NCBI GenBank assembly: GCA_019448385.1
Contig: JAGTXO010000036.1
Coordinates: 124,001-188,000, forward strand
Length of the DNA: 64,000 bases
From: Diacronema lutheri
Lineage: Eukaryota > Haptophyta > Pavlovophyceae > Pavlovales > Pavlovaceae
Direction of reading: 5' to 3'
Shown: piece after piece, positions 1-64,000 of the stretch
Position numbering within the stretch: position 1 is the stretch's first letter
How the letters are laid out: each line of letters begins with the position of its first letter
Position numbers and translations under genes: made by a program
Notes under the pieces: generated by a model
What the model was told of the DNA's origin: nothing
What the model saw: only the letters and a program-made list of their open reading frames with translations
Databases searched by the model: none

Positions 1-3000
1 GCGCACGCTCGCGAGCGCCGCGGCGGCGGCCGCGCACGGCGCGGTGGACGGCTCCTCGGCCGGCGGCGGCGGCGGCGTGGCGCGCGTCGCGCGCGCGTCG
101 CGCGGTGCGCCGGCCGCGGCCGCCGGCCGCCTGGCGCGCGTGCCCGACGCGGGTGCCGACGCGAGGAGCATGAGTGCACCGCCTTCCGCCTCGGCCGCGT
201 CCGCTGCGCGCATCGCGCCGAGCGCCCACCGCTGGAACGCCGCGCGCGCGCGCGCGCCGTACGCAGCGGCGAGCGCCGCCGCCACCGCGCCGCGCAAGCG
301 CGCGCGCGCGCACGCCGCGCCGCGCGCGGCGAGCGCGTGCATCCTGCGCGCCAGTTCGGCCTCCGCCTCGCGTGCCGCGCGAAGCTCGAGGATCAGCGCA
401 GCCGCGCGCGCCTCCCCTTCCTCCGCGCGGCGCACCAGCTGCGCGGCGGTGGCCTCGAGCGCGTCCGCGCGCGCGGCTTGCGCGCGCGCGCGCGTCGCCC
501 ATGCGCGCGCCGCGCGCTCAGAACGCTCTGCGCACGCGTCGGGTGCGTCGCCGTCCTCGTCCTCCTCGGCGACGGCCGTCGCGTCCGCCTCGCCTCCGCC
601 GCCGCCGCCGCGTGCCTGCGCGCGGCGGGGCGACGCGACGCCGCCGCCGCCGCTCGGCCCGCCGTCGGGCTCGCCGCACCGCTCCGCGCAGGGCGACGGC
701 GATGGGAGCGGCGGCGGTGGTGGCGGCAGCGAGAAGGCGCCAAGCCGCGGCGCGCGCGTGCCGTGCGGCTGCTGCTGCGGCTGCGGTGGCGCCTTGGCCG
801 TGCGCGCGTCCACCGCGTCCGCGAAATGCGCGCCTTGCGCCGCGGTCGCGTCCTTCAGCGGCGACGCACCCTCGCGCGCACGTGCCGCTCGACCCGCCTC
901 CGCGCGGTCCGCGCCGCGATCCGGGCCATCCGCCGTGCGATCCGGGCCATCCGCCGTGCGATCCGGACCATCCGCCGTGCGATCCGGACCATCCGCCGTG
1001 CGAGTGCGCGCGCTCTCGCGCGGCTGCGGCTCCGCGCGCCCGTCCGCGCCCACGGCAGCGGCGCCCGCGCACGCGCCCGCACCGCGCGGCGGCGTGCCTT
1101 CGTCCCCGTGCGCGCCACGCTCGCGCTCCATCGGCGCTGCGAGCGCGAGCGCGCCCGCGACCTCGCCGCCGTGGTCGGCGCGCGGCTCCGCGGCGTCCGC
1201 CACGCCGAATCCGTCGGCGCCGACGGCGACGTGGCGCACCGCGCCGCGCGCCGCGCCGCGCTCGCGCACCGCGCGCTCGACGTGCAGCGTCTCGTCGAGG
1301 AAGGCGCGCTCGCGCTGCGCAGCCGCGAGGTCGAGACGCGCCGCCGCGCGCGCCTCGGCGAGCGCGCGCTCCGCGTGCGCGCATTTGTCGCGCGCGTTGG
1401 CCGCGTCCAATTCGGCGCGCGCCCTGCCCTCCTCCGCCACCTCCGCACGCCGCCTCGCACGCTCGACCGCCTCCGCCGCGCCGCCCAGCCGCGCGGCCGC
1501 GTCTCGCACGAGAGCCTCGACCGCGCCATCTGCGAGCGCGCGCCGAGCGTCCGCGCGGGCGCTGGGCGCGCGCCCGCCCTCGCTGGGCGCGCCACTCAGC
1601 CCGGCGCTGCGTGGGGGCGGCGATGGCGGCTGCAGCGCGCCGCCTCGCGCGTGGTCGTCGCCATCGTGCTCGCCGAGCTGGGCGGGCTCGACCGTCTCCG
1701 CCCCCGACCTGAGCGCCTCGAGCGGCGGGCGCTGCTGCGCCTGCGCCTGCTGCGCCTGCTGCCTTTGTTGGTGCCGCCTCTGCTTCTCCGCCTCCGTCGC
1801 CGCCGCCGCCTCTGCCACCGCCGCCTTCGCCTTCGCCTCCACCACCATCGCTATCTCCACCACCGCCGCCTCCGTCTCCCGCCGCTCCTGCCCCTCGACG
1901 CGCACAACATCGCACGCGAGCTCGGCGACGGCGACAGCCGCGCCGTCCACCGCGCTCGCCAGCGCGCCCGCGATCAGCGCGCGCGCGCCGTTGGCGTTCG
2001 CGCTCGCGTCGCTGAGCGCCGCGCCCACCGCCGCGCCGAGCTCCGCGCACTCGCGCTCGGCGCGCGCGGCCGTGCACCGGAGCAGCGCCATCTCCACCGC
2101 CGCGGCCGCGAGCACCGCCGACCCCGCCGCCGCGTGCTCGCGCGCCGCGGCGACGGCGGCGCGCGCGCGCGCGTTCGCTCTGGCTGCCGCGCGCGCGCGC
2201 AACGCGCCGATCCCATTGTGCAGCGCCGCTCGCCGCGCGCGCTCCGCCGCGCGCGCGAGCGCGCGTGCCGCGTCCGCCCACGCGCGCAGAGCGCGCTGAG
2301 CGGCGCACGCGCGCGCCGCGCGTACGCACGCGGCGAGGCGGCGCGTGGCGAGCGCGCCAAATCCGTGCGCCGCGCTCCATGGCGCGTCACCAGCCGCAGC
2401 GCCCACCCGCGCCCTCGCCGACGACCGCTCTGCCGACCGCTCAAATGCGTTCTCGAGGCGCAGCCGGCGCGCGCTCGCGAGCGCTGCGCGCGCGTCGTCG
2501 TTGGTGTCGGTTGGCGCGCGCGCCGCGGGCGCGGGCGGCGAGGGCGTGGGCTCGAGGGGCTTGCAGCGCGGCGTGCGGCGCGGCGAAGTGTCGCGCGGCG
2601 CGGCGAGCGGCATGTTGGGCGCATAGCGCGCGCCAAGTGGCGTGCGGCCGTCGGCGGCGATCAGAGCCGGCGCGCTCGCGTGCGGCTCGTCCGGCTCGCG
2701 CAGCAGCAGCCGCACGGCAATGCTGCCCTGCGCGCCGAGCGCGAGCGCAGCGTCGCGCGCGTCGAGCGCCGGATTCGCCGCGAGCCGCACGCGTGCGACG
2801 GACGGACGCGCGCGCAGCAGCTCGGCGAGAGCAAGCGCCCCTGCCACGCCGAGCGCGTTGTCGCGAAGGTCGAGCGTATGCAGCGCGATCGGCGTATCGC
2901 GCGGCCGGCAGAACGCGCAGGCGAGCGCGAGCGCCGCGCCGTCCGCCAGCGCGTTCGCCGCGAGGTCAAGCTCGGCAAGCGTGCCGGCGTGCGCACCCGC

Positions 3001-3249
3001 GAGACGCGCCAGCGCGTCGGCGGACGCGTCGTCGAGACCCGAAGCGCGGAGCGAGAGGCGGGCGAGGCGTGCACGGCGCGCAGCGAGCCCCGTGCACACG
3101 CTCGCCAGGCCCGCCGCGCCAAGTCGCGTGCCCGAGCAATCGAGGTCCACGAGCGCGCCCGGCGGAAGCGCATCTATCGTCGCGCGGACGCGTCCCGTGT
3201 CCTCCACGGCGAGGTTGTGGAGGAGCAGCGCGGTGGAGCGGCAGGCCAT
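1..3249 (-). CDS. Leucine-rich-repeat / coiled-coil protein, 3' end beyond left edge
   Basis: An uninterrupted minus-strand frame runs from the ATG at 3249 through the window edge (1083 codons, no stop). Residues about 30-180 hold ribonuclease-inhibitor-type leucine-rich repeats (LAELDLAANALADGAALAL, LHTLDLRDNALGVAGALAL, VARVRLAANPALDARDAAL), so a protein-binding role is likely. The remainder is Ala/Arg/Glu-rich, largely predicted coiled coil, with a Gln-rich stretch, proline runs, and four copies of TADGPDR near residues 750-778. No catalytic domain is seen. It is divergently paired with the RWP-RK gene. The other long frames across this region, on both strands, are shadows of the GC-rich codon pattern. 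The family is not recognised beyond the LRR fold; the frame is well supported by the repeat periodicity, but introns toward the left edge cannot be excluded. Confidence 0.72.
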   Translation of the reverse strand, partial: MACRSTALLLHNLAVEDTGRVRATIDALPPGALVDLDCSGTRLGAAGLASVCTGLAARRARLARLSLRASGLDDASADALARLAGAHAGTLAELDLAANALADGAALALACAFCRPRDTPIALHTLDLRDNALGVAGALALAELLRARPSVARVRLAANPALDARDAALALGAQGSIAVRLLLREPDEPHASAPALIAADGRTPLGARYAPNMPLAAPRDTSPRRTPRCKPLEPTPSPPAPAARAPTDTNDDARAALASARRLRLENAFERSAERSSARARVGAAAGDAPWSAAHGFGALATRRLAACVRAARACAAQRALRAWADAARALARAAERARRAALHNGIGALRARAAARANARARAAVAAAREHAAAGSAVLAAAAVEMALLRCTAARAERECAELGAAVGAALSDASANANGARALIAGALASAVDGAAVAVAELACDVVRVEGQERRETEAAVVEIAMVVEAKAKAAVAEAAAATEAEKQRRHQQRQQAQQAQAQQRPPLEALRSGAETVEPAQLGEHDGDDHARGGALQPPSPPPRSAGLSGAPSEGGRAPSARADARRALADGAVEALVRDAAARLGGAAEAVERARRRAEVAEEGRARAELDAANARDKCAHAERALAEARAAARLDLAAAQRERAFLDETLHVERAVRERGAARGAVRHVAVGADGFGVADAAEPRADHGGEVAGALALAAPMERERGAHGDEGTPPRGAGACAGAAAVGADGRAEPQPRESARTRTADGPDRTADGPDRTADGPDRTADGPDRGADRAEAGRAARAREGASPLKDATAAQGAHFADAVDARTAKAPPQPQQQPHGTRAPRLGAFSLPPPPPPLPSPSPCAERCGEPDGGPSGGGGVASPRRAQARGGGGGGEADATAVAEEDEDGDAPDACAERSERAARAWATRARAQAARADALEATAAQLVRRAEEGEARAAALILELRAAREAEAELARRMHALAARGAACARARLRGAVAAALAAAYGARARAAFQRWALGAMRAADAAEAEGGALMLLASAPASGTRARRPAAAAGAPRDARATRATPPPPPAEEPSTAPCAAAAAALASVR
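916..999. repeat. Four tandem 21-bp units inside the LRR gene
   Basis: Unit GCGATCCGGRCCATCCGCCGT, four copies head to tail (starts 916, 937, 958, 979). The only visible change is G to A in copies 3 and 4. The unit is a multiple of three and encodes the TADGPDR heptapeptide repeat in the minus-strand gene, so copy number can vary without breaking the frame. Confidence 0.9.
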
Positions 3250-3429
3250 TACGGCGCGCTCGCACCGCGTTCAAACGGCGGCGGCCATTGCTTTTGGCGC
3301 GCTCTTCCCTTGGCGCACCCAAGCGGCAAAAGGCGGCCCAGCCCGGACAGAGGTCGGACACACGGAAACGGACGGGAGGAATAATAATTATGATATCCCC
3401 CATACCGCAATACCGGAACCTGAAAAATA
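3250..3429. promoter_or_regulatory. Divergent promoter, LRR gene / RWP-RK gene
   Basis: The 180 bp between two outward-facing start codons must hold both promoters. It includes CTTTTGGCGC at 3291, CAAAAGGCGGCC at 3327, and a rare AT-rich patch (AATAATAATTATGATAT, from about 3381) just ahead of the RWP-RK start. The A-run/GC element recurs in other divergent promoters of this window. No TATA box is claimed. Confidence 0.5.
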
Positions 3430-4956
3430 ATGCGCTCTGAGTTTCGGGTAAATTGTGCGATGCACGCGCCGTCGTACCGGCACACCGCCGAGCGCGTCGT
3501 CGGGCCGCGCGAGCCGCAGTTTCACACGCGCAGCCCGACCCCGCAGCCGCCGGCGTGGCCGGTCGAGCCTGGAGCCATGTTGCTTGCGGCAGTGCACGAC
3601 GGCACGCGCTGTTGCGCAGATCAGGCGCCGACGCCGGGGCGCGCCGGCGGCCTGCAACCCGGCGGCGCGCCACCGACGGCACAACCGCCGGCGCCCGACG
3701 GCCTTGCCGCCGCGCACGCGCCGAGCCGCGCCGCGCCTTCCGACGGGCCGCTCGCTACCGACGCGCTGACGTGGCTCGCATGCGCTTCGGCGAACGGCCT
3801 GTACGGCGACGCGTCGCCGCATGCGCCGCACGAGCCCGCCCGGCGAGTCGGGCGGAAGCCAAAGTCCATCTCGTTCGAGGCGGTTGTGACCACGTTCGAC
3901 TTGCCCATCGAGCACGCCGCGCGCGTGCTCGGCGTGTGCACGACGGTGGTCAAGAAGCTCTGCCGCGCCAACGGCGTGCTCCGCTGGCCGTACCGTAAGC
4001 TCAGCTCGAGGGCGGGCGCTGCCGCGACGCGCGCGGACGGCGCGGCTCGCTGCTCGCTGGCGGCGGGCGGGCGCAACGTGTCCATCTGTCTGGGCAGCGG
4101 CGAGGTGGTGCGCAACGAGGATGTGCTCGTGAGATGGGAGGTGCGTCGCACCGTCACCGCCGCGGCACTGCTCCCGCGACCCGCCATCGCCTCGCGCCGC
4201 GCGTGGGAGCCCGCACGCAGCGCCGGACTGCCTGTTTGCCTCCGCCCAACGTGCCATCCGCTCTGCGCGCCGTGCTCACTCACGCCGCGACGAATACATC
4301 GCCCCTCCCGCGTCGCGCCCGCCCTCCGCCCCCCGTCCGCGCGCTCGGCGCGCGCGCAGCGGGCCGGCGCGGCGATGCCTGCGGACGGCCAACGGCACGA
4401 CGCGCGCGCGGCGAGCGTGCAGCGGCACGACGACGCGCTGCTGCTCGCGAACGCTGCGGCAGCGAGCTGCGCGAGCGCGCGCCCATGCGCGCCCGCCTCT
4501 GCCGAGCAGCTCGGCGCGTATAACTCGTCGTGCACCGCCGAGTGCGCGGTCATGCGGACGGGGCCCCAGCCCGCGGTCGGCTCGGCCGACGGCAGACCGC
4601 GCTCGCCCGTCGAGGGCGCGCTCGCGTCGGGCGCGCCGCTCGCCGCCGGCGCAGCGGTTGCCGACGCGTGGCCGCCGCCGCGGCACGTGACGGCGGCCAC
4701 GCCCCACGCGACGGGCGCTGCCCTCGTCAGCAGCGCCGGCGCGCGCGCTGTGGCGCACACGCCGGAGCTGTGCGCTGCCGAGGCGGCCGCGCCCGCGCGG
4801 CTGCAGCTCCGCCTCTCGCCGTGCGTCTCGCCGACACTGCGCGCGTGCCACGATGGCTGGTCGACCCCGTACCAGCATGGCGGCAGGCCACTCAACCCGT
4901 CGCCGCGCGCGCTCGAGCACGCGCCGCAGCTGCTCGCGATGCTGAGCGGCCTGTGA
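3430..4956 (+). CDS. RWP-RK domain transcription factor
   Basis: Predicted protein of 508 residues from the ATG at 3430; other in-frame Met codons at residues 11 and 50 are possible starts. Residues about 140-190 form an RWP-RK DNA-binding domain: ISFEAVVTTFDLPIEHAARV, then LGVCTTVVKKLCRANGV, and the signature RWPYRK at about residue 185. In plants and algae this family regulates nitrogen-responsive genes and gamete or egg identity; which role applies here cannot be read from the sequence. The rest is Ala/Pro-rich with no recognised domain, and no PB1 domain is seen, so it resembles the RKD subtype more than NLPs. The gene is unspliced as read, is divergently paired with the LRR gene, and meets the CCCH gene tail to tail 139 bp downstream. 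Confidence 0.85.
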   Translation: MRSEFRVNCAMHAPSYRHTAERVVGPREPQFHTRSPTPQPPAWPVEPGAMLLAAVHDGTRCCADQAPTPGRAGGLQPGGAPPTAQPPAPDGLAAAHAPSRAAPSDGPLATDALTWLACASANGLYGDASPHAPHEPARRVGRKPKSISFEAVVTTFDLPIEHAARVLGVCTTVVKKLCRANGVLRWPYRKLSSRAGAAATRADGAARCSLAAGGRNVSICLGSGEVVRNEDVLVRWEVRRTVTAAALLPRPAIASRRAWEPARSAGLPVCLRPTCHPLCAPCSLTPRRIHRPSRVAPALRPPSARSARAQRAGAAMPADGQRHDARAASVQRHDDALLLANAAAASCASARPCAPASAEQLGAYNSSCTAECAVMRTGPQPAVGSADGRPRSPVEGALASGAPLAAGAAVADAWPPPRHVTAATPHATGAALVSSAGARAVAHTPELCAAEAAAPARLQLRLSPCVSPTLRACHDGWSTPYQHGGRPLNPSPRALEHAPQLLAMLSGL

Positions 4957-5095
4957 GGCCGGGCAGCCGCGTGCGCGGCGCGGTGCGATACCGAGGCGCG
5001 AGCGTGCCTACGACCGCGCGCTGTGTGCGCATGTCCGGCTCAGTCGGTCAGTACGAACGCGCGCAGTTCCTGACAGCTCTAGTGACGGGCGTGCC

Positions 5096-8000
5096 TCACA
5101 TGTACTCGGCGGCCGCGGCCTGCTCACCGCCCGCGCCGTCGTCGCGCGGCGCGGCCGTGTGCTGCGCCGCGCCGCCGAGCGCGTCCTGCGGGTTGTCGAG
5201 GCGGAATTGCGCAAGGCAGTGCTCCCTGTCCATTTGAAACTTGAGCGCGGCTGCCGTGCCGCTGCTCTTGCCGCCGCCCTCGCCTCCGCCTCCGCCGCCG
5301 TCCGGCTGCGCGCGCGCCCGCTTCTCCGACGGCGCGCGTGCGCCCGCGCCCGCGCCGCGCGCGCGTTTGGTCGAGCCGTGCGCGCGCGCGCCGTCAGCGA
5401 GCGCGTTGTCGCTCGCGGGCGCGGCCGCGCCGTCGCGCGGCGCGCCGAGCCGCGCGAGCACGTCGCTCATGTCGAGGTGCTCGTACGCGCAGCCGCCCGG
5501 CGCGCCGCAGCTGCCCGTCCGCGCGTACGAATGGCAGAAGCGGAAATTGGGCTGCACGTGCGCGCCGAGGCAGCCCGTGCGCGTGCACCGGCCGAACTGC
5601 ACAAAGTGCGCGCAGATCGGGCCGCTCGTGGCGCGTCCGCGCGCGCCGCGCGCGCCGGTCGATCCACCCCTCCCGCGGCCGCGCGCGCCATGTCCGCCGC
5701 CGCTCGCGCCGGCCGCGCCGCGCCCGCGCGCGCCGGCCGCACCACGCCCGCGCGCGCTCGGCGCGGCCGGCTCGGCGCGCGGGCCGGCGGCCGCCGCACC
5801 CGCGGCGCCGCCGAGCGCCGGCGTGGCCGGCGCGAGCGGCGGCCGCCTGTGCGGCGTGAAGGTGAACGGCACGACATCCGTGCGCCCCCAGACGGGCAGC
5901 CGAAGCCGCACGAGCTCGGCGTCGAGTTGCGCGCAGCCGCGCAGCAGCGCGCGCACATCGACGCTGCTCCCCGAGCGATCGGCATCGTGCCCGTCCGACT
6001 CGGCGGGCGCGAGAAGCGCGACCTCGCAGCCTCCCTCGTCGTACGGGCAACCGCCCACGCCCGCGCCCGCGCCCGCGCCCGCGCCGCCGTCCGCGCGCGC
6101 CGCCGCACCCGCCGTCGGCCGAAGCGCGAGGAAGTATCGACCGACGGGCAGCGCACGCAGCGCGCCGAGCAGCTCGCGCAGCGCGCCGAGCGGCCGCGCG
6201 GGCTCGAAGGCGGCGGAGGGCGGCTGCAGCTCGTACCTGCTCAGCGTATGCGTGCACAGCACATTCGAGCTGTGCGCGCTCACGCGACCGACAAGCACAC
6301 GCGAGCAGAGCGGGCGCAGCGCACACGCGGCCCACAGCCCGGCGAGCTCGGAGCGCGCAAACCCCTCCCAGCATGGCCTCGTGTCCGCGCCCGGCGCCGA
6401 ACCCCACTCGGCCGGCTGCAGATGCTCCATTCGTGCACGCATCGACAGGGCGCACGCGCCCGCGCCGTCGCGCATCAGCGCGCTCTGGCCCGTGCGCACG
6501 AGCAGCGCGAGGCGGCCGAGCGTAAAGTGCTCGTAGCACCGCGCGCGCGCCGCGCCCGCCGCGCCCGCCACCTCCGCGCCAGGATCGGCGCGGCCAACGC
6601 CTGTCGACTCGCCGATCGGCGCAGCGACGAGCGGCGCGGCGGGCGCGGTAGACGTAGGCGGCGTCTCGGCCGCAGGCGCGCCCTGCAGCTCCGCCCAGTG
6701 CACGGGCAGCGGCACGGCGGCGGCAGGCACGCGCGGCGGCGACAACGCCCCCTCGCCCTCGCCACCGCGCGCACCCTCGCCGCGCCGCGCCGCGGCAGCG
6801 GCGGCCGCCGCCGCGTCGGCCGCGCGTGTGGCCGCCGCGACCGCCGCGCCGAGCTCCGCGCCGCCGCCAAGCGCGCCCGCATCGATCGCTGCGGCGAGCA
6901 TGCTGACGGCGGCGAGCCTGCGCTTGAAATGCGCCTCCTTCAGCTCGCGCGCCGAGTAACTGCCGCGGACGAGTGGCTTGTCAAGCACGAGCTCGATGGA
7001 CACGCCGCCGTCCGCGCCGCCGTCCGCCGCACCGCGCACGCCCTCGCCTGCCGGCGTGGCCGAGCGCGCGCGCACCGTCATGGGGATGAGCGTGTCGCGC
7101 GCCCACTCCGTCGCGCCGTCGCTGCCGGCGCGCGGCGCGCGCTCCGCGGCAGCCGCGCCGTCGGCCGGCAGCGCGTCGAGCGCGACGAGGAGCGCAGAGA
7201 AGGCAGACGCGCTCAGCAGCACGTCCGCGCGCATGCGCGCCGCCTCCGCCGCGGCGCGCGCGTCCGCGCTGAGCGGCGGCGCGAATGCGGCGGCCGCCGG
7301 GTACGGTTGCGTCTCGGTCACATCGCTCGCGCGTGCGGCCGGCTGCTCGTCGGCTGTCTTCGGTGGCGCGCCGTCGGCGCGCGCGAGCTCCGCCGCGTCG
7401 GCCACGACCTCGGCCGCCGCGCACAGAGCGTCAAGGGCTCCGAGCTCGAGCTCGCGGTGAGGCTCGCGCGCGGCCGGCACGCGACCGCACCGCGCGACGG
7501 TCGCAATGTGCACGAGCTCGCCATCGCACGCCGACGCGCCGCGCCGCGCGTCCGCGCCGAGCGTCGTCGCGACACGCGCGATCGCGCCATTTGCGGTCGT
7601 CTCGTCGCACGCGCGGTACAGCCAGCTCCTGCAGCTGCTGCTGCTGCTGCTGCCGCCGCCGCCGCCGTGCGCGCGCACGAGGGCGTCGAGCTGCGCAGCG
7701 GCGCGCGCGCGCAGCCGGCCGGTGGCGGCACGGTGGATGTGCTCAGGCAGCTGCCTGTGCAGCTCGAGCGGCGCACGTGCCGCGAGCGCGCGCTTGTAGC
7801 GCGCCTGCTCAGCGAGCGCGCGCGCCGCCAGCTCAGCGAGCGCAGCGCCGCCCGTACGGCCCGCGCCCGTGCCCGCTGGCGCGAGCGGCGACGCCGCCGG
7901 CTCGGCTGGCGCGGCTCGCTCGTCGAGCGCAGGGGCGACCGACCCATCGCACACCGCACCGCCGCTCGCATCGCGCGTCGGCGCGTCCGACTCGTGCGCC

Positions 8001-8593
8001 GGCCGGCCATCGTGCGTGAGGAGGCCGTCATGCGCCGCTCGAACCCACATGGCGTGCTCGGCTGAGGTGAGCGTCGATCGGATTGGCCGTTGCTGCGCGA
8101 GCTCAGAGCCGCGGAGCACACTGGTCAACGGGTCCACGGGGCTGGCGCCGCCGCGGAGAGGGCCGCCACCGTCGCCGCCGCCGCCGTCTACGCCGCGCGC
8201 CGTCGCGGCGCCGACGCGCGCCGCCGCCGCCGCGCCTGCGCGCTGCGGCGGCGGCGGCTGCGGCTGCGGCTGCGGTGGCGCGTCGGCGACGGGCCGCGGA
8301 CGAGACGGCATCGCGCGCGCGCAAAGTGCGCCCACGCCCATGGCGGGCGGCGGCGCAAAGTCGACTGACCAGCGCAGCGACTCTGCGTCGCCTAGCACGC
8401 CGCTGAGCGTGCGTTCCGCGGCCGCCGCGGCGCGCTCGCCGTCGACGGCGGCGGTGCGGGTGACGCCGGCGCCGGCGAGACCGTGCGCCAACGCGGCTGC
8501 GAGCTCCTCCACGCCCTCGACGGGCGCGCCACACTGCTCCACCTCCGCGAACGCGAAGAGGACACGCGCGGCGGCCTCCTCTAGCACCGCCAT
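5096..8593 (-). CDS. Large CCCH zinc-finger / RGG-box protein
   Basis: 1165 residues from the ATG at 8593; the frame is open further upstream but has no earlier ATG. Two CCCH zinc fingers lie near residues 990-1040: C-x8-C-x4-C-x3-H (ICAHFVQFGRCTRTGCLGAH) and C-x8-C-x5-C-x3-H (FCHSYARTGSCGAPGGCAYE followed by H). They follow a Gly/Arg-rich tract with RGRG repeats (about residues 945-985), a common RNA-binding arrangement. The first 900 residues are Ala-rich with proline/glutamine and glycine/serine low-complexity stretches and no recognised catalytic domain. A basic motif after the fingers (SEKRARAQPDG) could be a nuclear signal. Probable RNA-binding protein; its exact role is unknown. Divergently paired with the ATP-grasp gene. 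Confidence 0.75.
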   Translation of the reverse strand: MAVLEEAAARVLFAFAEVEQCGAPVEGVEELAAALAHGLAGAGVTRTAAVDGERAAAAAERTLSGVLGDAESLRWSVDFAPPPAMGVGALCARAMPSRPRPVADAPPQPQPQPPPPQRAGAAAAARVGAATARGVDGGGGDGGGPLRGGASPVDPLTSVLRGSELAQQRPIRSTLTSAEHAMWVRAAHDGLLTHDGRPAHESDAPTRDASGGAVCDGSVAPALDERAAPAEPAASPLAPAGTGAGRTGGAALAELAARALAEQARYKRALAARAPLELHRQLPEHIHRAATGRLRARAAAQLDALVRAHGGGGGSSSSSSCRSWLYRACDETTANGAIARVATTLGADARRGASACDGELVHIATVARCGRVPAAREPHRELELGALDALCAAAEVVADAAELARADGAPPKTADEQPAARASDVTETQPYPAAAAFAPPLSADARAAAEAARMRADVLLSASAFSALLVALDALPADGAAAAERAPRAGSDGATEWARDTLIPMTVRARSATPAGEGVRGAADGGADGGVSIELVLDKPLVRGSYSARELKEAHFKRRLAAVSMLAAAIDAGALGGGAELGAAVAAATRAADAAAAAAAAARRGEGARGGEGEGALSPPRVPAAAVPLPVHWAELQGAPAAETPPTSTAPAAPLVAAPIGESTGVGRADPGAEVAGAAGAARARCYEHFTLGRLALLVRTGQSALMRDGAGACALSMRARMEHLQPAEWGSAPGADTRPCWEGFARSELAGLWAACALRPLCSRVLVGRVSAHSSNVLCTHTLSRYELQPPSAAFEPARPLGALRELLGALRALPVGRYFLALRPTAGAAARADGGAGAGAGAGVGGCPYDEGGCEVALLAPAESDGHDADRSGSSVDVRALLRGCAQLDAELVRLRLPVWGRTDVVPFTFTPHRRPPLAPATPALGGAAGAAAAGPRAEPAAPSARGRGAAGARGRGAAGASGGGHGARGRGRGGSTGARGARGRATSGPICAHFVQFGRCTRTGCLGAHVQPNFRFCHSYARTGSCGAPGGCAYEHLDMSDVLARLGAPRDGAAAPASDNALADGARAHGSTKRARGAGAGARAPSEKRARAQPDGGGGGGEGGGKSSGTAAALKFQMDREHCLAQFRLDNPQDALGGAAQHTAAPRDDGAGGEQAAAAEYM

Positions 8594-8780
8594 GGCGCCT
8601 TTTTCCAAACGGGCGTGTGGTCCGCGGACTTTCAGGGAAGGAAGGACCTTGGGTGCTCTGTGAATAAGCAGACTCACAAAAGGTTGGAAACCTGAAAACG
8701 TGGTTTTGCCTCAGAAAACGTCCGAAGCTCCGACCCCGCGGATTCCTGAACGGCCCCGATCGACGTCGCCGCCGCCAAGC
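8594..8780. promoter_or_regulatory. Divergent promoter, CCCH gene / ATP-grasp gene
   Basis: 187 bp between opposite ATG codons. It contains GGCGCCTTTTTCC just upstream of the CCCH start and, near 8676-8725, several A-runs (CACAAAAGG, CTGAAAACG, CAGAAAACG). It is less GC-rich than the flanking coding DNA. Confidence 0.45.
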
Positions 8781-10196
8781 ATGGACCCGCAAGTCGAGCG
8801 ACTCCTCCCGCCCGCCGTCGTCGTCGTCGATCCGATGTCAACGGGCGCGCGCATCTCCGCCGACGCCGCCGACCGCGGCTTCACCATCGTCCGCCTCTGG
8901 TCAAGCGACTGCCCGCCGGAGCTGCGCTCGCACACGTCGTCGAGCAGCCGCGACGTCTTCGCGGCGACGCTCGAGCACACGGGCGGTTATGCGATCGAGG
9001 CGCTCGAGGCAACGGCACGCGCATTACGCGCGCTGCCCGTGCGCATCAACGCCATCCTCTGCGGCTCCGAGCCCGGCGTGAACCTCACCGACGCACTCTC
9101 GGAGCACATGCGCATGCGCGGCAACGGCACGGCGCTCGCGCACGTCCGGCGCAACAAGTTCAACCAATCCGAGGCGGTGCGCGGCGCGGGCGTGCGCGCG
9201 GTCAAGCAGGCGCTCGTCTCGTCTGTCGAAGAGGCCGCTGCTTTCCTCCCGCACCTCACGCAGCCCGCCGGCGCGTTCCGCGCGATCGTGAAGCCCGTCG
9301 AGTCGGCCGGCTCCGAGGACGTCAAGCTGTGTGAGTCGGCGGCCGAAGTGTTTGAGCACGCGCGGCGCGTGCTGGGCACGACAAACGCGCTCGGTCAGCG
9401 CAACGCCTCCGTGCTCGTCCAGGAGTTCCTCGTCGGCGCCGAGTACATTGTCGACTGCGTCTCGCGCGACGGCGACCACAAGTGCGTCGCCGTCTGGCTG
9501 TACGACAAGCGCGCGGCCAACGGCGCACCATTCGTGTACTTTGGGCAGCGGCCGCTCGACGTGAGCGCGCCGGGCGTGCCCGAGCTCATCGCGTACACCC
9601 TCCGCGTCCTCGACGCGCTCGGCATCCGCAACGGCGCGACGCACTCCGAGGTGATCGTCGACGGCACGGGCTCCGCCTGCCTCGTCGAGTGCAACTGCCG
9701 TGCGCACGGCGGCAACGCGGAGTGGGTACCGGTCATCGAGCCGCTCGTCGGGTACTCGCAGGTGTCCGCGCTCCTTGACGCGTTCCTCCGGCCCGACGCC
9801 TTTGCCGCGTTGCCAGCCGCGCCGCAGCCGTTCCGTTCCGGTGGGATGCTCGCCTTCTTGCCGTCGTACAAGGATGGCGTCCTCCTCGCCGCGCCTGGCA
9901 TCGAGCGCGTTGCAAAGCTGCGCTCGTGCGTCCGCGCCGCGCTCGAGCAGCACGTGGGCAAGCGCGTCGTCAGGACCGTCAACGTCTTCACCGAGCTCGG
10001 CATCGCGCTGCTCGTCTCGCCCGACCGCGCGCTCGTCGAGGCGGACTACGCGCGCGTGCACGAGCTGTGCGCTGACGCGCAGTTTGTGATTGTCGAGGGC
10101 GACGCGCCCGAGGTCGAGCGCGCGGGCGCGCCCAAGCCGGCGGCGGGCGCGGCGGGCATGGCCGCGGACGAGCCGATTGCACTCGCCGCCTACTGA
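8781..10196 (+). CDS. ATP-grasp domain ligase-like protein
   Basis: 471 residues from the ATG at 8781; the frame is open upstream but only with a GTG. The fold shows an N-terminal Rossmann-like part (AVVVVDPMSTGARISADAAD), the ATP-grasp lysine strand (FRAIVKPVESAGSEDVKL), the linker strand VLVQEFLVGAEYIVDCVSRD, and a C-terminal metal site (HSEVIVDG, then CLVECNCRAHGG) with the E-x-N pair. This set is typical of ATP-dependent carboxylate-amine ligases related to L-amino-acid (dipeptide) and carnosine synthases. The substrate cannot be inferred. No targeting signal is obvious and the gene is unspliced. It ends 132 bp before the convergent OTU gene. Confidence 0.82.
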   Translation: MDPQVERLLPPAVVVVDPMSTGARISADAADRGFTIVRLWSSDCPPELRSHTSSSSRDVFAATLEHTGGYAIEALEATARALRALPVRINAILCGSEPGVNLTDALSEHMRMRGNGTALAHVRRNKFNQSEAVRGAGVRAVKQALVSSVEEAAAFLPHLTQPAGAFRAIVKPVESAGSEDVKLCESAAEVFEHARRVLGTTNALGQRNASVLVQEFLVGAEYIVDCVSRDGDHKCVAVWLYDKRAANGAPFVYFGQRPLDVSAPGVPELIAYTLRVLDALGIRNGATHSEVIVDGTGSACLVECNCRAHGGNAEWVPVIEPLVGYSQVSALLDAFLRPDAFAALPAAPQPFRSGGMLAFLPSYKDGVLLAAPGIERVAKLRSCVRAALEQHVGKRVVRTVNVFTELGIALLVSPDRALVEADYARVHELCADAQFVIVEGDAPEVERAGAPKPAAGAAGMAADEPIALAAY

Positions 10197-10328
10197 GGAT
10201 TGGGGCGCGCTCCGGCGGGCGTCTGCCGACGCAGCCTCGATTCGCGCATCGCGCCCACGCGCCCGTCGCGGACTGTGTGAGCAGGGCTGAAGAGTGTGAA
10301 GAGTTTTGGGCAAGACGTTTCCTCTAAA

Positions 10329-11888
10329 TTAGCACGAGAGCGCTGCTGCGCTGCGCACGCCCTCTCGCGAGGCCACGGTGCCGCCGGCGACGGCGTTGGC
10401 CGCGCACTTGGCCTTGCCCACCGGCTTCGGCCGCTTCACCCCGCTGCCTGCCCCTCGCACGGCGGCCATGGGCACAGGCGACGCATTGCCGCTCGCTCTC
10501 TCCGCAGCCTTAGCGGCCGCTGGCGCAGCAACCGCCGCAAGCATCGGCCGCGCGGACGGTGCGGGCGGCGGCGCGGGCGGCGGCGGCCGAGCGTTGCCCG
10601 CACCTGTGGTCGCGGGCGTGGCCGGAGCGGCGGGCGTGCGCCCGGCCGTCGTCGCGGCCGTGCGCGCGGCGGGCGAAGCCGCCCTCGCGCTGGGCGGCGA
10701 GACGAGGCCAGCCGCGTGCAGAAGGCGCATCAACAAGCCGTGCCCAACTTGCGCACCAGCGCCGACGCTGCCAGCCGCGGCCGCGGCCGCGGGCGCCTGC
10801 CGCACACTGCGCCCGTTCGCTGTTGTCAGCTTTGGCTGCGCGGGCGATGCGGTCAGCTCGGCTGGCGTTGCGCCTGCCGTGGGCTCGTCCTCCTCCTCCT
10901 CCTCCTCTCGCAGCGTGCTCGCGACGCTCGGCAGCGGCTCCGCGCCCGCGCCTGCGCCCGCGCCCGCGCCCGCGCCCACGCCGGCGCCCGCGTGCTGCTG
11001 CGTCTCGTCCTCCCGTTCGGGCGCCATCTGCTGCAGCAGCTCGCGCTCGGTGAAGCCGGCGGCGAGCAACGCCTGCACGGTCGGCCTGCGCTTCGCCTCG
11101 CGGTCGAGCGCGGGTGGATCGCCCTGCCTGGCTACCGGCGCGGAGACGGACAGGTGCGTGCGTAGCTGCGCTGCGAGCTCTGTCTCTGAGAAGCCAGCGG
11201 CGAGAAGGTGGGCGATCGTTGGCCGACGGCGCTGCGCGTCGGAGAGCGGGCGGCGCGGCGAGTGGATAGCGCGGTGTGGCGGCGTGCTCGGCGCGCTCGC
11301 GCCGCCGTCCGCGATGCGCTGCGCGAGCTCACGGTCGTCGCCCTCCTGCTCCGCGCGCCGGCGCGCATAGGCCGCCAACTCCACGTTGTTGGAAGCGCTC
11401 ACGTCCGCGCGCGCGAGGCCCCGACGCGCGAGGTCCTTGTCGGAGAAGAGCGCGTCCCAGTGATTGCCGTGCGAAAACCACAGCGCACAGTAGCTCGGGT
11501 CCGCCGGCGCCTCGGGCGGCTCGAACGTGAGCGGCGGACGGTTCATTGAGAGCACGGTGAACGCGGTGTTGTGCAGCTGGGCGATCACCTGCAGCTCGAG
11601 ATCGGAGCCCCATGTCGCGTCAAGCGCCATTCGGTCGGCGTACGCGCCAATCCCGCCGTCCGTGTCGACCACGAAGGGCGCGTACGTTGCGGCATGCGCG
11701 CGGATGTGTGCGACGACGGCATCGCGCAGCTCCTCGTGCCGCGTCTGGTCGCCGAGGCAGACCTCGGCACACGCGCGGAAGAGGCAATTGCCGTCGGGCG
11801 GGATCGCCTTGCGCGTGTACCCGAGCTGATCGAGCACACTCTGCGCCTCGTCCGCTGTCGTCAGCTTGCGCGCGCTGCGCACCGGCAT
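10329..11888 (-). CDS. OTU-family cysteine protease (deubiquitinase-like)
   Basis: 519 residues from the ATG at 11888. The OTU domain spans about residues 15-150. The catalytic block IPPDGNCLFRAC gives Asp32 and nucleophile Cys35, and FSHGNHWDAL supplies the catalytic His143 with its aromatic neighbour, so the enzyme looks intact. It should hydrolyse ubiquitin (or ubiquitin-like) isopeptide bonds. C-terminal to it are two copies of a helical motif, RRPTIAHLLAAGFSETELAA (about 221) and RRPTVQALLAAGFTERELLQ (about 267), perhaps small ubiquitin-binding helices, then a Gly/Ala dipeptide run, an acidic run and a low-complexity Ala/Pro tail ending in basic KRPKPVGKAK. A strikingly AT-rich patch lies upstream of its start. 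Confidence 0.87.
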   Translation of the reverse strand: MPVRSARKLTTADEAQSVLDQLGYTRKAIPPDGNCLFRACAEVCLGDQTRHEELRDAVVAHIRAHAATYAPFVVDTDGGIGAYADRMALDATWGSDLELQVIAQLHNTAFTVLSMNRPPLTFEPPEAPADPSYCALWFSHGNHWDALFSDKDLARRGLARADVSASNNVELAAYARRRAEQEGDDRELAQRIADGGASAPSTPPHRAIHSPRRPLSDAQRRRPTIAHLLAAGFSETELAAQLRTHLSVSAPVARQGDPPALDREAKRRPTVQALLAAGFTERELLQQMAPEREDETQQHAGAGVGAGAGAGAGAGAEPLPSVASTLREEEEEEDEPTAGATPAELTASPAQPKLTTANGRSVRQAPAAAAAAGSVGAGAQVGHGLLMRLLHAAGLVSPPSARAASPAARTAATTAGRTPAAPATPATTGAGNARPPPPAPPPAPSARPMLAAVAAPAAAKAAERASGNASPVPMAAVRGAGSGVKRPKPVGKAKCAANAVAGGTVASREGVRSAAALSC

Positions 11889-11902
11889 CGCGACGCCGAC
11901 GG

Positions 11903-11972
11903 ACTATGAGCTCATAATAAGACTAGTACCCACAATTTAATAATTTTTTATTATTTCCAAAAGAATGAAAAC
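11903..11972. promoter_or_regulatory. AT-rich island upstream of the OTU gene
   Basis: About 70 bp of A/T-dominated sequence (CTCATAATAAG, then TTTAATAATTTTTTATTATT) directly upstream of the OTU start and in sharp contrast to the surrounding DNA. It probably holds the OTU core promoter, and part could be the 3' end signal of the LETM1-like gene, whose stop is at 12073. Only composition supports this. Confidence 0.4.
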
Positions 11973-12072
11973 CTCGCGCTGTCGCCGATCGCCCAGGCTG
12001 CCAGGCCCTCCTCGCGCGACTTGGCGATCGGCTCGGCGCGCGACGGGCGGCTCCAGACGAGCCGCGACGTCG

Positions 12073-14366
12073 TCATTCTAGCGACCCGTCATGCGGCTCG
12101 CGCGAGCCGTCGGTGGCCTGCGCGCCCGCTGCGGCTCTCACGCCGCCCGCATCCTGCGCGTCCGCGCTCGTGTCCGCGCCGGCCGCGGCGACGTTGGCGC
12201 TCGCCGGCGACGCGTCCGCGCGCGCGGCGTGCTCGCGCGCGCGCCGGGGCGGCGGCGTCGGGTTGGCGAGCCGCTCGTACGTGTCGATGAGCTGCTGCCG
12301 CCGCTCTGAGAATGCGGAGGGGAAAAAGTCCGGGAAGATTCGCTGGATCAGCGAGAAGACGAGCACGTGCCTGCGCCCGTACGCGCGCGGAGGCGGGCGC
12401 GGGACGCGTGAGGCATGTCGCGCGCCGCGCCGCGCAAACACTCGCGCCGCGCGGGCGCGCACCCCGGCGGCGAGAGCGGTATGATCAGGATGATGACAAA
12501 GGGAATGAAGGTGAGAAGGTCGCGCGCCGTGCGCTGCAGGATCCGCGCCTCGCGCTCCGAGAGCGTCTGGCCGGACACAGCCTGCGAGAGGAGGCCGAGC
12601 GAAAACCACGCGTCCTGCGCGAGCAAACGCACGCCGCGCACGTAGAACTGCACGCCCGCGCCCAGCTTGTCCGCGTTTGATCGCAAGCTCACCTGCCCGA
12701 CGCACGGCGCGCGGCGCGTGAGAGCGCGCGGCGCGCGCGAGCGCGCGGCGCGCGCGTGCGCGCGGTGGGGGCGGCGGCGAGGACGCGCGGCGCGCACCTG
12801 CGTACGCTCGAGGTTCCACTCGACCGCGTCCACATTTGGCGAGGCGAGCCCGAGCACGAGCAGGAAATCCTGCACGTCGCGCTCGAGCTCGCCAAGCTGC
12901 GCGGCGATGCCCCCCGCCACCGCCGGGGCGGAGCCGTCGACGCTGGTCGAGCGCGTGCGCGCCTCGGCCTCGCGCCGGCGCGCGTCGTAGCGGCGGTCGA
13001 GCTGCACGAACGACTGCGCGTACCTGCGCGCCCCGCCACCAGCGCGGGCGCGCGCGCGCGCTCGCATGAACGTCGCGTGCACGCGCGCGCGCGCGCGCGT
13101 CGCGCGCGCGCCGCACGAAATGAGCTGCTCGGTGGTGCTGCCGACCGACGCCGTCTGGATCGCAAGTCGTAGCTCGGCGTCCAGGTAGATGAAGGCGCGC
13201 TGCAGGTTGACGTTGAGCGCCTTCACCTGCGCGCGCGCGGTGCGATGGGGGCGGGCGGCTGAGCGCACGCCGTGAGCGCGCGGCGACACGATCGCGGCTC
13301 GCGCCGGCGCGGCGGGCGCGGCGGGCGCGGCGCGCGCGCGCACTGCGACATCCGTCTGCATGCGCCCGACGGACGTCTGCGCGTTGTCCAGCTCGGTGAG
13401 GAGGAAGGAGCGCGAGTCCTCCGAGAGCGCGGCAGAGCGGCCCTGCTGGTTGGTACAGAGCTGCTGCACGGCGGCGCTCAGCTTGTCGACCTCGGTGCGC
13501 GAGATGCGCAGCGCGCGCGCCTCCTCGTCGAGCTGCCGACGCATGTCGTCCGCCCCCGCCGACGCGGGCGTCAGCCGCGCCCACAGCCGCTGCACCGAGC
13601 CGACCGTCGCAGACAGGCCCGACGACGCCCCGTCGGCGCCGCCGTCCGCGTCGTCCGACGCGGACGGCGCGGCGGCGTCGCTTTGCTCGCCGGCCGACGC
13701 GGGCGCCTCGATCGTCGTCTGCAGCTGCTGCCGCCGCTGGCTCAGCTTTGCGATCGTGCGACGCGCGCGCGCAAAGCCCTGCCGGACTGGCGTCGTCTCG
13801 AGCAGCAGCTGCGAGACTGCGTCCTGCTGCGACGCCTCAAACTCGGCATACTGGCGGGCGAGGCGGTCGAGCTCGTCGCTCGCGCGCTGTTGGCGCGCAA
13901 TGGTCTGCTCTAGGTCTGTCGCCGGCAGCGCGCCGCGCGCGGCGAGCCGCGTGCGCACCGTCGCCTGGTCGCGCCGCAGCCGACGCGCGATCGTGCCAAA
14001 CGCGATGTCAGAGACCATCGACATGTCGCGCAGCCACTCGCGGCCAAGCTCGGCGGCGAACTCAGCCTGCACGAGATCGCGCCGCACGCGCAGTACCAAC
14101 ATTTTGTCCTCGACCTGCAGCGTGCGCTCCGACGCGCTCGATGCGATCGCCGCCGGCGGCGGCGCGGGCGCCGTCGTCGCGTCGACGCGCTCGGCGGCAC
14201 GGATCGCCGCGCGAGCGGCGGCGGGCGATCTCGAGACGTGTGCGCACGCGCTGGCGCGTGCGCTGTGCACGCGCGCTCCGCCACGCGCGCCCGCCGCCGC
14301 CGCGCCCACCGCCGCCGCGGCCGCGAGCAGCAGCGCGAATCGTGCCGGACCGCGTGCCACCACCAT
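12073..14366 (-). CDS. LETM1-like membrane protein, five exons
   Basis: Exons by eye: 14366-13344, 13226-13117, 13023-12798, 12692-12463, 12370-12073 (628 residues). Four introns of 117, 93, 105 and 92 bp start GTGCG and end GCAG; each joint keeps the frame. The C-terminal part matches the LETM1 core: GVRLLAQDAWFSLGLLSQAV, LSEREARILQRTARDLLTFI, a hydrophobic span PFVIILIIPLSPPG, then LIQRIFPDFFPSAF (compare the family pattern P..LFP..LPStF). The middle is coiled coil (ERTLQVEDKM to RRQQLQTTIE). The N-terminus, MVVARGPARFALLLAAAAAV, looks like a signal peptide or anchor, so the product may go to plastid or mitochondrion. LETM1 proteins act in inner-membrane K+/H+ or Ca2+ balance; plant relatives exist in plastids. 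The usual C-terminal ribosome-binding part is short here. Confidence 0.8.
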
Positions 14367-14436
14367 CGCCTTCGCGTGATTGCTGCTTCTTTGCCACAAA
14401 AGGCATGGCGGTTGTCTCCTGGCGGCGAGTTGAGGT
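14367..14436. promoter_or_regulatory. 70-bp divergent promoter, LETM1-like / ankyrin genes
   Basis: Only 70 bp separate the two start codons. The segment contains CCACAAAAGGCATGGCGG (from 14394), matching the A-run/GC motif of other promoters here. Transcription start sites probably lie very close to, or inside, the partner gene. Confidence 0.5.
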
Positions 14437-15704
14437 ATGAACGCGCGCACAGCCGCACGTTCGGCGCGCGCGCTTGCGACGCTCGCGGGCGCGCGCGCCG
14501 TGGGCTCGGCCGAGTGCCAGCAACGGCGCACGTCGCAGCATCCGGACGCTGTCTTTTTCGAGCAGCTCGAGGCCCACCGCCAGCTGCGGCTCTCGCTGCT
14601 CGCCGAGGCGAAGCTTGGCGAGTGGTACGAGGTCAAGCGGCTGCTTGACCGGGGCGACGCGCCGGGCGAGGCGGACTCGGAGGGCGTGACTGCGCTGCAC
14701 CTGGCGGCGCGCGAAGGCAAGACGATGATTGCCGGCTGGCTGCTTGACGCGGGTGCGAGCTGCGACGCGCGCGACGCGAGCGGTCGGTCGGCGCTCGCGT
14801 ACGCGGCGGCGGCGTCGCACCCGCAGCTCGTCGCGCTCCTCCTCGCCTCGCCGCACTGCGAGCGGACGGACGTGAACGAGCGCGACCGGACTGGCGCGAC
14901 GCTTCTGCACCGCGCCGCCGCCACCGGCGCGCACGGCATGGTGCGCCAGCTCCTCCGCCACCCGCGGTGCGACCCAAACGCGTGCGACGCGTACGGCACG
15001 GCGCCGCTGCACAAGGCCGCCGCGTTTGGGCACGAGCAGGCGGTGCACGCGCTGCTCGCGGACGTGCGCACGCAGATTGACCTGCCGGTGGCCGAGCCGA
15101 GCGCACCGGGCGCGCACGAGGCCATCTCAAACGGTAGGAGGCGAGCGGCGAGGCGCGACGAGCAGCGCGCCGCGGGCCGCGCGCGTCAACCGCGCGCCTG
15201 CCCACTGACCGCGCGCCGCGATGGCGCCTGACCGTGCACGCGTGGTGCTCGCGGTGCGCGGTCGGGCGCATGCGCGGCTGTCGGCGAATCAGCGCTCCTG
15301 ACCGTGCCGCGCACCGCACCGCACCGCGCATGTGTACAGGCGAATCAGCGCTCCTGCTCGCCGCTGGACATACCTATTACGACTCGCATGCGCGGCACAC
15401 GGCGATCGCAAAGGCGCTGCTCGCGGCCGGCGCATGCCCAAACGCGGCGGACAAGCGCGGGCGCACGGCCGCGCACCGCGCGTGCCTCGCAGGCAACGAG
15501 GGTGTCATCCGGCTGCTCTTGCGCGCAAGGGAGCGCGTTGACTGGGAGCGGCAAGACGCCGACGGCCGCACCCCGTTTGAGCTCGCCGCGCGCGCTGGCC
15601 ACGCGGCGATCGTGAGCGCGCTGCGCGAGCGCGGGCATGCGCACGGCCGCGCGCCGGCCGTGCGCAGAGCCACGTCCGTGTCGGGCGCGCGGCGCGAACA
15701 GTGA
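14437..15704 (+). CDS. Ankyrin-repeat protein, two exons
   Basis: Exons 14437-15133 and 15340-15704 (353 residues), phase-1 intron of 206 bp with donor GTAGGAG and acceptor GTGTACAG; the join reads ISN-G-ESALLLAAGH. At least six ankyrin repeats span residues about 60-340, with classic motifs GVTALHLAAREGKTMIAGWL, GATLLHRAAATGAHGMV, GTAPLHKAAAFGHEQAV, GRTAAHRACLAGNEGVIRLL and GRTPFELAARAGHAAIV. The role is presumably protein binding; no enzymatic domain is present. The intron holds a 17-bp copy of the first bases of exon 2 (15284-15300 versus 15340-15356). It meets the TBC gene tail to tail. Confidence 0.83.
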
Positions 15705-15796
15705 GCCCATGCGCTCTCTAGTTACGGATTTCTGATAAATTTTGTTCGACCCCTCCGCGCCCGTCGGTGGCCGCTCCGCGCCCGCGGAGCGCCGCT

Positions 15797-15850
15797 CACT
15801 TTGCGCCGCCCACTTTGCGCCGCTCGCTTTGCGCCGCTCACTTTGCGCCG
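15797..15850. repeat. 14-bp tandem repeat at the TBC gene stop
   Basis: Nearly four units of CACTTTGCGCCGCT (15797, 15811, 15825, 15839) in the convergent 3' gap. The last unit contains the TBC stop codon (TCA at 15838-15840 on the plus strand), so the repeat overlaps the gene's 3' end. Confidence 0.85.
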
Positions 15851-17025
15851 ACCCCTCCCGCCACGCCACCGCCGCCGGCGGACGCGTCCGGCCGACCGAG
15901 CGCGCGGCCGCCGAGCACTCGTCGGCGCACGTTGAGCGCAAACGCGCGCTCGAAGAGTGCATCGACGTTTGCGCACTCGGCGGGCGCGGCGCGCAGGCCG
16001 GCGAGCAGCGCCTCGCCGCGCAGCGCGAGCAGCCGCCGCTCGTGCAGCGCGAGGACGGCGAGCGCGAGCCGAAAGAGCACCTTCGCGTCGCGGTCGAGAG
16101 CGATGGAGTCGAGTGCGCGCAGGCAACCCTCAAACGGCAGGCAGCCGATGAAAAGCGTCATGAACCAGCGCGTGCAGTAGCTCGACGGCTCGACGAGCTC
16201 GCGCTCCAGGTGCGCGTGCAGCGCGGGCAGCGACGCGGCGAGCAACTCGTCGAAGGCGTCGATCGACGCGCGCAGGCCGGGCAGGCCGGGCAGGTAGCTC
16301 GCGCGCAGCCCGCAGTTGGTGAACAGCGCGACGAGCAGGCAGAGGGCGCGGTCCTCGGGCATGAAGAGGAGGAGAAGCCCGCCCACGTAGTTGAGCCCCT
16401 GGCAGTACCCCACCTCCGCGTCGTACCCGCCGAGCGCGGCGAGCAGCCGGCCGAGCAGCTCTGCGCCGTCGGGCGCGCCGCGCACGCGCGCGCCCGGCTC
16501 GAGCTCGCCGGCGGCGAAGAGCGCGTGCTCGGGGAAGGTGCGGCGCACGTCGAGCTCGATCTCTTCGCGCACCTCCGCCGGGCACGCCGCGACCAGCTCC
16601 TCGTACGGCGGCAGCGTCGGGTGCAGCGCGGGCACGCCGGCGAGCAGGTCCCACACGTGCGCGCGCACGGCGGACGGCACGCCGCGCCGCACGCGCCGCT
16701 TGAGGAGGAGGCGGCGCGGGCCCTTGCACCAAGCGGGCCAGCTGGGCCCAAGCATCTTTAGCCACTTGTGCAGCTCCGCATTCTCCCGCCGCGCATCCGC
16801 GCTCGAGCGCGCGTGCGCCTCGCCGCGTACGACGGCGCCAAACCCGGCCACAGCCGCGGCCGCCGCCGCGGGCGCGCGCAGGACGGCGAAGCCGAAGCGG
16901 TCGAGTGCCGGGTGGGCGCGCAGCGCAGCGAGGCGCGCGGCCGCCGTCCGATCCGAAAGCGCCGAGCCCTCCGACGACGGGGTCGGGGACGCGGGGCGGG
17001 ACGTGTCCGAGCCGCTGCCCTCCAT
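15838..17025 (-). CDS. TBC-domain Rab GTPase-activating protein
   Basis: 395 residues from the ATG at 17025; an in-frame ATG at 17085 would add 20 residues but would abut the neighbouring gene's longest frame. The TBC domain fills most of the protein: RRGVPSAVRAHVWDLLAGVP, the arginine-finger motif EIELDVRRTFPEH (IxxDxxR) and the glutamine-finger motif VGYCQGLNYVGGLLLLF, so both catalytic fingers are present. It should accelerate GTP hydrolysis on a Rab GTPase, acting in vesicle traffic. The N-terminal 100 residues are Ala/Ser-rich. The C-terminal end reads into a tandem repeat. Unspliced as read. Confidence 0.88.
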   Translation of the reverse strand: MEGSGSDTSRPASPTPSSEGSALSDRTAAARLAALRAHPALDRFGFAVLRAPAAAAAAVAGFGAVVRGEAHARSSADARRENAELHKWLKMLGPSWPAWCKGPRRLLLKRRVRRGVPSAVRAHVWDLLAGVPALHPTLPPYEELVAACPAEVREEIELDVRRTFPEHALFAAGELEPGARVRGAPDGAELLGRLLAALGGYDAEVGYCQGLNYVGGLLLLFMPEDRALCLLVALFTNCGLRASYLPGLPGLRASIDAFDELLAASLPALHAHLERELVEPSSYCTRWFMTLFIGCLPFEGCLRALDSIALDRDAKVLFRLALAVLALHERRLLALRGEALLAGLRAAPAECANVDALFERAFALNVRRRVLGGRALGRPDASAGGGGVAGGVGAK

Positions 17026-17190
17026 CGCCTGCAACCGCTCGCCGCACTTCGCTGCGCGGCGGTTGGTACCACATTGTAACCCCATATGAGTATGGGTACT
17101 TTATGGTCGCGCGAAAAAGCAAACGGCCCAGAAAAGAGCGGGTGTGAAGGAAAGCCCTGCGCTCCGCGCTCGGCGGCGCATCGCGAGGCG
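17026..17190. promoter_or_regulatory. Divergent promoter, TBC gene / DUF5690 gene
   Basis: 165 bp between the preferred starts. It has a lower-GC core (CCACATTGTAACCCCATATG, then TATGGGTACTTTATGG) followed by GAAAAAGCAAACGGCCCAG, which resembles the A-run motif of other promoters. The palindrome CATATG at 17083-17088 supplies an ATG on each strand. Confidence 0.45.
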
Positions 17191-18987
17191 ATGGCGCGCG
17201 TGGCGCGCACGCCGTCGCTCTCGTCGACGCTGCTTGTGGCGGGCGCGCCCGAGGATGAGCCATGCGGCTCTCGATCGTCGTGCGGCTCGTCGGTCGACTC
17301 GGTCGCCGACTCAGGATCGGACGCCGACATGCGCTCGACGTCGATCGTCGGGATGGGCAGCGACGGGCTGCTCGGCGGCGCGCTGTTTAGGTCAGAGGAC
17401 TTCGCCTCGACGCTCGACCTCAACGCGATCCTTGCGGACGGTCAGACTGCCGACGAGGCGGCGGCGACGCCGCACGACCGGCTCGTTGCGATCAAGCTCG
17501 GCGCGGCGTCGTTTGGCTACCACTTCGCCGTGCTGCTGATCAAGATCACACCGTTTGCGGCGACGTACGCAGGGCAGCGCGTGTGCGGTCTGCCGCTCAA
17601 GAGCGTGCTCGCGCTCGCGCAGACATGCGGCTACCTGACGGGCAAGCCGCTCGCGCTGCTCATCGTGCCCAAGCTGCGGCGCGAGCGGCTGCTGCACGGG
17701 CTGCTGCTCGTGCTGTGGGGGCAGGGCCTCGCGCTCGTGCTCGCGACGCGGCACGGTGCCATCGCGCTCGCCGGCGCGCTCTACGTCGGCGGCGTCTTCG
17801 GCGCGGCCGCGTGGGGGTTGATCGTGCGGCTGTGCGAGGGGCGCGCGCGCACGGACGCCATCATGTCGTGCGTCTCCTTCTGCGCGATGGGCATGGGCGG
17901 CGTCGCCAAGTCGGCCGCGTCGGCGTTGCTCGGCGCTGGGCTGCCGAACGGCGGGATGATGTGCGCGTGCGCGACCGCCGGCCTCGTGCTCGGCAGCGCC
18001 ACCGCCGCGCTGCTCGCCGCGCAGGAGCCGCCGTCGATGGCCGACGTCGCGCTGCGCGGCGAGCGTCGCGAGCTCTCGTCGGTGCGAGAGCAGGGCGTGC
18101 GGCTGATACGGCGGCACGGGCTGGGCGTGGCGCTCGCGACGTGCGCGTACGTGCTGGTGGGCACGCTCCGCGCGTACCGCGACTTCTACCAGCCCGAGCT
18201 CTTCGAGGCGGTTGGGCTGGGCGGCCGTCCTGCGCTCTTTGCGGCAAGCGAGCTGAGCGTCGCGGCGTGCGTGCTCACGTTCACCGCGGCGCTCTCGATC
18301 ATCACCGACTCGTGGGTCGCGCTCAACGTGATCCTCGCCGCCGCGATGTCGGGCGGCCTCGCGCTCGCGCTCGCCACCTTCCTCTTCCGCGCGCATGCCT
18401 ATTCGTCGGGCTTCGCGTGGATGCTTCTCGTTGGAGCGGGCGCCTTCTTCGCCTACGTGCCAGTGGGCACGGTGCTGTACGAGAGGCTGCTCGCCGCGGC
18501 ACACGAGCAGCTGACCACGTCGATGCTCTCGATCCTGTCCGATGCGGCCGTGCTCGTCGGCACGGGTCTCCTCCTCGCCGCCGATTCGATGGCCGCCGCG
18601 CGCGCCGGCCGCGCGCCGCACAGCGCGCACGGCGCGACAACGGCGACGATTGCAACGCCGCCGGCCGCCGTCGAGGCCGGCGCGGTCTTCGAGCTCTTCT
18701 CGCGCATCGCGGTCGTTGGCGGCGTGCTCGTCGGTGCGCTCCTCTTCTGCGCCGCGCTCGCCTTCAACGCGTCGGTGCGCAAGACGCGCGAGGCATCGAG
18801 CATGCTCGGTCTGCCCGTCTCCGACTTTGCCGCGCGCGCGCAGCTCCACGTGCGCGCGCCGGCGGGGATCGGCGCGCCGCTGATGGCGCAAGCTGGCGCT
18901 CCGTCCGAGGCGGCCGTGCACGCCGAGCGCGTCGACGTCGGTGAGCGCCTCGCACCGAACCGCGCGCGCGCTCCGCCCGTGCCGTGA
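17191..18987 (+). CDS. DUF5690-type (MFS-like) multi-pass membrane protein
   Basis: 598 residues from the ATG at 17191 (an in-frame ATG at 17086 would add 35). About 12 hydrophobic spans run from residue ~110 to ~550. Diagnostic segments match the family I know as DUF5690: KITPFAATYAGQRVCGLPLK, VLALAQTCGYLTGKPLALLI, VGTLRAYRDFYQPELFEAVG and FFAYVPVGTVLYERLLAA. This MFS-related family is best known from Bacteroidetes and has no established substrate. N-terminal ~100 residues are Ser-rich and probably cytosolic, with no plastid signal. A predicted large loop follows span 10 (HSAHGATTATIATPP). Unspliced as read. A bacterial origin is possible but not shown. Confidence 0.72.
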   Translation: MARVARTPSLSSTLLVAGAPEDEPCGSRSSCGSSVDSVADSGSDADMRSTSIVGMGSDGLLGGALFRSEDFASTLDLNAILADGQTADEAAATPHDRLVAIKLGAASFGYHFAVLLIKITPFAATYAGQRVCGLPLKSVLALAQTCGYLTGKPLALLIVPKLRRERLLHGLLLVLWGQGLALVLATRHGAIALAGALYVGGVFGAAAWGLIVRLCEGRARTDAIMSCVSFCAMGMGGVAKSAASALLGAGLPNGGMMCACATAGLVLGSATAALLAAQEPPSMADVALRGERRELSSVREQGVRLIRRHGLGVALATCAYVLVGTLRAYRDFYQPELFEAVGLGGRPALFAASELSVAACVLTFTAALSIITDSWVALNVILAAAMSGGLALALATFLFRAHAYSSGFAWMLLVGAGAFFAYVPVGTVLYERLLAAAHEQLTTSMLSILSDAAVLVGTGLLLAADSMAAARAGRAPHSAHGATTATIATPPAAVEAGAVFELFSRIAVVGGVLVGALLFCAALAFNASVRKTREASSMLGLPVSDFAARAQLHVRAPAGIGAPLMAQAGAPSEAAVHAERVDVGERLAPNRARAPPVP

Positions 18988-19020
18988 GGCGGCGCGGCCG
19001 ATGCCGCGCGCGCGCGAAGA

Positions 19021-19070
19021 AGGGGGGGGGGGGGGGAGGGGGGGGGGGGGGGGGGAGGGGGGGGGGGGGG
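19021..19070. repeat. G-homopolymer tract
   Basis: About 50 bp made of runs of G broken by only two or three A, directly after the DUF5690 stop. Similar C/G runs occur at 26.08, 33.8-33.9, 37.95, 49.6, 50.5 and 50.8 kb. Confidence 0.9.
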
Positions 19071-19157
19071 CTGCTCAGAGCCCAGCAGCCTGCCCGCCGA
19101 AGGTGCACACCAGCCTGAAGATCACGTGCCATTCATTGCAAATGTACTCAACGTCGA

Positions 19158-19290
19158 GCGCATGGGCGCGCCCTCACGCGATGTCGCCCAGGCGGCGCTC
19201 GAGCGGCACGTCATGCGCCTTCAATTCGCCACGTGCGTCGTGCGTGGGCACGCGCAGCTCCTGCTCGCGCGCGCGCAGTTGGGCTTGCGA
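19158..19290 (+). mobile_element. Retroelement-like protein scrap, copy 1
   Basis: Encodes MGAPSRDVAQAALERHVMRL followed by QFATCVVRGHAQLLLARAQL, almost the same as the minus-strand peptide at 37.1-37.3 kb, with the DNA itself clearly alignable. The similarity starts abruptly at GCGCATGGGCGCGCCCTC. I read it as the tail of a dispersed repeat, possibly the C-terminal region of a retroelement polyprotein; the identity is a guess, the duplication is visible. Confidence 0.55.
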
Positions 19291-19518
19291 ACAGGGTCGT
19301 CGCCCTGCCTTGGGAGTTGGGACCTGCGCTGCGCGCGCTCTTTCTCGCTCGTTTTGTTCGTTGCCCCACGCGCACAAATTCTGAGTACTAATTACCCTTA
19401 CTACAGTAGAAGACGTTGCGCTTGTGGACTCGTCCCGCCCCCCTGTCCGACAGCGCATCTGGCCGCTGTGCTGCACACGAAGCGCGCGACGGCGCGCGCG
19501 CACGCCGAGCACGCGGCC

Positions 19519-20328
19519 ATGGACACGCGGCTGCCCATCGAGGTGCTCACGCGCGTCGGCGCGTTCATAGGGCCGGAGGACGCGCTGTGCGTGCGCGCGT
19601 CGTGCCGCGCCTTTGCGCACGCGCTGCCCGCACCGACGCGCGCGCGGCGCTCGGAGATGCTGCGCTCGCGCGCGCTCGCCGCCTGGGCGTGGGCGCTGCC
19701 CGGCTTCCGCTCGACTGCGTTTCCCGCGCGGGAGCAGATTGATCTTTGCGCGCTGGCGGCGAGGGCTGGATGCGTCGGCTCGATGGCGTTCCTGCGCGAG
19801 CACGGCTGCGAGTGGGACAGCAGCACGTGCTCCGCTGCAGCGGGGGGTGGCCACCTGGAGGTGCTGCAGTGAGCGCGCGAGCACGGCTGCAGGTGGGACA
19901 GCTATACGTGCTCCGCTGCTGCTGGGGGTGGCCACCTGGAGGTGCTGCAGTGGGCGCGCGAGCACGGCTGCGATTGGATCAAGGACACGTGCTCCGCTGC
20001 AGCTGGGGGTGGCCACCTGGAGGTGCTGCAGTGGGCGCGAGACCACGGCTACAGGTGGGACAGCCGCACGTGCTCCGCTGCAGCTAAGGGTGGCCAGCTC
20101 GAGGTGCTGCAGTGGGCACGCGAGCACGGCTGCGAGTGGGACAGCAAGACGTGCTTCTTTGCAGCTAGAGGTGGCCACCTCGAGGTGCTGCAGTGGGCGC
20201 GAGCGCATGGCTGCGAGTGGAATCCGCAGATCTGCTTGCGCAACGCTGGCGACTCGCGCGTGAGCGATTGGGTGCAAGAGCAGCTGGCGCTGCAGCATCA
20301 CTCTGCATCAGCCGTAACGACAGAGTGA
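19519..20328 (+). pseudogene. F-box / ankyrin-type repeat gene, copy 1, with nonsense codon
   Basis: From the ATG at 19519 the frame encodes an F-box-like segment (LPIEVLTRVGAFIGPEDALC) and WAWALPGF linker, then 27-residue repeats of the type REHGCEWDSSTCSAAAGGGH followed by LEVLQ. The conserved Trp that opens the second repeat is TGA at 19870 instead of TGG. The same frame continues cleanly for four more repeats to a normal stop at 20328 (end of VTTE). Intact proteins of this type would act as substrate receptors in SCF ubiquitin ligases. The single in-frame stop suggests recent inactivation, unless read through. It is a paralogue of the gene at 23.7 kb. Confidence 0.82.
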
Positions 20329-20858
20329 GGTCGAGGGACGCACGACGACGGTGACGAAGGCGGCGCGCGCGGTGAGCGCGGTGCGCCCCGCGCGCGCGGC
20401 GCGCGCGCCGGGCGCGGTCGCGCTCGGAGCCGGAGCGGCGCTCCCGCTTGCCGGCCAGGCGGGCCCGACGAGGCGCCCACAGCCACCCACGTGCAGCCGC
20501 CAAGCCCAGCGCGACGCCGCCGACGGCCAGCTGGCCCGCGGCGCGAGGCGCGCTGGGCGACGCGTTGCTCGATGCGACCGCGGGCCGCGTCGCCTGCGCC
20601 GACAGTCGGCACCACGTGCACGACCCGCTTGCGCTCGCCGACAGGCGGTCGCTTTGGGCCGCCACGCGCGGCACCCTCGCGACACCCGGCGCCCCGAGCG
20701 CCCATTTTTGCACTCAGAACTCGCGCGCAGGCGACGCGGCTGCAGCCCGTATCGACGCTAAAAGCACGTTCCGAAACACGCTGGCTCAAGCTCCCACGGG
20801 GGCCCGGCTGGGGGCTGCATAGGGTTCGGAAGTTCGGAAGAACCCTAGAATCTAGATA
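20329..20858. other. Intergenic stretch between F-box copy 1 and the transposon
   Basis: About 530 bp with no gene I can support. A plus-strand frame (GALGDALLDATAGRVACADS) looks mildly protein-like but has no recognisable domain or clear start. The sequence becomes less GC-rich toward 20820-20856 (GAACCCTAGAATCTAGATA) just before the transposon end. Confidence 0.5.
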
Positions 20859-21296
20859 CTGCCCGTTGGGTCTGAGTTCGCGGACGAAGGAATAGGAGAG
20901 ACCCGCGCGCGAAAAAGCGAAAATGGCCGCGAGAGGTGCGCGCGCGCGTCGCGTCGGCCCCGCGGGAGGTGGCGCGGTGCGTGTCGCGCTATGCGTGTCG
21001 CCGCTGCGCGTGGGGGTTCCTGACATACCCGGGAACCCCGCTCTCATAACCGCGACACGTGCAGGCGGCGCGGCCGCAGCGCCGCGAGCGGCGTCATCAT
21101 CGGCGTCGGTCGCGGGCACCGGCTCTCGGTCGAGGTCATGAAGATCATCCTGCGGCGGCTATTTTCTCGGCAGGAGCGCGGTGAGGATTGCGGATGACCT
21201 CCACACATCCACCGACACGCTCACGGAGTCGATCGTCCGCGCCACCATCGAGCGGTACGAGGCCACCGGCATCGTCGATTCCCAGCCGAACAAGCC
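20859..21296 (+). repeat. Left 438-bp terminal inverted repeat
   Basis: Inverted copy of 23163-23600. It contains the first part of the transposase-like frame and the landmark AAAAAGCGAAAATGGCCGCG. Confidence 0.9.
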
Positions 21297-21525
21297 GTGC
21301 GCGAAGCTCATGAGCGAGCTCGACCAGGAGCTGATGCTCGCGATCATGGCGGAGCAACCGTGACTTCACTAAAGCGAGATTGCGGCCGAGCTGCAGGCCG
21401 TCACGCTCAAGGCGTTCACGCGCGAGTACATTCACTACAACCTCTGCGCCGCCGGCCTCTCGCTCAAGAAGATGCAGCGCGTCCAAGCGGCCCGCGACGA
21501 AGAAGAACACCTCGGGCATGCTGAG
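21181..21525 (+). pseudogene. Tc1/mariner-IS630-type transposase N-terminal fragment, broken
   Basis: One frame encodes a helix-turn-helix-like start (STDTLTESIVRATIERYEAT, GIVDSQPNKPCAKLMSELDQ) and, after in-frame stops at 21361 and 21370, continues with EIAAELQAVTLKAFTREYIH and GLSLKKMQRVQAARDEEEHL. The order matches the paired HTH and the L...GLS.KK.Q....RDEE linker that precedes the DDE domain in Tc1/IS630-family transposases. No catalytic D/E strands follow. The first part lies inside the left inverted repeat, so its 5' half also exists inverted in the right arm. Confidence 0.62.
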
Positions 21526-21576
21526 GAACAGCTGCGCGCGCTCGACGCTGCTGTTGATGTGCTCAGCAGCCTTGAT

Positions 21577-23162
21577 TCACGCCTGCGCGGTCGCATCCCA
21601 GCCAACTTTGCACAACTCGAGCGCCTGCGCGACCTGCTGCGCGAGCGCCACGCTCTGAGCGGCCGGCATAGTGGGAGCAATGGACTGCGGCGCCGGCACA
21701 GGCGCGGAGCAGGCACCGAACGCGCCGGCCCAGCCGCCCGACGCCACGAGGCCGCCGCCACCGACCTTGCCAGGGTGCTTGGGCGGGGGCGTCACCTCGA
21801 CGACAAGGTAAAGAATGCAGATGTCCAAGTCCTGCTGCGCGCCGCTCGGCGCGTAAAACCTGCGCGCCACGTCGGCATCGTCGGTGATCAGCGTCAGGCG
21901 GACGAACACTGCGGGCGCGCCGACCTCTCGCTGATGCCGATCCGGTAGAGCCGAAGGGAGTGAGGCGGCTGCGGCAGGTTGCCGTGAGCCGAGTCGTGCG
22001 TCGAGCGTAGGAGCGTGGTGAGCACGTCGCGGCTCTCGACCAGCGCGTAAAAGCCGTCGGCTGCTTGTAGACCAACGAGAGCGCGTAGCGGCGCGGAAGC
22101 GCTTGCTTCGTCATCCTCACCGTCTTCGCCGGTCGAGCGCGATTAGCGGCGCGACGCGTCTCGCGCGCCGGGCCGGCGCGCCGACACATCGCTCGTCTCC
22201 GCCGTGCGCTCCTCAAGCTGCGCGGCTTTGATCTCCGCCGCCTTTGCGGCCGCCTCGTCCTTGTTGGCGCGCGTCTCAGCCGACCGGGCCTGCGCTTGCG
22301 CCTTCTCCCCGAGCGCAGGCGCAAAGTGCACCTTGTTCTCCTCTGCGTGCGCGCGGCCTCCGACTTGGCGAGCTCCGCGGCCTCCGCGCTATACTGAAGA
22401 GGAGCTTGGCCCTTTTTAAAGCTTGCACGCGAGTGATCGCATCGTTGTCCCCCGAGTTGGCGCCCAGCTTGACGCACAATGGCTCGCCCGGCTTGAGGGC
22501 ATCAACGTAGAGGGCATCAACGTACGCGTCAAAGGACACGAGGTACACGCGCAGCGTCTCCAAAGCCTTCCCCTCCTCCTCGGAGTCGCCCGCCACGACT
22601 AGAGCGAATCCTGCGCGGGCACCGCCGCAAGCCCACGCGCCGGCTCGTGCTCGTCCGGCTCGTGCTCGTGGCAGCGCGCTCGAGCTACCGGCCTTCGCGC
22701 CGGCCCCGCCGCCGGCGAGGGCGCGCACTGGAGCCGCTTTCTCGGGCGGCTTCGTTGCGCCAGCGCTGGGCTTGCGAGACGAGCGCTGCGGCAGCGCGCC
22801 AATTGTTGTAGGCGAGTACATGGTAACCCTCGGCACGCGGGGTCGCGCGCCAGCCGGCGCCGAGGTCTCGCGCGCGCGATCGGCTTCGTCTTGGTCGGCC
22901 TTGCGCTTCGCTCGCGTCATCTTGTCGGCTATCGCCTTGTCCAACGGACCGGCGCGCGCGACCTTGACGCGACCAAGGCCAGCGCGCGCGCCGGCGTCCG
23001 CGTCCAAGCGGAGGGCCGCGAGCGCGCCTGCGCCGGCCGGCGGGCCGGGCGCGGCGGATGTCGCAGCTGCGGCGGCGGGGTCCTGGCCATTTTGGGAACC
23101 CGGGGCCGGCACGGCGACACCGTCCGCGACGCCGCCGTCCGCTGCCGGCTCACCGAGCGTGT
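21577..23162 (-). pseudogene. Decayed minus-strand frame(s) inside the transposon
   Basis: Protein-like segments in shifting frames: LETLRVYLVSFDAYVDALYV, then KPGEPLCVKLGANSGDNDAI (about 22430-22570); a charged coiled-coil-like ANKDEAAAKAAEIKAAQLEE (about 22200); LRALVGLQAADGFYALVESR (about 22060); and FVRLTLITDDADVARRFYAP with DLDICILYLVVEVTPPPKHP (about 21790-21905). They need at least two or three frameshifts to join. I cannot name the family. It could be captured cargo or the remains of an accessory gene of the element. Confidence 0.4.
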
Positions 23163-23600
23163 GGCTTGTTCGGCTGGGAATCGACGATGCCGGTGGCCTC
23201 GTACCGCTCGATGGTGGCGCGGACGATCGACTCCGTGAGCGTGTCGGTGGATGTGTGGAGGTCATCCGCAATCCTCACCGCGCTCCTGCCGAGAAAATAG
23301 CCGCCGCAGGATGATCTTCATGACCTCGACCGAGAGCCGGTGCCCGCGACCGACGCCGATGATGACGCCGCTCGCGGCGCTGCGGCCGCGCCGCCTGCAC
23401 GTGTCGCGGTTATGAGAGCGGGGTTCCCGGGTATGTCAGGAACCCCCACGCGCAGCGGCGACACGCATAGCGCGACACGCACCGCGCCACCTCCCGCGGG
23501 GCCGACGCGACGCGCGCGCGCACCTCTCGCGGCCATTTTCGCTTTTTCGCGCGCGGGTCTCTCCTATTCCTTCGTCCGCGAACTCAGACCCAACGGGCAG
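23163..23600 (-). repeat. Right 438-bp terminal inverted repeat
   Basis: Inverted copy of 20859-21296. The inner boundary is at GGCTTGTTCGGCTGGG and the outer end is GGGCAG followed by TA. Confidence 0.9.
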
Positions 23601-23688
23601 TACCAGAACCGCCATCGTGCGATTGTCTCTGAGAGCTCGAGCCCCGTCCGCCGGCCGACGGGCGCAGACCGGCGCTCGCTCGCGGCGC

Positions 23689-25917
23689 ATGGAGGGCGAG
23701 TTGGTGGACGCTGGCGGCCGCTCGTCGTCGCGGACGCATGAGCACGCTGGCTCATCTTCGCCGCAGCCCCACACCGCGGCGCACGCGGTCCCGCAGCGCC
23801 CGGCGCTCTTGCAGCTGCCCGCCGACGTGCTCGCGCGCGTCGGCGCGCTCGTGGGCGGCGAGTACGCCATGTGCTGGCGCCTGTCGTGCCGTGCAAGCAA
23901 GGCGCTGACGGACGCGCCGACGCGCACGCCCCGCTCGGCGATGCTGCACTCGCGCGCGCTCGCCGCCTGGGCGTGGGCACTGCCCGGCTTTCACTCGGCC
24001 GCATTTCCCGCGCGCGAGCAGGCGGCGCTGTGCGCGCTCGCGGCGGGCGCTGGCAGCGTGGACGCGCTTGCGTGGCTGCGCGAGCGCGGCTGCCGCTGGC
24101 GCAAGACGACGTGCGTGAGAGCAGCTGGGGGTGGCCACCTGGAGATGTTAAAGTGGGCGCGCGAGCACGGCTGCGAGTGGGACAGCGACACGTGCTCCGC
24201 TGCTGCTGGGGGTGGCCACCTGGAGGTGCTGCAGTGGGCGCTCGAGCACGGCTGCGATTGGATCAAGGACGCGTGCTCCGCTGCAGCGGGGGGTGGCCAC
24301 CTGGAGGTGCTGCAGTGGGCGCGAGACCACGGCTACAGGTGGGACGGCGACACGTGCTCCGCTGCAGCTAAGGGTGGCCAGCTCGAGGTGCTGCAGTGGG
24401 CACGAGAGCACGACTGCGAGTGGGACAGCTACACGTGCTCCGCTGCAGCTATGGGTGGTCACCTGGAGGTGCTCCAGTGGGCGCGCGAGCACGGCTGTGA
24501 GTGGGACAGCGACACGTGCTCCGCTGCAGCTGGGCGTGGCCACCTGGAGGTGCTGCAGTGGGCGCGCGAGCACGGCTGCGAGTGGGACAGCGACACGTGC
24601 TCCGCTGCTGCTGCAGGTGGCCACCTGAATGTGCTCCAGTGGGCGCGAGAACACGGCTGCGAGTGGGACAGCAGCACGTGCTCCAAAGCAGCTAAGGGTG
24701 GCCACCTCGAGGTGCTCCAGTGTGTGAGAGGATATGAACCACGAGCTCACTTTTGCCTCCCCGCTCAGAACGCCTAACAGACTTTCCGTCATTTTGAAAT
24801 TTCGTAAGGGGTTACGGGATTTGCCGCTTGATCAGAACGACAGTTTGTCATTCCGTAAGGGGTGATCAAAGTGTCGCGTTGTCATATCGTCAGAACGCGC
24901 GGTACGAGCTCAGCGAACGGGGCGCGCGGGTGAACAGGCGAGCGGAACGCGCGGTACGAGCTCAGCGAACGGAACGCGCGGTACGAGCTCAGAAAACGGG
25001 GCGCGCACTCGACGTTCTGACGATATGACAACGCGACACTTTGATCACCCCTTACGGAATGACAAACTGTCGTTCTGATCAAGCGGCAAATCCCGTAACC
25101 CCTTACGAAATTTCAAAATGACGGAAAGTCTGTTAGGCGTTCTGAGCGGGGAGGCAAAAGTGAGCTCGTGGTTCATATCCTCTCACACACAGCGAACGGA
25201 GCGAACGGGGCGCACGGGTGAACAGGCGAACGGAACGCGCGGTACGAGCTCAGCGAACGGGGCGCGCGGGTGAACAGGCGAGCGGAACGCGCGGTACGAG
25301 CTCAGCGAACGGAACGCGCGGTACGAGCTCAGAAAACGGGGCGCGCACTCGACGTTCTGACGATATGACAACGCGACACTTTGATCGCCCCTTACGGAAT
25401 GACAAACTGTCGTTCTGATCAAGCGGCAAATCCCGTAACCCCTTACGAAATTTCAAAATGACGGAAAGTCTGTTAGGCGTTCTGAGCGGGGAGGCAAAAG
25501 TGAGCTCGTGGTTCATATCCTCTCACACACAGCTCAGCGAACGGGGCGCGCGGGTGAACAGGCGAGCGGAACGCGCGGTACGAGCTCAGCGAACGGAACG
25601 CGCGGTACGAGCTCAGAAAACGGGGCGCGCACTCGACGTTCTGACGATATGACAACGCGACACTTTGATCGCCCCTTACGGAATGACAAACTGTCGTTCT
25701 GATCAAGCGGCAAATCCCGTAACCCCTTACGAAATTTCAAAATGACGGAAAGTCTGTTAGGCGTTCTGAGGGGGGAGGCAAAAGTGAGCTCGTGGTTCAT
25801 ATCCTCTCACACGTGGGCGAGAGAGCACGGCTGCGAATGGGACCTAGCACGCGCACGTGGAGGCATGGCTGCGCTCGCTCGAGGTGGTGTCAGCGAAGGA
25901 GCGCTTCGGCTCTGGTA
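23689..25917 (+). pseudogene. F-box / ankyrin-type repeat gene, copy 2, split by an insertion
   Basis: From the ATG at 23689: F-box-like LQLPADVLARVGALVGGEYA, the WAWALPGF linker, then eight 27-residue repeats (first WLRERGCRWRKTTC, later WAREHGCEWDSDTCSAAAGG). The frame is cut at 24721 by a 1091-bp inverted-repeat element. After it, the sequence resumes at the exact repeat position (WAREHGCEWDLARARGGMAA) and ends LRLW at TAA 25917. As it stands the gene would make a truncated protein ending inside the insertion at 24777. The repeats are about 81 bp and very alike, so unequal crossing-over is likely. Expected role, if active: SCF substrate recognition. Confidence 0.83.
24722..25812. mobile_element. 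MITE-like element with 176-bp inverted ends and amplified right arm
   Basis: Left arm 24722-24897 (GTGTGAGAGGATATGAACCA) and right arm 25637-25812 are inverted copies differing at about two bases. Extra right-arm copies sit at 25013-25188 and 25353-25528, each after a GC-rich core built of GGAACGCGCGGTACGAGCTC units, giving the order L-core-R-core-R-core-R. GT flanks both sides (24720-24721 and 25813-25814), consistent with a 2-bp target duplication, though 3 bp (GTG) is also possible. No protein-coding gene is present. It interrupts an F-box gene, so its arrival post-dates that gene. Confidence 0.85.
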
Positions 25918-25932
25918 ACAAGTGCCACTCAG

Positions 25933-26097
25933 AAAAAAAAAAAAAATTGCACGTTCCAAACATGCGCCGTCGCGCACAAACTGTAAGCACTGTTCGACGT
26001 GGCCAAGCGCAACGGTTGGAAGGGCGTTTGATGATCCCGACGGACGGGCGCAAAGACCCTACGACGTGCGGGCGGGCGCTGACCCCCCCCCCCCCCC
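25933..26097. repeat. A-run and C-run near the TRAP1 3' end
   Basis: A run of 14 A at 25933-25946 and a run of 15 C at 26083-26097, in the 200 bp between the broken F-box gene and the TRAP1 stop. The A-run could mark the tail of a retrocopy, but nothing else supports that. Confidence 0.6.
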
Positions 26098-26121
26098 ACC
26101 CCTCCCCACCTCCCCGGGCGC

Positions 26122-28676
26122 TCACGACGTGCCGACGGTGGCCTCCTCGCCGCCGGCGGGCTGCGCGCCTCCCGGCTGCGCCGCGCCTGCGCCGAGCGAT
26201 CGGTCGAGCAGCTCGTTGAGCCGGCCGAGCATCGGCCGCGCATCGTCAAGCATGCCCGCGCCGATGAGCGCATTGTCAAAGAGCTGCTGCGTGACGAGCG
26301 TGGCGAGCGGCTCATCCGCGGTGCGCATCGCCGCGAGCTTCTTGATGATCGGGTGCGCCGGGTTGATCTCGAGCTTCTGCAGCGGGAGGCTGCCGGTGCG
26401 GCTCTGGTCGACCATCATCATGAAGCGGCGCATCGACGCGGACTGGCCGCCCGCCTCGTTGATCACAGCGGGTGAGTCGACAAGGCGCGCCGACGCCATC
26501 ACCTCGCTCACGCGCTCGGAGAGCGGCCCGGCGACCATCCACTTGCCGAGCGCTTTCGTCTCGTCCTTGCCGAGCGCGCCCGCCGCGCCCGCGCCGTCGG
26601 CGAGGGTCAGGTCGGCGGCGGCGGCCGAGACGAGCGTCTTCCCCTCATACGTGCCCGCGTTCTGGAAGACGAAGTCGTCAATCTCCTGGTAGCACCACAG
26701 CACCTCGTGCCCCTTGCTCTTGAAGACCTCCATGTACGCCGACGCCTCGGCGGCCGCGCGCGACGACGTGACGAGGTAGTAGATCTTGTCGCCCTGCTCC
26801 GGCGCCATCCTGCCGATGTACTCGTCGAGGCCGACGAGGCTGCCCGCGGGCGCGGTGCTCGACTCGAAGCGGAGCAGCTTGACGATCTCGCGCTGCCGCG
26901 CAAAGTCGGTGCATGCGCCCTCCTTGAGGAACTTTGCAAACTCGGCGTAAAAGCCGCCGTACGCCGCCGGGTCGGCGCGCGCCTGCTCGTTCCACCACTT
27001 GAGCAGCCTCGCCGAAAGGACCTGCGAGATGCGGCGGAGCAGCGCGCTGTCCTGCATCGTCTCGCGCGAGATGTTGAGCGGCACGTCCTCCGAGTCGACC
27101 ACGCCGACGACGAAGCGCATCCACGCGGGCAGCAGCTCGGCGCAGCGCGGCGTGATGAGCACCTTGCGCGAGTAGAGCGAGACGGCGGGCTCCTGCTGCC
27201 CCATCCCCATCTTCTCGCGGTGCGAGGGCGGCACGTAGAAGACCGACTTGATCGCGATCGGCGCGTCCGTCTCGAACTGCAGCGTCGCCCTGCGCGCGCG
27301 CGGCGCGCGCGCGGTGCGCGAACGTGGTGAGCGCGCGCGCGCGGTGAGCGCGAGCGGCCCGCGCGAGCGCGCGGCGCACGCCGGCGTGCACCTGGGCGAG
27401 TCGTAGGCGGAGGCGAGGTGCCTGTAGAGCTCCTCGTGCTCCTCGGCGGTCGCCGCGCCCTTCGGCTTCATCCACACGGGCTCGAGCGTGTTGAGCCGCT
27501 CGCCGTGCAGCGTGACGGGGAAGGTGACGAAGGACGAATGCTTCCGGATGATGCGCTCGAGGTTGTACTGCGACGCGAACTCGGAGGCGTCGGCCTTGAG
27601 CGAGATCTCGACCTTGGTGCCGACCTTCACGTTGGTCGCGCGGCTAAGCGAGTATGCGCCGTCGCCCGTGCTGCTCCAGCAGTACCCCACCCCCTCGGGA
27701 TCGGCCGAGTCGATCCGGCGCGAGAAGACGCGCACGCTCTCGGCGACCATGAACACCGAGTAGAAGCCAACGCCGAAGCGGCCGATGATGCTGGACGCGG
27801 ACGAGCTGGCGGGCGCGCCGCTCGCACCGCCCTTCATCTGCTCCATGAACGCCTTCGAGCCTGCGCGACACGTGTCGCGCGCGCCCCGCGACGACGCGCC
27901 CCGCGCCGCCCGTCGGCGCGCGCGCCCCGGCGGCGCGCTCCGCGCGCGCGCGGCGCGGGGCGCGCGTGCGGCCGCGTACCGGAGCGCGCGATGCATCCAA
28001 GATTCTCGACGAGCTCCTCCTTGCTCATGCCCACGCCGCCGTCCTGGATGACGAGCAGCCGCTTCGCCGTGTCGCAGCTCACCTTGACCTGCAGCTCCGA
28101 CTCGGCGGCGTGCGCGGACGACGCGTCGGCCGCGGTCAGCTGCAGGTGGCGGCGCTTCTCGAGCGCGTCCGACGCGTTGGAGATGAGCTCGCGGACGAAG
28201 ACCTCCTTGTCCGTGTACAACGACTTTGCCACAATCTCGAGCAGCTGCTTCGTCTCCGCCTCGAACTTGTGGCTGACCGCCTCGCCCTCGAGCGCCTCGG
28301 CCGGCGCGGCCGGCTCGGCCGGCGCGCTCGCGTCCGCGGCCTTGGCGCCGTCCTTTTTGGCAAGCATCTCGCTCACCATCTTGGCCACGTCCTCCTTCGA
28401 CGGCCCGGCCCCTGGCGCGTCGCTCAGCCCGCGCCGCGCGCCTCCATGCCACGCGTGCGCGCGCTGCAACGCGCGGCACGCGCCTGCCCGCGCGCGCAGC
28501 GTGCGGGCGCGGCGCCGCGCGGATGCGCGCGCGCGCGCACACGGTCAGAGCAAAGCCCAAGCGTAGGACGAACGCGCGCGCGCGGGCGCGCCTCGCGCCG
28601 CGCGGCGCGCCGGCGCACCTGGCGCCACGCGCAGCGCGGGTTTGACCGCAGTCCAGACGCGCGCGATGGCGGCCAT
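26122..28676 (-). CDS. TRAP1: Mitochondrial HSP90 chaperone TRAP1, four exons
   Basis: Exons 28676-28619, 28483-27980, 27860-27392, 27289-26122 (732 residues); introns of 135, 119 and 102 bp. The short first exon gives MAAIARVWTAVKPALRVAP, an amphipathic Arg/Ala presequence, continued by ARRGLSDAPG, so mitochondrial import is likely. The GHKL ATPase motifs are present: ELISNASDALEKRR, VIQDGGVGMSKEELVENLG and IIGRFGVGFYSVFM. The middle domain has the TRAP1 signatures FYVPPSHREKMGMG, VALYSRKVLI-like VSLYSRKVLITPR and GVVDSEDVPLNISRE, and the C-terminal dimerisation region ends DDARPMLGRLNELLDRSLG. No MEEVD tail, as expected for TRAP1. The acceptor of exon 2 is the least certain joint (GGGCAG at 28484 preferred). 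Confidence 0.92.
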
Positions 28677-28808
28677 CGTAGACGTGGCCTGGAGGGAAAG
28701 TGAGGGCCGACTCAGATTTCTTTTCTGTTTTTCCTTTTTACGCCCACAAGAGGAGGGGAAAGCGCGCGAAAAGCCAAAAGTTGAGACTGGAGGACGGACC
28801 CCGCCGAA
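28677..28808. promoter_or_regulatory. Divergent promoter, TRAP1 / membrane-protein gene
   Basis: 132 bp between opposite ATG codons. Contains a T-rich patch (TTTCTTTTCTGTTTTTCC near 28716) and GAAAAGCCAAAAG at 28768, the A-run/GC element seen in other promoters of the window. Confidence 0.5.
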
Positions 28809-31529
28809 ATGTTGGAGGGCCAAAGCGCCGAGCGCCCGGCGGAGGCCTGGCGCAGGCCTATTTCGCTGGCCGACGCGCCGCCGCCCCGTGCGGTGCGGAC
28901 GGAACCACCGCCACCGCACCCGCCGCCGGCGGAGCCGCCGCCGCCGCCGTCGGACGCCGCCACCGCGCCAGCGCCGGTTGCGGGGCGCGCTCTCGGCCGG
29001 GTCCCGTCGGAGCGGCTGCAGCGGAGCCTGAGCCACCTGCGGCGGACGGAGGACATGTGGGGGCTTTCGGCGGCCGCGCGCAGCTCATCCATCTTTACCG
29101 TCGTGCGCACGCTCACGCCCGTCGAAACGTGGCTGCTCGCGCTCTTTGCGCTCGCGCATCAGGCGATCTTCATCGCGCTCGGCTCGGAGCCCGGGCTGGG
29201 CGATGAGCTCTTCCGCGCGCTCGTGCCGCACCGCGCAAAGGCGCCGCTCGGTTGGACAGGCGTCGGCATTGCGCTTGCGCTTTTCTTGCTCGACGCGCAC
29301 CTGTGGAGCGCGCGGTGGCGCGTGCCGCGGCTGTGCATCGGCCTCGCGGGCGTGCTCGCGACGCTCGCCGGCCTCGCGCTCGTGAGCACGGCGCGGCCGC
29401 AGGCGCCGTTCGTCATCTATCTGGTCTTCGTGCACGCCGCGCTCCACGCGCTCCGCCGCGCCGCCTTCGCCGACGCGAGCATGCAGCGGTTCTACGCGGC
29501 GCTCGCCGCGCCGACGGCAATCGGCGGCGCGCTCACGATCGTCGGCTGGCTCGCTTGGGTGGGACTGACGCGCTCGGGCTGGGCGGCCGAGGTGCGCGCG
29601 TCGTACTACATCGCGATGCTCTGCGAGCCGAGCGCGCCTGCCTGCCTGCCCGCCGCGATCCTTTATTTCACGCCGCTCGCGTGCGGGCTGCTCAACCTCG
29701 CGACGGGCGTCGCCATCTACCTGCTCGCGCGCTGGGCGTCGCCCGAGCAGCGCGGCACGATGCCGGCATTGGCGCGCGCGTCGTGCCTGGCGTTTGGCGC
29801 GGCAGGCCTCGCCATGTACGTGCAGGCCGCCGTCTCGGGCGCCGACTCCGCACTCGCGCAGTCGGTGCTGATGCTCGCGCTCGCGCTCGTCGTCGTCGTC
29901 GCCGTCCTCGTCGGCTCGTCGGTCGGCTGGGAGCTGCTGCAGCGCACGCTGGTGGCGCTGCCGCTGCTGCGGCGTGCCGCATCCAAGGTGGGCGAGCACA
30001 GCGTTGCCGTGCGCGCCCTCCCGCCGGCGGGCCGGCCCGTCGCGCTGCTCGCGCACTTTGGCGACCTCGCGAAGGCGCTGCTCGTCTTTGGCGGCTGCGC
30101 GCCCTTCTGCGCCTTCCTGCTCCTCTCCGCGGTGAAGCAGCGCGTGCGCGTGCTCATCTGGCTGCCGCGCGGCGCCGACGACTGGATCGAGCCGCGCTCG
30201 GGCATGCGCGTGCGTCGGCGCGACGTGCTCACGCCCCCCGGGCGCGCGATGGCCGAGTTTGTGCGCGCGTGGGAGTGGAGCTCGGTGCTGAGCAAGGTGG
30301 TGTGGTTGGGCGTCGTCGTGATGGTGATGAACGTCGGCTTCGGCAAGCTGCTCAACGTGCTCAACTCGTGGCTCATCCAGACGCTGCTGCGCGCGCGCCT
30401 CGGGCTGGGCGTCGTGTGCGCCGCCTTCTTCGCTGCGGGCTTCGCTCTCTTCATGTGCCCGCCGGTGCCTGGGCCGGCGGTGTACCTGCTCGGCTCGTTC
30501 CTCATTCCGCGCTTCACTTCGTTCTGGCCAGGCATCCTACTCTCCACCGCCATCTCCTTCACGCTCAAGATGCTCACGTCCGCCGTGCAGCAAGTCGTGA
30601 TCGGCGAGCGGATGGGCGACTCGGTCGCGGTCCGCTCGTTCGTCGGGTACAACACGCTAACGATGCGCGCGATCCGGCACATCCTCGCCGAGCCGGGCTG
30701 GTCTGCGGGCAAGCTGTGCATCCTCGTCGGCGGCCCCGACTGGCCGGTGTGCGTCGCGTGCGGCATCCTGCGACTGCCCCTCTTCTCAATCCTGCTGGGC
30801 AACTCGCCGCAGCTGCTCAACATCTTCGCCGTCACCGTCGCGGGCGGCTTCCAGCTGCGCAAGTCGGAGGGCGGGCTGTGGCTCACGCTCTCCTCCCTCA
30901 CGCTCGGCGTCGCGTCAGCCACGCTGATCATCATCTTCGCCGCTGCCGCGCACTACATCGAGGTCGCCGCGATCCGCCACCGCGACGCGCTCGAGGCGCT
31001 CCCGCGCGACGAGGCGGTGGACGCACACGACCAGCGGCGCGACGAGGCGCAGCGCGAGTACGCCGACGCCACCGCGTGGACGCACGCCGAGCGCCCCGCG
31101 CCGCTGTGGGTGCGCCTCAACCTCGGCTGCGCCGCCCTGCTGCAGGTGCTCTCGTGCTACGCGGCGCAGCTGCTGGGCGGCCGCTGTTTCACGCCCTTCG
31201 AGATGACGGACACGATCGACGGCCGGCTTGGCGGCGACTGGACTGCGCTCTTCACACCGTTTGGGCGCGTCGTCCTCCTCCTCTGGGCCATCTCGTGCGC
31301 GCAGCTCGTGCTGTTCAGCGCGTGGGCGCGGCTGCGCATGCGCGCGCACGCCGCACGGAGGCGGGCAGAAGGCGGCGCAAACGCGGCGCGCAGCGGCGTT
31401 GCGATCGCTGCTGGCGCTGCGTCCGTAGACGACGCCAAGCACGGCGCCACCGCTCACGCCGACAACGTGCTTGTTGAGGCGGTCGGCACTTCGTGCGCCG
31501 CGACGCCGGTCGGCCGCGCTCAAAGCTAG
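28809..31529 (+). CDS. Large multi-pass membrane protein, possible VTT/DedA-like segment
   Basis: 906 residues from the ATG at 28809. After a proline-rich, presumably cytosolic N-terminus (about 1-95), at least 12 hydrophobic spans follow. The segment CPPVPGPAVYLLGSFLIPRF, preceded by a helix and followed by AISFTLKMLTSAVQQ and later LFSILLGNSPQLLNIF, resembles the VTT/SNARE-associated (DedA) fold, where a P-x-P-G re-entrant loop is typical; this is a tentative match. The C-terminal part has two more spans and a basic Ala-rich tail. Function and compartment are unknown. Unspliced as read; divergently paired with TRAP1 and convergent with the START gene. Confidence 0.75.
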   Translation: MLEGQSAERPAEAWRRPISLADAPPPRAVRTEPPPPHPPPAEPPPPPSDAATAPAPVAGRALGRVPSERLQRSLSHLRRTEDMWGLSAAARSSSIFTVVRTLTPVETWLLALFALAHQAIFIALGSEPGLGDELFRALVPHRAKAPLGWTGVGIALALFLLDAHLWSARWRVPRLCIGLAGVLATLAGLALVSTARPQAPFVIYLVFVHAALHALRRAAFADASMQRFYAALAAPTAIGGALTIVGWLAWVGLTRSGWAAEVRASYYIAMLCEPSAPACLPAAILYFTPLACGLLNLATGVAIYLLARWASPEQRGTMPALARASCLAFGAAGLAMYVQAAVSGADSALAQSVLMLALALVVVVAVLVGSSVGWELLQRTLVALPLLRRAASKVGEHSVAVRALPPAGRPVALLAHFGDLAKALLVFGGCAPFCAFLLLSAVKQRVRVLIWLPRGADDWIEPRSGMRVRRRDVLTPPGRAMAEFVRAWEWSSVLSKVVWLGVVVMVMNVGFGKLLNVLNSWLIQTLLRARLGLGVVCAAFFAAGFALFMCPPVPGPAVYLLGSFLIPRFTSFWPGILLSTAISFTLKMLTSAVQQVVIGERMGDSVAVRSFVGYNTLTMRAIRHILAEPGWSAGKLCILVGGPDWPVCVACGILRLPLFSILLGNSPQLLNIFAVTVAGGFQLRKSEGGLWLTLSSLTLGVASATLIIIFAAAAHYIEVAAIRHRDALEALPRDEAVDAHDQRRDEAQREYADATAWTHAERPAPLWVRLNLGCAALLQVLSCYAAQLLGGRCFTPFEMTDTIDGRLGGDWTALFTPFGRVVLLLWAISCAQLVLFSAWARLRMRAHAARRRAEGGANAARSGVAIAAGAASVDDAKHGATAHADNVLVEAVGTSCAATPVGRAQS

Positions 31530-31747
31530 GCGGCGGAGATGTGGTAAGGGGTCGCTCGCTATGACGGGCAAGTGTGGCCGTGATGGCGGTGTGTGTTGCC
31601 TCGGCGCGCTTACGTGCTCAGTCGTCAACACCTTCACTCTTGCGCATCGACCGGGGTGTGGCCTGCTGGCCTTGCAAAACGAGACGCACAATTTCTCCAA
31701 ACCAGATCCAGCAGGCGGAGCGCACTCGCCAGCATTCGCCGGCACTG

Positions 31748-32620
31748 TCACACGAGCAGCGAGAGCGGGTCGCGCCGCATCTGGCGCTCCAGCCTGATGA
31801 GCACGCCCCGGAAAAAGAGCGCGCAGAAGGTGTTGGACACCGCTGGGTGCGACTGCAGGTCAATGTAGTTTAGCATCTCGAGGTGGGCGCCCGCGTCGGC
31901 TGGCGACACACGCAGCGCGAACGTGTTGATCGCTCGGCGCGCGCCGGGCGCACGCGCGACGCCAAAGCGCACCGGCGCGGCTGGTCCCTCCTCGCGCGGC
32001 ATGCTCGCGTGCCGCACCGACTTTGAGGAAAATGTGCGGCTGTGAATGTCGATCGCGTTGAGCACGCAAAACTCGCGCGGCGCGAGCAGCCCCGGCAGCG
32101 ACGGTGTCACGGCGCGCGCGACCTCGAGCCTGCCGTGTGGCCATCGCCAGCCGGGCACGCGCGCGAGCGGCGCCGCGTGCCCGTCGGGCTCCGTCAACGG
32201 GTCGATAATCTCGTAGCCGCGCGGCGAGGTGAGCAGCTCAAAGATGGCGTCCGCGGTGCGCGCGCGCGCGCCCCAGTCGCCACCGGCGTGCGCACCCGCA
32301 ACGCGCACGGTCGCAGCGGCACGCATGAGAAGCAAGCCATCCGCCGCAAATGGCCCCTCGTCGACGCCGATCGATTCGACCGTCAGGCCCGGCCGCTCGT
32401 CGAGCGCGACCCAGCCGGCGTCTCGCGGCGCGGCCCAAAAGTCGTGCGCCTCGCGCAGCATCTCCTCGGCGAAAAGGCGGGCGACGGCGGGCTCGGTCAC
32501 GTCCTGCTCGCCGAGCAGCGCTACGCCACGCGTCCCGCGCCAGCGCGCAGGACTCTGCGCTCGCCAGCTGAGGATGGACGGCAGTGCGGCCAGCCAAACG
32601 ACGAGAGCGGACGGGTGCAT
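31748..32620 (-). CDS. START-domain lipid-binding protein with signal peptide
   Basis: 290 residues from the ATG at 32620. The first residues MHPSALVVWLAALPSILS followed by WRAQSPARW look like a signal peptide; an aromatic residue after the predicted cut and the basic stretch that follows would also suit plastid import, but that is speculative. The rest fits a START fold: the strand/helix pattern around GLTVESIGVDEGPF, IFELLTSPRGYEIIDPL, LAPREFCVLNAIDIHSRTF, SSKSVRH and the C-terminal helix LNYIDLQSHPAVSNTFCALF, which closes the lipid pocket in this family. It would bind and move a lipid or sterol. Divergently paired with the RRM gene (115 bp between ATGs). Confidence 0.72.
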   Translation of the reverse strand: MHPSALVVWLAALPSILSWRAQSPARWRGTRGVALLGEQDVTEPAVARLFAEEMLREAHDFWAAPRDAGWVALDERPGLTVESIGVDEGPFAADGLLLMRAAATVRVAGAHAGGDWGARARTADAIFELLTSPRGYEIIDPLTEPDGHAAPLARVPGWRWPHGRLEVARAVTPSLPGLLAPREFCVLNAIDIHSRTFSSKSVRHASMPREEGPAAPVRFGVARAPGARRAINTFALRVSPADAGAHLEMLNYIDLQSHPAVSNTFCALFFRGVLIRLERQMRRDPLSLLV

Positions 32621-32735
32621 CGCGCAACAGAGGGCAGAAGCTCGTGCGAGACGATTGCCGATTTGATCGAGGGGCGCGAAAAAGGCTTCCCCTCCGGAGT
32701 CCCTGCCGGACCAGCGCTTGGGTGCGTGCGACAAC

Positions 32736-35700
32736 ATGGCCACTCGCGAGACTGCGTCGCCCGCCGGGCGACCGCCGCGCGGCCCCGTGGAGTCGGGCGC
32801 GCCGCCGGCCGATCCGTTGGCCTCCGCATCTGACCCGCGCCTCAGCTCGAGCGATCGCGACGCCGTGCGCGAGCCCCACCCGTGGGACGCGCGCCCGAGC
32901 CGCGAGCCGCCGTCTGGCCGATCTGAGCGCGCGAGCTCTTCGGACGAGCGAGCGCGCGGCGAGCGCGGCCGGCCGGCGAGTGAGCGCGGCTCGCGCGGCA
33001 GCTCGCTCGAGCGCGACCGCTCGGCCGTCAACGAGCCCACCGACCGCGACGCCGAGCGCCGAGCGCCGAGCGGCGCGTCGCTGGCAGCGGCGGACGCGCC
33101 CGGCGCCGCACGCGGCAGCGCATCGCCCACGCCGCAGCAGGGCAATGCGGGCGTGGCGGACTCGAGCAGGGGCGGTGACGCTGGCACGGACTCTAGCGCG
33201 CCCGCCACTGCCGCTGCCGCTGGCGGTAGCGGCTCCGCACCCGCGGCCGCTGCACCCGCGGCAGCGGCGCCGAGCGGCGCGGACGGCGGCGGCGGCGGCG
33301 CGGCGGGCGATGAGGACGGCGCGGGCGCGGACGGCTCGGTCACGCCCACGCCAGTGCGCTCCGCTCCCGAGTCGCGACTCTCGCCGAGCACGCCTCTTGC
33401 CGTGCAGCTGCAGACACCGCAGCACAGCGCTGCAGTCGGCGCTCCGCCCGACGGCGGCATGGCGGGCGGCGGCGGCGGCGGCGGCGCGACCAGTGGCGCG
33501 AGCGGCGCGCCATTGCCCGCAGCGGACCGCTCGGCGCTTCGCCGCCTCTCGTCGGGTCCGGGCCTTGGCGCCACCTCCGCCCTGCCGACTGTTTCTACTC
33601 CGGGTGGCGGGTCCGTCGGCTCGGCGGCCACGCCGGGCACGGCCGGCTTGCGCGGCTCCGGCGGCGCGAGCCGGGCGTGGTTTCGGCTTCAGAACTTGAA
33701 CACGAACATCAAGAAGGACCAGCTGAAGGAGCTCTTCGCGTCCAACGAGCTGTATGGCCTGATTAACAGCCAGACCAGGGAGCGTCATCCTTTGTACGGC
33801 CTCACCGTCGATGTGAGGATGCCCCCCCCCCCCCCCTTTCCTACCCCCCCCCCCCCCCCCCCCCCTTGCCGTCATTCTTTGTACAGCCTCACCGTCGATG
33901 TGAGGATGCCCCCCCCCCCCCCCCCCCCCCCTTCCCTTTCCCTCCTCCCCCCCTTTCCCCATTTGCAGCTCTTCTGGGACCGCGAGGAGAACGCATCCCT
34001 CGCGATGGCCAAAATGCACGGCAACCACTTTGACGGGTACATGGCAAGCGAGCGATCAACGCTCCTCGTCGCGCCGGCGGGCCCGTGGGGCTCGGCGTTC
34101 CTCGAGACGCCCGGCGCGCGTTCTGTCAACGAGGGCATTGCCGCCGGCATGGGCGGCGGCGGAGGAGGCGCGGCGGCCGGCGGCTCGGCGGCGCGCGCGC
34201 GCGAGACGCGCGCCGGCGGCGGCGACGCGTGCGGCGGCGCGGGCGCGCGCGCGGGGGGCGGGCTGGGCGGCGGAGCGGGAGCAGAGCGGCCGGCCGGAGG
34301 AGCGCTCAGCAACGCGTGCGCCTCGAGCACGGGCCTCGTAGCGAAGAGCATCGCCGCCGCGGCGGCGGCGGGCGTGGGCGCGCAGCCGCTCGCCGACCGC
34401 CGACGAAATGGCGTGGCGCCGGACCTGCCGCCGGCGGCGCACGGCGCGGGCGCGGGCGCGGGCGGCGCCGCGGCGGGCGCGGACGGCGCGGACGGCGGCG
34501 GCTCGGCCGCGGCGGGCGCGAAGGGCGTGAGCGGTGCCGATCGCGAGGTACGCGAGCGGATGGGTGTCCCGGCTGCGTTGGGCGGCGGTGGCGGTGGCGG
34601 TGGCGTCGCCGGCGGGCCGGGCGCGGGCACGGGCGGCGGGGCGGCTGCGCCGAGCGCGGGCGTGCCGAGCGGCGGCGGTGGCGGTGGCCTCTCATCGCGT
34701 TTCGCAGCGCTCGCCAACGATGCAGACCATGCCGATCTCGGCATCGGGTTGAATGGCGGCAACGCGGCGGGCGGCGCGGCGGGCGGCGCGGCGGGCGGCG
34801 GGGCGGGCGGCGCGGCCGCGAGTGCCGGCGGCGGCGCTGCGCTTGCGGCGGCGGCAGCGGCGCTGATGGCCGACCCGGCGCTCGCGACGCCCGAGTGCGC
34901 GCCGCGCGACGGCAGCGGCCCCCTCGAGCATTACGAGTGCTTGCGCGACTATGACGGGTCGTCGCGTTTCGTCAACGTGCTCGACGGGCTGGCCGTGCAC
35001 GCGCACGCATTCCCGCCCGCGGTGGAGGAGGCAATCGCTGATGTTCTCGACGCGCTCATTGCCGACGGTTTCGAGGGCCGCCTTCTGCCCGGCAGCTTTG
35101 ACGCGCAGCGCAACTGGGCGCAGCATGGCGGCCGCGCGACAGTGCAGTTTGGTGCGTGCGCTGACTGTCTGCACCAGCACGAGCTCGACGCGGCGGGAGG
35201 CGCGGCAGCGATGGTCGCGCTTGCCGCAGGCGCGCACGCGGGCGTGCGCGTCGAGGCCCTGCCCGTGTGGCTCGTGCAGCTCATCGACCACCTCGTCGAC
35301 AGCGGGTGCGCGCGCGCGCGCGCCCGCCTGCCTCGAACCGCCGCCCGCGCCCGCGCCCGCGCCCGCGCAGCGGTCGGCGCACTCAAATCCTTTCCCGTGT
35401 ACCCTTCCCCGTGCCCTTTCCCGTGTACCCTTTCCCGTGCCCTTTCCCGCGTGCCCTTTCCCGCGTGCCCTTTCCCGCGTACCCTTTCCCGTGCCCCACG
35501 CGCGTGCGCCCTCTCACAACGCCCAGTCTGGTGAGCGAGGCGGCGAGGCCCGACTGCGCGCAGGTCTCGCGCTTCGAGGCGGGCGACTTCCTGCCGCCCA
35601 CCGCGGAGTCGGACGACTTTGAGCGGCCGACGGTTCTGCTGCCGCTGCGCGCGCAGCTGCCGCTCGTCTTCGGCCAGAGCGTGCTGCCCCTTGGCGAGGG

Positions 35701-36031
35701 CGCGTACAAGGGGAGCAGTCGGTTGCTGCTGCCGCGTCGCGCCGCGCTCGTCGTCGATGCGCCCGCCGGCTCGTACCTCGCGATGGCGGTGCCGCGCGTG
35801 CAGGAGCCGTGCACGCTGCTCACGCTGCGCAGGGTGGGCGAGCGGCAGCACGCCTCCATCCTGCAGCTGCGCGAAGCGGCGGCCATGGATGCGGCCGCCG
35901 CGGGTGCGGCCGCCGGCCGAGCGAGGCTCGCTGCGACGGGCGCGCTGCCGGTCGGGCAACCGCCCGTTCCGCCCGGACGTTGGAACGCACAGAGCGGCGG
36001 TGGGGCGCAGCAACCGCAAGCCTTTTGGTGA
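32736..36031 (+). CDS. RRM protein fused to an ALKBH9/10-like domain lacking iron ligands
   Basis: Exons 32736-33812, 33969-35305, 35527-36031 (972 residues); introns 156 and 221 bp, the first rich in C-runs, the second in CCCTTTCCCGTGTA repeats. The start is the ATG in ACAACATGGCC. RRM at about 313-395: AWFRLQNLNTNIKKDQLKEL, then LFWDREENASLAMAKMHGNH. A Gly/Ala-rich linker follows. Residues about 672-910 align by eye to plant ALKBH9/ALKBH10 RNA demethylases: AQHGGRATVQFGACADC, VEALPVWLVQLIDHLV and CAQVSRFEAGDFLPP. But where those enzymes have PPH-x-D, this protein has PPTAESDDFERP (Thr830, Glu832); the distal His position appears to be Met891; only the last 2-oxoglutarate Arg (906) remains. 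Probably an RNA-binding pseudoenzyme. Confidence 0.8.
33784..33968 (+). repeat. Duplicated exon end and donor plus C-runs in RRM intron 1
   Basis: A segment of about 47 bp (GTCATYCTTTGTACRGCCTC, then ACCGTCGATGTGAGGATGCC) occurs twice, 87 bp apart (from 33784 and 33871), each followed by a long C-run. It carries the exon 1 end and the GTGAGG donor. Both donors (33813, 33900) are in the same frame. Confidence 0.85.
35389..35495 (+). repeat. Tandem CCCTTTCCCGYG repeats in RRM intron 2
   Basis: About eight imperfect units of CCCTTTCCCGTGTAC, CCCTTTCCCGTGC or CCCTTTCCCGCGTGC fill half of the second intron, making a long pyrimidine-rich tract before the acceptor CAACGCCCAG. Confidence 0.85.
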
Positions 36032-36093
36032 GCCGCGTGCTGGTCAGGACGCGACGTGTGCACTGCAGTTTTGACCACTGGCCAGCCACTCAG

Positions 36094-36834
36094 CTACAAA
36101 ATGGCCTGCTTGACGAAGCGCAGGAGGAAGTTGTTTGCTGGCATCGCCTTGCGCGCGTGCAGCGCCATGCCGTGCGCGCCTGCGTGCGATGCGAGCGCCT
36201 CGACATCCCGGATGCCCCACTCGTGGTTGCGCTCGCGCAGCGAGCGGTCAAACTGCGCGTTCGACTCTGGCTCGCACACGCCGCCAACCTTGAAGGGCCC
36301 GTAGATGACGAGCGAGCCCGCGGGCGCAAGCGCGCGACTCGCGCCCGTAATAAGACCGCACGTCGCGCCCCATGGCGCGATGTGGCAGATGTTCACGGCG
36401 AGCACGAGCTGGTGCTGTCCCGCCGACGAGACTACGGGCGCGGGCCACTGCTCGAACGGCAGGCTCGCATCGAGCGCCGCGGCCGGCCGCACGTTCGCGA
36501 ACCGGCTCGAGCCATACAAGTCGATCGTCTCGAGGGCGCGCATCGACTCGTCGAACGCGGCGCCCGCGAACGCGGGAGCGCTGGGCTGGCCCGACACGTA
36601 CTCGGTCGGCAGCCACGTCAGCGAGGTGAACGCGGGCGCGAGCACCTCGATGTGCGCGCCCGTGCCGGACGCAACCTCGAGCGCCGGCCCAACCAGCTCG
36701 CCGAAGCCAAACTCGCGCAGGCCCTCGACGATCGGCAGCCTGTTTCGCAGCGCAGCGGGGTGATGCACCGCGCTCGCGCCGCCGATCGTCGCGGCCATCC
36801 TGAGGAACACCGAGAGGGCCCCAGTCACGGACAT
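36094..36834 (-). CDS. METTL26/DUF938-family SAM-dependent methyltransferase
   Basis: 246 residues from the ATG at 36834, unspliced. The SAM-binding loop is VLEVASGTGAHIEVLAPAF-like (ALEVASGTGAHIEVLAPAFT), and the family's hallmark segments follow: AVNICHIAPWGATCGLITGA, LVIYGPFKVGG and RSLRERNHEWGIRDVEAL. The protein is slightly longer than the usual ~205-residue family member because of a short N-terminal extension (MSVTGALSVFLRMAATIGGA) that might be a weak targeting signal. The substrate of this family is not known. Convergent with the RRM gene, 62 bp between stops. Confidence 0.88.
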   Translation of the reverse strand: MSVTGALSVFLRMAATIGGASAVHHPAALRNRLPIVEGLREFGFGELVGPALEVASGTGAHIEVLAPAFTSLTWLPTEYVSGQPSAPAFAGAAFDESMRALETIDLYGSSRFANVRPAAALDASLPFEQWPAPVVSSAGQHQLVLAVNICHIAPWGATCGLITGASRALAPAGSLVIYGPFKVGGVCEPESNAQFDRSLRERNHEWGIRDVEALASHAGAHGMALHARKAMPANNFLLRFVKQAIL

Positions 36835-36871
36835 GGCTGCTATGGGGGTACTGACTGAAAACGACGCTTAC

Positions 36872-37885
36872 AGGCGGGTCAGCAGGAGGGGCGCGCACGG
36901 GGCCGAGGCTGGACAAACGGAGCGAGCGAAAGGGCGCACGCAACATCAGGCCGAAATCAGGGCGTCGACCCTGTGCACGCCGGCAGCGGGAACGGCCGGG
37001 ACGGCAAGGACGTGGCAGGACGCGTCATGGGCGGACACCCACACACGCCTAGCCACCCCTCGCCGGCCCCCGCCGGCCGCCGCCGCCGTCGCCGCGCCGG
37101 AAGCAGAGGCCGTCCACACCGCCGCAGGCGTCCACATCCGCCTGGACGCCGTGAGCCGCGTGGCGGTGCGGCGGCGCCTGTCCGCGCGCCATCTGCGCGC
37201 GCGCGAGCAGGAGCTGCGCGTGCCCACGCACGACGCACGCGGCGAGCTGGAGGCGCATGTGGCGCTCGAGGGCCGCGCGGGCGACGTCGCGCGAGGGCGC
37301 GCCCATGCGCGCCATCCACGCGTCCGCGCCCATGTGCGAGAAGGTGGCGAGCAGGTCGGCGAGGCCGGCCGACCACTCGCCGAACGAGCCGATGACCAGC
37401 GCGCGGATCGGCGGGAACGAGTTGAGGCGCGCCTGCATCGGGCCCACCTGGCCCGGCTGCATGCCGAAGAGCTCCTTGTCGAGTTGAGCGCACGCACGCC
37501 GCCGCTCGCCGCCGACGGCCGCCGCCCGCCGCTCAGCGGCCTGGCAGCGGCGCGTGTCCGACTGGCCGTAGCGCGTGGGGCAGTACGAGATCGACTTGAG
37601 CTCGCACAGTGTCTGCACGAGCTGAGGGGCCGAGCCCGCACCGTTGAGCACGACGACGAGATCGACGGTGGGCACGCGCCGACGCCGCAGGGCCGCGCGC
37701 CCGGCCGGCGGCACGCCGGCGAGCACGGAGCCAAAGATGTCCGCGTCCTCGCGCCGCGCGTAGGTCCCGGCGTATCCGCGAGCCAGCGAGGCGAGCGATA
37801 AGGCGGGCCAGCACTCAGCAGGAGATCGGGGCCCACTCGGGGGGCGTGCACGGGGCCGAGGCGTGACGAACGGAGCGAGCGAAAG
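36872..37885 (-). mobile_element. Retroelement-like scrap, copy 2, between imperfect direct repeats
   Basis: A minus-strand frame (about 37815-37049) reads CWPALSLASLARGYAGTYAR, VPTVDLVVVLNGAGSAPQLV, KELFGMQPGQVGPMQARLNS, ALVIGSFGEWSAGLADLLAT and MGAPSRDVARAALERHMRLQ. The last part repeats the scrap at 19.2 kb. The style resembles C-terminal regions of algal retroelement polyproteins, but I cannot prove it. The frame is bracketed by direct repeats, 36872-36931 and 37801-37885, sharing CACGGGGCCGAGG and ACGGAGCGAGCGAAAG with an indel. Confidence 0.55.
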
Positions 37886-37951
37886 TGTGCAATCAGTCCG
37901 CTCCGTCCAACAAAATCACACGACGTATCGACAGGAGGCGCCGCGCCCCCG

Positions 37952-37982
<31 letters not shown>
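37952..37982. repeat. 31-bp C run
   Basis: Uninterrupted C homopolymer 16 bp beyond the stop of the phosphatidylserine decarboxylase gene (a G-run on its coding strand). A likely polymerase slippage site, so its length may be inexact. Confidence 0.9.
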
Positions 37983-37984
<2 letters not shown>

Positions 37985-37998
37985 AGGACACTGCGGGA

Positions 37999-39117
37999 CT
38001 AGCTCCCCGCGTCGGCCGCGCGCGGCTCGAACGCGCGGACGAGTGGCTCGCCGAGCCGGACGCGCGCACCGGCTGAGACGGCGTACGCCGGGTGCGCGTG
38101 GCTCTCGAAGAGGACGACGACGCACGAGCCGAGCCGAAAGCCGCCAAGCCGCTCACCGCGCGCCACGGGCGCCGCACTCTGCTCGAGCGTGCGTGAGACG
38201 ACGGCGCCGTGCAGCGCACCTGCGCGGTTGGTGACCAGTCGTGGCTCGCTCTGCAGCTCGATCGAGCCGACACCGGTCGCGCCGACGGCGACGAGCGCGA
38301 GGTAGCCGTGCGCCCACACGCCCGAGAGCACGAGCCGCTCGTTGGTTGCGAGCGTGTGCCAGCGCTGGAGGAGCGCCGGGTGCACCGAGAGCAGCGCGCC
38401 CGCCACGTGCCGCGCCTCGTACAGCACGGCGTCGGCGGGCGCGTGGAAGCCGTGGTAGTCGGAGGGCGCGAGGTAGATGGTGATCTGGTGGAGCGGCCGG
38501 CCCAGGTGCGCCGAGCCGCCGCCGAGCAGCGCCGAGAGGGAATATGAGACGCCCTTCACGATGAGCGTCGGCGGCTTGCCGGCTGCCGCCGGCTCGACCG
38601 GCCCGGCGCAGAGGACGAGGCCGTCGACTGGCGAGAGCAGCGGTGCGGCAGCGTCGAGCGGGCGCGAATCAGGCCGCAGCCGCCGTGCAAAGAGCGCGCC
38701 CGCCGACTCGTATGCGCGCAACTCGGCCGGCGCCGCGTCCGCGAGTGAGATGCCGAGCGCGCGCGCGTAGAGCCCGAGCAGCGGCGGCCGCGCCCACGGC
38801 GGGAGGCGCAGGTCGTGCAGCCAGCCGGCGGCGCGCGAGAGTGGGCGCCACGGGATCAGCGTCGCCAGCGAGTAGGCGTTCAAGACAAACGTGTCCATCT
38901 CGGACGGCGGCGGGTCGGAGCGCAGGTAGGCCGTCAGCCCGAGCAGGCCAAGCCCGGCGCCGGTCGATGCGGCGGCGAGCGTGCCGGCCGCACGCGCGGC
39001 GAGACGGGCCGAAGAGACAGCCGACAAGCGGCGCGAGCCGGGCGCGAGCCGCGCCGAGAGTGTGCGCGCGCTCGCGCGGGCGACGAGCTGCGTCGACACG
39101 AGCCGGCCTAGGACCAT
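37999..39117 (-). CDS. PSD1: Phosphatidylserine decarboxylase (PSD1 type)
   Basis: 372 residues from the ATG at 39117. N-terminal MVLGRLVSTQLVARASARTL is Arg/Ser-rich without acids, a probable mitochondrial presequence, and LAAASTGAGLGLLGLTAYL is a membrane span, matching the inner-membrane PSD1 layout. Core motifs: FARRLRPDSRPLD, LLSPVDGLVL (catalytic Asp), SDYHGFHAPAD (catalytic His), and near the C-terminus FRLGSCVVVLFES, where self-cleavage at Gly-Ser would create the pyruvoyl cofactor. The usual tetrapeptide is LGST; here Thr is Cys, while the essential Ser is kept. It makes phosphatidylethanolamine from phosphatidylserine. Unspliced, and only 63 bp from the divergent IQ/WW gene. Confidence 0.93.
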   Translation of the reverse strand: MVLGRLVSTQLVARASARTLSARLAPGSRRLSAVSSARLAARAAGTLAAASTGAGLGLLGLTAYLRSDPPPSEMDTFVLNAYSLATLIPWRPLSRAAGWLHDLRLPPWARPPLLGLYARALGISLADAAPAELRAYESAGALFARRLRPDSRPLDAAAPLLSPVDGLVLCAGPVEPAAAGKPPTLIVKGVSYSLSALLGGGSAHLGRPLHQITIYLAPSDYHGFHAPADAVLYEARHVAGALLSVHPALLQRWHTLATNERLVLSGVWAHGYLALVAVGATGVGSIELQSEPRLVTNRAGALHGAVVSRTLEQSAAPVARGERLGGFRLGSCVVVLFESHAHPAYAVSAGARVRLGEPLVRAFEPRAADAGS

Positions 39118-39180
39118 GGCATTCCTTTTGCCGCCTTGACCCGGAGGACCTTGGACGTCGACGTTTCGGACACTCGTACG
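39118..39180. promoter_or_regulatory. 63-bp divergent promoter, decarboxylase / IQ-WW gene
   Basis: The shortest gap between opposite starts in the window. It contains CCTTTTGCCGCC at 39124, the complement form of the A-run/GC motif, and CGTCGACG near 39155. Confidence 0.5.
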
Positions 39181-41002
39181 ATGGCGACGGTGAACGGACT
39201 GCGAACGCGGGTGGAGCAAATGTTCACGCCCGGCGCCGGCGTTGAGCCCGCGCGTGCCGCGCGCTTCACGCACGTCGCGCGGCGGTGCTTTGGCGCGCGG
39301 GCGCCCACGGGTGATGACGACACGAGCGCGGGCGACGACGACCCATTCCCGTGGGCGCCGGCGGCGCCGGAGAGCGCGGCGCTCGAGGTGCGCGCGGGCG
39401 CGGCGGTGCGCCAGCGCGAAGCCGTGCTCGCCGCGCTGCGCACCGCACTTGCCTCCATCGAGCGCGTGCGGCGCGCGTGTGGCGGCAAGCTCGACGCGCA
39501 GCTGCTGAACATGGCGCGCGTCAAAGGCGCGGTGCTGCTGCTCGAGCTGCGGCTCGCGACGGCGGAGTGCGCGCACGTTGCGCTGCTCGCGCGCGTGCAG
39601 CGTCTCTCGCTCGACGCGCCCGGCCGCGCCGCCGCCGCCGCCGCCACTGCCGCCACCGACGCGTCGGCGGCGAGCGGCGTGCTCGTCGCGTATGTGCGCG
39701 CGATCGGGCGCGATGCATCATGGCTGCCGCTGCCGCTCGGCTCGGACCCGCTGCTCTTACGCTGGTTCACGCCGGCCGTCGGCGGGTGCCACTGGAACGG
39801 CGGCGCCAGCCACCGCGCCGGCGGCGACGGCAGCGCCCACGCGCCCGCCGAGCTCGCCGACACCGCGCCGAGCGCGCGCGCGCGCGGCGCGTCGGCGGAC
39901 GCGGCGACGATCCGCGCGGCAGCGCGCGGCGCCGGCGAGCCGTGGGCATCCGTCTGGCGCCACCTCGCGCCGCGCGAGGCGCACGACAGCGCGACGCGCC
40001 TGTGGCTCGAGCGCGCGCAACGGCTTCTCCTCCTCTCAACGAGCGCACGTGCGGGCGAGGCGGTGGACGGCGCCTGGCCGCCGAGCGGCGCGGACGAATC
40101 ACTCGCGAGCGCCGCGCACTTCTTGCTCTACGCGCGCGCGCGCGCGCCGACCGGCGCGCGCGCGCGCGCGGCGCCCGTCGCCGCCGCGCTCGGCGGCAGC
40201 TACGCGCGCACGCTCGCAGCCGCGCGGCTCGCGCGCCGGCAGTGGCGCGCGCTGCTGCTCTTGCAGCGGTGTGCGCGACTCTTCCTCGCGTCGGGCGTGC
40301 GCGGGCTGGGCGCGACGCAGCGCGAGCTCGTGCGCGCCGCGCTGCGCATTCAGGCCGCGTGGCGCGTGCGCAAAGGCCGCGTCGCGCTCGGCGCGCAGAC
40401 CAAGCTCGCGCTCGCGACGACGGGCGGCGCGCACGAGCGGCCGCATCGCCGCACGAGCGTCGCGAGCGTGCCGAGCGCGCTGCTTGGTTTGGCGCACGGA
40501 GCGGCCGCGCGCGCGCCCGCAGCGCGCGCGCCCGCGCCGGGCACGACGCGCGCGCCCGCGCGGCGCACGCGCATCGCGGCGCAGTCGACGTCGCCTCGGC
40601 CCCCGCCGCCTCCGCCGTCGGCGCAGGTGCTGGCGACGCCGACGCCGACGCCGCCGTCGACCGCGCCGCGCGCGACGTCGGTGACGCTCCCGCCGCTCGA
40701 CCACCGCCATGCCGAGCGGCCTGCGCAGCTCTCGCGCGCGCCCCAACTTCTCGCGCCCGTCGACGCGGCCGCCGCGGCGACGGCGGGAGAGGCGGCGGCT
40801 CGGCGCGAGCGCGCGCGCGGCGGCTCGGAGGCGGCGGCGGCAGCGGCGGCAGCCGCCGCGGCGGCGGCGGTGGCGGCGAAGGCGTTCGATGCGGCGGCGG
40901 TGGCGGCGAACCGAAGGGCGCACGCGCCGCCAACGCCGACACCGCCGCCGCCGACGACGATGCCGCCGTCGCCGACTCGCGCGACGTCGCCGCCGCCGCT
41001 GA

Positions 41003-41049
<47 letters not shown>

Positions 41050-41337
41050 GCGGCCGCGCTCGTCGCGCCGGCACGTGGCGTGGAAGCAGAGCATGGCGGC
41101 GGAGAGGCAGCTTCGCGTCTGTCCGCTTGGCTCGACGAGCTGAGCGCAAACCCGGCGGCGGTGCATGCGACGATCAGCGTGCAGCGTCTCTGCCGCGCGC
41201 GCTCCGCCTTCCTCGCGATGCTCGGCGCCGAGGCGGAGCGGGCCGTGTGGCATGCGTTGCATCTCGCGCACGTGGACGAGGCGGAGGCAGCGATCCGGCA
41301 GGCGCAGGCGCGCGGCAAGCGCCGCGTCGTGCGCGCA

Positions 41338-41370
<33 letters not shown>

Positions 41371-43719
41371 ACCACCACCACCACCACCACCACCGCCACC
41401 ATCACCACCGCCACCACCGCCGCCGCCGCCACCACCACCGCCGCCGCGCACCGTCCACCCGCGCCGTCCGCCCGCCCGGCCCCGTCAACCCGCGCGCTGG
41501 CGCCGCCGCGCGCCACCCGCGCGCCGATGGCGGCGGCGGCGGGCGCGGCGCGCGCGGACGGCGCGTCACTCGAAGAGCAGCTCGAGGCCGAGCACGACGC
41601 CCTCTACGCCGACGCGCGCCGCGCCTCCGAGCGCGCGTCGCAGGCCGTCGCGGCGCACGCACGCGCCCTTGCATCGCTCGGCGCGCACGTCGAGCTGCAG
41701 GGCGCCGCGCAACTCGCGGCCGACCTGATCGACGCGTCGGTGGGCGCGGGCATCGCGGCGGGCGCGGTGCCCGGCGAGATCGCGCGCCGCGCCGCCAGTC
41801 GCGTCGCGGCCATGGAGACAGCGGCGGCCGCCGCCGCGCTCGCCGCGCACGAGCACGCCGACGCGGCCGCCGACGCGGACGGTGACGCGACGGGCGCGGC
41901 GCACGCGGCGGCGAGTGCTTTGCGCGACGCGTGGCCGGTGCTCGAGGCGCTGCGGCTGCGCGGCCGCCAGCTGCGCGCACCGCTCGCTGAGCTCGGCACC
42001 GCCAGCGGCCGTGCCGCCGCGGCCCGGGCGGCGCGCGGCGGCGGCGCGCTCGGCGGCGGCGGCGGCGGCGGCGGGCGCCGCGCCCCGTCGCGCAAGGCGT
42101 CGGTGCTCGGCACGGGCGCGTCAGCGGTGGCGGCGGCGGCGGCGGCGGCGTCGGTGCTCGGCGGCGATCGCGTGCTCCCGCCGGGCGCGCGCGCGCCCGA
42201 TTGGCTCTTCTCGCACGCAGCGGCGGTCGGTGCGCGCGCGTGCGCGCGCGCAGCCGACGCGGCCGCGCGCGCGCTCGACGCGCGCATGGCGGCGCAGCGC
42301 GCGGCGTGGCGCGCGGCGGGCGCGCGCACCTTCGTCGCGTCGGCGCTGCGCGGCACGGACAGCGCGCGCGCGCTTGCGCTCTGCGCGTCCACCATCGACT
42401 CGGCGTGCGACGCGGAAATCGGCGCCGCGCGCGCGTCCGTCGAAGCGCTCGTCGTGCGCGCGGCGGACGCGGCGCGCGAGGCGTGCGAGGGCGCGGCGGT
42501 CGCATCGCTCCGGCTCGCGGGCGGCGCGCTGCTCGTCGCGTGCGCGCGCGAGGCGCGTGTGCGCAAGCTCTCCGTGCAGCGCGCCGAGATGTTTGCGCTG
42601 CAGGTCGAGACGGCGCACGCGCGTGCGGCCGCGTCGCGGCGGAAGGAGGCGCTCGCCGTCTGCCGCGCGGCGTCCGACTGGCTGCAGCACTCGGCGCAGC
42701 GGATCGTGCGCGAGGGGCGCGTCTTCGTGCCCGCCGCGATCGAGCTCACCTTCGACGTGCCGCCCGGCACGCTCAACGAGAAGACCGCCGAGGCGTTGCG
42801 CGAAGACGTGGCCGCGTACCTTGACCTCGACGCGCTGCGTGTCGCCTACGTCGGTCGTCCGCCCGCGCCGACGCCGACGGCAGCGCCCGCGCGCGCCGCC
42901 GCGGCAGAGGCGCCCGCCGCCGCAGCGGGCGAGGCCGTCGCCGCCGCCGCGGCGCATGGTGTGTCGCGGCGGCCAACGCGCGCCTCAGCCGGCACGCGGC
43001 ACGCGCCCCCGGCACACGACGCGCAAACGGTCATTCGATTCGAGCTCGCGCCGCCCGACGCCCGCGGCGGCGACCGGCGCGCGAGCGGCCGCGCCGGCGC
43101 ACCGCGCGCGCGCGCCCCGGGCGAGACCGGCGGCGCCTTCGCCGGCCGCGCGAAGCCGGCGGCCGGAGGCGGCACGTCGATCGCGACGCCGGCCGTCGGC
43201 GGCGCGACCGGATCGTGCGCGTTCAGCTTCTCGACACAGCAGGCGCTCGACTTGGCGTCGGCTGAGGCGGCGAGCGGCCGCCTGCAGCAGAGCCTGCGCG
43301 TGAGCGCGCGGCTGCTCGGCGTTGGTGCGCACGCCGCGCCGTTACCTCCGTTCACCGTTGTCACGCGCCCATCCGCGTGGGTTGTGGTCGAGGCGTTGGA
43401 CCTGCGCGACGCGCATGCGACGGCCGTGCGTACGCTCAACGCCGCGCGTGCGCTCGCGCTCGATGCTGAGCGCGCGGCGCGCCGACGGCGGCAGACCGTC
43501 CGCCGGCTCAAGCTTGTGGGCGCGATCCTCGGCCGGCTGCACGCACACGGCACGGTCGGCGCGCCGCTGCCGCCGCCGCTCGCCGACGACGTCGGCGCCA
43601 AGGCGCGCCCGCCGCGTCTGCCGTCTCTCGACGGCAACGTCAACGGCGGCGGCGGCGGTGGCGGCGACGATAGCGGCGGCGGCGACGGCGGTGGCGGTGG
43701 CGGCGGCAGCGGCGGCGGC

Positions 43720-43777
<58 letters not shown>

Positions 43778-45081
43778 GCGGCGCTCACCGCCGCGTGCGC
43801 GACGATCAAACCGACGATGACGAGGCCGACGATGACGAAGACGATGACGAAGCCGACGCGCACGCGCCGCGATCCGCGCGCGCCGTGCCGCTAGGCCACG
43901 GCGCGTACAGCGCGTACGGTGTCCTCGTCTCTCGCGCGGCACACTTTGACGCGCGGCCGAGCGCGCCAGCGCTGCTTGTGGCCACGACGGCACGCCACGA
44001 TGGCGATGCGGACAGCGACAGCGAGGGCGAGGGCGGCGCGAGCGGCGCGCGCGAGCCGACCGAGCGCATGCTACACGACGACGCGACCGAGAGCGGCGGC
44101 TTCCTCCGCCGGATGCGCTTGTCGGTCGTGTCCGCGCTCTCGGAGCGGCCGAGCAGCGGCGAGGCGAGCAGCGACGACGAGGGCGTGGACACGCTCGGTG
44201 CGCACGGCACGCGCGGCGGCGGCGGCGAAGCCAGCCGCGCGCTGGGGCTGCGGCGCGAGCCTCCGTCGGCTGGCCGGCGCGCCGCGTTTGGCGCGCACTT
44301 TGGCCTCGCCGAGCGCGGCGCGGAGCACATCGCGGCCGTAGCCGACGACGGCGGCGAGGCGGAGCGGCAGCGCGTGCGCGCGCGCTCGTTCTCGCTCTCG
44401 CGCGACGGCCACCTTGTCGACCAGCTGGCGACAACGCTCGCGCAGCTGCGCGCGCGCGACGACGAGGTGGCCGCGGCCGCGGCTGGTGGCGCGCACGGCG
44501 CGGCGCGCGCTGCGCGCCGGTGGCAGCGCGCGGCATCGCGCGTGCGCGCGACGGCGCGGCTCGGCGCGCAGCTCGCGCGCGAGCACGCGCGCCTCTTGCT
44601 CCGCGCCGAGGCGCTCGGCGCAGAGGAGGAGCGGCAGCGCGTGGAGCTCGCGCGGCTCGCCGAGGAGGCGGCAGGCGCCGCCGCGCTCGGTGGCGGCGCG
44701 GCGCTCGTCGCCGCGTGGGCGCCGGCGCGCGCGGGCGCGGCGCTCCGCGCGCGGAGCGGGCCACTCGACGCGGCGGGTCTCGCCCCGCGCGCGCGCGCGC
44801 ATCGCGCGCCCGCGGGCGCGACGGGCGCGTCCGGCGCGGGCGCGGGCGCGACGAGCGCGTCTGAAGGCCCCCTCGCCGCGTCTGAAGGTCCCCTCGCCGC
44901 GTCTGAAGGGCCCCTCGCCCTCGCGCGCCGCGCGCGCGGCGTGGTCGCGGCGATTGAGGCGCTGGTCGCGCTCTCATCGTGGCCGCCGGCGCACGACCCA
45001 ACTGACGGCGCGCCGATCTGCGCGCGCTGGAACAGGCTTGCGCTGCGCACGCCACGGATGGATGGTGGCGATGGCGGCGGA

Positions 45082-45119
<38 letters not shown>

Positions 45120-48054
45120 GGCCGACCAGCGCGCGCGCGGCGTGGGCGAGGGCGAGGGCGAGGTGGACGTGGACATGGACGCCGACGCTGACGCCGCCGA
45201 GCGCGCGGCCGTGCGCATGTTGAGCGGCCGGCGCGCGTCGCGTGCGACCGCTGGTCGATTGCTCTGCGCCGACGGCCTGTGCGACGGCCGCGACTGCGGC
45301 AAGCGCCACCTTTGCGCGCACTGCGCGGCGCAGTCCGTGCGCGCGGTGCACGCGGCGGTCGACTGCCCGCGTCGCGTGCGCGAGGGCGTGCCGCAGTTCA
45401 CGCCCGACGCGATGGCGCACGCGCGCCGGCAGCTGCGGCTGCGCTCGCGCGAGCTCGGCGACGAGATCACGGCGTCGGAGCTCAAGGTCGAGCAGAACGC
45501 GCTCGCGTCGACGCTGCTTGCGGAGATCACCACCGTCCTCGAGCTGATGCGCGTCCTCGATGCGCCCGACGCGCCGCGCGCCGCCGACGCCGAGGCGCGC
45601 TCGGCCGTGCGGATCGCGCCACGCGCGCCGGGCGAGGCGCCGCGCGTGCAGCCGCGCGTCACGCGCGCCGCGGGCGGCGGTGCGGACGGCGGCGGCGGCG
45701 CGTCGACGCGCGCCGGCGCGAGCGCGGCCGACGACGGCGGCGCGCGTGCGCTCGCGCGCCCGCTCGCCCCTGCCGCCGCGCCGCTGCCCGCTGCCGCGCT
45801 CGCCTCGCTTCTCGCCGCGCCGCTGCTCGCGCGCCGCCCGGCGCAGCTGGCGCCGCCCGACGCACAGCGCGCGCCGCGCTTCACGATCAGCGCGCTCTGG
45901 CGCGAGGCGATGCGCGCGGACATGGCACAGCTCGCCGCCGTGCTGGGCATGTACATCGACTCCGCCGCCGTCGACCAGACCGCCTCGTCCGCCGCGCGCG
46001 CGCACGGCGCACGCGGCGGCGCGCTGCCGCAGCTGCGCAACTGGGCGATCGTGCGCGCCGCTGTTGTAATGGCGCCGCGCGCGCGCCCGCGCGGCGTGGT
46101 GACGCCGCGCGCAGTCGTGCGCGCGGCGCGGTCGATCGGCCTCGAGGTCGGCGCGTCGTCGCTTCAGCTGCACCTGTGCGCGCGAGCGCGCTCGCCGCCG
46201 AGTCGCGTCGCGCACGCCCCACCGCTACGCCCCGCCGCGCCGCGCGCTGCAATTTCCCGCGACCGCCGCACGCGCCGCGCCTGGCGCCGCGCGCCGCGCG
46301 CAGGCTTCCGCTCGCGCTCCTCCTCCTCCGCTGCCCGCTCCCTCGGCTGTGGGCCGAGTATTTCGCGCGCCGCAGGCCGCGCACGCCGGCCTCAGCCGCG
46401 CTCGCGCCCTCGAGCCCGGCAAGCGGCCGCACCGACCGCACCGACCGCACCGACCGCAGCGACGCTGCGGCAGTGGGCGAACGCGGGGTCGGTGCCGCCG
46501 AGGCGGTGAACGAGGCGGCGGACGAGGCGGCGGACGAGGCGGCGGACGAGGCGGCGGACGAGGTGGCGCTTGGTGCCATGGGCGACGACGACGACGACGA
46601 CATCGACGACGAGCAGCCGCTCGGCTCAGTCGAGTTGCCCGACGAGTCGGAGGTGGGCACGTCGGACGACGAGGGCGAAGGAGAAGACGAGAACGGTGGC
46701 GACGAGGGCGGCGACGAAGGCGGGAGCGCAGGCGCGCGCTCGGGCGGCGATGGTGGCGGCGGCGGCTCGAGCCCGACGGCGCACGGCGCGCGGCGCGCGC
46801 TGCTCCCGTCGCCGCGCACGAGCGCGCCGCGCGCGCCGGCCGCGGGCGTGCACCTGCTGCGTGCGCGCGGCGTGTGCGAGCATGCGCGCGGCTATGTACC
46901 ACCGCTCCGCCGCTTCCGCAACGGGGACACGCTGCGCGTGCGCCGTAGCCACCCGCTCACGCCGCTCTTCCGCCATGCTGCAGCGCACGAGCTGCGCAAG
47001 GGGCGCGGCTCGGGGCACCCGCGCGCACACGCGGGCCACCCGATCCACGATTGGCTCCTCTTTGCGAACACGACGCCAACGGCGCACGGTGCGCGCCGCG
47101 CGCGCCGCCGCCGCGTTGCGCCGCGCCGCGCGGGGGCCGTCACGTCCGCCCGCCTGCGCGCCCGCGCGCGCGCCCGCCCGCCCCGCCTGCCCGTCCGCCT
47201 GCCCGCCCGCGCGCACGACCGACCGACCGACACCGTGCGGCGCGCTCGCGTGCCGTGCGCGCGCAGGCGAGCCGCCGTGCACCTACTACTACAATGTGCG
47301 CACGGGTGAGCGCAGTGCGACTTTCCCAAAGCTGCCAAAGCACCTGCTGAGCACAGCGCCCGCCGCGCTTGGCCTCTCGCACGCGCTCGTCGCGGCCATG
47401 CGCGTCGAGGCGTCCGCGCGGGACGGCGACGGCTGCGTGCCAAGCCCCGCGCCACCGAGCGCCGACGCGCACGCGCGGGCGGGCGTCGACGACTGCGACG
47501 GGCGCCGCGCATGGGAGCGGCTCGACGGCGCGTCGGCGCGTGCGGAGATGGCGGCCACAGTCGCGGCATGCGCGGCGGTATGCCCCGTGCAGGCTGGGTG
47601 GCTACTGCGCTGCGCGCTGCTGCTCGGCCTTGAGCTGCCCGGCGACGAGGGCAAGATGTGGCTCGCGGAGGCGCTCTGGGCGAGCAGGCGCGTGCCCTTT
47701 GGCTGGGTCGAGCGGCAGCTGCCGAGCCGCACAGGCAGGGCGCCCATCGGCGGCCATGCTGGCGAGCACGGCGCGCCGATGGCGGCGTCGGACGGCGCGC
47801 TCGCCCCGCCGGAGCCCACAGCGCCGGCTGCGGGCCTGCCCGACGTGTACTACGAGTCGCCACTTGAGAGACAGACCAATTGGCTCCACCCTGCGCACCT
47901 CAGGCTGCGCGCAGCCGCGCGAGCGCTGCGGCGCGCTGAGCAGCTCGAGCGGAAGGCCGGCGGCCGGTCCGACGGCGCGAGGCACGGTGGTAACAGCGTG
48001 CTCGGCCTTGCCATCTCCCTCCGTGCTCCGCAGAGCGGCGCGGCGCCGGCGTGA
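39181..48054 (+). CDS. Giant IQ-motif / WW-domain scaffold protein, three exons
   Basis: Exons 39181-46175, 46304-47088, 47267-48054 (2855 residues); introns 128 and 178 bp. The frame extends upstream of 39181 but without ATG. IQ-type calmodulin-binding motifs: LLLLQRCARLFLASG and ALRIQAAWRVRKGR (about 360-400) and TISVQRLCRARSAF (about 665). Long Ala-rich helical stretches, poly-Thr, poly-Pro and poly-Gly runs and acidic clusters follow. A Cys/His cluster (CADGLCDGRDCGKRHLCAHC, about 2029) may bind zinc. The C-terminus has two WW-like modules: HDWLLFANTTP ... CTYYYNVRTGERSATFP, split by intron 2, and VYYESPLERQTNWLHP, preceded by a helical segment (LLGLELPGDEGKMWLAEALW) as in CEP164-type WW proteins. 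Suggests a centriole, basal-body or flagellar scaffold; inference only. Confidence 0.75.
44857..44919 (+). repeat. Three tandem 21-bp units in the IQ/WW gene
   Basis: Units GCGTCTGAAGGNCCCCTCGCC at 44857, 44878 and 44899, differing only at one third-codon base. They encode (A)SEGPLA three times, so the silent differences show the repeat is translated in this frame. Confidence 0.9.
46509..46567 (+). repeat. 12-bp tandem repeat encoding Ala-Ala-Asp-Glu
   Basis: About five units of GACGAGGCGGCG in exon 2 of the IQ/WW gene, preceded by a 9-bp ACCGACCGC repeat (Thr-Asp-Arg). Both are frame-neutral and start the acidic region of the protein. Confidence 0.85.
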
Positions 48055-48163
48055 CGCACCGCGCCGTCGGGCTGCAGCTGCCGCAGCCCGCAGGGCGGCA
48101 GGGGGTGCGAGTCCGACTGAGGCCACGCGGCCCACGCCGCCTCTTTTCAAGTCGAGCGAGGGC

Positions 48164-48772
48164 ATGGCCAGAATGGCGATTGTCATTTTGGTCGTGCTCT
48201 CCCACTCGGTGAGCGGCTTCGAGCCGGGTGTGGGCGCATCCTTTCTGGCGCGCGGCCGGCCGTGCATTGCGGCGCGACCTATGCGCAGCGTCTCCGCGGC
48301 GCTTCGCGCGTCCGCAGACACCGGCGCCGGCGAGAGCATCGTGCAGCGCGTGAACGGCGAGCTCAAGGCGGCCATGCGCGCCAAGGACACGGCGGTGCTC
48401 ACCGCCCTGCGCAACATGAAGGCCGCGCTGCTGCTCGCGATGAAGGAGGAGGGCACGGACGACCTGCCCGACGCCAAAGCCATCGCGATCATGCGCAAGC
48501 TCGCCAAGATGAGGCAGGAATCGATCGACATGTTTGCAAAGGCGGCGGGCGGGGAGGAGCGCGTCGCGGAGGAGGCCGCCGAGCTGCGGCTCATCGAGCG
48601 CTTCCTCCCGCGGCTCGCGGATGAGGCGCAGACGCGCTCGTGGATCGAGGAGGCCATTGCGAACAACCCCGCCGCAGATGTGGGGCGCGTGATGGGCGCG
48701 CTCATGAAGGCGCACCGCGACGACCTTGACGGCAAGCTCGCGCAACGGCTGGTGAAGGAGATGCTTGGCTGA
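48164..48772 (+). CDS. YqeY/GatB-like protein with bipartite plastid signal
   Basis: 202 residues from the ATG at 48164. The N-terminus MARMAIVILVVLSHSVSG is a signal peptide followed directly by FEPGVGASFLARGRPC and more Arg/Ser; a Phe after the cut site is the hallmark of proteins imported into red-lineage complex plastids. The mature part is a YqeY domain: VQRVNGELKAAMRAKDTAVL, LRNMKAALLLAMKEEG, AKMRQESIDMFAKAAGGEER, ELRLIERFLPRLADE and VGRVMGALMKAHRDDLDGKL. The domain is related to the GatB C-terminal part of the tRNA amidotransferase, which suggests a tRNA-linked role in plastid translation. Unspliced; 109 bp after the IQ/WW gene in the same direction. Confidence 0.88.
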   Translation: MARMAIVILVVLSHSVSGFEPGVGASFLARGRPCIAARPMRSVSAALRASADTGAGESIVQRVNGELKAAMRAKDTAVLTALRNMKAALLLAMKEEGTDDLPDAKAIAIMRKLAKMRQESIDMFAKAAGGEERVAEEAAELRLIERFLPRLADEAQTRSWIEEAIANNPAADVGRVMGALMKAHRDDLDGKLAQRLVKEMLG

Positions 48773-48955
48773 CGCGGCGTCCCCCTGCGCGCCCCCCAAG
48801 GGAGGCATCGTCCGGGTTGCCACGTCCGTGCTTGACAGAAATCTCCGCCTAGCTGACTGAGCGTTCCGCATCGCGGACAAAAGCCACAAAAGCCATTTTC
48901 TTATCACGCGCCATCTCTGTCGCCGCTCGAGAGCTGCGCAGCCCCGCCACGAGAG

Positions 48956-51009
<2,054 letters not shown>

Positions 51010-51361
51010 GCGCGGCCGTTGCGCAGGCCGGGGCGGTGGGAAGCAGGCGAGAGGGCCGCAGCGGCGGCGCGCATCGCCAGCGCAGCCAATGTTTGCACGG
51101 AGCCCCGCGGGCACGTCGGGCGCCAACGGACGCCCCTCGCGGAGTGCGATCGGCAGATGGCCTCAGACGCCAGATTGACCGGGCGTTCCAGGTGAGGCGA
51201 GCGAGTTGCAAACATCGCACTGTGGCGGAGCCAGGTGCCTCTCTCATCAGACTCTCCAGTCAGACATGGGCACACAGCCCTTGAGCGCCCAGGGCGAGAC
51301 GTGCACGAGCGCACGACGCGCGGATCGTACGGCTTGGCACGCCACAGCGGAGCGCGCGCGG
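51010..51361. other. Convergent 3' region between Ran and GAR1
   Basis: About 350 bp with no supported gene; it should hold both 3' UTRs and end-processing signals. No AATAAA is seen. Open frames here are short and show no recognisable domain. Confidence 0.6.
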
Positions 51362-51988
51362 CTAGCCTCGTCCGCGCCCACGCGGCGTGAAGCCGCGCCC
51401 GCCGCCGCCACGGCCGCCGCGCGCTCCGGGGCTGCCGCGGCCGCCACCGCCAAAGCCACGGCCTCCGCCTCGCCCGGGCGGGCCACCCCGCCCGCCGCCA
51501 CGCCCGCCGCCACGCCCGCCGCGCGCACCGCCGCGCGCGCCGCGTCCGCCGCCCGCGCCCTTGGGCTGTGGCAAAAAGCGCTGGAGAGGCAGGAGCTTCT
51601 CCGGGTTGATGTACAGCTTGTCGCCCGCCTTGAATGACGACGCGACGATGCCTTCGGTGGGCTTCACGGAGCACATTGCCTCGGAAATTTGCCCAAAGAT
51701 CTCGTCCACCTTGCCGACCTGCGACTTGTTCTCGAGGTAGATCGGCGCGTTGAAGTAGGGCACTTTCTCGACCGAGTGCTTGACGATGATGTCGCCCTCG
51801 CACGCGTGCAAGTACGCGCCGAGCACGACAACCGAGTCGGGCGGGCCCTCGTCACGAAAGCCGCCGCCACCACGGCCGCCAAAGCCACGCCCGCCGCCAA
51901 AGCCGCGCCCGCCGCCGCCGCGCCCACCGCCGCCGCCCCGGTCGCCGCCTCCCCGACCTCGGAACCCTCCACTCGGGGGTGGCCGCAT
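51362..51988 (-). CDS. GAR1: GAR1, H/ACA snoRNP subunit
   Basis: 208 residues from the ATG at 51988. A central Gar1 beta-barrel domain (about 45-135: [80 protein letters not shown]) is flanked by glycine/arginine-rich arms at both ends, the standard eukaryotic GAR1 layout. It is part of the nucleolar complex that guides pseudouridylation of rRNA and snRNA and supports telomerase RNA. All conserved blocks are present and no intron is needed. Divergently paired with the coiled-coil gene. Confidence 0.95.
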
Positions 51989-52084
51989 TGGGCACGAGCT
52001 CCCGGCTCAGCCGGACTCTGCGGCTGTGCCCGGTTCCCATCTTTGGTCGGCAAAAAGCAGCCGTGACGCCTGCTCTGTGACGCA
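51989..52084. promoter_or_regulatory. Divergent promoter, GAR1 / coiled-coil gene
   Basis: 96 bp between start codons. Contains CTTTGGTCGGCAAAAAGCAG (from 52041), again an A-run beside GC. Confidence 0.5.
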
Positions 52085-55000
52085 ATGGTTGAAGGCGTCG
52101 AGCCGCCGAAGGCGCCTTCGGCGCCGTTCGAGTTTGACTTTTTGATGGACGTCAGCGCGCCCGTCGCGCCCGCCGCCGCGCCACCACAAGCGCCTCCACT
52201 CGCGCCCGCTCTGCCGCCGCCCACGCCGCCTGCTCCCGTGGCCAGCCCGTCGCCGCCGCCGGCCTCCGCTGCCGAGGGCGAGCTGTTGCGCGCGCCATTC
52301 GCGGCGGCGACGCCGTCGTCGGCGCGGCGCGACTCGTCGCTCACCTCGCCGCTGCAGCACGCCTTCGAGCAGATTGCCGACACGCTACGCGAGCGCGCCG
52401 CGAGCGTGCACTCGCTCGAGGAAGAGCAGCGGCGGCTGGCGATCCACTCGCGCGAGCGCGAGTCCAAGCTGCTCGCGCTCGAGCGCGAGGCGCGCACGTG
52501 GCGCGAGAGCGCGACGGGCGCGCTCGCCGAGGCCGAGTCGATGCGCGAGGCCGTCGCGCACGCCGACGCCGCGCGGCGCGCCGCCGAGGCCGAGCGCGAC
52601 GTGACGCGGCGCGACGCGGCGCAGGCGGCGCGCGACGCGGCGGATGAGGTGGCGCGCGCGCGGCAGGCGGCGTCCGAGACGGCGCGCGCCGGCAAGGCGG
52701 CATCGGACGCGCTCGCGTTGACGCGCACCAAGCTTGAGGCGCTGCGCGAGGAGCACAACGAGTCGGGCGCGCAGCTGCAGCGCCTGAGCGCGCAGCTGCG
52801 CGCGGCGAACAAGGCGCACGAGGATGCCGAGCATCAGCTCTTCCTCGCACGGCAGCGCGAGAAGGCGCTGCGCGATGCGGCGGACGACGCGACGGCGGCG
52901 CACGCGCGCGCGCTTGACGAGGCGGCCGCGCCAGTCGTCGCACCGGCCGTCCAGGCCGAGCTCGCCGCCGCGCGCGGCGCGCTCGCGGAGGCGAACGCCG
53001 CCGATTCGCGCCTTCGCGCGCAGCTCGTCGCCGCGCTCGCCGACGCGCGCGACGCGCGCGCGGACGCTGCGGCCGAGCGCGGCGCTGCGGCTGACGCGCG
53101 CGCGACGCTCGAGGCAGCGCGCGTCGAGCTCAATGCGGCGGCGGCGCTCCGCGCGGACGCCGTGGCGCGCGCCGTCGCGGACGCAGAGGCGCGCGCCGCC
53201 GCGGACGCGCGCGCGCACGCGCTCGCGACGGCGGTCGCGGCGGCGGAGGCGCGCGCCGAGGCGGCGTTCGCGAGCGCGCGGCGCCCGAGCGGCGGCGGAG
53301 GCGCGACGGTCGCGCACGAGCGCGTGCCTGCGATCATGGTACGCGAGCCATCGGAGCCGAGCGCCATGATGTCTCGCGCCTGTGCGCCGCGCGCCGCGCG
53401 CGCCGACGCGGCCGGCGACGGCGGCGAGCTGGCGCTGCTGCGCGCGCAGCTCGCGGCGGCGCAAGAGGCGGCGCGCGACGAGCGGCTGAACGCCGAGCGG
53501 CAGCGCCAGAAGGCCGCCACCGTCACGTCGTCGCTCAAGCACGCGCGCGTGCTTGAGGCGTCGTTACGTCTCGACCTCGCGTGCGCACACGCTGAGATGC
53601 GAACGCTCACCGCGCTCGCCGCGGACGCGGACGGCGAGCTTGCCGCCGCCGCCGCCGCCGCGCACGCCGCCGCGGACGCCGCCGCGGACGCCGCCCTCGC
53701 GCGCGCCGAGACGCCGCAACCCGGCACGCCGGGCCGTCGGGGCTCGCGCGCGCTCGCGGTGGAGGACGCGCGCGCCGCGGCGCGCGAGGTGGCCGGCGGG
53801 ACGGCCGGCGGCGGCGATGGCGCGAGCGTGACCGCGCCGCCATCGAACGCCGAAGAAGCCACGACGCAGCGCGAGCTGCTCTCTGTCGAGTCGCTCCGTC
53901 GCGTCGTCTCAATCCTGACGCCCAAGGCGCAGCTCGCCGACTCGCTCGCGCAGACGCTCTCGCGCATGCAGGAGGAGCTGCACCGCGTACGAGAGGAGGC
54001 GGACCACGAGCTGAGCAGGATGGCGACGGAGCATGCCGCCTCGATCGAAGCGAGCGACGCGAGCGTAGCGGAGTGGGTTCGGCTGCTCCACGAGCATGAG
54101 GCGGCGCACGCGCGCGACAACCTCGAGCGCGAATCGGAGCTCGCCGAGCTGCGCGCGCGCATTGCCGAGAGCAATGCTGCGTCGTTCGCGCTTGGCCGCG
54201 CGGATGCGGCCGGCGCGTCTGAGCTCGCGGACCGGCGGCCGCCGGCGGACGCGCCCGCCAACGGACGCGCAGATGGCGGTCACGGCGGCGGCGACGACGA
54301 CGGCGGCGCGCGCGCGCCCGCGCCGCCGCAGCCGCCGGCCGCGTCGCCGCGCAGCGCGCGCGCGCCCGGCCGCGCGGCGCGGTGCGGCGGCGACGCGGCC
54401 GACGTTGGCGGCGGCGAGCTGCTCGCGCTCGGCGCGATCGCGGCCGACGGGACGCCCGTGCGCGGCTCAGCGCGCGCGGGCGCGCCGGCCGCCGCCGACG
54501 ACGACGGCACGGGCGCGCCCGCGGCGGACGGCGCGGTCGTCGTTGCGATGGCGATGGCCGCCGATGCCGAGCGCGCGCGTGCAGCCGCCGAGGCGGCGCG
54601 CGGCGCGGCCGAGGCGGCGCGCGGCGCGGCGCTCGCCGACGCCGACGGCGCGGCGCGCGCGCTGCACGCGGCGGAGGCGGCGCTCGCGGGTGCGAGCGCG
54701 GCGGCCGCCGAGGCGCGCGTCGGCCTCTCGGCGCTCGCCGGCGCGCTCGCCGACGCCGAGGTGCGCAGCGAGGCCGACGCGCGGCGGCGCGCGCTTGGCA
54801 GCGCGCTCGAGGCCGACCTCGGCGCGACGCGCGCGCGCGCGTCCGCGCAGCTCGAGCTGCTGCGCGCGCGCTCGAGGGAGCTGGGCGCGCGTGAGGCGGA
54901 GCGCGCGGCCGGCGCGCGTTCCGCCGCGCCCTCGTCCGCCGGGCCGGCGACGCGCTCCGCCGAGGCGGACGGCGCGTCTCGCGCGCGCGGCGCGCACGCG

Positions 55001-58000
55001 GACGAGCGCGAGGCCGCGCGGCTGTGCGCGCAGCTCGACGCGATGGAGCAGAGCGCGCGCGTCGAGCTCGCGCTCTGCCGGCAGAAGGCGGCTCTCGTCG
55101 ACTCGATCCACGAGCAGATCGCCGCGCTCGGCGAGACTGCGCGCCAGCAGGAGTTGCTCAACGCCGAGCTCGCGCGGCTGCGCGCCGACCCGGAGATGCC
55201 GTCGGACGAGGACACGCGCGAGCTCGGCGTTGAGCTCGGCCGCGTCGTGGCGCGGCGCGAGGAGGCGCTTGCGCTGCGCGAGCAGATTTGGCAGCAGCGT
55301 GTGCTGCTCGAGGCGGAGCTGCGCCGCGCGGCGGAGGACGACCAGGGCCTGCGCGGCGCCCTTTCGCAGCTGCGCGCGGAGGAAGAGCGCGTCGCCGCCC
55401 TCACCGACCGCCTCGAGATCGCACGCGACGCGTCGCGCCGCTGCGCCGCGCTGCGCGCCGAGCTGGACGACGAATTGCCCGCGCTGCGCAGGCAGCGGCA
55501 GGCGCTCGCTGGCGCGCGGCGCGCCGTGCTCGCCGCGCAGGCCGACGCGGCCGATGCGGACGCGTTGCGCCAGGCGCGCGCCGAGGCGGCCGCAAAGGCG
55601 GCGAGCGCGCGCGCGCTGCGTGCCGCGCCGCTCGCCGGGCAGCGCGTCAGTCGGCGTGGCGCCGGCGGCGCGGGCACGCCGCTCGGCGGCGCGGCCAACG
55701 GCTTTGCGCTCCCCTTTGGCACGCCTGAGACCCTCGCGCCGCGCCGGACCGGTGACGGCGACGGCGCGCCCGGATCGGCCGCGCCGTCCGCCGCCGTGTG
55801 GGAGCGCGCGCTCTTCCGCTCGCGCGCGCAGGCGGCGGACGACGAGCAGCATGCGGAGCAGGCGGAGCTGCGCGAGTCGCTCGCCGACATGGAGCGCGTG
55901 CGCGCCTCGCTCGAGCACGAGCGCGCCGCGCTGCGCGCTCGAAAGGGGCTGCTCGACGCGCTGCACGCGGACGTGGCCGCGCTGCGCTTTGAGAGCAGCG
56001 GCGGTGGCGGTGGCGGCGCGGCCGGCGGCGGCAGCTCGTACGTCGAGCCGCGGCTGCAGCGCGAGCTCGAGTCGGCGCGCCGCGAGATTGCCGTTGCCCT
56101 CGCGCAGCGCCACGCCGACGCCGCCGCGTTCCGCGCGCAGCTGCAGCACGCGCGCGCCGAGCGTGCCGATGCGATCGCGGCGCTCGACGAGACGATCGCC
56201 GACATGCGCGAGCGCGTGGACGCGGCCGACGCGCTGCGCGAGGAGCTGTACGTCGCGCGCGTCGGCGCGCACGAGGCGGCGGTCAGCGCCGACGCGCTCG
56301 CCGCCGAGCGCGACGCGCTGCGCGACGAGCTGCACGAGGCGCTCGCGGCGGTCGCTGACGCGCGCAGGCAGCTGAGGCTGAGCGCGGCGGCGGCTGAGGA
56401 AGATGCGCGCGCGGCCGAGGCGGAGGCGCGCGCGCTCGACGCGCTCGACGCCGACGAGGCCGCCGCCGCGCGCGCGGCCGGCGTGCTCGGCGCCGAGCGC
56501 GCCGCCAACGGCGACGGCGGCCACGGCCTCTCGCGCGCGCGCGCACCGCGCGTTGCGCTCGCGACGGCCGACGGCCGCAAGCGCGGCGCGCGCGCGCGCG
56601 CGGTGCCCTCCGTCTCGGTGACGGACGTGAGCACGGACGACACGCGCGCCGACGCCAACGGCGCGAGCGCGGGCGTGCACGCCGCGCCGGACGCGAGTGC
56701 GGGCGCGGTTGGCGCGGTTGGCGCTACCGCGGACGGCGGCGCGGCGTGCACGCCCGCGCGCAGGTCCGCGCCCGACGCGTTCGCGCCCGCGCGCAGCCCG
56801 TCGTTTGGGTCGGGCGGGCGCGACCAGTCGGCCGGTGGCAGCCGGCACGCGTTGATTGACGAACTGCGCAACGAGGTCGCGCTGCTCAAGAAGGCACGCG
56901 TCGCACGCCGCACGCGCGCGCGCGCGCGCGCACGCGGCCGCTCTCCAACCCGCGCGCGTTGGTCCCTCATTCACCCACCCCACCCCATCCCACCCCATCC
57001 CATCCCATTTCATCCCATCCCATCCCATCCGTACCCATCCCATCCCGCCCCACCCCATCCCACCCGTACCCATCCCATCCCATCCCATCCCATCCCATCC
57101 GTACCCATCCCATCCCGCCCCACCCCATCCCACCCGTACCCATCCCATCCCATCCCATCCCATCCCATCCCATCCCATCCCATCCCACCCTCAGGCCGCG
57201 AGCGGCGCCTCAGACGACGAGCTGCTCGCGCTGCGCAGGAAGGCGCGCGAGCTCGACGCGCTGCACGTGCGCGCACCGACGCGCCGCTTGCGCCCACCGC
57301 GCCGCGGGCCGAGCAGGCGTGCGGGCGCGCAGTGCCCGTGTACGCCTGTCCAACGGCCGCTGCCTGCGACGTGCGAAACCCCATCCACCCCCCATTTCTC
57401 CACCCCCTCTCCCTTCTGTCGCGCAGGGCGAAATGGATGCCCTGCGCATGCAGGCGGATCTTGTCCGGCTGCTGCAGGCGGAGCTCGAGGACCTGCGCAC
57501 GCAGCTGCGCGCGCAGCCGGCGGGCGACAAGGCGCGCGCCGGCGGCGGCGGCGGCGACAAGGACAGCCTCTCCAAGGCGGAACGCGCCGAGCTGAAGCGC
57601 AGGGCGGCGCAGGCGGACTCGCTCGAGGCAGAATTGAGCAGTGCGCGCGGCGCGGCGCGTCAAGCGGCCATTCTGAGCGGCGAGAACGAGGAGCTGCGCA
57701 CGCAGGCCACGCAGCTCTCCGAGGCGCGCCAGCGGCTGATGGATGACCTCGAGCGCGCCGAAGCGGAGGTGCGCCGCGGCGCGAGGCGCGCGCACGCCGC
57801 GCCGTTCGCGCCCGCGGACCGCGCGCGCGCGCGCGCTCCGCGGGCGCGAACGGCGCGGCGTCGGTCGGGGGCGCGATACCCGCCGCGCGCGCGCGCGCCT
57901 CGCGTGCACCTCACCCCGCCCGCCATTGCCCTGTCCGCGCCCTTTGCCGTTGCCCGCCATCGACGGGCGCAGCTGGAGAGCGCGCGCGCGCTGCTCGCAG

Positions 58001-58539
58001 GCCGTGACGAGACGATCACGCAGCTGCGCACGCGCCTCGCGCAGGCCGAGGCGCATGGCGCCCGCGGCGCAGATGGCGCGGCGGTCGAACGGCACGAGCC
58101 GCAGAGTGTCACGCCACCGCGCTCGCCGGGCAAAAGCCCGGCGAATACGCCCGTTGTAGCCTCGTCATGGTTTGGCTCGAGCGGCGGCAAGAAGCTGAGC
58201 ACGAGCAAACAGGCCAGCGCCGACGCGGCCGGGCGGCAACCGTCGCCCAGCGCGACCGCGCCCGGCCGCTCGTCGCTCGAGCACAGCGCCGCGGAGAAGC
58301 TCGCGCGCGAGCGGCTGCGCGAGGCGGAGCTCGCGCTCGAGACGCAGCAGCGCATGTACAAGGCGCACATCGCCGACCTGACCACCGAGCTGGGCACCAT
58401 CGGTGTGGGCGCGAGCACACTCGGCAGCTCGCTTGCCGAGATGGACGGCGAGCTCGCGCGCAAGGAGGAGCGGTTGCGCTCGCTGCGCGCCGACCTTGAG
58501 CAGCTCACGGCGCTCCTGACGCACAGCCAGCGCGGTTGA
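52085..58539 (+). CDS. Long coiled-coil protein, four exons
   Basis: Exons 52085-56899, 57195-57266, 57427-57768, 57973-58539 (1931 residues). Introns 295, 160 and 204 bp, all phase 0. Intron 1 has two possible donors: GT at 56900, or GC at 56894 (AAG|GCACGC), which would drop two residues. A short Pro/Ala-rich N-terminus is followed by almost continuous heptad-type helix (for example LEEEQRRLAIHSRERESKLL, IHEQIAALGETARQQELLNA, ELARKEERLRSLRADLEQLT) broken by Gly/Ala-rich linkers. No catalytic domain is recognised. Such proteins are structural (golgin-, centrosome- or cytoskeleton-like), but the family cannot be named. Joined helices stay in heptad register across the introns. Confidence 0.78.
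56970..57190 (+). repeat. CATCC-type tandem repeat filling intron 1
   Basis: Over 200 bp of CATCCCATCCCATCC with higher-order blocks containing CCGTACCCATCCCATCCCGC, present at least twice about 69 bp apart. It lies within intron 1 of the coiled-coil gene, just before the acceptor CCACCCTCAG. Confidence 0.9.
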
Positions 58540-58628
58540 GCGGCGCAGCAGCGGCGAACTGGCCGGGCAATAGAGCGCCTTGCGGTGGCGGGGTTTCACT
58601 GTCCGTGTGATCGAGGCCGACGCCCACG

Positions 58629-61600
58629 ATGGAGGGTGGGACGCACGTGATCGGCCCACTCCTCGATCCGTCCACGGGCGCGCTGCACCCGGCGTGCGCC
58701 GCGGCGCTTGGCCGGATCTTCCGCTGCTGCGACGAGGATGCGGATGGCGCGCTCTCGGCGCGCGAGCTTCGCCGGCTGCACGCGCACAGCTTTGGCTTCG
58801 ACCTCGCGCCGGACGAGACGGCGGCGCTTTTCCGCCTCGTCGCAGACAACCTGCCGGAGGGTGTGCGCGGTGCACGGGCGGGTGGCGAGCCGGGCGCATT
58901 GGCGAGTGAGCCCGCCTTGCTGCTTCCCGGCCTACTGTTCCTTGCCGCGCTCTTCCTCGAGCGCGACGAACCGGCCACGCCCGCGCCGTCCGGCGAGGCG
59001 CCGGCGGCCGGCGCGCCGGCGGCTGCAGACCAAGCCGCGCCGGCTGACTCCGCGACGGAGTCTGGTCGCGAGCGGCTGCGCGGCGAGGCTGCCGCGCCGA
59101 TGGCCGCCCAGCTACCGCCGCGCGGCGAGGGCGCGATCCTCTCGCTGCTGCGCGCGTTTGGCCACGGCGGCGCGTCGCTTCGCGTCGGCGAGGCGCATGC
59201 GAGCCTGCCCGCGGTCGAGCAGCTCGCGGGCAGCCGGCCTCGCAGCCGAGGCCGTCTGCGCGGCCGACTGCAATCAGCCGCGCCCGGCGGCTCCGCCCGG
59301 CTGCAGCTGAGCGCGAGCGGGCGCGCGCGGCTGTGTTCGCTTCTCTCGTCACACCTGCCGTGTGTGCACCTGCGCGCCGATCCGGCCACGCGCGGCGACG
59401 AGATCGCGGGCAGCCGAACGCTCGTGTGGAGCGAGGCGCTGGCGACGCTGCTGCCACCGCTGCCTGCGCGCACGAGCGGCGACGCGCCGCGCGCGGCGGC
59501 GCACGGCCGCGCGCGGCATCCGCCCGGCAGCGAGCGTGGCGATCTTGCGTGTGCGCCATCAACGGCCCCGCGGGCAGGCGCGGCGCGCGGAGCGATGGCG
59601 ACCGCCACGACCGCCGCGACCGCCGTTGTCGCCTCGGCCGCCGCGGCCGTGGAGCACGCCGGCGCGCGCCACGTGGCTGCAGCCGGCGCGGGCGCAGCCG
59701 CGGCGTGCGCAGCGGCGGCCGCTGCAGCCACGCCAATCGCAGGTGCCGACGGCGAGCGCGAGCGCGCGCAGCAGTTGCGCGACGAGCGCGCGGCCGCGCT
59801 CGACGCGCAGGCCGCGGACGCGCTCGCCGCGATGCTCGCGCTCGGCCCGCGCGCGCACGTCGCGCAACAGCAACAGCGCCCGTTCGTCCCGGCGGCGCGT
59901 GCGCAGATCGGCCGCGCCACAGCGCAGCCTCCCGAGGGGGCGCCAGCGGAAGCTGGCCGCGCGCCGGCGGCGCATGCGCAGGCCGAAGCGCATGGCGGCG
60001 GCGGCGCGCGCGCCGCGCTGCCCCCGGGAGCGTGCGCGGCCGTCTCGGCGATCGTGGACGGAGTGGGTGCGCTTGTCCTGCGCAGTCCGGCAGTGGCCGC
60101 GCGCCTGCTCGCGCACATTGGCTTCTCGCCCGCGCAGCTCGCGCGCGCGTTTCAAGTCGCGACGCACCGCGCAGCCGAGCAGCGGGGCGAGCGGTGGGCG
60201 GCGGGCGCGCCCCTGCCGGGCCGAGGCGAGTCGAGCACCTCCGCGCAGCACGTGGGCCTACGCGCCGCACCGGCGGGGCAGCCGCCACGGGCGCGGCCCA
60301 CGCGCGCGCCGGCGGACGCGCTCGCACCGCCGGCAGCCGGCGACGCGGTCGACAGGGACGCCATCGCCACGAGCGATCCGTCCCCAGCCGCTCGTCTTGC
60401 GCTCGCTGGCATTGGCGTCGCGCAGCCGCGCATGCAAGCAGAGAGCACACCCGTTGTCTACGTGCGCTGCGCGCTCATTGATGCGCGCGCGCATGCCGCG
60501 ACGCTCGCGCGCAGGCCGTTGGCCGCTGGCCGCGCGCGCACGCCGCCGCCGTCCGCGCCGCCGCCGCCCGTTGTGCCGCCGTGCGCGCACGCGCCGGCGG
60601 CCGCCGCGTGCGGTGCGCCACGGGCGGCGTCCGAGCGCCCGCAGAACGCGCCGGTGGCCAACTCGGCGGACGGCGAGGGCGAGGGCAGGGCCTCGGCGCG
60701 CGAGCTGGCGTCCGCCGCTTTGAGCTTGTCAGAGTCGTCGTCTCTTTCTGACCAGCTGCTCGCGCTCCTCCTCCGGCCCGATCAGCATGGCGGCGGCGGC
60801 GTCGTGCACACACGGCACGTGCCCGCCGGCGCGAGCTTGCTGCACCGCGCACCTTGCAGCACCCACCAGCCACCATCGCCCGCGCAGACCCCGCCGTGCT
60901 CTCAGCGGCGAGTCAGCGACGGGCTGCGTGCGGCCGCGCGCACGCTCTCGCCTCAGCCGCCCGCCACCCAGCCGCCATCCACGCCGGCGCGCAACGGGCG
61001 CACGGGCGCGAGCGCGGGCGACGCCGAGGCGCGCGGCGCGTGCGCAGCGGCCGCCGCCGCGAGCGCGCCGTCCCGGCGCGGCGCGCGACCGCCGAGCGCG
61101 CGCGAGGGCGAGCATCCCGCCGCGGGCCCGCAGCTGTGCCTGTGCCTCGAGCTGCTCTTGCCGATCCAGCCGCCCGACTCCGCCGCAGACGGCGGCGGCG
61201 CGAGCCTTCGCGACGGCGTGAAGCGCGCGCACGCGCCCACGCCCGCGCGCGCGCTCCTCGACGCGCTCCGCGCCTACGACTGCGCTGCGCTGCTCTACGG
61301 GCCGCTCGTGACTCCGGAGGACGCGCTGGGCGCGACGCCTGGCGCGGATTGCACGAGACCTCAGAGGACGCCCGGTGCGGATTGCACGATGGCCGCCGGC
61401 GCCGACGGCGACGCCGACGGCGACGCGGACGGCGACGGCTGTGCGGTCGCGGTGCACGCGATGCTGAGCGCTGCTGCCATCGACGCGCTCCCGCTCGCGC
61501 TGCTGGCGAGCAGCGGCGCTCGGCCGCAGCTTCCGCCGCCTCTCATCCCGATCCGGTTTGGCGCGCGCGCGCAGCTCGCCGCGCCCACGGCCGACGTGGG

Positions 61601-62231
61601 CGCGCAGAGGGCGCAGCGTACGGCGAGCATGCACGGCTACTGCAGCGCGTGCGCGCTCCCGCCGCCGCTCGAGATCGACCCGGCCGACGCACCCGCCGCC
61701 GAGCGCGCGCTCGCGCGCCTCGCCGCGGCGGGCACCGACGACCGTTGGAGCAGCCCCGCCCTCGCCCACGTCTCGTCCGCCGCGGCGCGCGCGGCGCGTG
61801 CGCGCGCGCGCGCGAACGCGCTGCGCGCGCTCGGCACGGCCGCGGCGCTCGCCGCAGGCTGCGCGCTCGCTGTCGCGCGAGCGGGCGGCGCGCGCGCGGC
61901 GCTCCGCCTTGCACGCGCCGCGCTCGCGCCCGCGCTCGCGTCGGCACGACATGCCGCGCTCGGCGCGCGCTCGGCCGTGTCGCGCGGCGCGCACGACGCC
62001 GCGGCTGACGCGAGGGGGCGCGCGCGCGAGGCGCGCGCGTTCGCGTCGCACGTCGCCGCGCGCGCGGCGCGCGCTCTTGGCCAGCTCGGCCAGCTCGTCG
62101 CGCCGCTGATTGCGCCCGCAGCCGCGCCACCGCCACCGCCGAGCGCGGGCGGCGTCGTCGAAGGCGGCAGCGAGGGCAGGCCGTCGCTGCGCCACTGGCT
62201 CAGCCTCTCGTCGCGCGCGGGTTGGCCGTGA
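58629..62231 (+). CDS. Miro (mitochondrial Rho)-like protein without N-terminal GTPase
   Basis: 1200 residues from the ATG at 58629. The N-terminus matches the Miro EF-hand region: GPLLDPSTGALHPACAAALG, RIFRCCDEDADGALSARELR (EF loop Asp35, Asp37, Asp39, Glu46), LVADNLPEGV, then the ligand-mimic part LLLPGLLFLAALFLERDE and, after an insertion, ILSLLRAFGHGGASL. Miro normally starts with a Rho-like GTPase, which is absent; only 89 bp separate this ATG from the upstream gene. A remnant of the second GTPase may be YDCAALLYG and IDALPLALLASSGARPQLPP. A weak hydrophobic stretch near residue 1070 (ALGTAAALAAGCALAVARAG) could be the outer-membrane anchor. Much of the middle is low complexity. Divergent family member, medium certainty. 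Confidence 0.66.
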   Translation: MEGGTHVIGPLLDPSTGALHPACAAALGRIFRCCDEDADGALSARELRRLHAHSFGFDLAPDETAALFRLVADNLPEGVRGARAGGEPGALASEPALLLPGLLFLAALFLERDEPATPAPSGEAPAAGAPAAADQAAPADSATESGRERLRGEAAAPMAAQLPPRGEGAILSLLRAFGHGGASLRVGEAHASLPAVEQLAGSRPRSRGRLRGRLQSAAPGGSARLQLSASGRARLCSLLSSHLPCVHLRADPATRGDEIAGSRTLVWSEALATLLPPLPARTSGDAPRAAAHGRARHPPGSERGDLACAPSTAPRAGAARGAMATATTAATAVVASAAAAVEHAGARHVAAAGAGAAAACAAAAAAATPIAGADGERERAQQLRDERAAALDAQAADALAAMLALGPRAHVAQQQQRPFVPAARAQIGRATAQPPEGAPAEAGRAPAAHAQAEAHGGGGARAALPPGACAAVSAIVDGVGALVLRSPAVAARLLAHIGFSPAQLARAFQVATHRAAEQRGERWAAGAPLPGRGESSTSAQHVGLRAAPAGQPPRARPTRAPADALAPPAAGDAVDRDAIATSDPSPAARLALAGIGVAQPRMQAESTPVVYVRCALIDARAHAATLARRPLAAGRARTPPPSAPPPPVVPPCAHAPAAAACGAPRAASERPQNAPVANSADGEGEGRASARELASAALSLSESSSLSDQLLALLLRPDQHGGGGVVHTRHVPAGASLLHRAPCSTHQPPSPAQTPPCSQRRVSDGLRAAARTLSPQPPATQPPSTPARNGRTGASAGDAEARGACAAAAAASAPSRRGARPPSAREGEHPAAGPQLCLCLELLLPIQPPDSAADGGGASLRDGVKRAHAPTPARALLDALRAYDCAALLYGPLVTPEDALGATPGADCTRPQRTPGADCTMAAGADGDADGDADGDGCAVAVHAMLSAAAIDALPLALLASSGARPQLPPPLIPIRFGARAQLAAPTADVGAQRAQRTASMHGYCSACALPPPLEIDPADAPAAERALARLAAAGTDDRWSSPALAHVSSAAARAARARARANALRALGTAAALAAGCALAVARAGGARAALRLARAALAPALASARHAALGARSAVSRGAHDAAADARGRAREARAFASHVAARAARALGQLGQLVAPLIAPAAAPPPPPSAGGVVEGGSEGRPSLRHWLSLSSRAGWP

Positions 62232-62341
62232 GATGCGCTTGCGGGCGGGAAAATACGTGCGCGAGGAATGATTGTGTCCACGCGCGATCAACTCGAACGA
62301 GAGCACAATTTTAAAACCAGCGGCGCCTTCCCGCCGCGCGG

Positions 62342-64000
62342 TCACGCGGCGCAGACCGCGTTGCAGCCAAGCTCGCGCGCGGGCGGTGCGAGCGCGCCCC
62401 GTTCGGCCCAGTCCCAGTCACAGCGCGCGTTGTGCGCAAGGCAGTCACAGCCGCACGCCGCAGGGCACTCGGCGCGAGCGCCGCGCGGCGCGTCCTTCAA
62501 TTGGCGCGTGAACCACGTGTGCATGCACGCCGCGTGCCCGCCGTGCCCGCAGCGCAGACAGAGCGCAGAGCTGCCACGCACAAGGGCGCGGCACAGGGCG
62601 CAGCTGAGCGCGCGCGCGCCGCCGTTGCCGTCGCGCGTGCCGGTGGCCTGGCACATGTCCCACGCGAGGGCGCTCTCGGCCTGCTCGTCGGCGCGCAGCC
62701 TCCCGCACCCGCTCGCCTTGCTCACGTCCGCGCGCTCGAGCGGCAGCCCCCACTGCTCGAGCAGGCGGGCGTACCAGAGCGCGCACCACGGCGGCACGAT
62801 TTCGTCAACGAGTGCGCGCGGCAGGAACGCGCCGAGGGCGCAGCCAAGCATGCTCACTGTCTGCAAGTCGCGCGCGCGCGCAAAGTGAGCGACGAGCTCG
62901 CGCAGCAGCAGCATCCCGCTTGGAGTGCTCGCCAAACCCTCGAGCCCGAGCGCGCGCGCCGAGCCGGCAGCGCGCGCGGGCTCGGACACCGCGGCGGCGC
63001 GCGCGAGCGCGCTGCTCTGCGCCATGTCCGCCACGAGCCGCCACGCGGCCGCGACGTCTGCGCGGCCGCGCGACGCCGCGAGCGCAGCGTTGCGCGCGCA
63101 TGCGCGCGCGGGCTCGAGGAGGCCGCCACGTCTCGTACGCTGCCCGCCGGGCAGCACGTACCTGCGTGCGAGCCAGCGCTCGAGGCCAAGTAACCGTCGG
63201 CCCTCGTACGAGACGAGCACCGCCGCACGTGAGGGCCGCGCGCGCACGCCGCCTGCCGCGGCCGCGCCGTCGAGTACCTCGTCCGCTGACTCGTCCGACG
63301 ACAAGTCGCCGAGCGGCGCGCCGTCGACGGCGGCGAGGGGCGCGAAGAGAGCCGAAGACGGCGAGAGGCCGGCGCGGCCAGCTGGTGCCGGCCCCGCGGC
63401 GCGCGCGTGCGCCGCGTGCCAGCCGCACGCGCATGCCTCACCAACGCTCGCGCCGCGCGCGCTCGCGCTGGCGCGGCCGCCGAGCGCCTCTGCCGCGCCA
63501 CGCGCCGCGCCACCGCCTGCGCGCAGCGCACGCGCCGAGCCGATCGCGGCGGCCGAGCCACCGTACGCCTGCGAGTAGGCGTGCGCGTGCTGCAGCAGGT
63601 TGTAATCGGCAAGCGTGCGCAGCCTCTCGACGCCCAGCCGGGGCGGTTGGCCGCCCCTCTCCGTCTTGGCGGCAGCGCCGGCGGCGTGCACGCCGCCGGT
63701 GCACGCGCCGCCGTACGCGCCCGCGCCCGCGCCCATCGCCGCGCTGTTGAAGAAGGCGACAAAGAAACCGCCCGCGCAAAAAGCGCCGCCGGCGGTGCGC
63801 GGCGCCGGCACCGCCGTGTTCTCCGACGGTTCGATGAGCCGCTCTGCAATGAGCGCGCCGCTGTTCACGCCCGTGATCGCGCCGAGCAGCGCGCTGCACG
63901 CCGTCGCCGGCGCAGCGTGCGCGGCCGAAGGCGCGCCGCGCCGCGTGCTCGCGCACGCGAGCGCGCCGCTCGGCGCGCGTGGCCGCGTGCAGCTCGCGCC
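62342..64000 (-). CDS. WDR59: WDR59-like GATOR2 subunit, C-terminal part (5' end beyond right edge)
   Basis: The minus-strand frame is open from the right edge to the stop at 62342 (552 codons). It contains PRTAGGAFCAGGFFVAFF, typical of the segment after the WD repeats/RWD in WDR59, a helical solenoid (WCALWYARLLEQWGLPLERA), and the C-terminal RING-like zinc module CALCRALVRGSSALCLRCGH, GGHAACMHTWF and CPAACGCDCL, which closely follows the WDR59 pattern. WDR59 belongs to GATOR2, which signals amino-acid sufficiency to TORC1. The WD40 propeller should lie to the right of the window. No ATG is claimed inside the window. Confidence 0.82.
   Translation of the reverse strand, partial: GASCTRPRAPSGALACASTRRGAPSAAHAAPATACSALLGAITGVNSGALIAERLIEPSENTAVPAPRTAGGAFCAGGFFVAFFNSAAMGAGAGAYGGACTGGVHAAGAAAKTERGGQPPRLGVERLRTLADYNLLQHAHAYSQAYGGSAAAIGSARALRAGGGAARGAAEALGGRASASARGASVGEACACGWHAAHARAAGPAPAGRAGLSPSSALFAPLAAVDGAPLGDLSSDESADEVLDGAAAAGGVRARPSRAAVLVSYEGRRLLGLERWLARRYVLPGGQRTRRGGLLEPARACARNAALAASRGRADVAAAWRLVADMAQSSALARAAAVSEPARAAGSARALGLEGLASTPSGMLLLRELVAHFARARDLQTVSMLGCALGAFLPRALVDEIVPPWCALWYARLLEQWGLPLERADVSKASGCGRLRADEQAESALAWDMCQATGTRDGNGGARALSCALCRALVRGSSALCLRCGHGGHAACMHTWFTRQLKDAPRGARAECPAACGCDCLAHNARCDWDWAERGALAPPARELGCNAVCAA

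Follow-up and report, generated by a model that had tools for sequence, protein, structure and literature searches.

The 64-kb window that we analysed, positions 124001 to 188000 of its contig in the genome of Diacronema lutheri, contains a three-exon gene whose product very probably belongs to the ALKBH5/9/10 lineage of RNA demethylases as a conserved pseudoenzyme. Of what an active Fe(II)/2-oxoglutarate (2OG) AlkB dioxygenase has, the predicted protein lacks the iron triad and the 2OG set and has the equivalent of Arg283. The account of the gene that we prefer as a whole, and that we hold to be rather probable, is that of a conserved pseudoenzyme, likely an RNP scaffold, that has outlived its original role.

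The features of the gene, in window coordinates, are as follows.

Exon 1, 32736-33812, plus strand: long low-complexity N-terminus and first RRM-like half (about residues 314-359); frame in phase with exons 2 and 3
Intron 1, 33813-33968, plus strand: GT-AG, 156 nt, rich in poly-C, free of in-frame stops
Exon 2, 33969-35305, plus strand: second RRM-like half, Gly/Ala-rich linker and N-terminal part of the ALKBH9/10-like domain; AlkB part alignable with the relatives P0001 and P0002
Intron 2, 35306-35526, plus strand: GT-AG, 221 nt, frame-shifting
Exon 3, 35527-36031, plus strand: core with T830-A831-E832 (H-x-D site), M891 (distal His site), C900 (R277 site) and R906 (R283 site); C-terminal tail to FW
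ACC-GCG-GAG codons (T-A-E), 35600-35608, plus strand: in place of the iron-binding H-x-D, from sequence reading and alignment

Joined at 33812/33969 and 35305/35527, splice joints that an earlier note on this DNA had proposed and that held, the three exons translate into 972 codons followed by a stop. The end of exon 1 and its 5' splice site are duplicated within intron 1, at 33870-33905, so that either a donor at 33900 or retention of the intron keeps the frame, and a 955-aa open reading frame (ORF) shows the in-frame read-through of intron 1. The gene lies between a divergent minus-strand ORF on its 5' side, which starts at 32620, and a convergent minus-strand ORF on its 3' side (36094-36867) with a Pfam match to DUF938 (E = 5.3e-46). 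GC content in the window is 61-81% per 2-kb stretch, and an Rfam scan of the whole 64 kb at gathering scores gave no match. The genome that we searched consists of 43,492,796 bases in 103 contigs; for the published assembly of D. lutheri NIVA-4/92, the authors give 43.503 Mb, 103 contigs, 73.25% GC, a BUSCO completeness of 80.8% and a share of single-exon genes of 45% (PMC8379373).

Loss of the catalytic residues

According to PMC3985658, ALKBH5 holds its metal through His204, Asp206 and His266 and contacts 2OG through Arg277, Tyr195 and Asn193, with Arg283 near the metal. When the window protein is aligned to this numbering, H204 becomes T830, D206 becomes E832 and H266 becomes M891, while the 2OG residues N193, Y195 and R277 become S819, F821 and C900; R283 is retained as R906. 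The T-A-E at 830-832, Met891 and Cys900 are exactly where the earlier note had placed them.

We counted residues in five sequences, the window protein and its relatives P0001, P0002, P0005 and P0006, leaving out two further database entries, P0003 and P0004. In that order, the H204 site reads T/S/S/S/T, the D206 site E/D/D/E/E, the H266 site M/T/T/L/L, the R277 site C/V/V/C/C and the Y195 site F/Y/Y/F/F (Tyr in two, Phe in three); the N193 site is Ser and the R283 site Arg throughout. In other words, none of the five distinct sequences that reach across the site has H204, H266, N193 or R277, whereas every one of them keeps the arginine of R283 and has an acidic residue in the place of D206. 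That all three iron ligands are replaced, as the earlier note had put it, is correct for the window gene, P0005 and P0006 and incorrect for P0001 and P0002, the two copies from Pavlovales sp. CCMP2436, in which the Asp of H-x-D survives (S-A-D). The sequences give good support to the broader claim that the ALKBH9/10-type domain is catalytically dead, both iron-binding histidines being gone in five of five. Some 2OG oxygenases manage with two metal ligands, as the same paper mentions (PMC3985658); the metal site in this family has at most one acidic ligand left. Without the histidines that bind iron, the protein would, by the established chemistry of the family, carry out no demethylation.

No forward frame of 35306-35860, which runs from intron 2 through the exon 3 core, encodes H-x-D; because the core also lies within a single exon, an alternative exon, which the earlier note had named as a possible refutation, cannot restore the motif there. 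Its second named refutation, orthologues with intact ligands, was not encountered among the relatives found.

The replacements are not random: the five sequences have Ser or Thr at 204, Asp or Glu at 206 and Arg at 283. One might accordingly imagine that the protein still works as some other kind of enzyme or ligand sensor, with a different metal or a small molecule bound at the conserved S/T-x-D/E site and Arg906. Since such a metal site would be without any histidine, and all five sequences have lost N193 and R277 of the 2OG set, we regard this as improbable. Within the pseudoenzyme reading that we prefer, the conserved acidic residue and arginine could nevertheless point to a ligand pocket that has been kept, and so to something other than a pure scaffold.

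Relatives that share the losses

A protein search returned six proteins. P0001 and P0002 come from the haptophyte Pavlovales sp. CCMP2436 and are 90% identical to each other, as either paralogues or haplotypes might be. Two more, P0003 and P0004, match exons of the window gene itself at 99% identity, the former being the read-through of the intron and the latter exon 3. Identity to the window protein is 0.593 for P0001, 0.540 for P0002, 0.689 for P0005 and 0.669 for P0006, and 64 of the 150 columns common to the window protein, P0001, P0005 and P0006 are invariant. The C-terminal tail, up to the final FW, is common to the window protein, P0005 and P0006. These last two begin at the second full codon of exon 3, which suggests that intron 2 may occupy the same position in the relatives.

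A profile search of 5.8 billion proteins gave the same six again, although scoring was confined to the roughly 8000 candidates with the most words in common, and Ala-rich words may therefore crowd out true relatives in a search of this kind. No relative of the window gene turned up in phage records or viral contigs. Within the genome, the Pfam AlkB family PF13532 has 13 matches, which we count as 11 distinct genes, since L003 is identical to L004 and a single gene seems to have given both L009 and L015 as exons; by eye, all of them have H-x-D, and the window gene is not among them.

Read from these sequences, the ligand loss is not the decay of one copy, as four relatives share the losses. A decaying pseudogene, or an error of assembly, would account for the missing ligand residues, and the introns do contain poly-C and GC repeats. 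The frame is open across three exons, however, and relatives at 54-69% identity keep both the frame and the same losses, with P0005 and P0006 keeping the C-terminal tail as well; moreover, long as well as short reads were used to polish the published genome (PMC8379373). We consider decay or mis-assembly very unlikely.

Relationship to the ALKBH5/9/10 lineage

Our main probe for family membership was a plant ALKBH9-type core. As a check, this probe matched solved ALKBH5 chains at E = 8e-14 and PF13532 at 1.7e-12. Against the whole genome it gave three matches, of which the window gene was the best (E = 3.4e-9), followed by an ALKBH8-like gene (1.2e-5) and one other (0.27). The probe scored 47.4 bits against the window protein, where the best score reported over 1800 shuffled sequences (6 x 300) was 6.9, and 39.7 bits against the window's own exon 3 alone (P0004). 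The ALKBH9/10-type similarity that the earlier note had recognised is borne out by these scores. Among the cores from the same genome, the ALKBH8-like L006 reached 33.0 bits and nine others at most 16.6 (the L009/L015 gene was left out). The relatives P0001, P0002, P0005 and P0006 scored 37.9, 30.3, 22.7 and 21.9 bits; P0002, P0005 and P0006 thus fall below L006, the latter two representing exon 3 only. In 17 of 46 core columns, the residue that is invariant in the window protein, P0001, P0005 and P0006 is also that of the probe.

Other approaches gave weaker signals. Pfam, run on single exons, on the spliced domain and on five family members, returned no match for the AlkB part. A profile of the family, compared with solved chains (nine hits), reached ALKBH5 only at E = 0.55, behind chance hits to NELF and tubulin at 0.29-0.37; the ALKBH5 alignment is in register from 'IPEWV' to 'CFG', with F-E-R-P included. 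With one ALKBH5 fragment as the query the family was not recovered, the scores of 0.8-5.9 bits being within the range of shuffled sequences (best shuffle 7.9). An AlphaFold model of the AlkB part, made from P0001 with P0002, P0005, P0006 and the window's own exon 3, had a mean pLDDT of 33. Taken at the level of sequence comparison, the domain has significant core similarity to the ALKBH5/9/10 RNA demethylase lineage, beyond chance, and the window gene is nearer to ALKBH9/10 than the other AlkB types scored in the same genome are.

The last point bears on a possible origin from ALKBH8, a protein of known RRM-AlkB architecture, in place of a relationship to ALKBH9/10. The order of the parts, RRM and then AlkB, is that of ALKBH8, and an RRM in ALKBH8A is mentioned in PMC11779730. 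A separate ALKBH8-like gene with an intact H-C-D, L006, is nevertheless present in the genome, and its core scores only 12.7 bits against the window protein (another AlkB core, L010, scores 13.3), compared with 47.4 for the plant probe. A derived ALKBH8 is, in our judgement, extremely improbable.

The RRM-like part and the gene model

The N-terminal part of the protein resembles an RNA-recognition motif (RRM), and the earlier note had concluded that the protein is tied to RNA by it. This remains plausible, but the evidence is weak, and we call the part RRM-like rather than a proven RRM. The Pfam RRM_1 match has E = 0.037 over 18 residues, below the Pfam cut-off, and the NCBIfam PABP profile gives a similarly weak 0.041 over positions 14-91. 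Ten solved chains were listed at E up to 10, and six of these are RRM proteins: RNPS1 (0.15, the best), nucleolin (0.39), and U1A-type and TAR-binding chains (1.1-1.7). The other four are not, namely a SusD-like chain (0.27) and eIF3a (0.36, 0.52 and 1.5). The aromatic positions of RNP1 look replaced, as judged by eye, and AlphaFold gave a mean pLDDT of 39 for the unspliced RRM region alone. We found no second copy of the RRM-like part in the genome. A weak NCBIfam match to a V-type ATPase was taken as chance.

Codon-position GC indicates a coding bias in the RRM-like parts, with 0.28 and 0.50 at position 2 and 0.84 and 0.86 at position 3 (over 33684-33812, the RRM-like part of exon 1, the three positions have 0.51/0.28/0.84). 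The AlkB parts show the same kind of bias, with 0.46 and 0.51 at position 2 against 0.84 and 0.94 at position 3. The Gly/Ala-rich linker between them has little such bias and is free of stops in three of six frames, so that its translation is putative.

One might therefore divide the locus into two genes, an RRM-like gene and then a separate ALKBH9/10-like pseudoenzyme, with no translation through the linker. The weak coding signal and open frames of the linker would fit this arrangement, as would the CCMP2436 model P0001 (315 aa), which begins just 5' of its AlkB part. A masked query of RRM plus AlkB returned P0001 alone and no RRM-bearing relative, in a length range of about 308-980 aa that excluded P0002-P0006. 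The RRM half and the AlkB part nonetheless share one open frame of exon 2, and P0001 is also Ala-rich upstream of its AlkB part. Two genes are a minor possibility, though one to be kept in mind, and we continue with the single three-exon gene.

The m6A pathway in the genome

The earlier note had proposed a protein that binds N6-methyladenosine (m6A), and we searched the same genome for the other components of the pathway. PF05063 (MT-A70) has one match. The best solved match of this protein is 'Methyltransferase-like protein 2' (7.4e-26), which we take to be the plant METTL4 homologue, and after it come chains labelled 'MT-a70 family protein', the strongest at 9.4e-8; neither METTL3 nor METTL14 appears among the names of the eight solved-chain hits of this lone MT-A70 protein. 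We also searched the genome with a plant METTL3-type probe, whose match to solved METTL3 has E = 2.5e-97, and it found nothing at E up to 10. YTH was found neither by profile (E up to 1) nor by a checked plant probe (E up to 10), and a search of the genome for FTO gave nothing. The best genome values for WTAP (E = 0.0037) and VIRMA (E = 1.05) are both below the cut-off. PF05971, the METTL16/RlmF family, occurs at two places. These null results come without a positive-control genome and from an incomplete assembly (BUSCO 80.8%) in which introns can split genes; the argument is one of joint absence.

Because METTL3/METTL14 were not found, the usual mRNA m6A mark is probably missing, while the METTL4-like and METTL16/RlmF-family genes mean that some N6-methyladenosine may be made. 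Supplementary captions of PMC6576107 on ALKBH9/10 and ECT2/3/4 orthologues name the haptophyte Emiliania huxleyi, so that an absence of the machinery may not be general in haptophytes.

These results weigh against an m6A reader without catalytic activity, a protein that would recognise m6A in RNA with what was once its active-site pocket and gain affinity from the RRM. Such a reader would fit an ALKBH9/10-like domain without iron ligands, the presence of an RRM-like domain and whatever methylated adenosine the METTL4-like and METTL16/RlmF-family enzymes may provide. With the usual mRNA mark probably missing, METTL3/METTL14 and YTH not found, and a preserved base pocket supported by nothing that we tested, the reader proposed in the earlier note appears unlikely.

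A proposed function

We return to the conserved pseudoenzyme, for which a scaffold or RNA-binding role has, in our estimate, an even chance of being right. The S/T-x-D/E site and R906 have been kept, which suggests some binding partner at the groove or along its rim; the groove may now bind RNA, protein or another ligand without chemistry, a step less certain than the loss of demethylation. Given the RRM-like domain and the long Gly/Ala-rich stretches, the likeliest role would be that of a scaffold within RNA-protein granules. Cytoplasmic granules are a reported location of ALKBH9B (PMC6576107).

Since neither the METTL3/METTL14 writer nor the YTH readers of mRNA m6A were detected in the genome, the protein has probably outlived its original role. 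That it was kept after the m6A pathway of mRNA had been lost or strongly remodelled seems to us about evenly balanced. Only tentatively, and with some doubt, do we suggest the fuller scenario in which the Pavlovales lost the METTL3/METTL14-YTH pathway of mRNA m6A and the ALKBH9/10 protein, equipped with an RRM-like domain, survived under selection as an RNP scaffold that does no catalysis.

A dead relative of the RNA demethylases that is common to several related algae would separate binding from catalysis naturally in the ALKBH9/10 fold. If writer and reader are truly gone, the Pavlovales are a natural experiment on an m6A eraser without mRNA m6A, and if the scenario is true, an eraser outlived its mark and was then recruited by selection for a different task. 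These ideas can be tested with the genes and genomes at hand.

Comparison with known systems

In the literature that we searched, with limited terms and with most subscription papers outside its coverage, we found no description of a dead ALKBH9/10 protein and no precedent for a non-catalytic one. The plant m6A RNA demethylases ALKBH9B and ALKBH10B share the core landmarks of the window protein, whose gene is the genome's best match to the ALKBH9-type probe. They differ in their Fe ligands, H, D and H, which are T, E and M in the window protein, and in the first 2OG Arg and the 2OG Asn, which are Cys and Ser; the window protein also adds the RRM-like domain and long Gly/Ala-rich stretches. Animal ALKBH5 aligns in register, F-E-R-P included, and its R283 is kept, but the window protein has the same losses relative to it and the similarity to ALKBH5 alone is not significant. 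ALKBH8, a tRNA enzyme with RRM, AlkB and methyltransferase parts, resembles the window protein in the order of the first two; unlike it, the window protein has an AlkB part that is not ALKBH8-like and no methyltransferase match in exon 3, and the ALKBH8-like gene is separate.

More broadly, some proteins of the 2OG-oxygenase fold have roles that do not need catalysis. Caenorhabditis elegans UTX-1, for example, reportedly acts in a way that does not depend on its enzymatic activity. This protein remains an enzyme and has a further role besides, whereas in the window protein the catalytic residues themselves are gone.

Intron 1 and the flanking genes

Positions 33783-33905 of the window carry the end of exon 1 and its 5' splice site twice, with the second copy lying within intron 1 of the pseudoenzyme gene. 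The two donors are 87 nt apart and in frame:

33813, +, 5' splice donor
33900, +, 5' splice donor

Read in frame, the 156-nt intron contains no stop codon. Because the donor is duplicated in frame and the intron is free of stops, alternative splicing or retention would, as judged from the sequence, extend the RRM-like domain without shifting the frame.

Two open reading frames flank the gene:

31748-32620, -, divergent open frame of about 290 aa with a hydrophobic start
36094-36867, -, convergent neighbour, strong match to DUF938 (E 5.3e-46)

A Pfam search of the frame containing the divergent ORF returned no match. Since its start is separated from the pseudoenzyme gene's ATG by about 115 bases, the two genes perhaps have a common promoter.

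Duplicated loci

In Pavlovales sp. CCMP2436, the two pseudoenzyme copies (P0001 and P0002) are 90% identical and lie on separate contigs; they are either paralogues or haplotypes. Within the D. lutheri genome (G000), the AlkB-family loci L003 (G000:C77) and L004 (G000:C78), also on separate contigs, are identical over 3633 bases; either the locus was duplicated recently or the assembly contains it twice.

m6A machinery

Our searches of G000 found no METTL3/METTL14, YTH or FTO, and D. lutheri may therefore lack the pathway for m6A in mRNA. These genome searches returned the following methyltransferase-family loci:

G000:C28:179601-180125, METTL4-like (L016), the sole MT-A70 match found in the genome
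G000:C82, PF05971 (METTL16/RlmF family; L025), E 1.3e-82
G000:C75:386189-387145, second PF05971 match, E 1.5e-40
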